Both the position numbers and the translations under genes were made by a program. Below, one piece after another: positions 1 through 64,000 of a DNA stretch of 64,000 nucleotides. The stretch is from Neelides folsomi. Its lineage: Eukaryota; Arthropoda; Collembola; Neelipleona; Neelidae. The notes beneath the pieces are model-generated. The model ran no database searches, had not been told where the DNA came from, and saw only the letters and a list, made by a program, of their open reading frames with translations. The stretch lies in contig JAQGBZ010000055.1 of the NCBI GenBank assembly GCA_034687125.1, positions 184,851-248,850 on the forward strand, in the 5' to 3' direction. Position 1 is the first letter of the stretch. Each line of letters begins with the position of its first letter.

Positions 1-1989
1 TGTGGAAGTCATGGAAGTGAGACGGAGTAATGGGTAAGTATGAGAATAATGGCCATTGGGAATCGGGAAGTGTAATGACAGGGAGGGGAGAATGGACTCA
101 ATTTTATTTATACTTTTTTGAGCCGTGTAAAACCAAAGGGAAATGGAGAGTGTCATAAAAGGTTTATTTTCTTCCGATAATTCCCGCCATCTTCCCTCCA
201 CTTTGACCTCAGTTCGTGGAAAATGAAAGTCTCGTGGAGTTGGAATCATCCAGCACAACCTAACTAACTATTTATATATAGGAAGATGTATGTAGGTGGT
301 CAGACGGACGGAGGGCGAAAAAAGGAACGTTGCAAAACGGTCAATAAAAGAGATAAAATTTATTTATTTACAATCGACCCGAGCTCGTTTTATGGCTTTT
401 TGGCTTGTGCGGGTGCGGCGGGTGCTCCTCGTGAAGGGATTTACAAACACGGCCAATTTTTACTGCCTTTCAATAATACATCTCAATTCCTCTCAAATTT
501 CTTACTTCCCGAAACTCCAAAGGCCCTCAACATGTCCACTCCTTATGTATAATGAAAGCGATATTATTTGCATCAAACCTATTTAGCTAAGAGTTCGAGA
601 AGTCATAGGAGTTTGAATATAAGAAGGTTTTCAATAAAACTCATTTGCTACATTTCCTTTTGACCCCAAAACCGTTCCTTAATTTGACAGGGCAGAGAAA
701 CCATAACCATAAACTGAACCGTTTGACTCCTTTTCCTGCCCCTCAAAATCCCCATAAATTGTGGTCCGGAGAGAACAAACAGAAGAAGACAAAAGGAGTT
801 TCTATTAATATTCCCCATTTTCTTCATGCATTGGCCGTGTCTTGTGCGAGGAATTAAGAAGTACAAATACCTTTGAGTTCTAACTGTTCACACTCCTACA
901 AATCCAATACAATTGACAATGAATGATACGAGATGATAATACAACAGAGGGACATGGACTTCCTTTTATTTCCAATTAGCTACGTCGCTCCCTTTCAATT
1001 CCCTCATGGATGAACACTTCAGGTTAACTTTGATGAATTTAATATGAAGTTTATGTATTTATAATGCTTACATACCTTCCGATACATAAATATAAAAGAC
1101 ATATTTATTGGCATTTTAGGGTAGGAACGTGAGAAGAGACAAACTATGACATCCCAAACCAATACAAGATATGAATCACAGATGTAAGATATGGAAATAT
1201 CTGATACAAAAGTGATGTAAAAGTCATTCAACTGATATGAAAGTGATGGTTGAAGGAGATTGAGGAAAGAGATATTTTATATTTATGCGTAAACCTCAAC
1301 CTGAAATTGCCTTTATCGATTCATTCCTTGTCATGTCAGATGTCATTTGGAATTGAGAACGTCGATGAGAGTGAGGATTTCTCCTGATGGTTCTTATCAA
1401 AACTCCTAATACTGACTGACTGGCTGAGCCTACAAATTCTAATAAAATAAACTTACAAATAGCACCCATTCTCATACTAGCCATTTTGCATGAGAAAAGA
1501 GAAAATTGATATACCATACAGGCTTATTGTTAGATAAATCTGGATAAATTAAAAAGTGATTTACTTAAAAATTACAAAACAGCATTACATTCTTCGTCGA
1601 CTTTGTATTTAATTTTCTTAGATTTTACTTCTTATTCATTGTCAGGATCCATAATTCCAGTGGAAAAGTGGAAAAAAATTAATCAATAAAAATAATTTGA
1701 GAAAATGAGAAAATGATTTTCTCTTCGGAGCTTTGTCTGTCTTCATTGCAAGGCCGCTGGGAAAGGAATGGGGAAAGTGAAAGTCGGTTAGTTCAAATCC
1801 ACCGACGGCTCCATCTGCCAGATCTTTGGGACTTCAATTCCTCTTCACGTCCTACGAAGTTCAATTTGGCTTTCCAGCGTCAAAGCGGTTTGAGATTTTT
1901 CCTATTAATTTACATTGTTCGACATTTAAAGGACGTCAGATTTAACTACGATTTGAGGCTCGCTCAGTGCGAGGGCTAAAAGCTTCATT
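1..1989. other. 5' flank without a confident gene
   Basis: This stretch is AT-rich and has only short open frames with no recognisable domain. One possible terminal exon of a minus-strand gene lies at about 368-440 and is listed as a weak finding. The last few hundred bases before 1990 presumably hold the promoter and 5' leader of the SmD1 gene. Confidence 0.5.
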
Positions 1990-2948
1990 ATGAAACTCGT
2001 CAGGTATGAAATAACTTTATGCACAGGCAGCTATCTATTTATTTTTTTACAATTATTTTTTATTGAAAATATTGAAAATTTTATTGTTCGGCGTCTTAAA
2101 ACAATTTCACTAAATATTTTAATAACTTGTAAAATTAAGACAATTTAATGTCAATTACCTACTTCTACGTTGTAAATATCTTGTAAATGTCTTCAGCATA
2201 TACGAAAATGCTATTTAAATATATATAAATATCATTTGTTTTGCAGATTTCTTATGAAGCTGAGTCATGAAACAGTGACGATTGAACTAAAAAATGGAAC
2301 TCAGGTTCATGGAACAATTACAGGTAATACAAAATTACCCAATTAATTTAACATCCTTATAGATTTAATAATTTTGAACAAAACAACTATTTTAAATATT
2401 AGCATCTTAATTTTAAGTTACCAATATTAAGTACCAATAATTCAAATTTTATATGATACAAATTAGTCAAAATATTAAATTAAAGAGTTCATTTTGCAGG
2501 TGTCGACGTCGCAATGAACACTCATTTGAAGGCTGTGAAGATGACAGTAAAAAACCGCGATCCAGTTCAACTTGATTCCTTAAGTGTTCGTGGGAATAAT
2601 ATCCGATACTACATTCTCCCCGATTCAATACCACTTGAGACACTCCTCATTGACGACACGCCAAAGGCAAAGGCCAAGAAGAAGCAAGAAACGAAAAGTA
2701 ATTTTTTAATTAATTTATACTTTAATTTTAAAACACATTCACATTTCATATATTTAAAAACAATCATCCGTTGTTCAGTCAAAATAACAAGAGTAATGCT
2801 AAATAAGCTTTTACTCTTAGATGCTGCGAGAGGACGAGGTCGAGGAGCACGAGGTCGCGGAAGGGGAACTCGAGGAGGCCGAGGAGGTGGCGGTGGTGGT
2901 GGCGGCCGCGAGGGTGGAGGTGGAAGCAGAGGTGGACCCAGACGTTAA
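1990..2948 (+). CDS. SNRPD1: Small nuclear ribonucleoprotein Sm D1
   Basis: This is a core spliceosomal Sm protein, part of the heptameric ring around U1, U2, U4 and U5 snRNAs. Four exons join in phase: 1990-2003, 2247-2323, 2500-2697 and 2821-2948. The protein starts [20 protein letters not shown], which is the near-invariant SmD1 start. The Sm1 motif (about residues 10-45) and Sm2 motif ([13 protein letters not shown] type, about 60-75) follow, and then the [10 protein letters not shown]-type segment. The C-terminus is a long Gly-Arg repeat tail ([12 protein letters not shown]), the substrate for symmetric arginine dimethylation before SMN-dependent assembly in known orthologues. The tail ends in an extended poly-Gly run. 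The first coding exon is only 14 nt, so simple ORF scans miss the start. AATAAA lies 20 nt past the stop. Confidence 0.97.
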
Positions 2949-2967
2949 TCCACGTCAAATTATCTTC

Positions 2968-2973
2968 AATAAA
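2968..2973 (+). terminator. Polyadenylation signal of the SmD1 gene
   Basis: An AATAAA hexamer lies 20 nt downstream of the SmD1 stop codon, a very short 3' untranslated region. Confidence 0.7.
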
Positions 2974-3177
2974 TGCCTTTTTAATTGTCTTCATCCCTTT
3001 CATCAAAGAGATCTTCATTTGTTACTTTATGTTAAATATTCAGAAAAAAATGTTAAACACCATCAAATAAAATATCGTTTCAAAATCCATTGACCATGAT
3101 ACTTACCATCCAATTATTACATAAACCTAAATAATTTAACTTTCATTTTCATAACTTTACTATCATTAAAAATACTA

Positions 3178-3450
3178 TAGTTCATTCCAATAAGCAGTGT
3201 CTGAGTTTTAAAATTCGCAGAAAAATTTACATAAGGTAACAATGCAAATTTTTGAGCTATTCCGACTATTATGAGAAGGGCTATAAAATTTATAAGCCCC
3301 GATAAAGTTATAGAAGTTTCAGGTTTAATAGATGGGTTTAAGTCTGGTATTTTATTAGATTTTTAGGGCTTTGAGAAACGATGGTTTCAAGAATTTAAAG
3401 ATACTTGGAAGCATTTTTAAAACTCAGACACTGCTCATTGGAATGAACTA
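3178..3450. mobile_element. MITE with 37-bp terminal inverted repeats and TA target duplication
   Basis: The ends at 3178-3214 and 3414-3450 are inverted copies, differing at only about one position over the outer 36. Both begin TAGTTCATTCCAAT and run into a GTGTCTGAGTTTTAAAA block. A TA dinucleotide flanks each side (3176-3177 and 3451-3452), the target duplication expected of Tc1/mariner-type transposition. The 273-bp interior has no coding capacity, so this is a non-autonomous element. Confidence 0.85.
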
Positions 3451-3452
3451 TA

Positions 3453-4638
3453 AATACTTAAAAAATTTAATTTTAGGATTCTATTGTTAGTATTAAAGTA
3501 TTTGTTTTTATAATATTTAAAATTAAATAATTTGCATTTTCAATTTAAGGAAATTTTTTATTTATTTTCTAGAATCAATTTGGTTTTAAAGTTTCAATCT
3601 TCGCATTTTACATTAACATAAAATTAATATATAAGGCATCTTCAGTATATTTAATGGACATTTAAAATTACATAGAACTTTACAAAAATTCTTCATTACA
3701 ATTACCTTACACATTTACTTTATTTTTATCATTAGGTAATTCCGTATTTCCATTTCATTTAAAAAATACATCCTTCGAAGTTCATTTATTATTAGATTTA
3801 CCGTGTATTTTATTTAAAGTGCTTCTCTACCTTCTCTTTATATACCATAGTTAGCATGTCTAGTTCATAATTGATATATTTATTCACATAATCGTCGGAT
3901 CTATTCCAGTAAACACTAAATGTAAATGTAAGTGATAAAATACCCGGATATTTGGTAAATCGCAAAAAACCTTTGCTTTTTGGATATTCACATTAATTTT
4001 TTAACTTAGAGGATATAAAATCTTATTTATATAAACTATGAATAACTTCAACAAAACTTCTTCCATTTTACATTAGTGTTTATTTTATTTCAAAACAGAA
4101 CATTTCAAAAAGTAAATTAAAACTCATATTCAATTATAAAAATTATTTGTAACTTTAAATAACTTAAAATTATAAATAAAATATAATGTAATTCAACTAA
4201 TATTATGCTTAAACAGATAGTTAACAAAAAAGAAAAGTATAATTTCATGATAATTATATTAATATTTAATTTACAAATTTAAACAAAAAATTACAATCAA
4301 ATCAATGAACTTGGAACGAACCAGGAAGCTCATTTTCATTATCAATTCTTTAAATTCTTTCATGATTTCAAAAAAAGAATTACAATGACATATGATCAAA
4401 AATTCATTTACTAATTTAATTAAATCTTTTGTGAAAAAACCTTAAATTTTAATACGCCACTTTATTGACTCATTACTCATTAAGAATGTAATTTATCTGG
4501 ATTAATAATACCACACACACATACAGATATATAAATATTATATTTTCTCAAAAAGACCTGTTCAAATTATATTTATCTGCTTATGCTGTTTAACTAATTT
4601 TAATTAAATGTATTTAATAATCTTATTACTAAATGTAA
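3453..4638. other. AT-rich intergenic spacer
   Basis: This is about 1.2 kb of very AT-rich sequence between the MITE and the 3' end of the MEP-1 gene, with no open frame that resembles a protein. The part next to 4639 should hold the MEP-1 3' untranslated region on the minus strand. Confidence 0.6.
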
Positions 4639-7600
4639 TTAATTCTTAAGTCGTTTCTGTGGGGGTCCCCTACTCGTCGTTATCATCATTTCTCCTTCAG
4701 AGGAGTTGTCAGAATCTCCACAAAGACTAATTTCCAAATTCCGTTTCCTCAGACCCGGGTCGTTGATTGAAAGCCTCGATTTCATATCCCCATTGTGGCT
4801 TCTTCCGTTCTTCGGAGCTTCATCAATTTCAATAATTTGAATCCCATCATCGTCATTTCCCCTCCCTAAATAAAAACCAAAAATATCATTAATTCCCATC
4901 CATTAAATCACATACACAAATGATATGTGACACAAAACCGTTTATAAAATGAAAAGTCCCAATCAAATGAAAATAAATTCATTAAAAAATCATTAATGAA
5001 ATCTCATTAAGAAAGGAACTCAAAATTGAATTTCTGATTACTCATAAAATTACTCTTCCTACTTGCAGAGGATGACTGCGGTGTGATGGTAAGAGACCCT
5101 TTGGATTTTAAAGACCCTGCTCCGGCCATTGCTTGAGGTATGATCGTGATTTCATCATTGATCTTCATTGGTTTATAATTGGAGTTTTGGCCCGCTGAGG
5201 TAGCAGTGGATGGCATGGGCCGAGATGTAACCTGCATCTGATTCCCACGTCCAACTCCTTGACCTACTCCCGGCGGTCTTCCGACACTTGTCCCAGCTCC
5301 TGCGCTTCCTCCAGCAGCCGCAGCTCCTCTTTTGGCTGTCATGCTATGGGCGGAGTACACATGGGATTCAAACAGCTTGTACATTCCAAACGTCGCCGTG
5401 CAAACGGTACATTTATAACTCAAATGTGCCGGCTTCAACGTGACATTATGGTCCTTTGCAACGTGAGCTAAAAGCTTCCATTGGTACACCTTTAAGATAA
5501 AATAATAAATTATTAACTCAAATTTTAACTTAACATCAATATTATAAAATTATAATTATTATACTTTAAAACTAAATTAATTTGAAATTTTACCTTTCCA
5601 CAAAGTGGACACCGCCCACTATCTTGACCCTTATTAGCCGCTTCTTGCATTGAGGATGTGACCAGCCCGTGTGATCCCAATAAATGCCGTTCTAATCCTT
5701 GGTCAGTGAAGAACCGGAATTGACATTTTTGACAATTAAGAGGAGGTTTGTTGTAAATCATCTTTGGATGAATCTTCACTTTATGAATCCATTGCATATG
5801 ATTTCTCAATTGGTCCAAATCCTAAAAAAATAATTTATTAAAATCTTTAACTCAACTTCAATTTCTTACTCAATTTAACTTTAACTCAATTTCAACAGAA
5901 TTAATAAATATTTTAACTCAATTTTAAAATATTTAAAATTCAAGGTATAAAAACTCACTTTAATATATCCGTCACAGATTTCACATATAACAAAGGAGGT
6001 TTTAGCCGGATTCCCTGGTTGTTGTTTAGGAAAATTGGCCGGTGGCGGCTGAGCAGCAGCCGAATGTCTTGGAAGCGGCGTTATAGAAATGCTCGGCTGG
6101 GTCGAAGGCTTCATATTCCTCAATGACGCAGGGCTCTGAAAAAGGTAAAAAAGGAAGTCATTAAAAAGTAAATAAAATCCCATTTCCCCTTTAAAAACCC
6201 TCCATAACTCTCAAGGGAAAGGTTCATTAAGGGCTTAAGAGAAAAAACCGTAATGATATAAAAATCGACCAAAGGATCTCAATGACGTCCGGACTTACTT
6301 TATGGATCGATGACAAGTTACTAAGGCCTCCTTGCATCATTCCCATCTTATTGAAATATCCACCTGAGCCAGGACTTGCTCCAGTTAATTGGCTCGTAAC
6401 GACCTTTAATATTAAATACCAAAACCATTAGCAAAATCACCTAATTGACATTTAAATAATAATAATTAATAATCAATAAAACATAAATAAAATTAATTCT
6501 ACGTTAAAAATAAAATTAACAATTTAATATAAATTAATTAAATAAATTATAATAAAGTAAATATCGTATTAAATTAAATATAACTAAATATATTTTAATT
6601 TTCTATTGTTATTTTGTTATATCACTAACTCTTCTAACACCCACCTGCTGAAGTATCTGATTATTAGCCAAATGAAGGTGCGATTGGCCCATTGACGACC
6701 CTTGCAAACTATTCCTCATCATCATCCCCCGCTGCATGGAGGCCATGGTTGACCCGAATTTCGGGCTATTTGGATTGGTCCGGATGAGACCCGGGAGTGG
6801 TTTCGACTTTGGAGCTTGCATCAACGGCGGAAGAGTCATTTTCCCTCCAGAGAGAATCTTCGGACTGCCAAAATGTGAATTTTGGAATCGGGCCCCTTGG
6901 GAGTGGGCCAATGCGGCCTGATGAAGATTCCCAGACAGGAACGGAGAATTAAAGGAACCCTGAGGAAGAAGTCGACTTTTGGGGAGTTTAGGCAATTTGG
7001 CAGGAGTGTCCCAATCGAACGGCGGTTCAAGATTTTTCTCAATCTTGAACCTCTTTGTGCATCCTTGGAGATGACGAGTCAACTTGGCCTTTGAATTGTC
7101 TTCAAATGCACAATTAGGGCACTGGTGATAAGCAGGAGCTCTAAAAAATAATTAAATTTTACTATATTAATTAAAATAAATTTTATTGCAATAATCGTTT
7201 AAAATTTATTTAGAATTTATTTGTGTACCTTTCAAGCCTAGACTGCACAGCATGTTCAGCTTCCATATGGAACAGAACTTCTTGCGGCACACGGGTCATG
7301 TACGAACAGAAATTGCATCTGTATGAATAATTCCTCATATGGGGAGTTTCCAAATGGGCGGACATGACGAGGGCCGACTCAGTTTTGAAATTACATAATT
7401 CGCACTTCTTCATCGGATGTCTAAAAGGTTCGTTGTTCTCCTTGCTCTCTTCGATGTTCTGCTTGAGTGAAATGATGCTTTGTTGGGTTTGCATGGCCAC
7501 TCCACCACTGCGACTCTTCTTCCGTTCTTGGTCAGCCTTCCGCTTCTGCATTTTCAACAAGTCCACTTGGACATATTCCTGGACCAAATTCATCCCGACG

Positions 7601-9111
7601 TTCATTAACAGCCTCCCCACCGGGGAACAAAAATAATCATCCGTCTTTTCTCGCTTCGGTATCTTAATCTCGTCATCTTCGTCCAAAACCTCTTCAGCAG
7701 CTATTTTCCTCTCACGTTCTTTAGCCACCGCTTCGGCTAATTCCCTCAATTTATCTTTAAGCGTTTGTTCCCCAATTTGCTCAAAGACATAAGGGACGAT
7801 GAATGAAGGAGCTTCTATTAAAAACGCATCATCCGGAATGGTAATTTGTTGTTCGGTCCGGCTCAAATATCGTGATCCGTCCCTCTCCATCGCCCGCATT
7901 CTCCCATTGCTTTTATTTACTACTCCGGCTGAGGCCATCGGAAGGGGCCCTTTTCCCGACAAAATGGCATTGGTGTCGATGATGACCAATGTCGGCTCTT
8001 TTCCGGGTTCTTTTTTGCTGTTGGCCAACTCGACTAAAGATTTTGTGTCGTTGACCACGATGGTGGCTGAGGCGTCTCCACGTCCAGAACTCGAACTTAC
8101 TTTGTTCTCTTCTTCTCGAGACTTCTTTTTCGGTTCAAAATCCTCCGAAAGTCCCAACGGGTCTTCTTCGGCAATTTCTACAACGTCGTCGTCCTCAATA
8201 GTGGTCGGTTTGGATGCTTTGGAATCTTTATTATGACGCTTATTATTGTAACTAGAACTCGAGCTAACGGCCTCGATAGTTATTCCGGCCTTGGCCAAGA
8301 ACGAGGCTTGGATTTTGCTCAATTCCTCGGCTTTGGACAATTCGTCTGAGTCGACATCATCGTCATCATCGGAGACGTACAAAATATCCTCGTCATCCCT
8401 TGACCGCAAATTGCTCAACGACTGAACTTGTTTAATCTGAAGACCGTCATTGTCCTCGTCGTCGTATTCGTCGTTGATGGCTTCGATGTCTTCCTCTTCT
8501 TCGACGTCCTCGTCTCCGAGGTCGCCCCCGTCATCCCCACCGAAACTATTACTCGAGTTGATTTCTTCGCTTTGGTCTATCCGCCTTTTCTTCCCCCCTC
8601 GACCGAGAGAAGTTCCTTCGTCGGGTTCGAGGAGTTCGCCACTCATGTCAGGATCGTCCTCACACTCTGAGCCCATTTTCTCTTCGATCATCTCAACGTC
8701 GGAACCTACAACACAACAACCAAATAATGTATTTAAAAATATGTAAAGGAAAGAGTTATTTAAATAACATTTTTAAACCAAGAGAATCCAAATGTCAAAA
8801 AATATACATTTATCAAAACAGCTGTTTAAATATTTTCCACAATAAAATAAACTCACTCCAAGTATAGCCAATTTTATAAGACTAAAAGACAATTTATGAA
8901 AATGAACGATTAAAGTTTTATTAAAATTAATTTAACTCGTTGAATAACATGATTAATTTAAATATTAAGAAACGCTTAATTATTTAAACCCCAAATGTCT
9001 AAAATTAAATAGAGCCCGATTAAGTTTAAAATTTTAATTACCGGAATCCGAATCGGGATTAGTTCCCTGACCAGCAGGGCTCTGGGAGTTGTTGAACGCC
9101 AACGTGCTCAT
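4639..9111 (-). CDS. MEP1: MEP-1 zinc-finger protein (Mi-2/MEP-1 repressor complex)
   Basis: In Drosophila and C. elegans MEP-1 partners the Mi-2 ATPase in SUMO-dependent repression. Eight exons join in phase to 1068 residues: 9111-9042, 8705-7229, 7140-6645, 6403-6299, 6135-5959, 5821-5594, 5489-5063 and 4865-4639. The N-terminal third is acidic and low in complexity. Diagnostic blocks follow: LVIIDTNAILSGKGPLP, EAPSFIVPYVFE and MNVGMNLVQEYVQVDLL. Zinc fingers begin near residue 455 (CELCNF...HLETPH, then CNFCSYMTR...HMEAEH, then CPNCAFEDN). After the third comes FDWDTPAKLPK, a MEP-1 hallmark. More C2H2-like fingers occur near residues 770, 800, 845 and 875. The C-terminus is low complexity and basic. 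The start was chosen because exon 1 opens ATGAGCACG and splices cleanly to exon 2. Confidence 0.92.
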
Positions 9112-11172
9112 CCTCACCTTCTTTGCTCAAAAAACCGGGTAATCTGGAAGTAATTGAAAAGGAGTCAAGTTCGGTTCAAGTCGGTCGGACCTCTCCTTCG
9201 TTTAAACAAGTTTAATGACTCAAACTGACGCGAGGGTTTTAAACGGCGTCCTGATCAAATCTTACGAAATATTTAACAATGCTCGTCTTTGATTCAATTT
9301 ACATTTCCAACGTCGGCCCCAATCAATGCCCGGAGTCGGCAGTGGTGGGAGCGGGAGTTCCGGGGCGTGATTTGATCCCAACGGGTTTTAAAATGCTAAA
9401 GGGCCGTGTGGCGGGTGAGTTGTGCCGGACCGGTCGATTAGTTCGTGGGAGGATGGCGGGGGGAGGCGGGTGGCGGGAGGTGGTGGTTTTGTTCGAGGGA
9501 CCATGGGGAGGGAGACTCCGTTGCCATGGGGGCAACCATGCAGAGGAGCTGCACCAGCGGCCCTTGCGGAGACACTCGACGTTTCCCCGCCGCTCCCCTC
9601 CTCCCTCGCCCCTCCCTTTCACGCCCGCCCCAGGCAACCTCCCGACCCACTTAATTGAACAACCATTAATTCCTTTAACCAGCTTCAATCGTGTTAAAAA
9701 GCCATCAGCGTTCACCGAAAACTCTTTCCCGGCCACATGTCATCGTTACTTCTCTCTCAATGCTTATATGCCTATGCTATGAGCGTCCGGGGAATGTGAT
9801 ACGAAAATTTTAAATGTCGATTTTAAAAATTCATAATCATTCCATAATGACAATTACGTCTCCTGATATGACCGAAGATGGAAAAAGATGAGATGTAAAG
9901 TTTAGTTAATATTTGAACCCGCTAAACGGTTTGGCGGGTTATTGATGATTTGATTCATTATTCATTATTGATTATTTCGATGGGTGACGGTTGGGATGTT
10001 GGGAATTTAATCTGTTGTAAAATTGATCATTGTTCACAATGACTTTAAATTGAATCAAAGATCGGATGTGAAATTGGGGGCTCGTGGGATTTGTATGAAT
10101 TTCTATGTGTGGAGTGTGTGAGTTTCGGAAGAGGTCCTTTGTGTAAGAGAGGAGCGTGGATCTCTACGCGACTCAAGGAATCTTCCTCGGCGCGAAAGGG
10201 AGATCAGAATGTTGGGGACAAGAGTGAAGATGAGAATAAAGACCAACTTACGGATTTATAACTCTTTTGGAGGCTCCGAGATCCAGACGATGCCCTTTGA
10301 CCCGGGAGGAAAGACCAAAATGGCGGCGGAGGTTCGAGCCGTGCAGTTGGCTTTCGTGCACTGTGGCGGGGGAGGTGGGAGGCGGGCGGCGGTCCCCGGC
10401 CCCGGCCATTGACTCTCGGTCAGCTCCCTCCCATGTCAGCCAACCACTCGAGCTCCCTCCATGCCCCTTCGCCATTCTCCTCCGACCAAGGAACCACTCC
10501 GGGTTTCCCTAATCGTAATGACAATCCGGTAAATAAACCCCGAATTCATCTACAAGCTTGAGTTTACATGTATTTCAATGGGCGGAATGGGAATGTCAAA
10601 AGTACGTGTTGGAGGTATAGGAGACGTTTCAAGTTGTTAAATAACTCAATTATATTTTTGAGCAGTTAAATCGTACATTTAGTTTTAGTTCCAACTATAA
10701 TTTACCAAGTTGGACAATGGTAGATGAAATTATCTAAATGTCAATTGGGAACGGTTTCAGAGCATTTTTGAATGTTGATTGTCTATCTATGTGAAACTTC
10801 AGAGATGTACGAACTATTTCCTCCTTTATAATTTTTCATTCGGATTGTTATGCTATACTGATCATTTTGATTATTTTGTATGATAGTTAACATTGTGATT
10901 ACTTTAATTGAAATTAAACATGCTCATCTCATCATACACACGAGTTTCAGTCACTGAAAAATGTTCACTGAAAAATGTTCAATTTTATGAAATTCATAAG
11001 GAGATATGAGACAATTTAGTTAGCAAAATGATAAATCCAGAGATATACAAAGTTGGCTTAAGCGGTTGGTGTGAAATAAGGCCAAAGGAAAATTAAAATT
11101 GGGATTTTGCGAATTCGCGAAATCGTCTTTTAAGAAAATCAAAGTCCAGGGAAAGGACTCAAATTAGTCAAA
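9112..11172. other. Intergenic region with two GC-rich islands
   Basis: This is the divergent spacer between MEP-1 (minus) and NDUFA12 (plus). Two GC- and CpG-rich patches, at about 9300-9660 and 10140-10510, stand out from the AT-rich background. Long open frames occur on both strands inside them, as expected of GC-rich DNA, and none looks like a protein family. An AAAATGGCGGC site at 10317-10327 matches the YY1/Pho-type consensus. The islands may be promoters or untranslated first exons. Confidence 0.5.
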
Positions 11173-11900
11173 ATGTCCTTCCTTGGACTTGATAAAGTTT
11201 TCAAGGTCATGAGGATCATCCGGCACAATGGAGGGCTCATGAAATCAATAAAAAAATATTACATGTAAGACGGCCATAACTATTCCAATTATATTCAATT
11301 CAATCTGATTTATATTATTGTACATTACTTATTTAAATTATATTCTTTAAATTTAAATGAAATTTAGAAAATTTAATATTTTTTAATTTATTTTGGACCC
11401 TAGAATGGATGATTGTAAAATTGGAAAGCTGATCGGAACGGATAAGTACGGAAACAACTACTTTGAGAATAACGAATACTTTTACGGGCGTAATCGGTGG
11501 GTGGAATACAACGAGAAGATGCGACTCGATTACGACGGGAGTCAAGTACCCGCTGAATGGTTCGGCTGGCTTCACTACAAGTCCGACCTTCCGCCTACAG
11601 TCAAACCGCCGGTTTCTTATAAATGGATTCTCGATCATACGCCCAACAATTCTGGAACTCCTGGTAAATCTCTTAAATCCATATCAAATCACTTAATATT
11701 TTATACAAAATCCTTTAATTAAAATTAAGTCAAGGTCCAAAAAGATCATTTTTCATATTATTAACAATTTTAATTAGACTAAAACTATACCATAGGTTAA
11801 ATTATGTCAAGGTTGTTCGTATCCCCAAATTACAGGATATCCCAGCGTGTTTTTAATGGCAAAAGGAAACTGCTTTTCAACACGAATCAAACGAGTATGA
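11173..11900 (+). CDS. NDUFA12: NADH dehydrogenase 1 alpha subcomplex subunit 12 (B17.2)
   Basis: This is an accessory subunit of mitochondrial complex I, at the matrix-arm/membrane-arm junction. Exons 11173-11264, 11404-11663 and 11836-11900 join in phase to 138 residues, close to the usual 145. The N-terminus (LGLDKVFKVMRIIRHNGG) fits the family's amphipathic start. The core contains IGTDKYGNNYFENN, GRNRWVEY, PAEWFGWLHYKSDLPPT and YKWILDH, all family signatures. No cleaved presequence is evident, as usual for this subunit. The last exon is less certain. It reads GYPSVF...FSTRIKRV and only weakly resembles the usual YVPYSTTR-K-EW ending, although phase and total length support it. Confidence 0.9.
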
Positions 11901-13422
11901 AATAATGAAATTATTACATGAAAAGGAGAATAAGTATTATGAAAAGATGAGGAAAGGAAAAAATGAAGGATATGATGTCATAATTAAGAGTAATTTTATT
12001 AAATTGACTGGCAATTGATAGAGATAATCGAAACGAATGAGAAAACACTGGAACTCTGAATACATTTTAGTGCTCTCCAAATGTACATTTTCAAACACTT
12101 TCCCTATTTATTTAATTTTAATTATTATTTTCATCAATCCGGAAGGAAATGGGCGTTTGAAATAAATATAATGTGTTTATCGCTCTTCAATACATCCCAT
12201 CATTGCGAGTCTCATTTTGCGACTAACCAAACGATTAGATTGGAAAATGCAGTACATTTTCACGACAAAAACCCTTTTAAATTATTAAATTCAATTACCA
12301 CTCTTTACCAATATCTAAACAGAAAAGATGTTCATGTAGATTTATTAATCCTAAGTAAATGTCCTCCAAAAATTAAACCTCCCTAACCCTTGATACAAGT
12401 AGGGGTTTAAATTGTTTTTAAAACCTTTCCTTTCATCTCAAATAAGATCGGTTGAACTATACTGAATCACAAATTATAAACTAGTTAAAAAATTCGAACT
12501 GCGAATGGAAAAAAATAATTAGGAAGTTGAGTGTCGAACTTTATTAATTAATTAATTCTTGAACTAAACTTCTTAAAATGACAATTACCTAACTTGTAGT
12601 GTCAAAGTTAATTCTATAATTCCCTCTATCATATTCCAATCCAAATTCCGATTCAGTCGAATTCAAAGAAAGAGGCCAAAAAGGTCGATATTGACTGAAA
12701 TATCCTACAGGGGTTGTAATCGATAAACATACTTAAATTTTAACTCTTATGATATTTAAATTATAACTAATTATTTTATTTCACTCTCGTCGAAGATAAG
12801 GGATGTGAGTGGAAGATTATTCGCCACTGCGAAAACCCAAATTTTTTTCAATTTTTTCATAATTTTTTCCCAATTTATTAATATTTACTTAATTATTTCT
12901 CCCTATTATAATACAATACAAGTAAGTGCATGTTACAATATATCTATAAAGAAGACTTCTTATTCACATTACATTTAAGGAAATTAACACATTTTATTTA
13001 AAAAGGAACAAATTTTAACACATTCAACTGAAGACTAATTTATTTATAATTTACTAAATATCATTAGTAACTTGATAGTGATAGAATTTAGAGAGAAAAG
13101 TTTGGAGACGAGTATATAGATTCTTTAATATTGCTAATTAAAAGGAATAATAAGGATATTTATTATTATGTAAGATATAATTTGAGAACAAGAGAGGGTG
13201 TGTAGTTAAATTAACGTGAACTGAATTTTTTAACAGAGCAATACACGCCGTACAGTACGACGACTGAGAAGATCGAGTCTTGGGTGCCGGGAAAGAAGCC
13301 ACACACTAAATAGCCTGGAAACATTTAATTTTTTGAGGGGGACAAATTGTAGTGTTGAAATTTTTGAATAAACGCGTTCTGGAGTAGTAGCTACGCATTT
13401 CTTCGGAATGGCGATTCTTGGG
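11901..13422. other. Intergenic spacer between NDUFA12 and VAP
   Basis: This is about 1.5 kb of AT-rich DNA. The short open frames show no conserved motif. It must contain the 3' untranslated regions of the two convergent neighbours, and nothing else can be supported. Confidence 0.5.
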
Positions 13423-15783
13423 TTAGAGGACGAACTTGCCGAGGACGAGGCCGAGCAGAACGGCGGCAATGCCAAGGATGATGTACACCATTGGGATGGC
13501 AGGTGGAGAAGCCACCATCATATCTGGCCGACCCATCGACGACCGTTTGATAGTCTGTTGGAGCCGACCGATCTCTTCCTAAAATAATTAAAATTTAGCA
13601 TTAAATATTTTAATTATACTTCACAACTCACAACACAAATTCACAATTGAACCCCGCTAACAATAGAACATCATTCATAATTATATTGTATTCTTTACAT
13701 ATTAACTTCTTTCGATAATATAATTTAAGTTCATTGATAATACATTTCATATAATATTTTACAATAGCTAAAATAATATAGCTACAATGATTTCATCATG
13801 TGATGTTAGTTAGTATCATGTATAATTTAAGTTAGATTAATATAAAAGTATAGTGAGTTATTGAGACTAGCTCAAGGACTATTTATAGTGTCATACAACA
13901 GCTCACATGACATAACACATTGCATGGTTTTCCTCGGGGATGGGAAGAAAGAATGTTGGATTGGCATGAGGACGTTGGAGGGGAATTGCACATTGGCTCC
14001 TGTAAATCAGCCCTTACGACTCTCCTTTAAATCAGCTTTAGAGCAAGATGGAAATAAGGAAGGCCCATTTGATAGGTCTTTTAATACCACCCATTACTTT
14101 CATTTAAAAACACTCCATTTCTCATCCTCCTTTTGAACCGAGCGGAGAACGACGACCGCAAGAGCATTAATCAAATTCAATTCCAATTTGTCAAACAACC
14201 CACATCTCCAAACGCCCACAGAAAAGAAATTGAATAATTTATCCTCCTTAACTCGCTATATAATAATGTTATCTTATAGACATCTTGTAAACTGAGTAAA
14301 GAACTCAAGTTGAAAAATCAGCTGATAAAAACTAATGACGTTTGTTCGACAAGCAACGAGGAGTCTACGAGATTGAAGTTCATTAATAATAATATTCCTT
14401 GCGGAATCGGCTAATGGTTAAATATATTACACTTGTCTTTAAATACACTTTTACAACTTAGCTTGAGCCACATAAATAACATAAAGGTCTTATTACCCTA
14501 TTGGTGATATAATATTTATATTTCCTCCTTCGTAATAGTATAATAGACCTATTATCGATAATTGTGCATGCGTATCTGGAACGGGGTTTTAATCAATCGA
14601 AAGAGGAAACGCGTAGGGCCAAAAAATAATGATTTGGCAAATGAAAGAAATCCAATAACGTTTTGTGAAATCGACATTGTAAATTTTGAAAGAACCAGTA
14701 GGGAAACAAAAAATTTCATAACTCATAATATAAAAGAGAAATACAGATGATTCGAAAGAGTATTGAAAATAAAAAAAATCAGAATTATTAAAACTAATGA
14801 TTATGAAATATATGAAATTATAATTATGATGGTGGATAAATTAGGAATTGGACTTGCCTTCAGGGCAATGTTCTCATGTTTGAGGACAAATTCTTGAGTG
14901 ATCCTCGGATCCCCTCCGCTTCCGCTTTTCTTCCCCATATCTTCCGTCATGGTCTTGTCCTCCTTCCTCGTAAATCTCTCCTCGACTGCTTCTTTCTCCG
15001 TTTCAGGGTCGAATGAGCAGCGTAACTTCGTGTCCATCAGCTTCGACGCATCCATTTCTTTCCACTATTGATGAAAACGAAATTACAAAATGCCACAACG
15101 TTAAAACCGAAAATACTCTACGTTTATTATACAATGTGGGATGTTATAATCCATTATTATAAAAAAATTACTCAAATCATAAGTAAAGTGTAAGATTAAA
15201 TTATAAAAGAAAAATTATTGTATAATATGAAAACTATAAAATTTCTCAAGTGGGATCTGTCACTTACCAGCGTATCCGTATTGACTTCCCCATCAGGCAT
15301 AAACAACGACTGAACCATGAACTTGTGCTTGGCCGATGAGGGTTCGGTGTCACAAGGCTGGAACACGACTGTACCAATAAAATAAAACATGCGTCACTTT
15401 TATTTACTCCATATTATTCATTATTATAATAATAAAAACGTCCACTTGTACTTTGGAACAAACCCTCACCGACGTCATCAAGGTTAACCAAGTAATCAAC
15501 TGGCTCAAAGTTTTATTAATTACCGGCAATATTGGTGCTTGATCCAGGCTCCAACACTCCAGCGTTCGGTCTTACACAGTATCTCTTCGGGGCTGTGGTT
15601 TTAATCTTGTAACAAACCCTCCGGTCTGACGGGTTCGTCAATTTTAAAATCGAAGTGGCTGATGAAGTAAAGGGCCCTAGAACAGGTAAAAAAGATAATT
15701 AGCACCTGGGAATTTGACCTGGCGAGTTTACCCTTGAATTTGAGCTCGTGCTCGGGATCGATCTTGAGGACCTGCTCAGGCAT
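13423..15783 (-). CDS. VAP: VAMP-associated protein (VAP), ER contact-site receptor
   Basis: VAP is a tail-anchored ER protein whose MSP domain binds FFAT motifs of lipid-transfer proteins. Five exons give 222 residues: 15783-15732, 15676-15524, 15368-15268, 15064-14858 and 13578-13423. The MSP domain (about residues 1-122) contains [35 protein letters not shown] and RYCVRPNAG, including the residues of the FFAT-binding face. A short coiled-coil stretch ([19 protein letters not shown]) follows, then a C-terminal membrane anchor ending GLVLGKFVL, as in vertebrate VAPs. The intron between exons 4 and 5 starts with GC (AAG|GCAAGT), a GC-AG intron. An upstream in-frame ATG at 15858 would add 25 Ser/Arg-rich residues; I prefer 15783 because it matches family starts. 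Confidence 0.95.
13579..14857 (-). other. Large VAP intron (GC-AG type)
   Basis: The last VAP intron is 1.28 kb of AT-rich sequence. It holds short open frames (for example 13861-14136 and 14562-14750, plus strand) with no recognisable domain. No embedded gene is supported. Confidence 0.5.
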
Positions 15784-16280
15784 CTTGGTACCTCCCGAGG
15801 ATCTCGACGAGGATCTTGGACTCTTGGAGGTCTGACGAGAGTCGATGAGGAATCTCAACCTTCGCTCGGTGGAGGAACTGCTGAGGGACCGAATGGGGGC
15901 GCCACGTCAACCGCCCTCCGCCCGCCCAACACACCCACGTCAACTAATTACAATTAACTTGACTATTAATGACCAACATGCATCTTTAATGACCTGATGA
16001 CATTTGACCAAGAAGGTCGTTTTCATGTTTCATATTTTGAAAATCTTGTTTTATGTTCATGGGCTGTCCATGTGGAGGAATTGGGCCGAGTATTGATTGG
16101 AGATTTTTGGGAGTTGGCGCATGAGCTAGCCTACTGGCAGACTCAGGATTCGCGAATTGTCGAAAACACAAGAACTTCCCCGCTCCACATTTAATTTCAC
16201 TCTCATTCATCCAAATTTATTTTATTGCAAATAAACAAAAGTTGTATTGGAAAAGGGTCAGGGACTAATTGGGATTGAGA
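15784..16280. promoter_or_regulatory. Divergent promoter spacer, VAP / NDUFB3
   Basis: About 500 bp separate the VAP start codon (minus) from the NDUFB3 start codon (plus), so both promoters must lie here. The part next to VAP is relatively GC-rich. No TATA box is convincing, and no other gene is visible. Confidence 0.5.
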
Positions 16281-16779
16281 ATGGGCGGCGATGGGCACGG
16301 TCATGGTCATCATGTTTCTTTCAAATTACCTGACTATCGAATCTACAAGGTGGAAGACGTCCCTGAGCTATTAGCCGTTCAAAAGAAACTGGCTGCTAAA
16401 GGGCTCAAAGACCCCTGGCTGAGGTTGGTACCTTTAACAATAAGTTGATTTATATATTTATAGTATTGTCATTTTAATTGATATCTATATTATAGTTGTT
16501 AAAAATATTTATTTAAATATTTAAATATCTATCACTTTCAGAATCAGAAAATTACTATGAATTATTTACCAAATCATCTAAATTTTCTCAATTTTCAGAA
16601 ATGAAGTTTGGCGTTATAAAGGTCAAGAGAAACTCCCAATTGTGAGGGCGCTCATCGGGCGAGGAATTGTTCCAGGATTCGTCGCCGCAGTCATCACCAC
16701 GGCTGTTGGATATTGGATGAATAGGAACGACGATCATGGACACGGACACGGCAAAGACTCCCATGGTGAACATCACTGA
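16281..16779 (+). CDS. NDUFB3: NADH dehydrogenase 1 beta subcomplex subunit 3 (B12)
   Basis: This is a single-pass accessory subunit in the membrane arm of mitochondrial complex I. Two exons, 16281-16423 and 16599-16779, join in phase to 107 residues (human: 98). The N-terminus is His/Gly-rich (GDGHGHGHH), followed by [16 protein letters not shown] and the family core [22 protein letters not shown], written here as two overlapping pieces: [13 protein letters not shown] and RNEVWRY. One transmembrane helix follows ([16 protein letters not shown]). The C-terminus is again His-rich. An AATAAA is at 16865-16870. The gene is convergent with SAC1, with 276 bp between the stop codons. Confidence 0.95.
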
Positions 16780-16864
16780 GCTCCTTCACATCAGCCATCG
16801 TTAGACGATCTAGGTCCAAAATTATTACTCTTGTTCTCTAGTTTTAAATAATATATTCTGTAAC

Positions 16865-16870
16865 AATAAA
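16865..16870 (+). terminator. Polyadenylation signal of NDUFB3
   Basis: An AATAAA hexamer lies 86 nt after the NDUFB3 stop codon. Confidence 0.65.
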
Positions 16871-17030
16871 TTGTAAATGAAAATTCATGAGTTGTCATTT
16901 TCATTTTGCTCATTAAACCAAATATTAATTGCGTATAATTTATATTTTTTGGATTATTTGCCAACGTTTGGTCATTTATCATGAAAATGGAATTTGTGCA
17001 GAAAATGATTGAGATAATTCCGTGCAATGG

Positions 17031-17036
17031 TTTATT
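17031..17036 (-). terminator. Polyadenylation signal of SAC1
   Basis: AATAAA on the minus strand lies about 20 nt past the SAC1 stop codon. The two convergent genes therefore end about 160 bp apart. Confidence 0.65.
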
Positions 17037-17055
17037 ATTATTGTGATTGGAATGT

Positions 17056-19709
17056 CTACGAAGGTGCAACGAGGGCAGGAACATCGACGAAATCTTTGCC
17101 AAAAAATAATATGGTGGCCCCGGTCGCTCCCACCGATGCGCCCCAAAAGAGAAGGTACAAGAGATATTCGGTGTTCCACTCCTTTGGAACGAACGTCAGC
17201 AGGGCGAACATCGTAAAAGAAACGAGAAGCAGAGCCGGAAGAGTGTAATATTTCCATCCTCGGCTCCTCTCTAATGGCGAATCTGCTGTTAATCCTTCGC
17301 CTTCTTGTACACGATAACGTCCCAAGAAAAGTTCCATTGAATCCTGAAATAATTCACAAATTAATATGGAACAATTCAGGTCATTTAATTTTATAACTAT
17401 CAGTTTTTCAATTAATGTAGTTCCTTACTTGTCTACGCCCATCAAAAAAGTTGTTCTTGACGTATCGAATCATTGAGTTGTATCCGTCTCGCATGAGACC
17501 ATAAAATGATCTTTTCCCTGTTCTTGTATAGTCTGCCTTCAAAGCTCCAGTTCCCGAATATTCCACGCTGATATTGTCTCCATTGTCAGCCCAGAGACCT
17601 TTGAAGCGCAAATCATTTTCATCTAATGTCCCCAATCTTTCTCCTTCAGTTAAAATTCCCAATTTCTGTAAAAAATAATTTAATATCAATCTTCATTTAT
17701 CTTTTAACTTCAAATATTTTATTGCATTAACAAAATGGATATTTTTGATATTTGAATTTACATGAAGGACGGCATCGAGATTTGATTTAGCAAGGAGCCC
17801 TTGAACGACATTGGTCCGGTCAAGACAATCTACACAGTTTGTTCGGAAGACTCCTTCCTGATTCAAACCCCCGGATTTTGAACGAAGGAAAAATCGAAAA
17901 TCCTCTTGATCTCCGGACAAGCGGTTCTTGAGAACTTCCAATCTCTGCCAGTTCATGTTACGACATTCATGGTGGAAATCGAATGCTTCGTAATTCACTT
18001 GCCCATTCGCATTTGACTCTACTTGACCTCTAAAATATCGCTCTAATTTCTCTTCACTACCAGTTTGATTCACCTGTAAGAAAAAAATATTTTTGTTTTT
18101 CTTTCCATTTTAAGATTTTATAACAATTTTTTATAGTAATAATCCGACTTGATTATTATTTAATGAGACTAAAATGTTAATGTCATGATTAACTAACCAG
18201 GTTGATGCAAGTTACTCTGTTATATCTGTAACAAAAATATGGTAGATTTTAAACATTGACTCTCATTTAGTACACTCACATTCAAAAGTGGTTTTGAATT
18301 ATTTTTATGGATTTTGATAATATTTGTAGATTAGATAAAATATTAAATAAGAAACCTCTCAAGAAGATCGTTAATGTGCCGTTCGTAGGCTTCCGCATGA
18401 TTAGAATTGGAGATTACCGGCGGTGGTTTGTATTTAAGATTCGGTCGTTGAGTCCAGTAAAGTGGCACCGACCCGCGGATTTGAATAAACGATGACAAAT
18501 CTCCATCACATTCCAGAATTTGCTCCGTTTCCACAAAGTTGGCCACATCACCGTTGGAGTCAATTCCCCTCATGTTGAGCCTCGTCCCGGCACGTCGACT
18601 CCCTCGACGACTCAAAAGAATCAACTTCACAGCTCGTCCTCTTACGTTCAAATCAACCATGCCGACAACTTTAATAGAAAATTATTTAATTATAATTATC
18701 ATTCAGTTAATATTTTATAGATTGTTTAGTTCTGGTTATTGTAAAATTCATTACATCCATGAATGAGTGGTACACAGAATTTAGCAAGGTCAGGTCGATT
18801 CGAGAGTCTTGACATCATATGTTCGTTCCAAAGGAACGTTTTGTCAGCACGTTCAAAAAGAGAATTCTGGGTAAAAAAATTTAATTGAAATTGAGTTAAT
18901 TAATTGGCAATAAATAAATGATGGTTATTCTTAAAGTTGTTCAAGTTTACTTGGAAGAATAGCGGTGAGTTGTTTTCAAGGCTTTGCAAGTTGTGTGTGA
19001 GGTCATAGGAGAAAGAGTAATAAAAGTAGGGAGTTCTAAGGACATCATTGACCATCTCGAGGTAGTCGTCATTCAGCTTCTTCTGTCGTGCTGTTAAATG
19101 AAGAAGGGATCGGCGGAAGGAAACGAGCTCACAGGTCACAAGCTGCCATACAACATGACCTCGAATCTCTCCAACTCGACTTCCGCTCCGACAAACGAGC
19201 AAATAGGGGCCAGCGAGAAGGTTGATCACTCCCAAAATACATCCTATATGGATCCTTCGAATCACTTCAGACTCGTCAATACCGCTCGCATCGTCTTATA
19301 AAAGTAAAAAATATTTTAAAATTGCAAATATTAAAAATGGCAATAAATAATAGCAAAAAATTGTTCTTGTATAGAAGAAATAGCTATTCATTAAAAGTTC
19401 AATGATTCTTTTTTCGTCTTTTATGTCAAAATTTTGTCTTTACTTTCCGTCCCCACTTCGTCTGTGATTCTGTTGATGACAAGGACCTCTCCTCCAGCTA
19501 CAGGATGTACATAAATCTTCTCTGCTGTCTCGACTCTATAAAATTAAAAGTAGGTTCACTAAACGTCATTTCATAAATCTTATATTGCCAATTTATCAAT
19601 TTATTCATACAACTTTAATTTACATAAAAATAAACGTTATCAGATTATGTTTATTATTAAATAAATATGCTTACAAGATTAGACTGTCGTGGAGCTCTGC
19701 TGCAGCCAT
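17056..19709 (-). CDS. SACM1L: Phosphatidylinositol-4-phosphate phosphatase SAC1
   Basis: SAC1 is an integral ER/Golgi enzyme that hydrolyses PI4P. Nine exons join in phase to 586 residues (human 587): 19709-19675, 19535-19444, 19294-18951, 18866-18755, 18668-18356, 18225-18198, 18073-17762, 17665-17429 and 17343-17056. The start is MAAAELHDSL. The Sac domain includes YFYYSFSYDLTHNLQ, RRGSRRAGTRLNMRGID, AFDFHHECRNMNW and the CX5R active site in FRTNCVDCLDRTNVVQ (near residue 385). Further family blocks are GTGALKADYTRTGKR and MIRYVKNNFFDGRRQ. Two transmembrane helices lie at the C-terminus. The chain ends FVDVPALVAPS and has no terminal KxKxx signal, unlike human SAC1 (KEKID). VAP, a partner of PI4P exchange at ER contacts, is encoded nearby. 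Confidence 0.97.
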
Positions 19710-20054
19710 GATGTTCATTGACGAGAGCAGGGACGAAACTGATTCTTGCACTCAATATTTCTCTCCTTTTTCCTTATTGCCAATTCGCCAAAATCTGTAT
19801 TGCAGAAGGGCAAAGTGTTGGCAGGAGTGACAAGTGCTTTAGCAATGTATGATCATATAACCGTTTTGCTTATATACCCAGCTGAGCATAATGTAATGCA
19901 GGTTATAGACGTCCATGCTATAAACTTATACAGCATGGGTTTAAGCATCACATTAAGCACCTTTAAGCCTATTAACCATTGGAAGATATACTCGAATATA
20001 CAGTGCGAGATATAAGGGGGAGAATCGGGGTTCGAAATTGGCTCTTGGTGGGTG

Positions 20055-20062
20055 TCACGTGA
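20055..20062. promoter_or_regulatory. TCACGTGA E-box
   Basis: This perfect 8-bp palindrome around CACGTG is a consensus site for bHLH-zip factors of the USF/MITF/TFE/Max group. It lies 106 bp upstream of the NF-YC start codon in the shared promoter spacer. Function is inferred from consensus only. Confidence 0.45.
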
Positions 20063-20097
20063 GGTAGGCTGATTCGAGGAAAGCGACTCCATTTGGT

Positions 20098-20106
20098 TGA
20101 TTGGCT
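20098..20106 (-). promoter_or_regulatory. CCAAT box in front of NF-YC
   Basis: TGATTGGCT on the plus strand is AGCCAATCA on the minus strand, a full match to the NF-Y binding consensus (RRCCAATSR type). It lies 62 bp upstream of the NF-YC start codon, so the gene for an NF-Y subunit carries a strong NF-Y site in its own promoter. Confidence 0.55.
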
Positions 20107-20167
20107 CTGGCCCGTGCAATCGGAGAATTACTTTACCTCTCGTGTCAAATCAGCGTCTCAGGTCAAC

Positions 20168-21935
20168 ATGGCGGCCTCCCCCGCTCCCTCCGCCCCTTCC
20201 GATGCCTCGGAGGACCTCAAGAACTTCTGGCCCAATGTGACCCAAGAAATCAGGGCCCTTACGGCGGTAAGACAATAACCGTTTTCAACGACTAAAACCC
20301 CTCCCGATGAGTTCCCGAAAACCCATAATCATCCGATGCATCGGTTTTTTAGGCGGACTTGAGGACCCAAGAACTCCCGCTCGCTCGGATTAAGAAGATC
20401 ATGAAGTTGGACGAGGACGTGAAGATGATCTCGGCCGAGGCTCCGGTCTTGTTTGCCAAAGCTGCTGAGGTCTTCATTCACGAACTCACGCTCAGGGCTT
20501 GGATCCATACGGAAGACAACAAGAGAAGAACTCTCCAGGTGTGTGTACATTTTAAACGTTACTTTTATTATGACGCCTTTTATTTTTTGTCAATTTTTTT
20601 CGATTATTTCAAATTTTATCAGTTGGGAATGCAGATTCGGCCTTCATAATATATTTATTTATTAATTTATTTCAGCGGAATGACATTGCAATGGCTATAA
20701 CTAAATACGATCAGTTTGATTTCCTCATCGACATTGTTCCAAGGGACGAATTGAAACCACCGAAAAAAGAAGATGTCAAACCAACCACCGTCCTCGGCCC
20801 AGAGCAGGTTAGTTCCTAAATGATAAATATATAAATAATGAAATTATCGCAATTAAAATTAAATGCAGTTATTAAGGTTAATAATTTAAGATGTCAGTTT
20901 AGTTAAGGGTTATGTTGGCATTAGAGTTGACTAACATTATTGAAGTTAAGTAAAATTAACCAAAAAACGGAGAAGGTTCCCCGATGTAATCCCCATTCTG
21001 TTACGATCTTCGCTCCCACATTGAACTTTGCTATGGCTTACGCCGCCCACCCTTCCGGCTCACCCGGTTGGGATCCCAGCCACAGGGAAGTGTCAGGCGA
21101 CGTGAAGAGGCTGAACTACCCCCTTGACATTTCTGCCCTTTGCCCGGGGACTTTCCCCAGCCTTTGCAGGCCGACGGTGGAACACGGAGGACCCTCACAC
21201 TAAATTCCTATATTCTACCTTTTGTTTATATAATACACCCTCGACCCTTAAACATTTTTATACACGACTTTCACCTGCAATTGAGTAATCCGCCCTAACC
21301 ATTCATTAACTTTTAATTATATTTACACTCCACTAATCCTCCTGCATAGTTCTATTGGATTTTGCATGAAAAAATTAAATTTCCAATTTCCAATTTTTAC
21401 GATTTTTGAAAAATTCCTCATAATAGAGCTAAAAATATTAAAAGTCGTTATTTAATATTTAATTAATTAGATTATTAATATACATTTTTTAATTGTTTTT
21501 CAGGTGCAATATTATCTTCATTTGGCCCAACAACACCAAGCTGCTCTTCAACAGGCCACGACGAACAATAGTGTCCAAATCGTTCAAACCCCTTCTGGCA
21601 TGCAGACGATTCAGCTCGTCCAATCTCAACCTCAGCCCCAGACTGTCCTCATCCCCCCTACAAAGGTCGACGGCCAACAACAGCAGATCGTCCAGGGTCA
21701 GCAAGTTCTCCAACTAGGGCAATTTCAAACTGGCGGTCTTCAGCTTGTCCAGCAAGTTGTTGGACCCAATGGAGAGATCCAGTCAATTCCCATCCAACTC
21801 TCACCCGCCCAGCTCCAGATGTTGAGGATGCAGCTCCAAGGACCGACCCAACAACAACAACCGATCATCATCCAAACCTCACCGATCCAACAACAAGGCA
21901 CCCCCGCCCCTTCGGCTGAAGTTCTCAACTCCTGA
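20168..21935 (+). CDS. NFYC: Nuclear transcription factor Y subunit gamma
   Basis: NF-YC pairs with NF-YB through a histone fold, and the dimer recruits NF-YA to bind CCAAT boxes. Four exons, all joined in phase 0, give 282 residues: 20168-20266, 20353-20538, 20676-20807 and 21504-21935. The conserved core runs from about residue 33 to 130 and includes [54 protein letters not shown] and [16 protein letters not shown], almost identical to the human protein. The C-terminus is the expected Gln-rich activation domain ([12 protein letters not shown] onward). Intron 3 is about 700 bp and carries an RNA gene on the opposite strand. AATAAA is at 21977-21982. Confidence 0.97.
20962..20967 (-). terminator. 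RNA polymerase III T-run terminator
   Basis: A run of six T residues on the minus strand (AAAAAA on the plus strand) follows directly after the 3' arm of the terminal helix of the intronic RNA gene. This is the standard Pol III termination signal. Confidence 0.7.
20962..21200 (-). ncRNA. RMRP: RNase MRP RNA (or RNase P RNA), intronic and antisense to NF-YC
   Basis: A GC-rich block of about 235 bp sits in the AT-rich third intron of NF-YC, on the opposite strand. Read on the minus strand it contains GGGGAAAGTCCCCGG (21158-21144), identical to the CR-I/P4 block of human RMRP as I recall it, followed by GGGCAGAAA. Near the 3' end is ACAGAATGGGGATTA, resembling CR-V. Its GGGGAUU (20994-20988) can pair with AGUCCCC (21152-21146) to form P4. 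The ends (21196-21185 with 20983-20972) form a 12-position helix with 11 pairs, as expected of P1. A TATA-like box lies about 25 bp upstream and a T6 run follows, fitting a type 3 Pol III gene. Length suits MRP (human 268 nt). RNase P RNA is the main alternative. It would act in rRNA processing. Confidence 0.75.
21225..21232 (-). promoter_or_regulatory. TATA box of the intronic Pol III gene
   Basis: TATATAAA on the minus strand lies about 25-30 bp upstream of the proposed 5' end (about 21200) of the MRP/P-type RNA. This is the spacing used by external Pol III promoters of the U6/MRP class. A proximal sequence element is expected about 30 bp further upstream, but I cannot identify it by eye. 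Confidence 0.55.
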
Positions 21936-22500
21936 CCTCTCATCCTCCTACAGCCTCCTAAACCCCGCGCTACATGAATAAATATTGAACTGACTCTTTT
22001 TATCTCAACATTTTACTCAAAAGTAAAATGGATTTTAACTCTATTGATCTTAAATCTTAATATTTAACACTGATTCATCAATTCATATATCATGGGGGAT
22101 TTCGTGAGCATAAGTTTGATGACATTTAAGTGATACTGGTTCATTCTAGTGTCATTTAAATGCAGACCAATTCACTGTGTTTCCTGTTTTCCCTACATTG
22201 ATAAATGTGATTTTCGGTGATAATTAAGTTCACAGTTTTAATTCATTAAGTCTTATACGAGTGGTAAGTTGATCGTTGATTTGCTAATTGCACTATGCAT
22301 AAATATTTAGGTGTTGGTCACAGTTAAATATTTGCTTTATGTTGGAATAGTTGAAATAAAACTATATAATAAATTCCCAATTCTTTTTTATAGATACCGT
22401 CGAATTAATTACGGCTACTAATGCTTTAGTTAGAAGCTAATGTTCCAAAGAGCATAATAATTATTTGACAATAGACTCAATCGAGTAATCGACCAACATT
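21936..22500. other. Intergenic spacer NF-YC / F-box gene
   Basis: This 565-bp AT-rich spacer contains the NF-YC 3' end (AATAAA at 21977-21982) and presumably the promoter of the F-box gene. No further feature is recognisable. Confidence 0.55.
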
Positions 22501-25500
22501 ATGTCGAACCTAAATTATGAACTTGAAACTCCCTTTCTGTCACTCCCATCGGAGGTAAGATAAATAGCCAATTACGTTTTTATTATAATAACATAAATAT
22601 TTATTGTCGAATTACGTCAAAAGTCAGAAGTTATTAATTGCATATTAATAATGGATCATTTAATAACTTTAAATTATACCAATTAATGAAATTAATATTT
22701 TATTGTTAGATTTGGGAAATGATTCTTGAATACGTTGACCAAAACGATCGCATTAAACATCGATTAGTTTGTAAAAAGTGGAAAGATCTCATCGACACCC
22801 ATTCGACTTTCAGGTAATATTTTTTCCAATCCAAATGAGTAAAACTATTTATTTTTATAGAATATTATTTATTTATTACATAGCAGAAGTAATTAACAAA
22901 TAAGTACTTTTTGAGTACTTCCTTGATTAATTTATTATTATTTTAACCAGACAATTTTTAAATTAAAAAGGCTTTAAACTACAATAATTTTGCTAAATTT
23001 CTTTAAATTTTCTATTTTAGAATTTCACTTCGTGAAGAAATGAATCATTTAGAGCGGATAGGAAATCTCCGAATTCGCTCTTTGGAGCTCATTGGTCTCA
23101 AAACTCCCAAAAATCTCACACTTCGCCACCCCGGACTTTTACGTCAATTGACAGTTGGATCATATACGTATTGGAAAGCTCTCAGCCCACTCCTCGGAAA
23201 GAACATCGAAGAACTCGCCATTTTCGCAACCCTCAAAAGTGACAAATCCCTTGCCATAGACGACTCCTCCACAGACGAAGACATCAATGAAAGTTTAAAA
23301 GGAAGCCTATCAAATCTAAAGCACATTAATTTGGGTTTCCATTTCTTCGGAGATCGGGGTCCCAAAGACGAGAGCACATCATTTCAAAGGCTGATTGGAA
23401 ATCCCATTGTCACTTTTCCGGCCGTTTCGTCTCTCACCGTCTCCTTTACTTTATCCGAGACAGAATGGATTTTATTTTTGGCCTTCCTCAAGAGGCACAA
23501 TGGGACTTTACGAAGGCTGAATCTCAATTCTCCGTGCTTTGGAACTACGACGCAAGTTTTGGAGGATCCGTGTCTTACCCTCAAATCCCTCACGGTCGCT
23601 TCTTTAGGAGGAAGTTGCAAAGGGTGCAAAAGAGAGGTAATTTGAATTCATTTTTATTAACCCTTTTCATCTCACTCATCATTCAGAGAATCAGAGATTG
23701 AGAAATGGAGATAATCAGGAGCTTATTCTTTTTATGATTCCCAAATGCACCGTTAAGCTTCTTCAAATATCAATTGAGGTTATCCTTATTATAATCTTCA
23801 AGTGTCTTTATTCTCTTTATAGCCATACACCCATACCTAATAATAACAAGTTCATTTAGGGTCAATGGTCAATATTGTTTACTAGCATCATCATTTCTTC
23901 ATCTACATAGAATATCTCCTTCATCTCATTTAACTATTATGTTAGCTCTATTTTAATATACAAAACATACTTCCTTGAAATCGTATTACAAAGAACCTTT
24001 TATTATATTTGAATCTACAGTAAAAATCTCAAACATATTTACTTTATTAATTTTAATGTCCGCACAGAATCATTTTTAGCCATACTGGCACATTAAGAAT
24101 GGTTTAAATAGGGCTTAATTGTATAGGTAAATAATAAATAAATGAATGTTTTGAACTTGCATTTATGAAATTGCATAAGTTGTATTGTTATAAAGTGTAA
24201 AGTGAACTAACATGTCTCTGTGTTGTCTGTGCAGGGTGAGATTCAAAGCATTGAATTCACCTTTGTAAAGGTTTGATGAGCAAAGAAGGAAGGCATAGTT
24301 TTTTGCTAATTGGAAATGAACGGATTTTCTAATTTTTCTACAACATGAGTGAGTTGAGTGCGTAAGTAGAGGTTAAGAGATAAGGAACTTTTACACACAC
24401 ACATCCTCACACATTACACACCTGCACGTTACTATCAGTCTCGTTTAGATACCCCGAGAGTTGTTCCGTATGGTCCTTACTGGTTCTCTATGTTCCTAAC
24501 CCGTTAAAATTGTGGATGTTACGGTTGATGGGCCTGTACCGTATAAAAAGATGGAGCGATGCGAAGAGCACCAAAGGCCATATTATTTTTCTACTGCATA
24601 GAGACCTTAAATCTACATCATCCACATCATCACCTGTGCAGACTTCTGCAGAATTGAGTTGTAGAATCGACTCATCGAGTTATAGAATTGAATTTTAAAG
24701 AATAGTCGTAATAGAGTATTTTATACATAACATCCTACATATGCATAATATAGAATAGAATTGGAAAAGAGTGAATAGACGGGATATTCAAAGTGAATAA
24801 AAGGAATAGGCTTTTATGGGATAGACTTTTTTGTATAATGGGATGATGGTAGGTTGGATGATGGGATCTATACTATAGGATCTATAGACATAAAGGCATG
24901 AAGAATAGAAGTATGGAGATCATTATGGAAATGGAGGTGTTGTGGACTGGAGGTGCTGACTGACTGACTGACTGAATGTGTGAGTTTTTGGTGTGATGAT
25001 GAGTCTCCTAACTCTCCTGAGTGGAGAAGAGAGTGATGATTCACACAAATATTATTATTCATGCAGGGAAATTCCCTTCGTTGTCCATTCTTCTAATGGG
25101 AAATAATCGAGGAATCAATAAAGCCGAGTTCTTTCAATTTGTTTGCTTTGCCTTCACTCACACGAAGTCCTGGGCTTTTTTTTTGATCAATTTCCACGTA
25201 GGTAGGAGGCTTTATTTTTCTTAGAACTCTACAACCTACAACTACGATGCACAACCAACACGACAAAATTATCACTCATTCCATTTATACTAATTTAAGA
25301 ACCTTTCTAGATAGCTCTATTTACTACAACTTGTTTTTTACCATCACATTTTTATGCGTTCATATTATTGATAAGTTGATATTAGATTCAATTGACGGGA
25401 TATTGCATATATTCATTATATTTTCAATAATAAATGAGCTAAATGAATTTGGGTTTGGGGCCTTTGGAAGTATATATTAAATTAATGAGTTTGGAGTCTT

Positions 25501-26771
25501 TGGGTGTATTAATAGGACGAGTGAAGTCTTGAGTGTATTGAAAAATTGAGATCAGATTAAATGACTCTTTTGTGTTTGTATTTTGATTGGTCCTATGAGT
25601 GCGTGTTTTTATATTAGTTCAATTTTTAATATTTTTAAAAGGAGGATGGGGATTATTAGTACAGAGAAGTGGAATGGAAAAGGGGCTCAGGCTTTACTCT
25701 TATACTATGAATATGAATGCTGACGAAGCGGGTATTCTTTAGGGGCATTTGGTTGAGAAATGGGGCATTTCCGGGGACTGGGCTCTTCCCATACCTGTAA
25801 TATTCTCTCCATTCTCTCATTTCGAATCTACAATGTGGCCGTGCTCTTGTAGAGCATTTATGCTTGGCTGGTTGGTTATCGTGAAATGTAGAAAATACTT
25901 GGATGATATACATATATTGAGATATGGTACATATTATATAGCTGGCATCGTAATTGTATTTTGTAGGTTTTGTAGGACAGGGGAGATGGGCGCACATGGG
26001 CTTCTTTGCTGGGTGGTTCAATAAAAGTTGGATGGAAATGTGGGAAGATGAGGAGAGAGGAATTGAAGTGGGAAATTTTAATGGTGTCTTTTGCAGGAAC
26101 TGTGGAATATCCTCTTGACCTCATCCACCGCCCTCGAAGAGGTCGATGTGGAGTACGAGGGGCTCCACTTTGACACGGTCACAACTCTCGTTCAACAGAA
26201 TTCTCGAACATTGGTGAATTTGTCCCTCCGGGCCCTCGCCCTGGACCCGATGCGATGGGAGGATCGGGAGTCGATCGAAGGGGATTTATTTGCCCAAGCC
26301 ACTCGTCTCTCGTCGCTCAATTTGTCAGCTCGCCCTTCAGCCTTTGCCCTCATCCGCCCTACCCTCATCATCCACGCCGTGAACCCGCCGATCCGAGGAG
26401 AAGAATGGTGCGAGAGCGGATTCCGTCGTATTTCCAGTCTCCCCTCCTCCCTCACCCACTTCTCTTTGGCTAACCTCCCGCTGGTTGAAGAGGAAATTGC
26501 GGAACTGCCCGGAACCTGCCCGCGTCTCCGGACGGTCTGTTTCAAGAATGCCCTTCCCAAGACCACGGAGGTCATTGTGAGGCTGCTCGCGGGGCTGGGC
26601 GAGGTGCGGAGGTTGGAAGTGAGCTCTGAATCGATTCCAGAGGGGCCGAGATGGGAGGAAGTGAAGGCGGCCACCGCCCCTGCTTACGACCCTTGCACCC
26701 TCAACTGGGTCTTTTCCTTCGAGCAGAGCGGAGATGGAAGGCGAGCTGGGGAATCCCTTTTGCCATTATGA
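22501..26771 (+). CDS. F-box protein with C-terminal LRR-like region
   Basis: This is probably a substrate receptor of an SCF ubiquitin ligase; the substrate is unknown. Four exons join in phase to 482 residues: 22501-22554, 22710-22813, 23021-23636 and 26097-26771. An F-box covers about residues 13-52 (FLSLPSEIWEMILEYVDQ...HRLVCKKWKDLIDTH). The rest alternates Leu-rich segments with spacing like degenerate leucine-rich repeats (for example LRQLTVGSYTYWKAL, TLRRLNLNSP, LVNLSLRALAL, LSSLNLSARP, LTHFSLANLPL). I do not recognise a named orthologue. The last intron is 2.46 kb, far longer than the others. The last exon is much more GC-rich than the first three, marking a change in base composition that continues into the next gene. 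Confidence 0.82.
23637..26096 (+). other. 2.46-kb last intron of the F-box gene
   Basis: The intron is AT-rich and has no supported gene. It contains an imperfect palindrome at 24235-24261 (GGTGAGATTCAA paired with TTGAATTCACC), a CA-rich patch near 24395-24430 and a short (TGAC)n run at 24957-24975. Open frames such as 25749-26024 lack any recognisable domain. Confidence 0.5.
24957..24975. repeat. (TGAC)n microsatellite
   Basis: Nearly five units of TGAC lie in the long intron of the F-box gene. Confidence 0.8.
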
Positions 26772-27409
26772 TCATCCTCAACCACGTCCTCGGCCGCGAT
26801 CTCGAGGGAATTTTCCCATAAAGAGTTCTCCAAAAAAGGATGATGAATCCCGGAGGTGGCCCACATCACGTGACCAGCTGAGGATCGAGCTCGAGGTGGG
26901 AAGGACGTGGGCGGAAGATCTCTGGTCGCCATGGGGACGGAATCCTCCCCGGCAGATGTCGAAGGGGTTTCTCCCATTCATCTCTCGAGTGGAGTCGTAT
27001 GCGGAGTCGTATCATCGTGGAATAAAAAGTTGGTGTGGACTGGGAACTGCGTAGCATCTTTGTCCCCCGAACTTCCCCGGGCGAAGGGAGGCATTCAATA
27101 GGCGCATCCAACACAATGCGGGACAATGGGAAGGGGATAGGCCCATGGGTCGGGGGCGGCAGGGGACGGGGCGGAGTGGGGGGCCGTAGCGGGTCACGGA
27201 GTCGAGGCAGAATTCCGGAGTGGGGGCGGGAGGAGGGGCCGGCCGCCGGGGGCCGTTTCCTTCCCAGCCACGCTCAGTTTATCCCCAGCGCCAGCGGACA
27301 TCGGAGGTGACTGCACCACTCCTCACCGACTACATGGGATCGGGGTTCCGGGGTTCCGAGGACGAACCCGCCGCCCCCGCCACCTCCCCCATCTCCTCCT
27401 GAGACGGAG
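26772..27409 (+). promoter_or_regulatory. GC-rich upstream region / 5' leader of the SPEN gene
   Basis: This 640-bp GC- and CpG-rich region between the F-box stop codon and the SPEN start codon has open frames on both strands that do not resemble proteins. It contains a CACGTG core near 26869. It is the likely promoter and 5' untranslated region of SPEN and must also hold the F-box 3' end. Confidence 0.5.
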
Positions 27410-30400
27410 ATGGTAAGGGAAACGAGGCATCTTTGTATTGGGAACATCCCTGAGAACGTCCGCGAGGACCAGATCCGCGATCTATTCCAGAGGTAAGCTA
27501 AGCTGTTGGCGGGTCTTTCCCGCGGGTGTGGGACCGGGTTGGGGGTCGGAGGAGCGGCGGGAGCTGGATTGGCGGGTGTTGGGGAGATCCCTCTTTGTGC
27601 CCATCCGCCCATCCCTTGAACCAAGTGGACCCGGCCGGAGGAGCAGGGAGAGTCCACCAGGACGAGGGAGGGTAGGAAGGGGGCGTGGCTCTGTATCTCT
27701 CGCCTGACCCACTCTTTCCACCCTCATCATCGACTTTGTTTTAGACACGGGCGGGTGCAGAGCGTGAAGTTGTTTGGCGGGGCGGGCGGGAATGGTGTCC
27801 GCTCCAAAAGCGCCACCGTGGCCTTCATTGACATCCGGTCTGCGAGCAAGGCGCTCCGGGGTATCCATTCCCTCTCCGGCCACCCGCTCCACATCACGTA
27901 CCACGAGCCCCAACAACCGGCCCGCCAAACCAGCCCTCCCATCACAGAGGCCCTGGAGGAGACGCAGTCTAGTCACATCAAGGCCCGCTTCTTCCCGCCG
28001 CCCTTCGACGACCACCCCTCTCCCCGGCACCCGCAACCCTCCCCCTGCCAGGAACCCACCCAAGAAAGCCGGAACTCCCGCTCCCCAAACGGAGTTAGAA
28101 GGCACAAGTCCAGGTGAGATCCACTCACCCAAGCCCCCCACACACCTTGGCTCGACCGTTGGGACATGGGACAAATCGGAGTATTAAATGGATGAGTTGT
28201 AGACTTGCTCAGGGAATGATGTTCGAGATGGGATGATTGCGAGGGAGGAAACTCATTATGTCATCAATCCAAAGCTTGTAAACCAGCTTAGAGTATGATT
28301 CAAAGACAGGTCTTGTCTGTCTTTCAAACATGGTCTTGGATAGTTTCTTTTTTATAGCCATGAGGGGAGACATGAGTTGAGGAGCATCGGGGGAAGTGGG
28401 GAGCACCGCGGGGGAAAAGCGGGCTGGATCGGGGTGAGTTGGGAACACCGCGGGGGTAGCGGGTTGGCACCCGGGTGATTGCCAAGCACCGAAACTCATA
28501 TTTTCAGACTCATGTATGCACACTCATATTACTTGAGGTGTATTATTAAAAGAAGTTATATATCAGACCATGTTTCAAAGGCTTTTGTATATAAATGTAC
28601 AAGGGATCTAATTGTCTTTGAGATTTACACAGAGCTGGTTTACTCCAGCCGAAATTAAATAAATCCCCCAGAGCCAAGTGGTGAGGGCGGGGAAGTGGAA
28701 GGGGAATCCATTTATTTTAAAATCCCGTTTCCTTTCCTTTAGATCCGTGAGTGAATCCGGGAGTTCAGAAGGAGGGAGCAGCGGGGAACGGAGCCGCAGC
28801 GGCTCCAGGTCTTCGGCCACGGCGAGCGTAAGCAGTGGGCGGTCCCGGTCGCCGGCTTCCAACCACGTACGAACCACCTCCAACAACACTACCAAAAACA
28901 ACAACAACCATGCCTTCGATCGGCGGAGACGGGAAGAGGGGCGACGGAGCAGTAGTTCCTCCGGGTCCAGCAGCCCCCGACGCTCCCATCCCCGATCCCC
29001 TGTTGACTCCTTTTCTCCGACGAGTGTAGTGGGGAGTCTAGGGACACTTGGGAGTGTGGGCGGGGTGGGGACCGGACCCGGGACCCGCCGTGGAAAGGGC
29101 GAACTTGAGGATCCAAGGATCAAATCGAGTGACTCTGGGCCACGACGAATTAGTGAATGTTGTGGAGACCCTGAAGGAGGTTCCACACCGTTGAGAGACG
29201 AACTCCCTGACCCTTCACCTGACCGCAAAGGCCCAGAAGGCCCCCTCAGTCTTCCCCTCCCTGAGTTTGCACGGACGAGCCGAGCGTTGAGCGTTTCCGG
29301 GAGTTGTCCACTTGTGTCCTCGTCCATTTCTTCTCTCCCTTCGACGCCGCCTGTTCTCACAGCCGCCACGGCCACGACCTCTCATCATCATCATCACAGC
29401 AGCCACCATCACACCAATAGCAATTGCACCACTCCGAGTATCCCTTCATCCTCTTCCAGTTCTTCAGTGATTGGGTTGAGTTTGTCCACTTCTGCCGTCT
29501 CATCCTTCCTTATTACCGGAGTTCCGGGGCTAAATTGCGGCGGCGGAGCCACCACGCCCTCAAGTTCTTGTGTTCCCTCCGTCTCTTCTGAACCATCAGT
29601 GGCAGACGATGATGATAGTAAGAGTTCTGACTCTGGTGGCTTGAGCCCAAAGTTCTACGAGGAAGGAGAAATTTTGGACAAAAGGATTCAACAATTGTAT
29701 GAGAAGTATGATAATTGGAGTGTTGTACGTGGGACACGAAGTGTTTCTGAAAGCCTGGAAGGACTTTCAAGATTTGCCCCCCTTGCCCGCCATCGACTAT
29801 TGGACCTTGATGAACTCCGGGCCCAACCGTCGGATATTTTCAAAACCGTGGCATCCAAAAAATCCATTTTTGACGAGGACTCAAAAAGACTGGAGAACTT
29901 TGGGGAAAAATATGAAGCTAAGGTTGGGAATTGGCGGATGAACTTGACAAGGTCTTTTTCCACCTCGGCAGCCCCGTCGATCATCAACAACTCCACGTCG
30001 GCGGCGGCAATGTGGGCTAAAGCAGCCATGGCCCAAGTTTGCCCGCCATCCCCGAGCGACTCATTCAAAGCACCCCCGAAGACACCCGACATCCAATCTC
30101 CTAGAGTTGTTTCTCTTACATCTAGAGAAGAAATGCAAAGAGGTAAGCTTTTTTTGAATATAATTAACGTTTTTTCATTTTTTGAAAATTTTTTAATATT
30201 TTTTTTTGATATTTTGATATTTAAATTGAGAATAAGCTTTTGAATTATTTATTATTGTCTGTGATTTGTGGATCGATTTAATCGATTTTTAATTAAATCG
30301 GAGTGGGAGTTTTATGCGATTTTATTCAATTTTGATATTAATTGTTGCGTATTTAATTTTTAGATGGTTTGAGTGGTGGAGCTCAAGGTGGTCGAGTTGG

Positions 30401-33400
30401 AATGGGTATTGTACGATCGGGTAGTTTGAAAATGGAAGTTCCTTGGCAGAAAGAGCGTCAGAAGAGTCCAGAAAAGAAGAAGGGTCCTCCTCCGCGGATC
30501 TCACCTCCACGCCCCGTCGAACGTTCTGTGAGCCTCGACTGCGTGAGGAAGGCGGAGAATCTTCTGTCCCAACGACGGACGTCCTCTGACTCCCAACGTA
30601 ATTCCCCTACAAAGGAAAAGCGAAAGGAGGAGAAGATCCGAAAAGACCCGCCACCACCACCAACGCCTATCACCAATTCAGTTGTTGACCCTCTCCGACC
30701 CGATTCCACCACCACCACTTCCATAGCTCTTCCAAAAGACCCAACCAAACCAACTCCTGATTCATCCTCTGTTTTCACTGGTCTCAAAGAACGGTTGGAT
30801 CGTGAGGGAGTTTCTAATCTACGAAGCCCCTCAGTGACCACTCCAACAACTACAACAAACACTGGGGGGACAAATGTTAAAGATGTATCACATTTACCTT
30901 CCTCATCCAATCTCTTAATCCTCCATAAAGATAGGCCTGATCTCTCCATTCATAACACCAAAAGTTTGAAGGCAGAGGTTCCGAGTTTGATCTCACCTTC
31001 CATTTCGAATTCCATTCTTACGAGTGGAAAAGAGCATCATTTTGTTAAAGACAAGGCAGTGCATGCAAGGCATTCAACTTCCGACTCGACCTCAAGTTCA
31101 AAGGACAAACATGACAAATTGGGTGATGTACAATCTTTGCTGCAAGTGAAGATGGAACCTGTGATTTCTACGCCACCGCTCAAAGAGAGGGAACATGTCA
31201 AAGAGCATGTGAAAGACCAGCATGGGAAGGAGAAAGAGCATGTAAAGGAAAGGCATTCGTCGTTGAGTCAAAAAGATAATGTGACCACAACGACGTTCCA
31301 ACATTTAAAGGAAAGACAGGAGTCATTCCATAAAGAAAAGGTCGAGTTAGGAAAGGAGGTGATTGGGGGGAAGGTTCATAATAATAATAATTATAATAAT
31401 ACGATAACTATATTCAATACGTCTATTACTACTACAACTACTTCTGCTACTACTACTACTACAATTGAATCTGGTCACAAAGATAAGCATGACAAGGAGG
31501 GGAAGGAAAGTAAAGAGAATTCCACCCATGTCCATCTCCAAATGAAAGAGAAGCATGATCATGGGAAGGAACACAAATCCTACGGAGACAAACTCCATCA
31601 TCACGATGGAGAAAAACATACCAAGCATGGTTTACATGAGAAACACGATGGGCCGGGATTGATAGGAAAAGATCGTCATGATTCGGTGTCTTCTGGGTCA
31701 TCGCATAAAGACTCGTCACATCGCCATCATGGACATCATAGTAAGACGAAACATGTTGATGAAGAGAGCGGGAGTGTTCGAAAGCATGAGGAGAGGAAAC
31801 TGCAGCATTCTCATTCCAAGCATGATGGAGAATCAGAAAAGGTAAAATCTAAACATTCTTCCACTTCTTCGGAGACTCTGGACGAGAAGACGAAGGCCAA
31901 ACATGTGGAGTTGTTTGGGGAGGAGACGACCAAGGCCAAGAAACACTCAGATCATTCAGACAAACCTACGTGGCATACGAAAGAGAAACATGATAAAGAA
32001 AAGCATGAGAAACACAATGAGAGTCATAATGAGGAAAAGAAGCACAAACTTTCAGAAAGTCATTCTGAAAAACACATGGAAAAACATTCAGAGAAGCAAC
32101 ATTCTGAAAAACATTCAGAGCGATCTGAAAGGAGCCGAAGCGGGAGTTTGAAATTAGAAACACCGACCGTCAACGTTCATAAAGACAAACACGACCATGG
32201 GCATTCAAAACATGAGGGAGTTCATTCAAATAAGGTGAAGTCTTCCATAGAACTTCTTCAGAGCAAGGAACGGAGTCACAATGAGAAGAAACGAGAAGGG
32301 AGTCACGGAAAGGATGGGAAAGATCGAATGAAGAAATCTGAACGAAAGAAGAAGGAGGAAAGGAGCGATGGAATAAAACAAACTCCTGAGATTTCTCTCC
32401 CTCAGAAAGAGAAGAAAGAGAGGTTGGAAAAGGTCAAGAGACGTCTCAGCTCACATGATACGGATCCTGGAAGTGGTGAGTTGGATTTATTTATATTATT
32501 TTAATAAGCTTTTATTGATTTTTGACATCACGAGGAGTTTTACTCTTGAGATATGGATTATTTGAAGAGGAATATTTAAACTATTGAATTTTTATTAAAA
32601 TTTTTGTTATAATTCGATAAAAATTCGTAAATGTAAATGGATGGAAATTGAAAAATGTTTACTATATAGCTTTTTCATTTTTGAATTTTCAGAGAGTAGC
32701 AAAAAGGCTCGACTTGATAAATCAGAAAGCGAGAATGGCGATCGTAAATTGTCCATTGAGCGGAGAGACTCTAGGGAAAAGAAGAAGGCGAAACATGAGA
32801 AGAAGTCGTCAGAATCCGAGAAACGCCATTCCTCATCCCACTCGCGACATTCCGGGAAAAAGGATAAAAAGAGGGAGGAGTCTTCCGCTCGCGCTTCACC
32901 TGAAAAGAAGAAAAAGAAAGAGCGGATCAAGTCAGGAGAAAAGGGAGAAAAGTCGGAGAAGAAAAAGAAAGAGCCGAAAAAGACAAAAAGGATCATTGAT
33001 GACTCAGACACGACTGACCACTCAGGTTAATTGGATATTCTATTTTTATTTAAAATTAATTTAATACTTTAATTATAAAATTTAATTGCAATTTCAATTA
33101 TAACTTAATTTTTCCTTTGATTTTATAGAAGAAGAAAAACACCATTCTATATTTGAAGTTGTTGTGGACGAGTATGTGTCTATGTATGACAAAGTGAAGT
33201 CACGATCCAATCGAGCCTGCAAAAAAGTCCCTCCGCCTCCTTCTAAAGATGAGAAAAAGACTGACAAGACTCCTGACATTTTTGCTTCTTTGAAGAAATC
33301 AAGGTGAGTTTCCGTCTCTCAGCCTTTGGCTTTTGGTTCCTTTCAGTTTTTGAGTCTTTTGAGAAAGATTTTAATAATTAAATAAGGAGAAGTAGATAGA

Positions 33401-36400
33401 GTAGGAAAGAAATTATCATAATGATATTTTTTATATTCAATTTTTTGATTTATCCAATTTTGTAGAGCGAAGCGGGAAGAGAAGAAAAGATCCACATCGA
33501 TCGAAGAGTCATCCAAAATGTTCCCTTCTTCCTCATCTTCTGATGAAGAAATGGAAATTCGATCATCGTCTGAAGGAAAAAAGTCAGAGGAACCTCCTAC
33601 CAAGAAAATCCGCACAGACGAACAACGAATACTGAAGGAAAAGAAAATGAAAATTTACTCGTCCTCTTCCTCCTCATCGGATAAAGAGAGTTTGTCAAAT
33701 AAATCCAAATTATCCTCTAAGGATCAAAAAACATTTTTGATGAAGAAGAAATTGTTTGAGTCTTCGGACTCTGACGTCCCTCAACAACAACGGAAGGAGA
33801 AGCGGAAGAAGAAGAGCAGCAACTCAACCACCACTAGCTCGTCCAAACCGCCCAAAAGACCTGAACCTTCTAAGAGGGAATCTGGAAGTACGTTGGAGGC
33901 TCTGTTTGGCTACATGACCCCAACGGATTCTTCAGATGAAGATGAGCCGCAAATGCCAAGGCCAATCACACCCACAATCCATCGACCACTTAAAGCCGAG
34001 GGGAGTATGGAGAATAGGGAAATTGGGAATCGTGAACGAGAAATTACAAATAGAGACCGAGAGGTGCAAAATCGAGAGAAGGAAGTTCAAAGGGAAATTC
34101 AAAATAGAGATCGGGAAATTAGAGAGAAAGATGTTCACAATAAAGATCAGAGAGAAATTCCTAGGGAGATTCAGACAAGAGAACAGAGGGATATTCAGAA
34201 CCGAGACCGGGAAGTTCAGAATCGGGATCGAGAAAATCGGGATCGTGAAAATCGTGACCGAGAAAATCGAGATCGTGAAAACCGTGATCGAGAGGTTCAG
34301 AGAGAAATTCAAAATCGAGAGTTGAAAAAGAGCAGTAAAATGACTCCGGAAGGTTCTCCAACCCGACAACTCCCATCGGCAACTCCTTCTTCAAGCTCAT
34401 GGCGAGAAGGGGAGAAGAAGGCCAAAAAAAAGCGGGAAAAAGTTCGCGAATCGAGAGAAAGTCGCGAAAGCCGTCGTGGAACTGATCGAGAGGAATCCCG
34501 AGAAGGAAAAGAAAAGAAAAAGCGACATCGAGAGAAGCGGAAGGAACCAAAGAAGGTTGACGTCTCGGGGTTATTCCATTCACCTCCTCGAGACACGCCG
34601 GAAGAGTCAATGGAAATGGAGAAGGAAATTGAGCCAATGGATCGATTCTCAGACATCAAACGCGAACTCAAAATCCTCCCTCCGGTTGTCAAACGGGAAA
34701 TGGAAGTAGAGGACGAACTTCGACGACTCTTCTCATCAGAAGAAGACGAGCCGGCTGATGAATTGAAAAAACGGATTTCCGATGTAATCTGTGCCTCGGC
34801 CGAGGACGACGTGGACGTCTTACTCCAACAAAAAGAAGAGGATGAGAAGGAGAAACTCATGATTTTAGAGAATCAAGCTGCAGCTGCTGAGGAGCAAAAG
34901 AAAGAACAAGAAAAGGCTATTGAGAGTATTGTTTTGTTATCATCTCCACAGCCGCCTTCTCCTCCACCTCCAACAACTGCAGTTCCTCCTGTAATTGAAA
35001 AGAGCGAAATGGGGGAAGAAACAATTATCAGCCAGGAGGAGACGGAGGATGCTGTAGCAGCCCTTTTGGAAACATTGGGAGATGAAACACCGAGACCTTC
35101 CCAAGGAACTCATCCAGCATCTCCACCTACAATTAGCATCATTGAGGAATCTCAAACTGTTGTTGATCCTTCTTGGTATGATGATACAAAGAGTCCTAAA
35201 GATCTTGAGATTGATGAAGCAGCAATGGAACCTCCACCGCCAACACCGAGCCCCCCACCAGTCATTATTAAAGAATTTAAACAAGAAGGGACGGAGGACG
35301 TTTATGTGTTCCATGACAGCCCGGAGAAACTTGCCCCGCGATTGGCATCCCCGCCAACTAATAATGTTCCTGTTCCGATTGCTGTTGTTCCACCGGTTAT
35401 TTCACCAAAACTCCCGATTTCTACCATCCTTCCTATTGTGGTCACATCATCGACCACGATCCCATCTGCTACGGGAATCGTTCGGGAAGCTGTTTTGACC
35501 CCTGTGGTAACAGCCCCGCCACCGCCTGTGCAAATCTCTGTTGCATTGGATATGAAACCGATGGTCCAACCAGCTTTGATTATCTTTAAGAAGGAACTCA
35601 GCCCACCGAAGGAGAAAACTCCACCATTGGGTTCTTCAATTCCAATTCCGAATTTGCCATCAGTTGTGCAGAGTTCACTTCCGCCACCGGTTTTGCCTCC
35701 ACCTGTGAGAACCACAGTGGATGACACGATTGAAGACGTTGTAAGAAATGTAATCCCGAAGATTGAAACTCCACCACCCGCGATCATCTCACATTTACCG
35801 CCAATACAACCGATGACTCATTTACCACCACAATTACCGATTTCACACTTGGCTCCACAACAACCGATTTCACACCTACCGCCATTGCCGACTTCGAAGG
35901 CCTCTCATTCGCCAATTATCGCAGCTCATTCGCAACCTTTGCTTATTCAACATCCACAACCATCTTTGATCCAACATCCACAACCTTCGTTGATCCAACA
36001 TAGTTTGAACAGCAATGTGACCTTACCATCCCAATTGGTCATCCAATCAGTTGGGCAACCTGAGCGAAATCTTGAAAGACCACATGAACGAATTCCAATT
36101 GCGATTCACGACCACGCGGTCCATCCCATCCCCCTTGTCCAGCCTTCTAAACAGTCACCTTTAAGGGCGAGGTCGAGGAGTAGGGAAGAGGAAATGTCGT
36201 TGGTTGGAAGCAATCACAATAGCGAGAGCGAGAATGAGAGTCTTATCGATCCGAAAACCGGGCTTTTGGTTCCACGAGTGGCTGCCGAGGCTGGTGAGGA
36301 AGAATGGGAGGAACCCATTCCTCACATCTCCCTCCCGCAAATGACTCTCCAAACCCGGACGGCCGAAATTGTACGCGAGGAGCGGGCCATTAGCCCAAAG

Positions 36401-39400
36401 AAGCAAGAAGGGCTCCCAGCCATTTTACATCAAAATACCCAACTTTTGGCGCTCCATAAGCCGATCCATGCCTACAGCCAGGGAGAACTTCCAGCCTCCT
36501 TCATCGTGGCCAAACCACAAAACACCCAAACGAGGTGAGTTCGCATTTCATTACGCCCTAAAAGTATTAAATTTCCTTCAGCCTTTTCTCTTTAATATTT
36601 AAATATACCAACAGCTCTATTTTCACAATTTTGGGTTTCATTTTTGAGGAAAAGAGGGGAGTTTAATTGGAATTTAAATCTCCAATGTATATTATAATTT
36701 TTTTTATTATTTGTGAATCAGTCTTGAGAATTTATTCAATGTGGATGAGCTTTAGTTTTATGAGTGTTTATATTTGGGCGCATATTTACTTATTATAAAT
36801 TTATGTGGGTATTGATTTTCGATATACAAAATGAATGTAATGGTAATGATGAACGTAAAGACGTGAATGGAACTTAATGGCGTAATAAACTGCGTAAAAG
36901 ATCGTAACATGGTGGTATTTTGCTTGTGTAGGTTTTGAGGGAGGAGTTGTTGAGGTTTGCAAATTTCTCTTTTAAACCTTCCATCGTATGTTTTTCACTT
37001 TTGATACACAAACAACTCTGCATTTTTTCACTTCGTTCATTGGCGAATTGGCATGATTATGCAGAATGGCGACGTGGAGAGTTTTGGAGTCGCCAACTGA
37101 AGTGAAATATAAATCAATTGGATTTAAATGGATTACCGATTTATTCATGTGGATTATTTTTAAACCAATGGGGGCATTGACTTCAATGAACCTTCCAAAT
37201 ACTTTACATTTAAATCAATTCCTCATTTGCATTTAATTGGGCTTAATTGGTTTTATTCAATTAACTTGAATTAGATTATAAACTCCATTTAATGGATTTC
37301 CTTTACAAATTAACTTTACATTAGTTTTCCTTCTTAGAACTATAAATATTTGTATATTTTTCTCATGCGTCACGTTCTGAATTTAATTTCTTAATTAGAA
37401 CAAGTTTTTTATAATTAACATGACTGATTTTCTTAGTTTTATTTAAATTGCCTCTTTTGATATTTTAATGAATTTCCTATTTAGTTAATTTGATTTCTTT
37501 TATTAGAATTTAATTGGATTTTATTTTTATTTTGTTTCAGTTATGTTGTGGCAAAGAGTTTAAGTCGCCCGGTTATTACTGCCACCCAAGGAAATCAGAC
37601 GAACCTTCCTTTTAGACCCGTTGGCGGTTTGGTTGGTCCTCGAAGGCCAATTTTGATTCAACCTCCCCATGCTGGACATCTCGTCAGGATCCCGCAAGTT
37701 CCAGCTGCCACAACCATCACCAAAGTGAGCGGTGGAGGAGAAGAACGCCTCATTCCTCATCCATCCCATGTGGTCGTGTCTGGTCCACGGATTCATCCAG
37801 ATCAATTCAGACGAAAGGAGGAATTACAACAACGTTGGCCGGAAGCTTACCCGCCCCCGCCAAGGATCGAAGTTGGCGGGAGTGTTGTGGTTGGAGCAGC
37901 TCCAAGCCCAAAGGCAGGTCGAGTTCCACAACAACATGAACAAACGCAGCCGGTTGCTTCCCAGCCGCAACGGCTCGTCCACACTCTCGCATACGACCAG
38001 CCATTGGTAAGAAATTGTTTTATCTTTTTTGATTTATAAACTAACCCATGTCCTATTTTTCATATTTTTTATCATACAATGTGAGAGCTCCTCAGGATAT
38101 TTGAATAATATAAAAGAATATTTTAAAAATTTATTTAGACTTTGAACGGCGGGTTTTACTTATAATTTTTTATCATGTTTGAAGTTAAGTCATAGAAGAT
38201 AGGCTTGTTGACCCTTGAACATGGTTCTTTAAAAGCTTTGATAGTATTAATAGACTTTGACATTTTGATACAGCCTTTTTACTATCTACTTTTTATAGTA
38301 ATTTAATGCATTATTCATTTTTAATGTCTGGTCTATGAGGAAAGATAGGAGACATTGAGGCATAGGAGATTAGGCGATGCATCCTCAATTGAAGGGAATT
38401 TATTGGAGTTGATTTGATGAATGAGAACCTGACTTTTTGACCTTTTTCATTTAATGACAAATTCATTTCGCTCCTTTGAACTGCTTGAAAGCTATTGAAA
38501 GAAATGTTGGGAGAGTCTTTTAGTGTAATACTTATTAACCTATAATGTACCACTATATAGGGCTATTATCTATTATGTGTATTGGTATTATTAGAAGGAC
38601 CATTATTTAGTGGATCTAAAGGAGCTATTAAAATTAAAAGGAACTTGTCCTTTATCAAAGGACGAGGATTTTATTTAGAGTGGTCGTTAGATTCGGGAAG
38701 TTAATCAATTCAATTTAAATAACAATTAGTGAACTCGGGAAGGTTTAATTGTCAATCAGCTTCATTTTGAGAGATATATTAAATGAAGATAGAAATTGAT
38801 ATAGCAAAATGTCAAAATTGTATAACTGCTATACATATTTCAATAATTGGTTAATGATAGTTTAATGCTATTGGTTTAATTTCTATTGATGGATTTATCA
38901 TGTTTAAGTCTTTAATGGAGAAAATAAGGGATAAATTGATAAATTGATAAATACATTAAAAAGACAAATTGGTAATTTGGTGACATTGCTGATAGAAAAG
39001 AGAAAATGAGGAATTTTATACAATTGAAATTGAGTCCAGTTGAACCAAAATGGCACATGGCCTATTGGGCCCTTTTAAATTTGAGTCTTTTCACAAATTT
39101 TGGTATTCATCTTCTGCTCCAAAGTCAGTGGACCTCGAATGGCTCGAATGTAATTTGGACTTTGATGAGGACAAATATTTCTTTGCCTTTTTGGTCTAAA
39201 TGGAAATTGTTTTCCTCCCTTTCCACATGAGTCCTTTTCTTCCCCCATCTTATGATCAATGTGCATTTAGGGACTGAAATTGAAAATTTTATATATTTAT
39301 GGAGAATTGGAGAAATGAGATATATTGAGATATATAAAGGATGAGTTAAAATGAGAGTTTTTTTGTATGGATTCATATGGAATTGGAGGAAAGAAGAAAT

Positions 39401-42344
39401 TGGATGGAATTTTGCAAGGGAAATGAGAAAATGATGAGTGTAGTGGAAATAGTGTGGAAGAGTTATCAAAAACTTGTTCATTTCACATACACTCGGAGAG
39501 TCTGAGAAGGTTGGAAAATTGGTAATGAAATTTCCCTTTCAAATATCTCCCATTATTAAATTTCAATTCATGGGGTTTTGATCAGGGCTTCATGAGAAAG
39601 AGGGCTAATTGCCTTTTATCCAACCCAACCTCTCTTTAGCCCTTTAATATCCGACTTTCCGCTTCAGCATTTCAATTCATTAGAATTGAAACAAGCTATA
39701 ATTATAATTAAATTGGGAAAATGTTTCATCATGGAGGAAATCTACAGAATGTACTACAAAAGCTTTTCCATGGGCTTTTCAACCTCAAATATAATCTTTT
39801 TATCATAGCCAAAAACATTTTAATAGACTAACCTCATAATTGCTATTATTGCTATTTAGCGAAAAATTCGAATTTTGCTCAATTGACAAACTGACAACAT
39901 TAGACTTTTAATCTATATTAGTGACGGATTAGCTATAGTCTGTAGACTGTAGTAGGTATTTGAAAGTTGAATAGCTGAATAGGATTTTATGAATTTTTAT
40001 TAGTTGATAAATGTAGAGATAAAGGAAAATAAGGATCGAATTTAGATTTTTTGAGATTTTTTGCTCATTTTGAGTAAATGGTTTGGGAGATTAAAACGGC
40101 GGTTGTTCGTATAGGAGAGTTCGTGTCCTTTGGACCTGGCGACTCCAACCGGTCAAGGCTTCCCTACTAATTCTTCCCCTCCCTTCCACCAACACGGGCT
40201 TCAGGTATTGGAAAAATGAGAAAAGCTCATTTTTAATATTCGTTTGATTTGAATTGAATAGTTTTATTATTTTTTTTTCTTTGTGAATTACAGCAAGCGG
40301 ACGTCCGAGTTCAACAACATCTCCGTGGACTTGAATATGGCGGAGTTCCGCAATATGCTCCACACTTTTCCTCCCGGTTCCAAACTATGGAAGAGAAATT
40401 GGATCATCGTGGAGCTGAAAGTCCACTAGTTGTCCAAGCCCCGTTCCAAGCTCAACGACTTTACCAACATCCGGTCCTGGCGCGCCAGACCTTCTCAAAT
40501 CCCTATGCAGAATTAGAAGACCGCCCATTCAACACTCACTCCCCGGCTCCGTTCCATTCCCCTGGTTTCCATTATGACCCCCCGAGGTCACCCTTCTCAC
40601 CTGCTCTTGTGAGACGACGCCCGGCATCTCCACCGCCAGCTCATCATGCCAGATACACTTTACCTGCCGCCGAGGCCCCAGCTTCCCGTGTGGAAGAAAG
40701 CAGGCAAATTCAAGTTCAAACACCGCCCCATGCCTCGCCAGTCCCGCCACAAGGAGATTCGCTTCTCACGCTCTTACAAGTAATTGATAAAAAATTTTAT
40801 TTAACATTTTAAGATTTTTTACACTTTTCCTATTTTTATATGATGAGGAATATGGAGATTTTACACATTATTATTTATATTTAAATATCGTTTTATTCAC
40901 ACTTTTATTTCAATTATGGGAGGAGTTTTGGATTTGAATGAGAATTGAAAGGATTTTGTGAGGGAATTGACTTGAGAATTGACATGGTCATTTTATTCAA
41001 TTTTGTACAAGTCACGGAATCGCCCTAAAGTTAATTTCTAATTTTTATGATTTAATTCAATGAATGGGGGGAGAGTTTATATTTTAAGAGGTTTTTAAAG
41101 GTTGGTTTAACCAAGTTGAGGAAATTAAAGAATTGTTGAAAGAAATGTTCATCGAAGGGTGTCAATTTAAGATTAAAGGTGAATTTGTATATTTTGGAGG
41201 TTTTGAGCTTTCGAATTTTGAGTTAAACCGTAGGAATTTGCTTCGTAATGATTTCTCTAACTTTCTATTGAATATGGCTGTGGTTTCGGGAGTCTAATTG
41301 CGGTTTTTTTCTTCTCTTTCAGCGCTATCCGATCATGTGGCAAGGGCTGTTGGCTCTGAAGAATGACAATGCGGCATGTCAAATGCACTTTGTATCTGGT
41401 AATATGAGTGTGGCTCGGGAGTCGTTGCCGGCTCAGCCGGATGGTTCCGTCCTGCCGCTCCGCATCTCACAACGAATGCGACTCGAGCAGACTCAACTTG
41501 AAGGCGTCGCCCGCAAGATGCAGGTGAGGAAACAGACCGCAACCGCGCTCCACCCAAATTTATATTTTATACTCCCTTTAGATATATATTTGATCATTAC
41601 ATATACGCTATGTATTTACAATTTTATATCATGGTTCTATTGAACGAGTAAAATTTAAAATTTTTGTTTATTTTCATATTTAAAATTGAATGATTGAGTG
41701 AAATATATTTATTGTTTAACTTAACTTCAAAATAAACTAGGACCCTTTAATTTAAGAATATTTGATTAAGTTTATTTAAAATTTTGTGTTTTTGGTCTGA
41801 CTTAGATGGAGGCTGAACATTGCATGCTCCTTGCTCTTCCTTGCGGTCGCGACCACATGGACGTCCTGCAGCAGAGCAACAACCTGAGGAACGGATTCAT
41901 CACCTACCTTCAGCTGAAGCAAGCCGCTGGGATCGTCAACATTTGCCACGGCCATACCCAGATGGTGAGGGAAACCTTGGAAGGCAGTTTTGAGATCCTG
42001 AGGGGTGACAACGTAAGTTGGACATTTTGATGACATTGGGATCTTTGGGTGAATGTAATTGATATGGGAGGAAAAAGAAGTGAAGGAAAAGATTTGAGGT
42101 GTTTTTTTTAAGAAGGGGGGTTTTAAGGGGAAAAGGGATTTCTGGGGAAATGAGATTTTGATTGGAGGGAAGGAGGTTTGAGGCAAAGATTGACGATGTT
42201 GATTGGTTGCAGCCGGCGTACGTGATCCATATTTTCCCGTCCTGCGACTTTGCTAACGAGAACTTGGCGAGAATCGCCCCCGACCTCCTCCATGGCGTCG
42301 CCGACATCGCCCACCTCCTCATTGTCATCGCCACGTCGACGTAG
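27410..42344 (+). CDS. SPEN: SPEN/SHARP-type transcriptional corepressor (RRM1 + SPOC)
   Basis: Split-ends proteins are giant nuclear corepressors that recruit SMRT/NCoR and HDAC3 through SPOC. Twelve exons join in phase to about 3010 residues: 27410-27492, 27745-28113, 28743-30142, 30364-32475, 32693-33025, 33129-33303, 33466-36534, 37541-38006, 40294-40779, 41323-41523, 41806-42012 (or 41964) and 42213-42344. The N-terminus MVRETRHLCIGNIPENVRE is nearly the same as SPEN RRM1. A Ser/Arg/His/Lys-rich disordered body follows. It holds ILDKRIQQLYEKYDNW, FDEDSKRLENFGEKYE (near residue 550) and YVSMYDKVKSRS (near 1445), all SPEN motifs. SPOC spans about 2832-3010 with WQGLLALKND, LRISQRMRLEQTQLEGVAR, LLALPCGRD and ITYLQLKQAAGIVN. 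It keeps the basic residues and Tyr that bind phosphorylated SMRT in human SHARP. RRM2-4 are not found. Confidence 0.93.
34018..34323 (+). repeat. Degenerate NRDRE-type repeat inside SPEN exon 7
   Basis: About 300 bp encode many imperfect copies of a charged 5-7 residue unit (NRDRE, QNRDREV, NRERE), with near-identical 15-bp units in the middle (GATCGAGAAAATCGG type). The protein segment is highly charged and disordered or helical. The repeat is in frame throughout. Confidence 0.8.
36535..37540 (+). other. SPEN intron 7
   Basis: This 1-kb AT-rich intron between SPEN exons 7 and 8 contains nothing recognisable. Confidence 0.6.
38007..40293 (+). other. SPEN intron 8
   Basis: This 2.3-kb AT-rich intron has only short open frames without domains, and no embedded gene is supported. 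Confidence 0.6.
40780..41322 (+). other. SPEN intron 9
   Basis: This 543-bp AT-rich intron in front of the SPOC exons contains nothing recognisable. Confidence 0.6.
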
Positions 42345-42425
42345 CGGCTCAGTATTCATCGCGGCCTGTGATATACGCCGGGGCACGCTCAAGTCCCCGT
42401 CCCGGCGACCCAAGTACAATCACCC

Positions 42426-42431
42426 AATAAA
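42426..42431 (+). terminator. Polyadenylation signal of SPEN
   Basis: AATAAA lies 82 nt after the SPEN stop codon and only 32 nt before the start codon of the next gene, so cleavage would fall almost at that ATG. Confidence 0.55.
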
Positions 42432-42462
42432 GATATTTTACTCACTCGTTCTCTGCCGAGCC

Positions 42463-45400
42463 ATGCGCACGTTTATTCTCCTCGCCCTCGCCGTGTCTGT
42501 GAAGGGACACGGGGGCGATAAGCATTTTGTGATCAATCTTTCCCGCCCGGTTCCTGCACCACCGACAAACTCACTCACTACTCCCGCTCCCGCATCATTA
42601 TCAACAGCTTTGTTTTTAAATGGGTTTGAAAACGGAGGGACTACTAACGAGACATTGACAAACGGGACATTTGGAAATGGCGGGCCGCTGAATGGGACAT
42701 TTAGAAATGGCAGGTTATTTAATGGGACATTTAGAAATGGCGGGTTATTTAATGGGAAGTTTAAAAATGGAGCATCATTGAATGGGACGTTTGTTAATGG
42801 AGGGAAGTCGAGAAGCGTCCGGGCGGGTACTTGGGAAAAGGGTGAAGTTGGGATGTCTGCAGAGAGCGAAGGGCGTTTGAGGGCTGCGTTACTAAACAAG
42901 AGCTTAGGGAATGGAGATGAAGAGGAATTGGATCGCCTTTTGTTTTCAAGAATCCCTCAAGGGTCGAAGCTCATCTTGAGGACGGTGAAGTTGGTGAGGG
43001 CGGACGAGGACGGAGATATGGTTGATTCGGACGAGCACGAAGAGGACGAGGAACCGCCGGAGCAATTCCCGCCTAATAGACTTGGAGGGGGGATTGATTT
43101 AATTACTTCAGGAACTCATTCGCATGGCCAGGCCACTCAACATGGGTCACAGCAAGGGGGGCATAAAAGTCATGGAGGGCATGGGAAGTCGGGTCATCAT
43201 TCAAATGGGCTAAAGAAGGGGGGAGACAAGAAATACGAAGAGCATAAAGATGAAAAGAGTAAGTCAATTCAATAAATTCGGCTGGAAATTAGGATTAGAT
43301 AAATCTTTAATGAAGCTAGTTAAGTTTGTTGTTAGGTAAGTTCATGAGTAATGTAATTTATTGTATTGTAATTTGTAATTAAATGGTGACTGCGAGTAAT
43401 AAATAATTGAGTAGATTTAATTAGGTAAATAGATAATTGGGTTATTTGGTGGGATTTTATCAAGGGTTTTGTTTGAGGAATTTTGAAGGTAAGATTGAGG
43501 TTTTACAGAGACGGATGGGAAATATAAAAAAGCCCATACAGCCAAAAATGAAGGTGGAAAATATCACGGAGAGCATGGGAAACATGCGGAAAAGACCGAA
43601 GGAGGAAGATGGAAAGACTCGGAGAAGAAAAACAAAGGACGGAAAGTGACGGTTAGCTTTTTTTTTACTTTTTTGAATTGAATTTTAAGGTTTTACTTTA
43701 TTGTCGAATGACTATCATTATAAATGTAGATATTGAATAATTTAGTTATTTTTTATATTAGATAGTTGATGGTAAGAATTGCAGAATTACGCTTATACTA
43801 ATATATTGAAGAGGATTCGGATCACATTGATATAGCATAGTAAAAAATCAATATACTATTATCATAAAATAATATTTGAAGGAGAGATATTTATAGAAAA
43901 ATATCTCATGAGGTTAGTCGAACAAATTGGAAAAGCAATTCACTCGAAGTCTCGAAGATGAGATAAATAATGTTTTATTCATTATTTGTCAATTGGAGTT
44001 TTTATCTATTTTGATATTTTATATCAATTTGGATGTTTTCGAGTTGAGTTGATATTGATTGTATCGGAGTTTCCTCAATTTCATTCAGTTTTTTGATCAT
44101 TGAAGAAATAATACAATTCTGCCTTTGTTTCCAATTTCCAATTCTGATGAGAGATGAGAGACGTCAATGGTCGAATAAAATGAGTAAAATTATTCAGTGA
44201 TATACGGGAATCAAAAGTAACTGGTTTTTATATTAGATAATATTTACAAATTTTTATGTATTTGGAAAAAGAGATAAATAGGAAAGGGGTTCATATTTTG
44301 ATGCCATCAGAAAATCTACCTTTGTCATTAGAAATCATTTTTCATTGCCATTATGTACTTTTGCCATCATAATCATTAAAACATGACATTTAATAAATAC
44401 TTTGTGCCATTAGATATTCTTTTTATCATAATATATAAATAACATGTTTTTATTAAAAATATTAAAATTATAATTTTAGTATTATATAAAACAAAATACA
44501 TAATATAGTAACGAGTAAAAATATTGAACGAGAAGTGCTTTTTTAATTTTAGCTTTAGATAGTTGTCCACATTTTCTCTTTTCTCCAATTGAGACAGTTT
44601 TAGCTTTCATTGGAAAAATAAATTGATCAATCCTTGCGGAAATCCCCATAATGTGTTTGCATATTACATATATAAATAGTTTTTAAAATAAGTGAAGAAG
44701 CATTTAGAAGTTTCCCAAGATCATCCGTAACTTACATGCCAAACGTTACATTGGGCTTTTTTGAACCTTTCAAATGAAATGAAATATAAAATCCCATAAT
44801 GTATAATACATGTAACATTTACATAATGTAATGGCAATGTGATATTTAAATAATGGCAAATTTAATTAAATCTGATGGCAAAAGTAATGATGGCTGAGTT
44901 ACATTTATTGTAATGGTAAAGGTATTCATTCTAATTGCGAGTTAATTGGCATCCATAGGAAAGTTAGGGTGAATGAAACGATTTCTCTTAAAAAATTATT
45001 TATTTACCCTTTTTCTCTCTTTTTTTCATAAATTTTTACATTAAACTTTACCAAAGGCGTATGTTGAAACTGATGGAGAGAAAAGTTTGGTTATGTATGA
45101 GGTTTTAAAGTTTAACTTCAATATTTGAATTGTCATTTGAGAAATTGAGACACTTTTGTGGTTGAACTTGTGAGTGAAAGTGGAGAAAGATCTCGTGCCT
45201 TTAACTCATGTTTGCATTCTTTACCCTAATTACAATTACCTTCATTTTATATAACCCTATTACCGTAATTTAATGTTATATTACCAATATTAAAAAATTG
45301 AAAGCCAAGAATTTGATTCTGTTTTTTGATATTAAACATGTCTACAATACTAATGACAATATTTATGTATAAATCCACATAATAATAAAGATTGATAGAT

Positions 45401-47008
45401 AAAATAATTTCCGAAACTAACATTAATTGTAAATACAAAGTATAAATTTTTTAAAATAGCTTGTATTTGGTAAGTTGTATGAAAAATGTTTGAATCCATG
45501 GAGGGTTTGGTGGGCGTGAAAGAGAGACTTTTTGTTCAGGGCTTCAAGCGCGTGTACCACAAAGAGGAGTTCCAACGGACGGAACACTTTTTCGACGACG
45601 AGGAGGCCAAGAGGGTGTCGGAGAAATACGGCTCAAAGAGCGAGGGGAAGAAAAGCTCGAGTGGCGGACAAGAACACGCCAAACATCAACAGGTTCAACC
45701 GCAATTGAATTAAAACTCACAATGAAATGACGCCCTTGTTCTCACGATTTCCCATTCCTCACACAAATGGGATTGTTCATAACATTCACAACATCCGTAG
45801 TTAGGATTTAGTTAAATAGGATTTTTGTTAATATTTGTGGGGTGCAGGGAAAGACCGCCGACCACCATGAAGCCACTCATGGGAAGAAGGAAGGTAAAGG
45901 GAAAAGTCGTCATCATGACGCCCATCATGGAAATGCCGTCCACAACAATTACAACAACAAAGGAGCGTCCCACTACTCGTAAAATTCATTTCCTTAACTC
46001 AGAAATCCTATTTACAATTTGTAGAAAAATTTTGAACATTAATGCGAAAACATTAACATTAATGCTTAAGTGTAATTAATTAAACTACAACATAATTAAT
46101 TATTTAATTACAGCAAAGGCCAACATGGTACTCAATATCATCCTCATCACAACTACGAAGCTTCTTATTCCCATCCAGCTCCATCAGTGAAGGCTTCATA
46201 CACCGTGGAAACTCCTTCGGTTTCGGGAGCTCCCGGGAGTTTCTCCCACGGGAAGGCAATTGCCGCTTATTCAAATGCCTATGCTAAAGTTGCACCCCTC
46301 CCTTCCCAAAAACCCGCCCTCCCCATCCCAATGACCTACATCGCCCTGCCCTCGGCCCCTGTCGCCTCCGTGTCAAAGACCGATGAGGAATACGAGGACG
46401 AGGAAGATGAACGCGAAGAGGAGAATTTATTATTGAAGAAAAAACCTCTGGTCTTCTTTTCTCCCCGTCACCGAGACGAGGAGACCAAGAAGAAGATGAT
46501 GTCATTGTACGGACTCCCACGTTTCCATCGTCCGCTCATTGGAACCACCAAACCCTTGTCGGTCAGATACATCAAGCACCAATATGGGAACGGGTCCAGG
46601 GGAGAGCAATTGCCGGCTTATTCTACATTGGTTAAATTGAGTCCTTTGCAAGTTTTGAATTTGTCTACTGCCGCTACGGCCAAAATCCCCTCGGGAAATG
46701 TTCTAAGTGTGGAGAAGGCAAGTTTGGCGGAAGTGCATGGGAACAATCATGTCAAATGGGCCCCGTCTGTCCCAATAGCCGCCATTGACGGAGACAACTC
46801 GAATTCAATGGCGGAGAAACCAAAGGGAAGTCCTGTTTTGGTAGCGAGGCCGAGAAGACCGATCCCGAAAAGGGCAATTCATTACCGCCCGGAAGATCTA
46901 CCGAATCCGATGCCCTACCAAGGATATCCGCCATTCCGACCGTTCGTCTCAGGGCTTATGGGATCCATGTCCGGATTTCTTGGGAGATTTCTCCCGCACA
47001 GGAACTGA
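42463..47008 (+). CDS. Secreted His/Gly-rich protein with DUF4779-like segment
   Basis: The function is unknown; a secreted or extracellular-matrix role is inferred. Five exons join in phase to 705 residues: 42463-43258, 43509-43651, 45540-45692, 45848-45978 and 46114-47008. The start MRTFILLALAVSVKG is a signal peptide. Residues about 66-114 carry five in-frame 30-bp repeats encoding NGTF-NG units; several of these are N-glycosylation sequons. An acidic stretch and a His/Gly/Lys-rich stretch follow. Exons 2-3 encode VTGFKRVYHKEEFQRTEHFF, which resembles the insect DUF4779 pattern (GF--VYHKDEFKKD-x-FYD). The C-terminal exon is Pro-rich with an acidic patch and ends LMGSMSGFLGRFLPHRN. The exon 2-3 link was chosen by phase and by continuity of the His/Gly pattern. 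The start codon lies only 118 bp past the SPEN stop. Confidence 0.72.
42661..42804 (+). repeat. Five 30-bp in-frame tandem repeats
   Basis: Units of AATGGGACATTTAGAAATGG plus a 10-bp GCGGGTTATTT-like tail repeat at exact 30-bp spacing (42661, 42691, 42721, 42751, 42781). Each encodes a ten-residue NGTFRNGG-like unit in the secreted protein. Confidence 0.85.
43652..45539 (+). other. 1.9-kb intron of the DUF4779-like gene with diffuse inverted repeat
   Basis: This AT-rich intron contains, between about 44295 and 44940, scattered GCCATCA/GCCATTA motifs on the left side and their complements (TGATGGC, TAATGGC) on the right. This suggests a decayed fold-back element. No coding capacity is seen. 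Confidence 0.4.
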
Positions 47009-47845
47009 ACTTTTGCCTTATTCATCTAATCAAATTGTCAATTCATTTTATTCGGAGGTGAAGTGGATGATTCATATTTTAATATTAAATCCTTATTTTT
47101 GTCGTTAAATGACTCTTTTTTATATTAAATATGTGGAATATATTATTTTTATAGTTGAAATATATCTCATTCAAACTCATGTTATTCTTTCTGTTTGTAA
47201 ATTAATGTATACGATACGAAGAATTATAAAATAAGCATTACAGTTACAGTATTTTACCTAATATGCCTAAATGATAATTTTTGATGTGCACCAAGATGAG
47301 TAAATTGTTGAATAAAAATTTAAAATCAAACTATAAATGTCCAATTTCTGAAAAATAGACATTGTATAATATCTCAATGTGGGAGTATATTTTATACCTA
47401 AGAGTTATTATATTACCTCTATATTATCTATAATAATTTTATATTAAATATATAATCAAAGAAAAGGTTTTGATGTAACAAAACAGTAACAGGATATAAG
47501 AGATGTTATAAAAATGTCAAAAATATAATCAAAACCGCAAGATGAACTCGAATGAGCACAATGAGAAAAATTGAATTATTTATTGTATTTTTTAACTTTA
47601 AATTGAATCGAGCACAATGGGAGAAGGGACTCAATTTGAGATCCCTTTTATTATCATCTATAGAGGGATTGAAAAAGGGCGGTGGATCGGAGAAATCGAG
47701 GAATTGAATCTACTTTGAGTATGAAAATTTCCTCGACATCTCCAGTCCCATTAAGCCCAAGAGAATTCACTTCAAATGTTCGGAGTATAACGAGGACTTT
47801 TATAAGAACGATAGAAGAATAAAAACAGAGGATTTTAAAGGCATA
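47009..47845. other. Intergenic spacer, left part
   Basis: AT-rich DNA after the DUF4779-like gene. The 3' untranslated region of that gene is expected here. No gene is supported. Confidence 0.5.
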
Positions 47846-48077
47846 AAAATACATTGAACCATAGGATAAAGAATACATTAGAGCATAGGATCAAGAATAT
47901 ATTGGAACATAGATTGAAGAATATATTAGAACATAGGATTAAGAATGTATTAGAGCATAGGATGAAGAATACATTGAATGATAGAATTAAAAATGTATTG
48001 GAGTATAGGATAAAGAACACATTAGTGACATAGGATAAGGAATACATTGAATCATAGGAGTCAGAATACATTGGTGA
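47846..48077. repeat. 24-bp minisatellite, about nine to ten copies
   Basis: Imperfect copies of AAGAATACATTAGAGCATAG plus GATN repeat with a 24-bp period (one copy 25 bp). Because 24 is a multiple of three, a minus-strand open frame runs through it and encodes an eight-residue ILCSNTFL-type repeat. I regard that frame as a by-product of the repeat. Confidence 0.85.
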
Positions 48078-48525
48078 ATGGGGTTTAATGGGATGTATTG
48101 GGAGTATGGGATAATCCGGTTTATAGTCAAAGTGGATTGAAGTATAGTCTTTTATAGAACCAGGTTTCTTTTGCCGTTTCGAATTGTACGATGAGTTGGT
48201 GAGGATTTGTATGATATAGGTATAGACCGTGGTATGTATGGTAGATGGAGGGCCTTGCGGTTTTCCGAAGGCGGGACGAATGATTACAGTTTGAGCCCGC
48301 GGGGTCATCGTCTCCCGGTCCACGTGTGGTAAAGACCCGGGAGGTCAAGGGAGGTGTCCAAGAACGACCTTCCTCCTCCGCCCCTCGCTCGACACTGCCT
48401 CCCTCCACCGGCCCTCAAAATTTCAAAAATCCCCACCAAAAACTTTTTTGTGAAATCGAGAGAAAAAGCGACGGCCATTTTAAAATTTTTCTCCTCCCTC
48501 GACGGCCGAGGACATTTAGGGGATC
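48078..48525 (+). promoter_or_regulatory. Upstream region of the BTB/psq gene
   Basis: About 450 bp of sequence, becoming GC-rich from 48245, lie upstream of the BTB start codon and probably hold its promoter and 5' leader. A CACGTG core occurs at about 48321. Confidence 0.45.
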
Positions 48526-50953
48526 ATGGCAGGTCGCGGCGGGTCACACGGGTATTGCCTCAAATGGAAGTATCATCCGAACAACCTCCTTCACATGTTC
48601 AACCAGCTCCTCCTCAACGAGAGCTTCACCGACGTCCTCGTCGCTTGTGAGGGGAAGGCCATCAAATGCCACAAGGTGACCTTATTGACCCACTTCCGTC
48701 TTTTCCCTCCATCCCTAACTCTGCTCACCCTTTGACCCCTTACAGATGGTCCTCTCGGCCTGCTCAAAATACTTCGAGCAGGTGTTTTGCGAGTACCCGC
48801 AACAAAACTCAACCTTGGTCATCCTCAAGGACATGAAGTTCGCCGACGTCCAAGCCATCGTCGAGTTCATGTACCAGGGAGAAATCAATGTAGCTCATGT
48901 AAGAAAATTTATTTAAACTTGTTCAACTCTCTCACTTTAAACTCCTTTTAAATTAGTTCAATTAATTCGATTAAAAGTCAAATTGTCACTTCCGGCTTAA
49001 TCTCACAAGTTGAGGAATTTTCTAGAGGAATTTTAAATGGCTGGACTTTGGGATTAAATCGATCTTATTGTTGAGTCTAATAAGTTTCAATGAATTGGTG
49101 GGTGAATTTGACATGAGTTATTTATAATTGTGCAAATAACGTGTGTGTGGTGGAAGCTGAGAACAAACCTTCTGACTCACTGACAGAGTTGACATTGATG
49201 GGACATTTTTTTATTTTTTATTTGGTCCCATCTGGAGAATTGGGTCGTTGGAGAAGAGCTCTGAGTTCCTTAACCCCAATTGATCAAATACTCCTTTATA
49301 ATGCTTGCTAGAATCAACACCAAGTGTTATTAACTTTTTATTTTATTAGATCAACAAACTACAATTAATCATTAAGTAGGGCTTGAATCAACTTCTTCCT
49401 CTTTTCCCATTCTAATACGCAATTGCGATTTTTCGATTCAATTCTTATTTATTAGTACCGTATACTCTATCGTATATCGTATCGCATAAATTATATAATA
49501 CAATTCAGTATGACATTATGACATGACAAATAGTGAATCTTTGATGGGAAAATAATGAAAATTTTTATGAATCGTTAATCTTTCAGTTTTAACTGTTATA
49601 AAAATGATGTTTCAAAATTACTAAAACTATTTTTTTATTTCCAGGATCAATTGGCTTCACTTCTGAGAGCAGCGGAGAGTCTGCAGGTCAAAGGTCTTGC
49701 AGATATCACGGGTCCAGGTGGTGGGAGCAGCGGCGGAGCGGCTGTGGTGAACAATAAAGACGAGTCCGACTTGGTGGAAACAGACTCCGGTCCTCCTTCC
49801 CCGCCCTCTGTCTCTATCGACAATTCGGAGGGGTCAGTGGAGGCCTCGGCGAAGCGGAAACGTGGTCGGCCTGCAATCTCCTTAGAAAACATGTCAGACG
49901 GCATTTCGCTGTCGATGGCCGGCGGGGACGAGGAATTTTCCATCGGGAGCATCCTCGAGTCACACTTCAGCCTTGGCCGAGGAGCTTCGGGGGCCTCCAA
50001 CGCCTCCAAGAACGCACGTGGGCGAAGGAAGCTCATCATGCCTTCCGGTGTCCCGCCAATGGCCGATGAGGCCCACGACGACGACGATGACGAAGACATG
50101 GGAGAGGAGGATGAAGTCACCGAGGATGATGTTGCTCATATTGTCAAAATGACAGAGTACATTGAAAAGTGAGCTTTTTAATTAATACTAAAATTTAATA
50201 TGATTAAGGCATCATCTTCAGTTTCTTCAGTGTTTTTAATTTCTTTACACCTTTTACGTAAATTGACTCTATTTGGTCGAATATAGAATTAATAAGTTTA
50301 TTTAGAATTTAATTTATTTTAATAATTTTTCCAGGGGTGGTTCCAGACCTCAATTTTGGGATGAGCCGACAACGAAGAAAATCATGAATGCGATTCGATC
50401 TAAGAAAATGGAAATGAAAGCGGCGGCTGAGCTCCTCGGAGTGTCTTATTCAACGCTCTATTCAAGATACAGAGAGGTAATTTTATTTTCAATTAAAACT
50501 ACCGTTAAAATCGGAATGTAACATAATAGTTTTATTATGTTATTAATCTTATTAATTTATTAGTTTTGATGATTTGTTAAATATTTTCAGCTTCACGGCT
50601 ACTTAAAAATGCCACACACTCAAGATACGAATTTCAATTACTATCAAGTCCTCAATCTCCTCCGGGCGGGTCAAATTACACTCCAAGATGCGGCCAAGCG
50701 GCTGAACATCCACGAGAAAACTTTGGGCTCCTATTTGTCCTCTTCCGGGCCGAAGAAACCGCGACTCGGAACTTCCTCCTCCGAACTCCAATTCTTCACT
50801 ACTCCCGCCCCGCAGTCTCCTGCCTCGCCCTACACATCCCTCCATCCTCCCGAACCCCCAAACACCCACATGATGAAGGACGAATATTCCGACGACGACT
50901 CGGGGGACGAGGACAAAAACGACGACCTCGGAGATTCCTGGCCCAACCAATGA
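48526..50953 (+). CDS. BTB/POZ transcription factor with psq-type helix-turn-helix
   Basis: This is a likely nuclear DNA-binding factor of the insect TTK/BAB/lola BTB group. Five exons join in phase to 443 residues: 48526-48675, 48746-48898, 49645-50168, 50335-50476 and 50591-50953. The BTB domain covers about residues 10-115 and has the group's signature (YCLKWKYHPNNLLHMFNQLL, FTDVLVACEGKAIKCHKMVL, CSKYFEQVF, FVEFMYQGEINV type). A basic AT-hook-like KRKRGRPA follows near residue 165, then an acidic run. Exon 4 encodes a psq-type HTH (TTKKIMNAIRSKKMEMKAAA, then LLGVSYSTLYSRYRE). Exon 5 starts with a second HTH-like segment (NLLRAGQITLQDAAKRLNIH). The tail is Pro/Ser-rich and acidic. I cannot assign one named orthologue. 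Confidence 0.88.
48899..49644 (+). other. BTB/psq intron 2
   Basis: This 746-bp AT-rich intron contains no recognisable feature. Confidence 0.6.
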
Positions 50954-52386
50954 CACCACTCCGTTTGCTAAAAAGTCAAAAGTCACTCGTCTCTCCACTC
51001 TAAAACACTCCTCTTTTAGTTAAAAATTTAAAAATAATGTTTTTAGAATCTATAACTTGTTAACTAAATCATGTTATTCATTCCGGGTTCAACCGGGATT
51101 TTTTGAATTAAATTCAACAGATAACTTTGTTGAAACTAATTGACGTTGGGTTCGGAGGAATTCCGTGACTCTGACAGTTAGTTCAAGATATTGTAAATGT
51201 AGGGAAATGAACCTTTTTTAAAGGTTAAAAAATATATTCTATAATAACCTTAAAAAGCTTATAAATAAAATAAATATCTCCTACAAATCATATATAGCTA
51301 ACTTGATACGTAAATTAACATTCTGTTTACCAGAGGGGATTTGAACCTTTTAGTTAAAATTATGTCATGTAGTTTTTTTTCATATAATCACCTTTTTAAA
51401 TAGGATTAATTTATTGCTATAAAATTGTGAGAGTTGAAGCCACTCAATGTTAAAAATGGTATACATAAAAATTGTTACATGTCAAACTTTATAATGTGTG
51501 TGTACATAAATATAAAAGAGAATTTATATTGATAATAAGATTTAATACACCGAATCAATTTCACTTTAATTCCATAAACTTCCTAAACAATAATTAATTG
51601 TAGTTTTGGGTGTAACTTCTTTTTTTTAAATCCATTATTTTAATTTTGACAAATAGCGCTCAAAGGCGCTGAGACTAGGTCTACATAATACATAGTTAGG
51701 TAACATAATAATTTAATTCATTGTTGAGTAATGTGCTTATTATTGTGAGAAATATATTTTTAGCTAGAAATTGTTGACTGGAATTCTTACCTACATTGTA
51801 ACACGCTTAATTTAAAATTATCACAATTGTTTAGAGCATTTAATTTGTTAATTGATTTCTAGCTGATCAAATATTAATTTGGAACTGAAACTTTAATCCA
51901 AAAACCGTCCTTGATAGCCATTTTAAATCCAGAATTTTCCTTTGTGGCTATTCTTTCGCCGTTAGTTAAAATCGATAGTTAAACTATCAGAGTTCCATAT
52001 TTGAATTTATATATGGTAGATCTATTTTGAGGCAACTCGTGGAGTACCATTTGACAAATTTTAAATAAATAAATTCGGAATTTCCGCTCTAGTGGAATAT
52101 TTAGGGATTTATATCTAAATGCTACAATACCTGCTAGATTAAATAATTTAGAAACAAATTCATCGATTCAACCTGTTAATAAACAATTGTTTTGGAAGAT
52201 CCTTAAGTTCTTTATTTATCACAAATTAAATTAGAATAAAATGCTCTTGCAGGCATTTCATTTAAATAAATTGTTTCATCGAGATTAAAATTCAATATTA
52301 TTCCATATTGAATTTCTAGGTACGTTTAGTGCATTTTATTTAGTACACACACTATGTTTACATTCAATAAATATATAAGTACATAC
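50954..52386. other. AT-rich intergenic spacer
   Basis: 1.4 kb of AT-rich DNA lies after the BTB/psq gene. Open frames are short and no gene is supported. Confidence 0.55.
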
Positions 52387-52470
52387 TATACAGGGTGCGT
52401 CAAAAGTTGTTTACTTTTTTATGTGATTGTCTATTTAAAATAGAAAGCAACTTTTGACTAACCCTATACA
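52387..52470. mobile_element. 84-bp mini inverted-repeat element
   Basis: The ends TATACAGGGTGCGTCAAAAG and (inverted, right end) TGTATAGGGTTAGTCAAAAG are imperfect inverted repeats of about 26 bp around a 30-bp AT-rich centre. A CAGGGTG...CAAAAGT terminus is typical of Tc1/mariner-like inverted repeats in arthropods. It is probably a very short MITE or a deletion remnant. Confidence 0.6.
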
Positions 52471-52704
52471 CACAGTCGAGCTTTTATTTATTTTTAGGTA
52501 TTTGGGTCCAAAAGGCCATGCTCCTAAATTCAAACTCAATGTCAATAGTGAATACTGTGAAAAGGTCTTGTTCAGGATTTTTACCCTTTTAACTTATTTG
52601 ACTTATTAACTACCTATTTGTTTTTAAGTGTAGAGAGCCTTTTGAGGGTTTTCACCTTATTGGACTCTCCAGTTTTCTCATCATATCAAACTGAAGAAAT
52701 AAAG

Positions 52705-52979
52705 ATGTCCTCAGAAGAAAATGAAGATCTTTGGGATGAGGAAGTTAACAGGTGGCTTCTTAAATACCTTACATGTTTATTTTTTAATTTTGGAACAAAT
52801 GTTTCATTTTCAGACAAATGCTGGCCTCTGAGAAATGTGAGAGGAAAAGGGAGGAGATAGGAGAATTGAAGTACAAGATTGAAAAAGACTCTCGACATTT
52901 AATGATCATGTTTGCCGTCCTCGCCCTCGGCTTTGCCATTTATTACAAGATTTATCATCCAATGTTATTTGGTGCATAA
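52705..52979 (+). CDS. Small tail-anchored membrane protein, 70 residues
   Basis: Two exons, 52705-52751 and 52814-52979, join in phase. The N-terminus is acidic (MSSEENEDLWDEEVNRQM), followed by a charged helix likely to form a coiled coil (about residues 20-42). A single hydrophobic segment, MIMFAVLALGFAIYY, sits close to the C-terminus, the layout of a tail-anchored protein. I do not recognise the family. A second small protein with a similar plan (WDEE motif, charged helix, C-terminal anchor ending in a YY pair) is encoded at 56113-56515 on the other side of AGXT2. AATAAA is at 53005-53010. Confidence 0.75.
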
Positions 52980-53004
52980 AAATGTCAATTGAATTAATGA
53001 TTTG

Positions 53005-53010
53005 AATAAA
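53005..53010 (+). terminator. Polyadenylation signal of the small tail-anchored gene
   Basis: AATAAA lies 26 nt past the stop codon at 52979. Confidence 0.6.
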
Positions 53011-53243
53011 ATAAATGCCACAATACTCAATAGATAATAATTAGAATATCTAATATGGCGGTTCTAATTTATATTATTATTATGATGATTATTTATGAGG
53101 CATACTATTGTTATCCAAGCATTTATCTTCAGTGATCACTTTTAGACAAATAAAAATACTTCTGACAAATGTGTATTGGCAAATTAACTTTTTAATTGAC
53201 AATAATAATTATAGAATAAGTATAATAAGTATATTTTAACAAA

Positions 53244-55209
53244 TTAATTTTTTGTAGAATGTCGATCAAAGACTTTCCGCATTGTTGAAATGGCTAATTC
53301 CACATCTTCATTATTGAGACACATTGGGGGCGTCATTCTTAACACATTCCCACTGTAGCCTCCTTTGCCCAACAATAATCCATCGTTTTTTAAATCTTCA
53401 AATATGGCGTTGACTTTGGGTGATTCAAGAGGTTCTTTGGTTTCTTTGTCTTTCACCAGCTCTAGCCCCAACATAAGTCCTTTCCCCCTCACGTCCCCGA
53501 TGATGGAAAACTCCGAACGCAAAGAGTCCAAACCGGATAAAAACATTTGGCCAAGGATTTTGCAGCGATTTTGAAGCCCCTCTTCCTCGATTACGTCTAA
53601 AACGGCTTCACCGACGGCACAACCCATCGGGTTTCCGCCGAATGTATTGAAATGACTCGCTGCCGTCATGCAATTTGCGATTTTCTCGCTCGTGATAACA
53701 GCCGCAAGTGGGAACCCATTTCCTAGAATAATTAAAATTCCAATTTTATTAAATATTTATTTTGAAATAATTAATTATTTTATTATTAAATGATTAATTA
53801 TTAATGCTATTAACTTTATATTATATTTCTCAATTCTGTACTTAATTGGCAAATAGGTATTTAATTTTAATATATAATTTTCAATAATTGGTTTGGTTTA
53901 TTTACCAATGCTCTTAGCAAGTGTGACAATATCAGGGATAACTCCATGAGATTCAAAATCCCACATTTTGTCTCCAGTCCGTCCGAAGCCCGTTTGAACT
54001 TCATCGGAAATGGTCAAACCGCCATATGATTTAACAAGGTCAAAGGCTTTTTTCACGTATCCTCTCGGATACTGAACGACTCCGCCTACGCCTTGAATCG
54101 ACTCGATGAACATCCCTGCCACTTTCTTTTGAGGGATTGTGTGGACGATGAGTTCATCGAGTTGTTTGACATATTGGTCCTCTGCTTGGCACGTCCCTTG
54201 GCAAGAGCAAGAACGATCGACTTGGACCGACGAGTCGCGGCATTTATTCCCGCCCCAAATCCCTCTATAAGGGTCGGGATTCATGGCCTTTAATTGAAAT
54301 CAATCAAATTAACTTCTAATTCCATTAAAGTGTCATTAATTTTTTAATACATGATGAATTCCGGCGAATATTGCGGGAGAATTTTGCTTCCAAGTTGAAT
54401 GTCCGGTGAGTCCCATTGTTGAAGGACTCATTCCATGATAGCCATTACGAAGAGCCACAACGTCCCAATTCCCACTTGCTACACGGGCCATCAAGAGAGC
54501 CAAGTCATTCGCCTCTGACCCGCTGTTCACCAAATACACTACCTATCCATTTAAAATTTAAATTAATTATATTGAAAAAATTATTTATATAAAATTAATT
54601 ATAATTACAGACACAATACTTAATATACCTATGTATATAAGTACAATAATAACTTTACATCTTATTTAATCATGTTATTAATTTAATATTTTAATTTGAA
54701 GATTAAGGAAAACGTTGTTTTTAAATTTCCCACTCTAAAGGCGGCTTATAACATAGAGCAACCTTAAGGGGTTTACCTTCAAGGGGTCGGGGAATTTGGC
54801 AGCGAGTTTTTGAGCGTAAGAATGCAGCGGCTCGTTGAGGTAAATATTGGTGGTGTGCCAAAGAAGGTCAGCTTGCTTCTTCAACGCATCTACCACTTTC
54901 CTTAATGGGACAAAATGACAATTGAAACAATTAAAAGAAAGTTCATTAATACTAATAATTAATTAAAATGCATGTTAAATTGGAGTTTTACGGGTGAGAA
55001 TGTCCCACACCGACAGTGACGATTCCACCGAATAAATCCAAGTATTTTTTTCCCTCGTGGTCGAAGATCCATTGCATCTTGGCATTCCGGACGAGGAGCG
55101 GACGGGCGAAGTGGGTTGCTTTGCCCACACTTGGGTGGATATGAGATGCCCGGATTTTGGCCACTTCGGCCGGGCCGGAGAGTTTTCGGACAAAAGACGT
55201 GAGCCGCAT
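53244..55209 (-). CDS. AGXT2: Alanine-glyoxylate aminotransferase 2, mitochondrial
   Basis: This PLP-dependent class III aminotransferase transfers amino groups to glyoxylate, and also acts on dimethylarginine and beta-aminoisobutyrate in known orthologues. Five exons join in phase to 464 residues: 55209-54992, 54900-54777, 54542-54351, 54287-53906 and 53722-53244. The N-terminus MRLTSFVRKLSG is basic and could be a mitochondrial presequence. Motifs include GKKYLDLFGGIVTVGVGHSH, VYLVNSGSEANDLA, the ISDEVQTGFGRTG block with the cofactor-binding Asp, TLAKSIGNGFPLAAVI with the PLP lysine, and HFNTFGGNPMGCAVG. An upstream in-frame ATG at 55272 would add 21 residues. The gene is flanked by the two small tail-anchored genes on the other strand. 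Confidence 0.95.
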
Positions 55210-56112
55210 GGTTTCACAAGAACTAAATGAAGGGAACTGCCAAGGTCTCTCCAATCCTGTCTGATTGCACAACCTTAAGAGATAGGGGAATTTCTCCAGA
55301 TGTCAACTTGGTTTGGGTGAATGCAACGTGGACTGTGAGTTCTACGACATAAAAATACAGAGTTTGAATGAATTCAATGATGTTGAAATAAACTCTGATG
55401 ACCGATCACTTTTGTACAATAAAATTTAATAGTTTTTATACTTATAATTATAATATTCAATACTCGATAAATAGTTTTAAATATTTTTATTACATATCAA
55501 GCTTATAATATTTACATAATATACAGATACTATAAACAACATTGTCTAAAATACCATATATAATGTCTAATGTCTAATTTAACATATAAATTATAACTAT
55601 ACCTCATTCACTGCTAATTTACGCTTGAGATTTAGAAGCCCTATCAAGTGCATTATTAAAATATTGTTACTAACTGAACTGAGAATTTTAATAATGCACT
55701 TGAATTTTAATAATCTCAAGCGCAAGTTAGCCGTGAATGAATTATAATGAAATATTACAGTCTACATAATAATATGTATTTACCTACCTGTTTGTTCTAT
55801 GTATGAAATATATACAGATATGTATATGTATTGTATATTACAGATGTAGTATGTATGGTATATTTAAAATTGGAAGTGGCTTACTTTCCCAATTTGGAAA
55901 AGGTTGGGGAAAAATTTTAATAAAAGTATAAAAATAGTAAGTAACTGTATATACTGTATATGCAATACAATAAGTAATACAAAATATATAGGAACCCAAA
56001 TACTGATTTTCCAATTTTGTCGAGTTTCCTTTTAGTTAAGCAGTGAAAATTGACGTTCCAAAAGGATTCCTTATTTTAGTTTAATTTTAATTCATCTCTA
56101 AAGTTCGCTGAT
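55210..56112. other. Intergenic spacer with a hairpin element
   Basis: This 900-bp AT-rich spacer between the divergent AGXT2 and the 56113 gene contains the hairpin element at 55604-55740. No gene is supported. Confidence 0.55.
55604..55740. mobile_element. 137-bp hairpin (MITE-like) element
   Basis: The left arm (CATTCACTGCTAATTTACGC, then TTGAGATT and CAAGTGCATTATTAAAAT) is repeated inverted on the right (ATTTTAATAATGCACTTG, then AATCTCAAGCGCAAGTTAGC, then CGTGAATG). The arms cover nearly the whole element, leaving a small loop, so the RNA or single strand would fold into one long imperfect hairpin. Confidence 0.7.
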
Positions 56113-56515
56113 ATGCCGGACGGGAACCGTTCTTATCGTGGAAGCATCTCAGATTCGCAAGAACATGACCAACAGAATGGTTTAATACCTCTTGAAAGGT
56201 AACAACTAAACCCCTATATTATACAAAGTTTGAGGGTGAATGAAAGATATCTTTAATTTTATGACCTGGGACGACAGAGAAGAGCATGAAATTGGAGCAA
56301 GAATATGTGAAACTGTCCAGGTTCAGGAAGCTGCAGGTCTGGCCCCGGCGAAGGCGACGACGGCGGAGACGGCGGCTTGGGACGAGGAAATGATAGAGAA
56401 CAACAGAAAGCTGCAATTACGAATGGACTTTCTGGAAAAAGTCATTTTCAGCTTCTTATTCCTCATCATAATCTTGGTTGCCATTTTGGGCACATATTAT
56501 TTTATTCAAAAATAA
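56113..56515 (+). CDS. Small tail-anchored membrane protein, 107 residues
   Basis: Two exons, 56113-56198 and 56278-56515, join in phase across a 79-nt intron. The N-terminus is polar (MPDGNRSYRGSISDSQEHDQ), and the middle is Ala/Glu-rich with VQVQEAAGLAPAKATTAETA. An AAWDEEMIENNRKLQLRMDF helix follows and a hydrophobic anchor (FSFLFLIIILVAILGTYYFI) ends the chain. The plan is that of a tail-anchored protein facing the cytosol. The family is not recognised. An alternative start at 56240, inside the proposed intron, would give 91 residues with the same C-terminus. AATAAA is at 56589-56594. Confidence 0.7.
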
Positions 56516-56888
56516 CAAATTACATAATAATTAGTTTCGGCATTTTAAATCCATATTTACTTACAAAATGGTATATTGATTTATCATAAATAAATAATTC
56601 TTTTTAATTCTTTGCGACTTGTGAAACAATTAATTACATAATCATTAACTTACTTTAAGTAATAAAATTATAAAAAGAACGTTTATTCAATTGACAAGTG
56701 CCTTGAGTGATTGAGTGAGCCTTTTGGTGAATGAGACTAAACAATGAGAAAAATTGAAAAAGGAGAAATCTCTATTTACAACTATCATTATTTTAATTTT
56801 ATCATTATCCTCCTCATTGACAATAAGATTTAGATTGAGTTTGTAGAAAATCTTCATTCTCTTCTGTTTATCATCTTTGATTAAATCA
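56516..56888 (+). other. Spacer upstream of CPPED1
   Basis: This 370-bp AT-rich spacer holds the 3' end of the tail-anchored gene (AATAAA at 56589-56594) and the probable CPPED1 promoter. Nothing else is visible. Confidence 0.55.
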
Positions 56889-58188
56889 ATGTCATCAATT
56901 ATGGATTGGGCCCAAGTTCCTTTCCCGACTCAATTGCCCAACGCCGACATTTCCGCCTTCGACTCTTCGGTCGAGAAAGAATGGAAAGGAGATTTTGGGT
57001 TCATCCAAGCCGCCGACACCCAATTTGGACTCATCGCTGACCGATACGAACAGCCGAAGGAGGAGTGGGAAGAAGAAATGAAATTGACCTCTCAACTCAT
57101 CGTCACCCTCAACTCCATGAACCCAAAGCCCAAGTTTATGGTCATTTGCGGAGACATGCTAAATGCTTTTCCAAGTAACTTCAAATAATTAATTTATTAT
57201 GTTAAAGTTTTAATCAATAACAATAATTATTCAATGTTATTGCTAATAATTCTAATTTTTAAAATCATTATTCATGGTTAATTGTAATATTCTTAATTTG
57301 ATTGTCAATAGAAGACCAAGGAGAATTGCGAGAGCGTCAATACAAAGATTTCATCCGGATATTCAAAGCCTTGGATCCGGAGATCAAACTTGTTTGTGTT
57401 TGTGGAAATCACGACATGGGAGATTTCCCAACACCTCAAACTGTCCAGGTGTACAGAAAACAATTTGGAAAGGAATATTTTCACTTTTGGTGCGGAGGGG
57501 TCAAATTTGTCGTCCTGAATTCACAATACTTCAAAGCTCCAGATGCCGTTCCGGAAGAAACTCTCAAACACCTTCAATTTGTCGAAGAGATCGCTGACAA
57601 AGATGCTAAGCATATTGGTAAGATAAATTTTATTAAACTAAAAACTTTAAATTATTAATATTTTTATGCTATTATACCTGCACATGTTGATTTTGATTAA
57701 ATACTAATAACTTGGTTTATTTAAAAATTTACTTGATAAATCCCAATCAAATTCTAATATTCTTTTGAACTTTTCAGTTACTTTCCAGCATATTCCCTTC
57801 TTTTTGGAAAATCCCGATGAACCCGATCAATATTTCAATATCGATATTGAACCGAGGAATGAGCTCTTGAACAAATTGTACGATTCAGGTAATTGGACAA
57901 TTTATATTTTAATAACTATCGCTTAAAGCTCATTCCCATGATGAAATTATTTATGTATGTATTATTGAGTATACTAAAATAAATATAATTTTTGTGTTTG
58001 GTCCTGCAGGAGTTCGTTATGTATTTTGTGGTCATTATCATCGCAATGCTGGGGGTCGATTCAAAGACATGGACCAAGTGGTGACTTCAGCTGTGGGATG
58101 TCAACTGGGAAATGACAAAAGCGGATATCGAATGGTCAAAGTCAAAAAAGATGTTATAGAACACGAGTATATTCCCATTGTCCTTTAA
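56889..58188 (+). CDS. CPPED1: CPPED1-type serine/threonine metallophosphatase
   Basis: The human orthologue (CSTP1) is a calcineurin-like phosphoesterase that dephosphorylates AKT1 at Ser473. Four exons join in phase to 293 residues (human 314): 56889-57174, 57312-57617, 57778-57888 and 58010-58188. The metal-binding motifs appear in the right order: FIQAADTQFGL (variant of GDxH, with D-x-Q as in this family), MVICGDMLNAF, VCVCGNHDMGD, TFQHIPFF and FCGHYHRNAGG. KFVVLNSQYFKAPD between motifs is also typical. No signal peptide is present, so it is cytosolic. AATAAA follows at 58263-58268. The gene is convergent with the coiled-coil gene, whose stop codon is only 172 bp away. Confidence 0.95.
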
Positions 58189-58262
58189 TAATAATGTTTG
58201 TTATGATGGATGGAATTTATTTTAAATAGCTTTAACATTAACAATAATTTGGTGAATTGATG

Positions 58263-58268
58263 AATAAA
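58263..58268 (+). terminator. Polyadenylation signal of CPPED1
   Basis: AATAAA lies about 75 nt past the CPPED1 stop codon. Confidence 0.55.
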
Positions 58269-58359
58269 ATAAAAATTTTGATTTATTAATCATTAATAAT
58301 ATTTATTTCTGTATTTTATTGAATGTAAATGAAGCGGAGGTAAATTAAAAAATACTTTT

Positions 58360-59950
58360 TTACTTCTCACGAGGGAGATTCAAACCAGCAGTTGATTTCT
58401 CAAATTCACGCATTTCAACTCCAAGTCGCCTGCAAAAATCATTTGATCATTAATTTTAATTTTTAACATTCTTGCTAATTTTCTTATATTTGAACATTAA
58501 AATTCGTAGGGATTGAAAAAGATTTGATTAGAGAATTATTAAAGGAATTGTAAAGGTAATCTTACTCGACAAGTCTGTTACAAGACGAACGTGCAATTGA
58601 GAGAATTCGGTTGGCTTCGCTCTCTGCTTCTCCATTTCTCAATCCCTCACCACCAACGCCCTTAAAGAAAAATTAAATGAGTTAACTGCCATTATTTTTT
58701 TCGTTAATTCAGTTGATCTCAAATGAGTCAAAAGACCCAAAGTGAAGATTTGTATTAAATTAAATAATTAGAAGATTTGTATTAAATTAAATAATTAGAA
58801 GATTTGTATTAAATTAAATAATTAGAAGATCTGTATTAAATTATTACTCTCAGGATTGCAAGATCTGTTCGAAGTTCGCTCACAGTTCTTTCGGCTTCAG
58901 ATGCTCGCAGCTGATCATGTGAAATTGATTAAATATCCAATTTTTAATTTTATTAAAAATCGCTATTATTCTAATGGAGTTTATAAAAAATGTGTTATTT
59001 AATATTTATTTACATTAGCTGCTTCGAGGGCTTCAGAAGCTGCTCGAAGGGCTCGCCCAGTTTCAGATCTTTGCCCTACCAGTTCTCGTTCAAGCTCCTC
59101 GATCCTAAAAATGGCCCATTAAGTAATTAAAAATCAATTCTTAATTAAATAAAATGATTTTTTAAGAATAAGAATATTATTATTCTAAATAACATATTAA
59201 TATTAATTATATACATCATTATTAAATTAAATTTCCTACCTTCGATTTCTATCGTGGAGTTCTCTCCTGAGGGTCTCTGGGTCATTGTGCAATCTTGAGG
59301 GCGGAGATGCTGCAGGTGCCGTTGAGGAACATTGCATTGGCCCATCAGAGAGGAAATCGGGAAGGGCGGGAGGAGCAAGATCTTCTTCCCCGACCCGCCG
59401 TCGGGCCTTCACTGGTCGACTCGTATTGGAGTGACTAGCAAAGTCAGGAAGGATGTCGCCAAGGACCGAGAGGTCAAGAGCTCGCTGCTCCCCCTCGAGA
59501 ACCAAATGGTCTTGGACAAAGTCGGGCAAGCCGCCCATGTCTCCGCCCCCGCTAACGTCCCCGCCACTGTGGCCGTCCCAACGGCGTCCGCGGACCGGAA
59601 CAACATCCGACTGCGGCTGGAGGAAATGGCGGAAAGACAAGGCCCCTTCGTCACGGCGACCTCCTATGGCCCCTTCTGCAAAAATTAATTTAATTAATAA
59701 AATTAATTTAAAATAAATTAGGTATAAAATCCCAAAATACGTAGAATAATAATTGTTGTAAATAAAAGTCTTTAAAAATAATAATGATAATTTTTATGAT
59801 TATTTTGGCTTCTTAATGTTTTAAATATTACTTTAATAATGTATTTTATTGACCTTCGACCTCCATCCTATTAGAATTTGGCGAATGACGTCGTCGTGGA
59901 CCATTTCGACCTCCGTCTGGCTTATTCAGATGATTCCCACTGTTTTGCAT
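58360..59950 (-). CDS. Coiled-coil protein, possibly ENTR1 (SDCCAG3)-like
   Basis: Six exons join in phase to 283 residues: 59950-59854, 59675-59240, 59104-59014, 58910-58848, 58660-58566 and 58429-58360. The N-terminal half is Gly/Arg-rich with ALSFRHFLQ, followed by LPDFVQDHLVLEGEQRALDL and two further LPDF repeats. The C-terminal half is a coiled coil (RRELHDRNRRIEELERELV, SEALEAANLRASEAERTVSE). A short FSF-x-FL motif, an LPDFVQDH motif and a C-terminal coiled coil recall endosome-associated trafficking regulator 1, but this is from memory and unverified. The first donor (GAAG|GTCAAT) is weak, so exon 1 may be wrong; exons 2-6 are firmer. The gene diverges from EMC8/9 across about 800 bp. 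Confidence 0.6.
58744..58843. repeat. 27-bp tandem repeat, 3.7 copies
   Basis: GAAGATTTGTATTAAATTAA plus ATAATTA repeats with a 27-bp period. The first three copies are almost identical and the last is truncated. It lies in an intron of the coiled-coil gene, directly next to the exon ending at 58848. Confidence 0.9.
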
Positions 59951-60756
59951 TGAAAGATCTCAAGGAATCTCTTTATGACTTCCCTTTCAATTCCCCATAA
60001 AACTCACACCAAATCTTTGACCGAGTCGCTTAATCTTCAATTAACTCAATTCATAAACTTGATTTTGTCTTTATTTGGTTAATATTAAATATTAATTAAG
60101 ATTTAGATTTTCTTAAATCCCACCAAACTCCCAAGAGTTAAACAGAGAATAGGATTTATTTATTTTGATAAACTCTTTAATAAAAATAACAACTCCTTGT
60201 TTAATACTCAAAAATAATTAACTATTGGAGGTCCAGTTGATTTTTATCTGAAATCTTCGATATCGATTTACTTAATTCGAATGGAAAAATCCAAATCTCC
60301 TTACTTTTAAAAAAGTTATTGAAGTTTAATTAGGCAAATATTCGCGTTTTTTCGCGATTTTTCTTCACTTTTGCAATCAACTCTAATAATCTCAGCTATA
60401 GAATTCAATTAACCTTCCAAGTGACCTCTCCTCAAATTCTACACTCTAAACTGACTTAAAAAGTATGGCAAATCTCCTAACTTCTTATTTTCCAACAAGT
60501 TAATTGAGATTAAAGTTGAAGGAATCGTATTTATTTGTTTCGGGTAGACGTTGACTTATTGTATTCATTATCAATCTGGGGCTAAACCCAGTGACTTCAA
60601 CGTGCGAAGTTCAAAAGTCGGATTTCCTTTTCATTTTAAATTATCTTTAATTATCTTAAATTATTCATCTTCATTATTCTTCATTAATTAAAATCAAACA
60701 GACTTTTAATAAAAGGACCAATTTTGGTAATTTTCCTCAATTGAGCTTTCCTCGGT
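59951..60756. promoter_or_regulatory. Divergent spacer, coiled-coil gene / EMC8
   Basis: These 800 bp of AT-rich DNA separate two divergent start codons and should hold both promoters. No gene is supported and no motif stands out. Confidence 0.45.
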
Positions 60757-61718
60757 ATGGAAGTTACATTGAGCATTGAGGCCTTCTCAAAGGTCATTCT
60801 CCATGCGACCAAATATCCCCAACTGTCCATCAACGGCGTGTTCCTCATGAAGAAAGGGAACGACGAGGGCGGTGGCGAAAAACTCCACTTTGTCAACGCT
60901 GTGCCGATCCTCCATATGGCTAAACATTTGGCTCCGATGATGGAACTTGGACTTGCTCAGGTCACCTTATATCCATTTTAATTAATTAATCAAATTTTTA
61001 AAATCTGTTAATTTTACAATACTGACAAATGTTGTAAATTATTAATTTTGATATTTTATCATTATGTGGGTCAAAGTTGAAAAATAAAATTTAAATCTTC
61101 TAGATTGAGCATTATTGCTTGCAGCATAAATTGAAGATTGGAGGTTACTATCAAGCCAACCAGAACCTCAATGACAATACGTAAAGACTTTAAAATAATT
61201 TAAATTATTAAAATTATTTATTAATTTATTTTTTTAATAAAAAACTGAATTTTGAGGTCAATATTTAAATATTGAACTATTTTTAATTGATTTGAAATCA
61301 TTATTTTAACAATATCCATTAAATCTAATAAGTTTTTAATCAAAATTCTAAATCTTGTTTAATTTTTTAATCTTAATTTAATTAAAGGCCTGACTTTGTG
61401 GCTATGCGGATCGCGGATAAACTCCACGACTACAATCCTCACACGATCGTGGTGATGTTGAACAACGAAGAGCTCAATTCGAATCTTGAGGTTGCTCCCT
61501 TCAGGATTTACAAGATGAGCGAAGGGAAGTTGAAGCTCCGTGATGCCCGGATTATCTTGGAGCCTGACATGGAAGGAGCGCTATCCACGGCATCAGCTCT
61601 CATTCAAGCCAAGGCTCATCGTCTTCTGGTGGATTTTGATAATCATCTCGATGACATCAATTTGCCATTTATTACCAACGACGATCTGAGCGACCAAATC
61701 CGACAACTTTCCTCTTGA
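60757..61718 (+). CDS. EMC8: ER membrane protein complex subunit 8/9
   Basis: This is a cytosolic MPN-fold subunit of the EMC, the insertase for tail-anchored and multi-pass proteins at the ER. Exons 60757-60960, 61104-61180 and 61388-61718 join in phase to 203 residues (human EMC8 210). Family blocks are KVILHATKYPQLSINGV, FVNAVPILHMAKHLAPMMEL, KIGGYYQANQNLND and LLVDFDNHLDDI near the C-terminus. Invertebrates normally have one EMC8/9 gene, so the split into 8 and 9 does not apply. AATAAA is at 61754-61759. Confidence 0.95.
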
Positions 61719-61753
61719 ACCCCAAGAGACATTCCGCTCTTATTTATCCTTTT

Positions 61754-61759
61754 AATAAA
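61754..61759 (+). terminator. Polyadenylation signal of EMC8
   Basis: AATAAA lies 36 nt past the stop codon. Confidence 0.65.
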
Positions 61760-62061
61760 CCAACTTGTCAATTTCCAATTTTTTTCATTAACAAAGATTA
61801 AGCTTCTTAACAGTTAAACAATTAACGATTTTAATTAATGCTTTATTTTAAGAAAATTTTAATCATTAAAAATCAAATCTACATAGTAATTGGCTATCTC
61901 ACAATTAAAAAGTTTTGACATAAAACATTAAGTAGCTTTTTCTTAAAAATTTTATACATTAGCATTGCATTACTATAATTTCAATATCTTCCGAATATTT
62001 TAATTGATCGATTAAATATTAAACTACGTCAGTAGAATTTATATTAGAAAAACTGTACTTT
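61760..62061 (+). other. Spacer between EMC8 and the membrane-protein locus
   Basis: This AT-rich 300-bp spacer probably contains the promoter of the next gene. Nothing specific is visible. Confidence 0.5.
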
Positions 62062-63699
62062 ATGAATGTGCGGACGGAAAAGATGAAATTCGACAAGTAC
62101 AATGCAAAGAAGAACCAAAAGGGGACTGGAAATGGGAAAGGAGGAAAGGGCGGAAACAACAATGGGAAAGATGGAGATGGCAAAGGTGGCGGGAAAGGCG
62201 GAGGTGGAAATAAGAATAAAACTGGATCTAAAAAGGACAATAAAACTGGAATTCGATATGGACGAGATAAGCAAAATAGGAATCCTCGAATTGTAAATAC
62301 ATAAAATTAATTATTTCATTTACAAAATAATTAAATTTTTATAACTTGGATAAATATTACTTGGAGCCATTTAAAAATTCCATTACAATGATTTTGTAGC
62401 CCAAATATTGTTATCTTTGTCCCGGGTTGTGTGCTGCAAAGAATGGCAAAGGAGGCTGCTTTGGCCTTTTTAAAAACAATGACGATCAGTTAGGAAAGGA
62501 AATGTGGGCGAGGATTTCAGCCATAATTGGAATATTTGTAATTTTAATTCTTGATCTTTTAATTTTAGTTATGTTTTTAATATTTTCATTAATTTAATTT
62601 AATCTGCTTGTCGTTATTTGACAGAATTAGTATAAATTAAATGATTTGTTACATTTAGTTTTTCTTCATTTTCGCCTTGTTTTTCTTGATTATCTTCGCC
62701 TCTCAAAATATTCCAAACAGTTGCAAAGACACGGACAACGGAGTTAATTTTGAAAAATATGCCTTAGAAAAGAACAGATTCGGTTTTATGCGTTTGTGAC
62801 CCTTACGAGTACTACGGAAATGTTTACCACAAAGATGACACGTTCCTGATAACAATCCAATACCTCAATTTTGATTTCTCGTCTTGGCCCAATGTGGACA
62901 GTCCAAGTCAATATGTCGATGTTAAAGACGAAAGATTTGCAGCTTGTTGTTGCATTAAAGACGAAAGATTTGCAGCTTGTTGTTGCATTAATAGACTCAT
63001 CAATCGGATTGCTTTCGGTAGAATTTAAAAGACAATTTTGTTTAAATATTTTAATATTTAACATTATGACAAGATTAATTGTTCAAAATCAATCTTTAAT
63101 TTTTAATTATTTTTTCAGTGTTTTTCCTTTTTTGTCTACTTGCAATAATCGGTTGCGTGTTTCTTTTAATTCCCGCTATTATTGTAAGTTGGCCTCTATT
63201 TAGCCAATAAGCTGATAAATAAACATAATTTCATAATCGCATTATTCTTTTAATATTTAATTACAGATATTACTATAATTAATTAATAATTTTACTTTTT
63301 TTCAGCGTAAGTTATGTCTTGGTATACGTTTTCATGGTGTGTTATGGGATTGTTTGGATCTTCTTATTTATTGTTTTGATCAACGCCATCGTCTTAAATC
63401 ATCTCCATTGGAATTTGAAAGCGACGGATGAACTTTTGACTGGGTCGATGACCGCGTGGCATGTCATTTGGATTCTTCTCCTTATAGTCATTCTTGCACT
63501 CATTGCATATGCCATTTACGGAGCTTATGTTTTTCATAAAGAGTACAATGCAAAATTTCCACCAGAAGACAAAAAGGGCGGACAGAAGTCAAACAATAAT
63601 TCAAACAACAACTCCAACAATAAAGGAAACAACTCAAAGGGAAACAACTCAAAAGGAAACAACGCAAAAGAAAACAATAAACCAAAAGATGGACCATAA
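62062..63699 (+). CDS. Multi-pass membrane protein, reading frame interrupted twice
   Basis: The family is not recognised. Proposed exons are 62062-62292, 62400-62537, 62659-63017, 63119-63183 and 63306-63699. Exons 1-2 join cleanly. They encode a Lys/Gly/Asn-rich N-terminus (KGGKGGNNNGKDGDGKGGG type) and then a Cys-containing stretch (CPGLCAAKNGKGGCFG). Exon 3 completes a first transmembrane helix (WARISAIIGIF joined to FFFIFALFFLIIFA) and a Cys-rich loop. Exons 4-5 add hydrophobic segments (VFFLFCLLAIIGCVFLLIPA, VYVFMVCYGIVWIFLFIVL, HVIWILLLIVILALIAYAI) and an Asn/Lys/Gly repeat tail. The frame shifts by one base near 62787 in exon 3, and the exon 4-5 junction is out of phase. A shorter product would stop at 62597 if exon 2 is not spliced. 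It may be a decaying gene, or the sequence may hold indel errors. Confidence 0.5.
62922..62990 (+). repeat. Exact 33-bp tandem duplication in the membrane-protein locus
   Basis: The 33-bp unit at 62922-62954 is repeated without change at 62955-62987. In frame it duplicates eleven residues of the Cys-rich loop (KDERFAACCCI). Perfect identity indicates a recent event or an assembly artefact. Confidence 0.9.
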
Positions 63700-64000
63700 A
63701 AGTAAAAACATAAGTATCTTATGTTGTAGGTTTTGTTTTTTTAAATAAATATGCTCTAATTTTCAATTTGCTTAAATATGAATAATATAATAACGGTGCG
63801 GTATATTGAATTTATTTAACTGTTATTTTATTATTTTATTGATTTTAATTTTCTAATGAAGGGCAGAATCGTAAAACCCCTAGAGATTGATTTTTTTCGG
63901 TTTTTCTCGGTTTCGGCCGAAACTCCAAAAATACAATAAAATTTAATGATAATAACTCACTTGCTATAGGTGCATTATTCAATTTAAATTTTGCTCTATA
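63700..64000 (+). other. 3' flank to window end
   Basis: AT-rich DNA with an AATAAA at 63744-63749, about 45 nt after the last stop codon. A TTTTTTCGGTTTTTCTCGG patch near 63890 is a simple pyrimidine-rich stretch. No further gene is visible. Confidence 0.55.

Follow-up and report, generated by a model that had tools for sequence, protein, structure and literature searches.

What is encoded by a GC-rich island that lies on the minus strand of an AT-rich intron? The question arises in a window of 64,000 nt (the whole stretch of DNA that was analysed), where GC content is 0.58 at positions 20962-21200 versus 0.25 across the remaining intron. An earlier note, made from the letters of the DNA, had proposed that the island encodes the RNA component of RNase MRP, transcribed against an NF-YC host gene. 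RNase MRP is an essential RNA-cutting enzyme. The two features from which the question starts are as follows.

20808 to 21503, plus strand: NF-YC intron holding the gene, 696 nt, with GT at 20808 and an AG ending at 21503
20962 to 21200, minus strand: RNase MRP RNA gene (RF00030), about 239 nt long (T run included), with inferred ends

Parts of four open frames (20063-20278, 20353-20649, 20574-20819 and 21471-21935) can be joined to give an NF-YC-like protein. The joined exons match Pfam CBFD_NFYB_HMF (60.3 bits) and the core histone family (65.5 bits); the name NF-YC, in preference to another family member, is suggested by a reading of the frames. The intron separates the last two parts of NF-YC, with the RNA gene on the opposite strand. 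A 90-codon open reading frame on the plus strand (20931-21203) covers the gene, and on this ground the locus might be taken for functional coding sequence, as a spurious or an alternative NF-YC exon. However, NF-YC resumes at 21504 where it broke off at 20807, the intron begins with GT and ends with AG, and an end-to-end Rfam match lies on the opposite strand, which makes such an exon wildly improbable. Open frames, splice letters and Pfam thus bear out the antisense placement that the earlier note described, and the GC-rich island and the plus-strand frame that it pointed to are likewise present. Elsewhere in the window, long leucine-rich open frames (23007-23645 and 26082-26771, plus strand) may be pieces of a leucine-rich repeat protein, to judge from how they read.

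The MRP identity was examined by a scan of the whole window, in which the Rfam family RNase_MRP (RF00030) matches positions 20974-21195 of the minus strand at 74.1 bits (gathering cut-off, 50 bits; E 1.1e-18) and the model is covered end to end, from position 1 to 266 of 266. Comparison with Rfam models, which the earlier note had named as one way to check its proposal, came out in favor of MRP. The locus at 20962-21200 is the sole over-threshold RNase_MRP match within the window, and no second match was found among the scored candidates (24 of 550) of the 75.1-Mb genome (840 contigs). RNase_MRP is also the best family of its clan at the locus, one lower-scoring clan match having been dropped. 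The conserved elements of the RNA are these.

21185 to 21196, minus strand: 5' strand of P1, paired at 11 of 12 positions with 20972-20983
20972 to 20983, minus strand: 3' strand of P1, the partner of 21185-21196
21177 to 21182, minus strand: 5' strand of P2, UUCCAC (Rfam alignment, constrained fold)
21014 to 21019, minus strand: 3' strand of P2, GUGGGA (Rfam alignment, constrained fold)
21144 to 21158, minus strand: CR-I, GGGGAAAGTCCCCGG, with the 5' strand of P4 (Rfam alignment)
20986 to 21001, minus strand: CR-V, ACAGAATGGGGATTAC, with the 3' strand of P4, 7 of 7 positions paired

CR-I agrees in every letter with the Rfam RNase_MRP consensus (the comparison is with the consensus and not with human RMRP itself), and the P4 pseudoknot is present, GGGGAUU of CR-V pairing at all seven positions with AGUCCCC. 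Both motifs, a GGGCAGA, the CR-V pairing and the 11-of-12 end helix had been picked out beforehand, and all of them are found. When P1, P2, P3 and P8 are imposed and P4 is blocked, a 3-bp P5 (GGC/GCC) forms unimposed beside P4; P5 is missing from the unconstrained fold, and three pairs are weak evidence. The unconstrained minimum-energy fold has -92.4 kcal/mol versus -81.7 kcal/mol with the family helices imposed, the P4 pseudoknot being unscorable. An end helix of 11 of 12 pairs also appears in 976 of 20000 shuffles, and 30 of 200 dinucleotide shuffles are equally or more stable in folding, so neither end pairing nor folding energy alone is proof. Taken from the model match, the S domain and P5, however, the RNA is assigned to MRP, with a predicted catalytic domain that is reduced and partly P-like.

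That P-like part raises a rival reading, in which the locus specifies a third RNase P RNA of divergent sequence, or a hybrid of P and MRP that cuts like RNase P. Its source is the CR-IV region, AGUUCAAU, which has the 8-nt layout of RNase P with an A at the sixth position. However, the best clan family is RNase_MRP, P5 adjoins P4, and the locus is absent from the results of a genome search with RNaseP_nuc (RF00009) in which 15 of 3090 candidates were scored. Furthermore, a by-eye comparison with the alignments of the genome's own P RNAs reveals no CR-II/III block like theirs in the MRP RNA, and the genome already has two such P RNAs, the RNaseP_nuc loci L002 and L003.

L002, 1501 to 1774 (C11:429300-429573), sense strand of a sortilin/VPS10 intron: RNase P RNA (RNaseP_nuc)
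L003, 1501 to 1781 (also L025, 4661 to 4941), same strand as an upstream gene that reads as leucine-rich repeat: second RNase P RNA (RNaseP_nuc)

A third P RNA or a hybrid is therefore highly unlikely, and the assignment to MRP is preferred.

Signals of the Pol III type flank the MRP locus.

21252 to 21275, minus strand: PSE-like element, GGTGAAAGTCGTGTATAAAAATGT (U1/U2 weight matrix, 15.3 bits)
21225 to 21232, minus strand: TATA box, TATATAAA, upstream of the inferred start
20962 to 20967, minus strand: T6 run of the Pol III terminator type, from the sequence

A comparison of promoters between single genes by shared words was uninformative, and a weight matrix was used instead. The matrix was built, with the MRP gene kept out, on six genes of this genome, three for U1 and three for U2; 6 of the 7 U1/U2 matches were used, the U2 match L010 (77.4 bits) being excluded because its 5' end differs from U2. 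Within 130 nt upstream of 21200, the top-scoring site has 15.3 bits (leave-one-out scores of the six U1/U2 genes, 8.2-20.4); in the window, 2 of 127954 positions, the MRP site included, reach this value, as do 2 of 500 shuffled versions of the upstream stretch. Scores below 0 were obtained upstream of the two RNase P RNAs and of two U6 matches. From the start of the element to 21200 there are 75 nt, whereas the distance to the 5' end in the U1/U2 genes is 63-66 nt; the MRP element thus sits about 10 nt farther away, with TATATAAA located 19 nt downstream of it. These spacings are approximate because the MRP start site is inferred. Together, the U1/U2-type PSE, the TATA box and the T6 run are, judged by their letters, arranged as in a type-3 Pol III gene, and the earlier claim of Pol III-type signals holds.

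The U6 matches (L004 and L005; 48 of 8492 candidates scored) were scanned but kept out of the PSE matrix. Both look aberrant and are without a PSE: L004 has 3 nt inserted and lacks a T run, and L005 carries several core substitutions. Consequently, the PSE analysis is left with no positive control for Pol III. The assembly may lack a normal U6 gene, or one may sit among the unscored candidates.

In these respects the gene resembles the RF00030 genes of insects, with which it shares CR-I, CR-V/P4, P1, P2, P5 and the P8 arm as well as a PSE-like element, a TATA box and a T run. A survey of insects reports Pol III signals at the MRP RNA genes of all 26 species examined, and describes the RNase P RNA genes of insects and crustaceans as lacking such signals and lying in host genes, with one poorly annotated exception (PMC4287351). 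The present genome matches this pattern of P versus MRP genes in part. Its P RNAs differ from the MRP RNA in that each has an S domain of its own and no PSE of the U1/U2 type, which is absent from the 130 nt upstream of L002 and likewise for L003; the L003 RNA lies about 550 nt past the apparent last exon of a leucine-rich repeat gene (identified by reading), on the same strand. Together with a ranking of protein chains matched by arginine kinase exons, this pattern suggests a pancrustacean: below two two-domain enzymes at the head of the list, chains taken to be crustacean rank above those taken to be from Limulus, which is a weak hint of the clade. The antisense intron position has a counterpart in the centipede Strigamia maritima, whose gene is also described there as intronic, with Pol III signals and opposite to its host, but which specifies the RNA of RNase P and not of MRP (PMC4287351).

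Thus, with high confidence, the locus is best explained as the gene for the MRP RNA of an animal with a small genome, probably a pancrustacean arthropod; Pol III would transcribe the gene against NF-YC, and its product would take part in cutting pre-rRNA. In the proposed pathway, the U1/U2-type PSE and the TATA box would recruit Pol III, which would read the gene against NF-YC and stop at the T6 run. The RNA would then fold into P1, P2, the CR-I/CR-V pseudoknot of P4, an MRP-type P5 and a P8 arm, and would presumably assemble with Pop1, Rpp29 and perhaps NEPRO into an enzyme that cleaves pre-rRNA. That an animal should have an MRP RNA gene bearing Pol III signals is nothing out of the ordinary; it is the structural departures that deserve attention. 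These are a truncated P3, a P8 loop that is not GARAR and a P-like CR-IV, all of them missed by the earlier note.

21159 to 21172, minus strand: truncated P3, GGCCU-GCAA-AGGCU, 5 bp (Rfam alignment, folds)
21126 to 21137, minus strand: P8 hairpin, GGCA-GAAA-UGUC (Rfam alignment, fold; imposed in the constrained fold)
21020 to 21027, minus strand: CR-IV, AGUUCAAU, 8 nt, RNase P-like, with two letters inserted versus the MRP model

RNase P and RNase MRP share subunits that assemble on P3, and elsewhere the distal P3 is the docking site of Rpp20-Rpp25. The MRP RNA lacks a full P3 arm and the internal loop to which Rpp20-Rpp25 bind; in its place is a hairpin with a 4-nt loop, of 5 bp in the full fold and of 7 bp (21157-21174) in the Rfam alignment and when folded in isolation, so that 4 letters stand for 33 model positions of distal P3. 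Since a P3 arm is common to MRP and P in other eukaryotes, it cannot separate the two. Both RNase P RNAs of the genome are cut back alike: 3 and 10 letters stand for 34 and 35 model positions, leaving stubs of 5 bp with a 4-nt loop in L002 and of 6 bp with a 6-nt loop in L003. The reduction is therefore found in three RNAs on three contigs. A search of the literature showed, in the titles and abstract openings of the papers listed, no animal RNase P or MRP without P3; a published precedent for a short P3 may nevertheless exist.

The P1 helix of the two P RNAs runs about 9 bp past the annotated ends, with 8 of 9 (L002) and 9 of 9 (L003) positions paired. By a hand count between the two, both bases differ in three of the added pairs and a single base in another, and where one copy has an A-A mismatch the other has A-U. 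The AT-rich surroundings favor A-U pairs in these flanks. The flanks may be under selection, perhaps guarding a precursor without a P3 platform.

The other two departures concern features by which MRP is told from P. In a 2026 study, the GARAR pentaloop and a six-nucleotide CR-IV are reported as conserved from protists to metazoans, and CR-IV has six nucleotides with U at position 6 in human and yeast MRP versus eight with A at position 6 in human and yeast RNase P (PMC13184271). GARAR is also reported, in the insect survey, for all 26 of its newly found MRP genes (PMC4287351). Unlike these insect MRP RNAs, the RNA described here is missing the distal P3, has GAAA as its P8 loop, a tetraloop one nucleotide short of GARAR, and has a CR-IV of 8 nt. 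The third hallmark, the 3-bp P5, is present. The reading of CR-IV as AGUUCAAU depends on P2 being UUCCAC/GUGGGA, and posterior probabilities there are low to moderate. Both RNase P RNAs of the genome have AGUGUAAU as CR-IV, and the MRP RNA therefore resembles its own RF00009 relatives in its truncated P3 and in the 8-nt layout of CR-IV. In the human pentaloop, as given in the 2026 study, bases 1 and 4 pair and base 5 is flipped out (PMC13184271). GARAR minus its fifth base is a GNRA-like loop; thus, by analogy, the GAAA of P8 may be the pentaloop core without the flipped-out last nucleotide, and docking of P8 in P4 may be kept.

With P3, the P8 loop and CR-IV all off consensus, the locus might instead be a decaying MRP pseudogene whose working copy is missing from the assembly, which may lack some genes, given that the U6 search turned up no normal gene. 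However, the locus is the one MRP match found in the genome, the PSE, TATA box, T6, P1, P2, P4 and P5 are all retained, and decay of a single gene does not predict the same P3 reduction in both RNase P RNAs. A pseudogene is thus very unlikely, if marginally less so than a third P RNA or hybrid, and a working MRP gene remains the preferred reading.

Because P3 is cut in both P and MRP, the simplest cause is a change in the shared proteins or in their binding. In yeast, the Pop6-Pop7 pair sits on P3 of both enzymes and helps to engage Pop1 (PMC7351766). In Drosophila cells, depletion of Rpp20 or Rpp25 is reported to lower the intron-derived RNase P RNA strongly, but not that RNA when a U6 promoter drives its expression (PMC6797745). 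A stub without distal P3 and its internal loop therefore implies that Pop1 is engaged differently, or that Rpp20-Rpp25 are bound weakly or elsewhere, or are gone.

A genome search with Pfam Rpp20 yielded no candidate, and with the Alba family a single weak piece resembling an exon came up (L006; 17.2 bits versus a cut-off of 25). A search of the same kind found exons of Pop1 and Rpp29 over the cut-off. NEPRO is marginal, with 19.8 bits alone and, with neighbours, 26.7 bits versus a cut-off of 24.9 (E 0.022, one in-frame stop); it is described as an MRP-specific subunit in metazoans (PMC12390755). The L006 piece (1417-1662, minus strand; 17.2-18.1 bits versus 25) could be a divergent Rpp25/Alba exon. 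Its upstream piece alone has no Alba match, and the two together, picked by eye, reach 22.2 bits, below the cut-off of 25; this gain is not independent because the join was chosen to look like Alba. Against PDB, L006 alone retrieves one chain, an unrelated kinase (E 0.027). Rpp30 (PF01876), which is expected in any animal, was not found in the whole-genome search either, perhaps because it is intron-split or divergent, so exon-by-exon searches can miss true genes. Loss of Rpp20/Rpp25 is accordingly not claimed, since an equal search also missed Rpp30.

A bolder account, which is conceivable but doubtful, is that distal P3 was shed jointly from P and MRP, that Rpp20-Rpp25 were lost or re-docked, and that this MRP works with a P-type CR-IV and a GNRA P8 loop. 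If true, supposed hallmarks of MRP would be dispensable, including the U at CR-IV position 6 that is held to anchor the single-stranded substrate. A natural animal with P3 stubs in both RNAs would reveal how the holoenzymes manage without the P3 platform. Likewise, an MRP RNA that departs from two of the three features that the 2026 study reports as conserved (PMC13184271) would provide a test of which of them is truly required.
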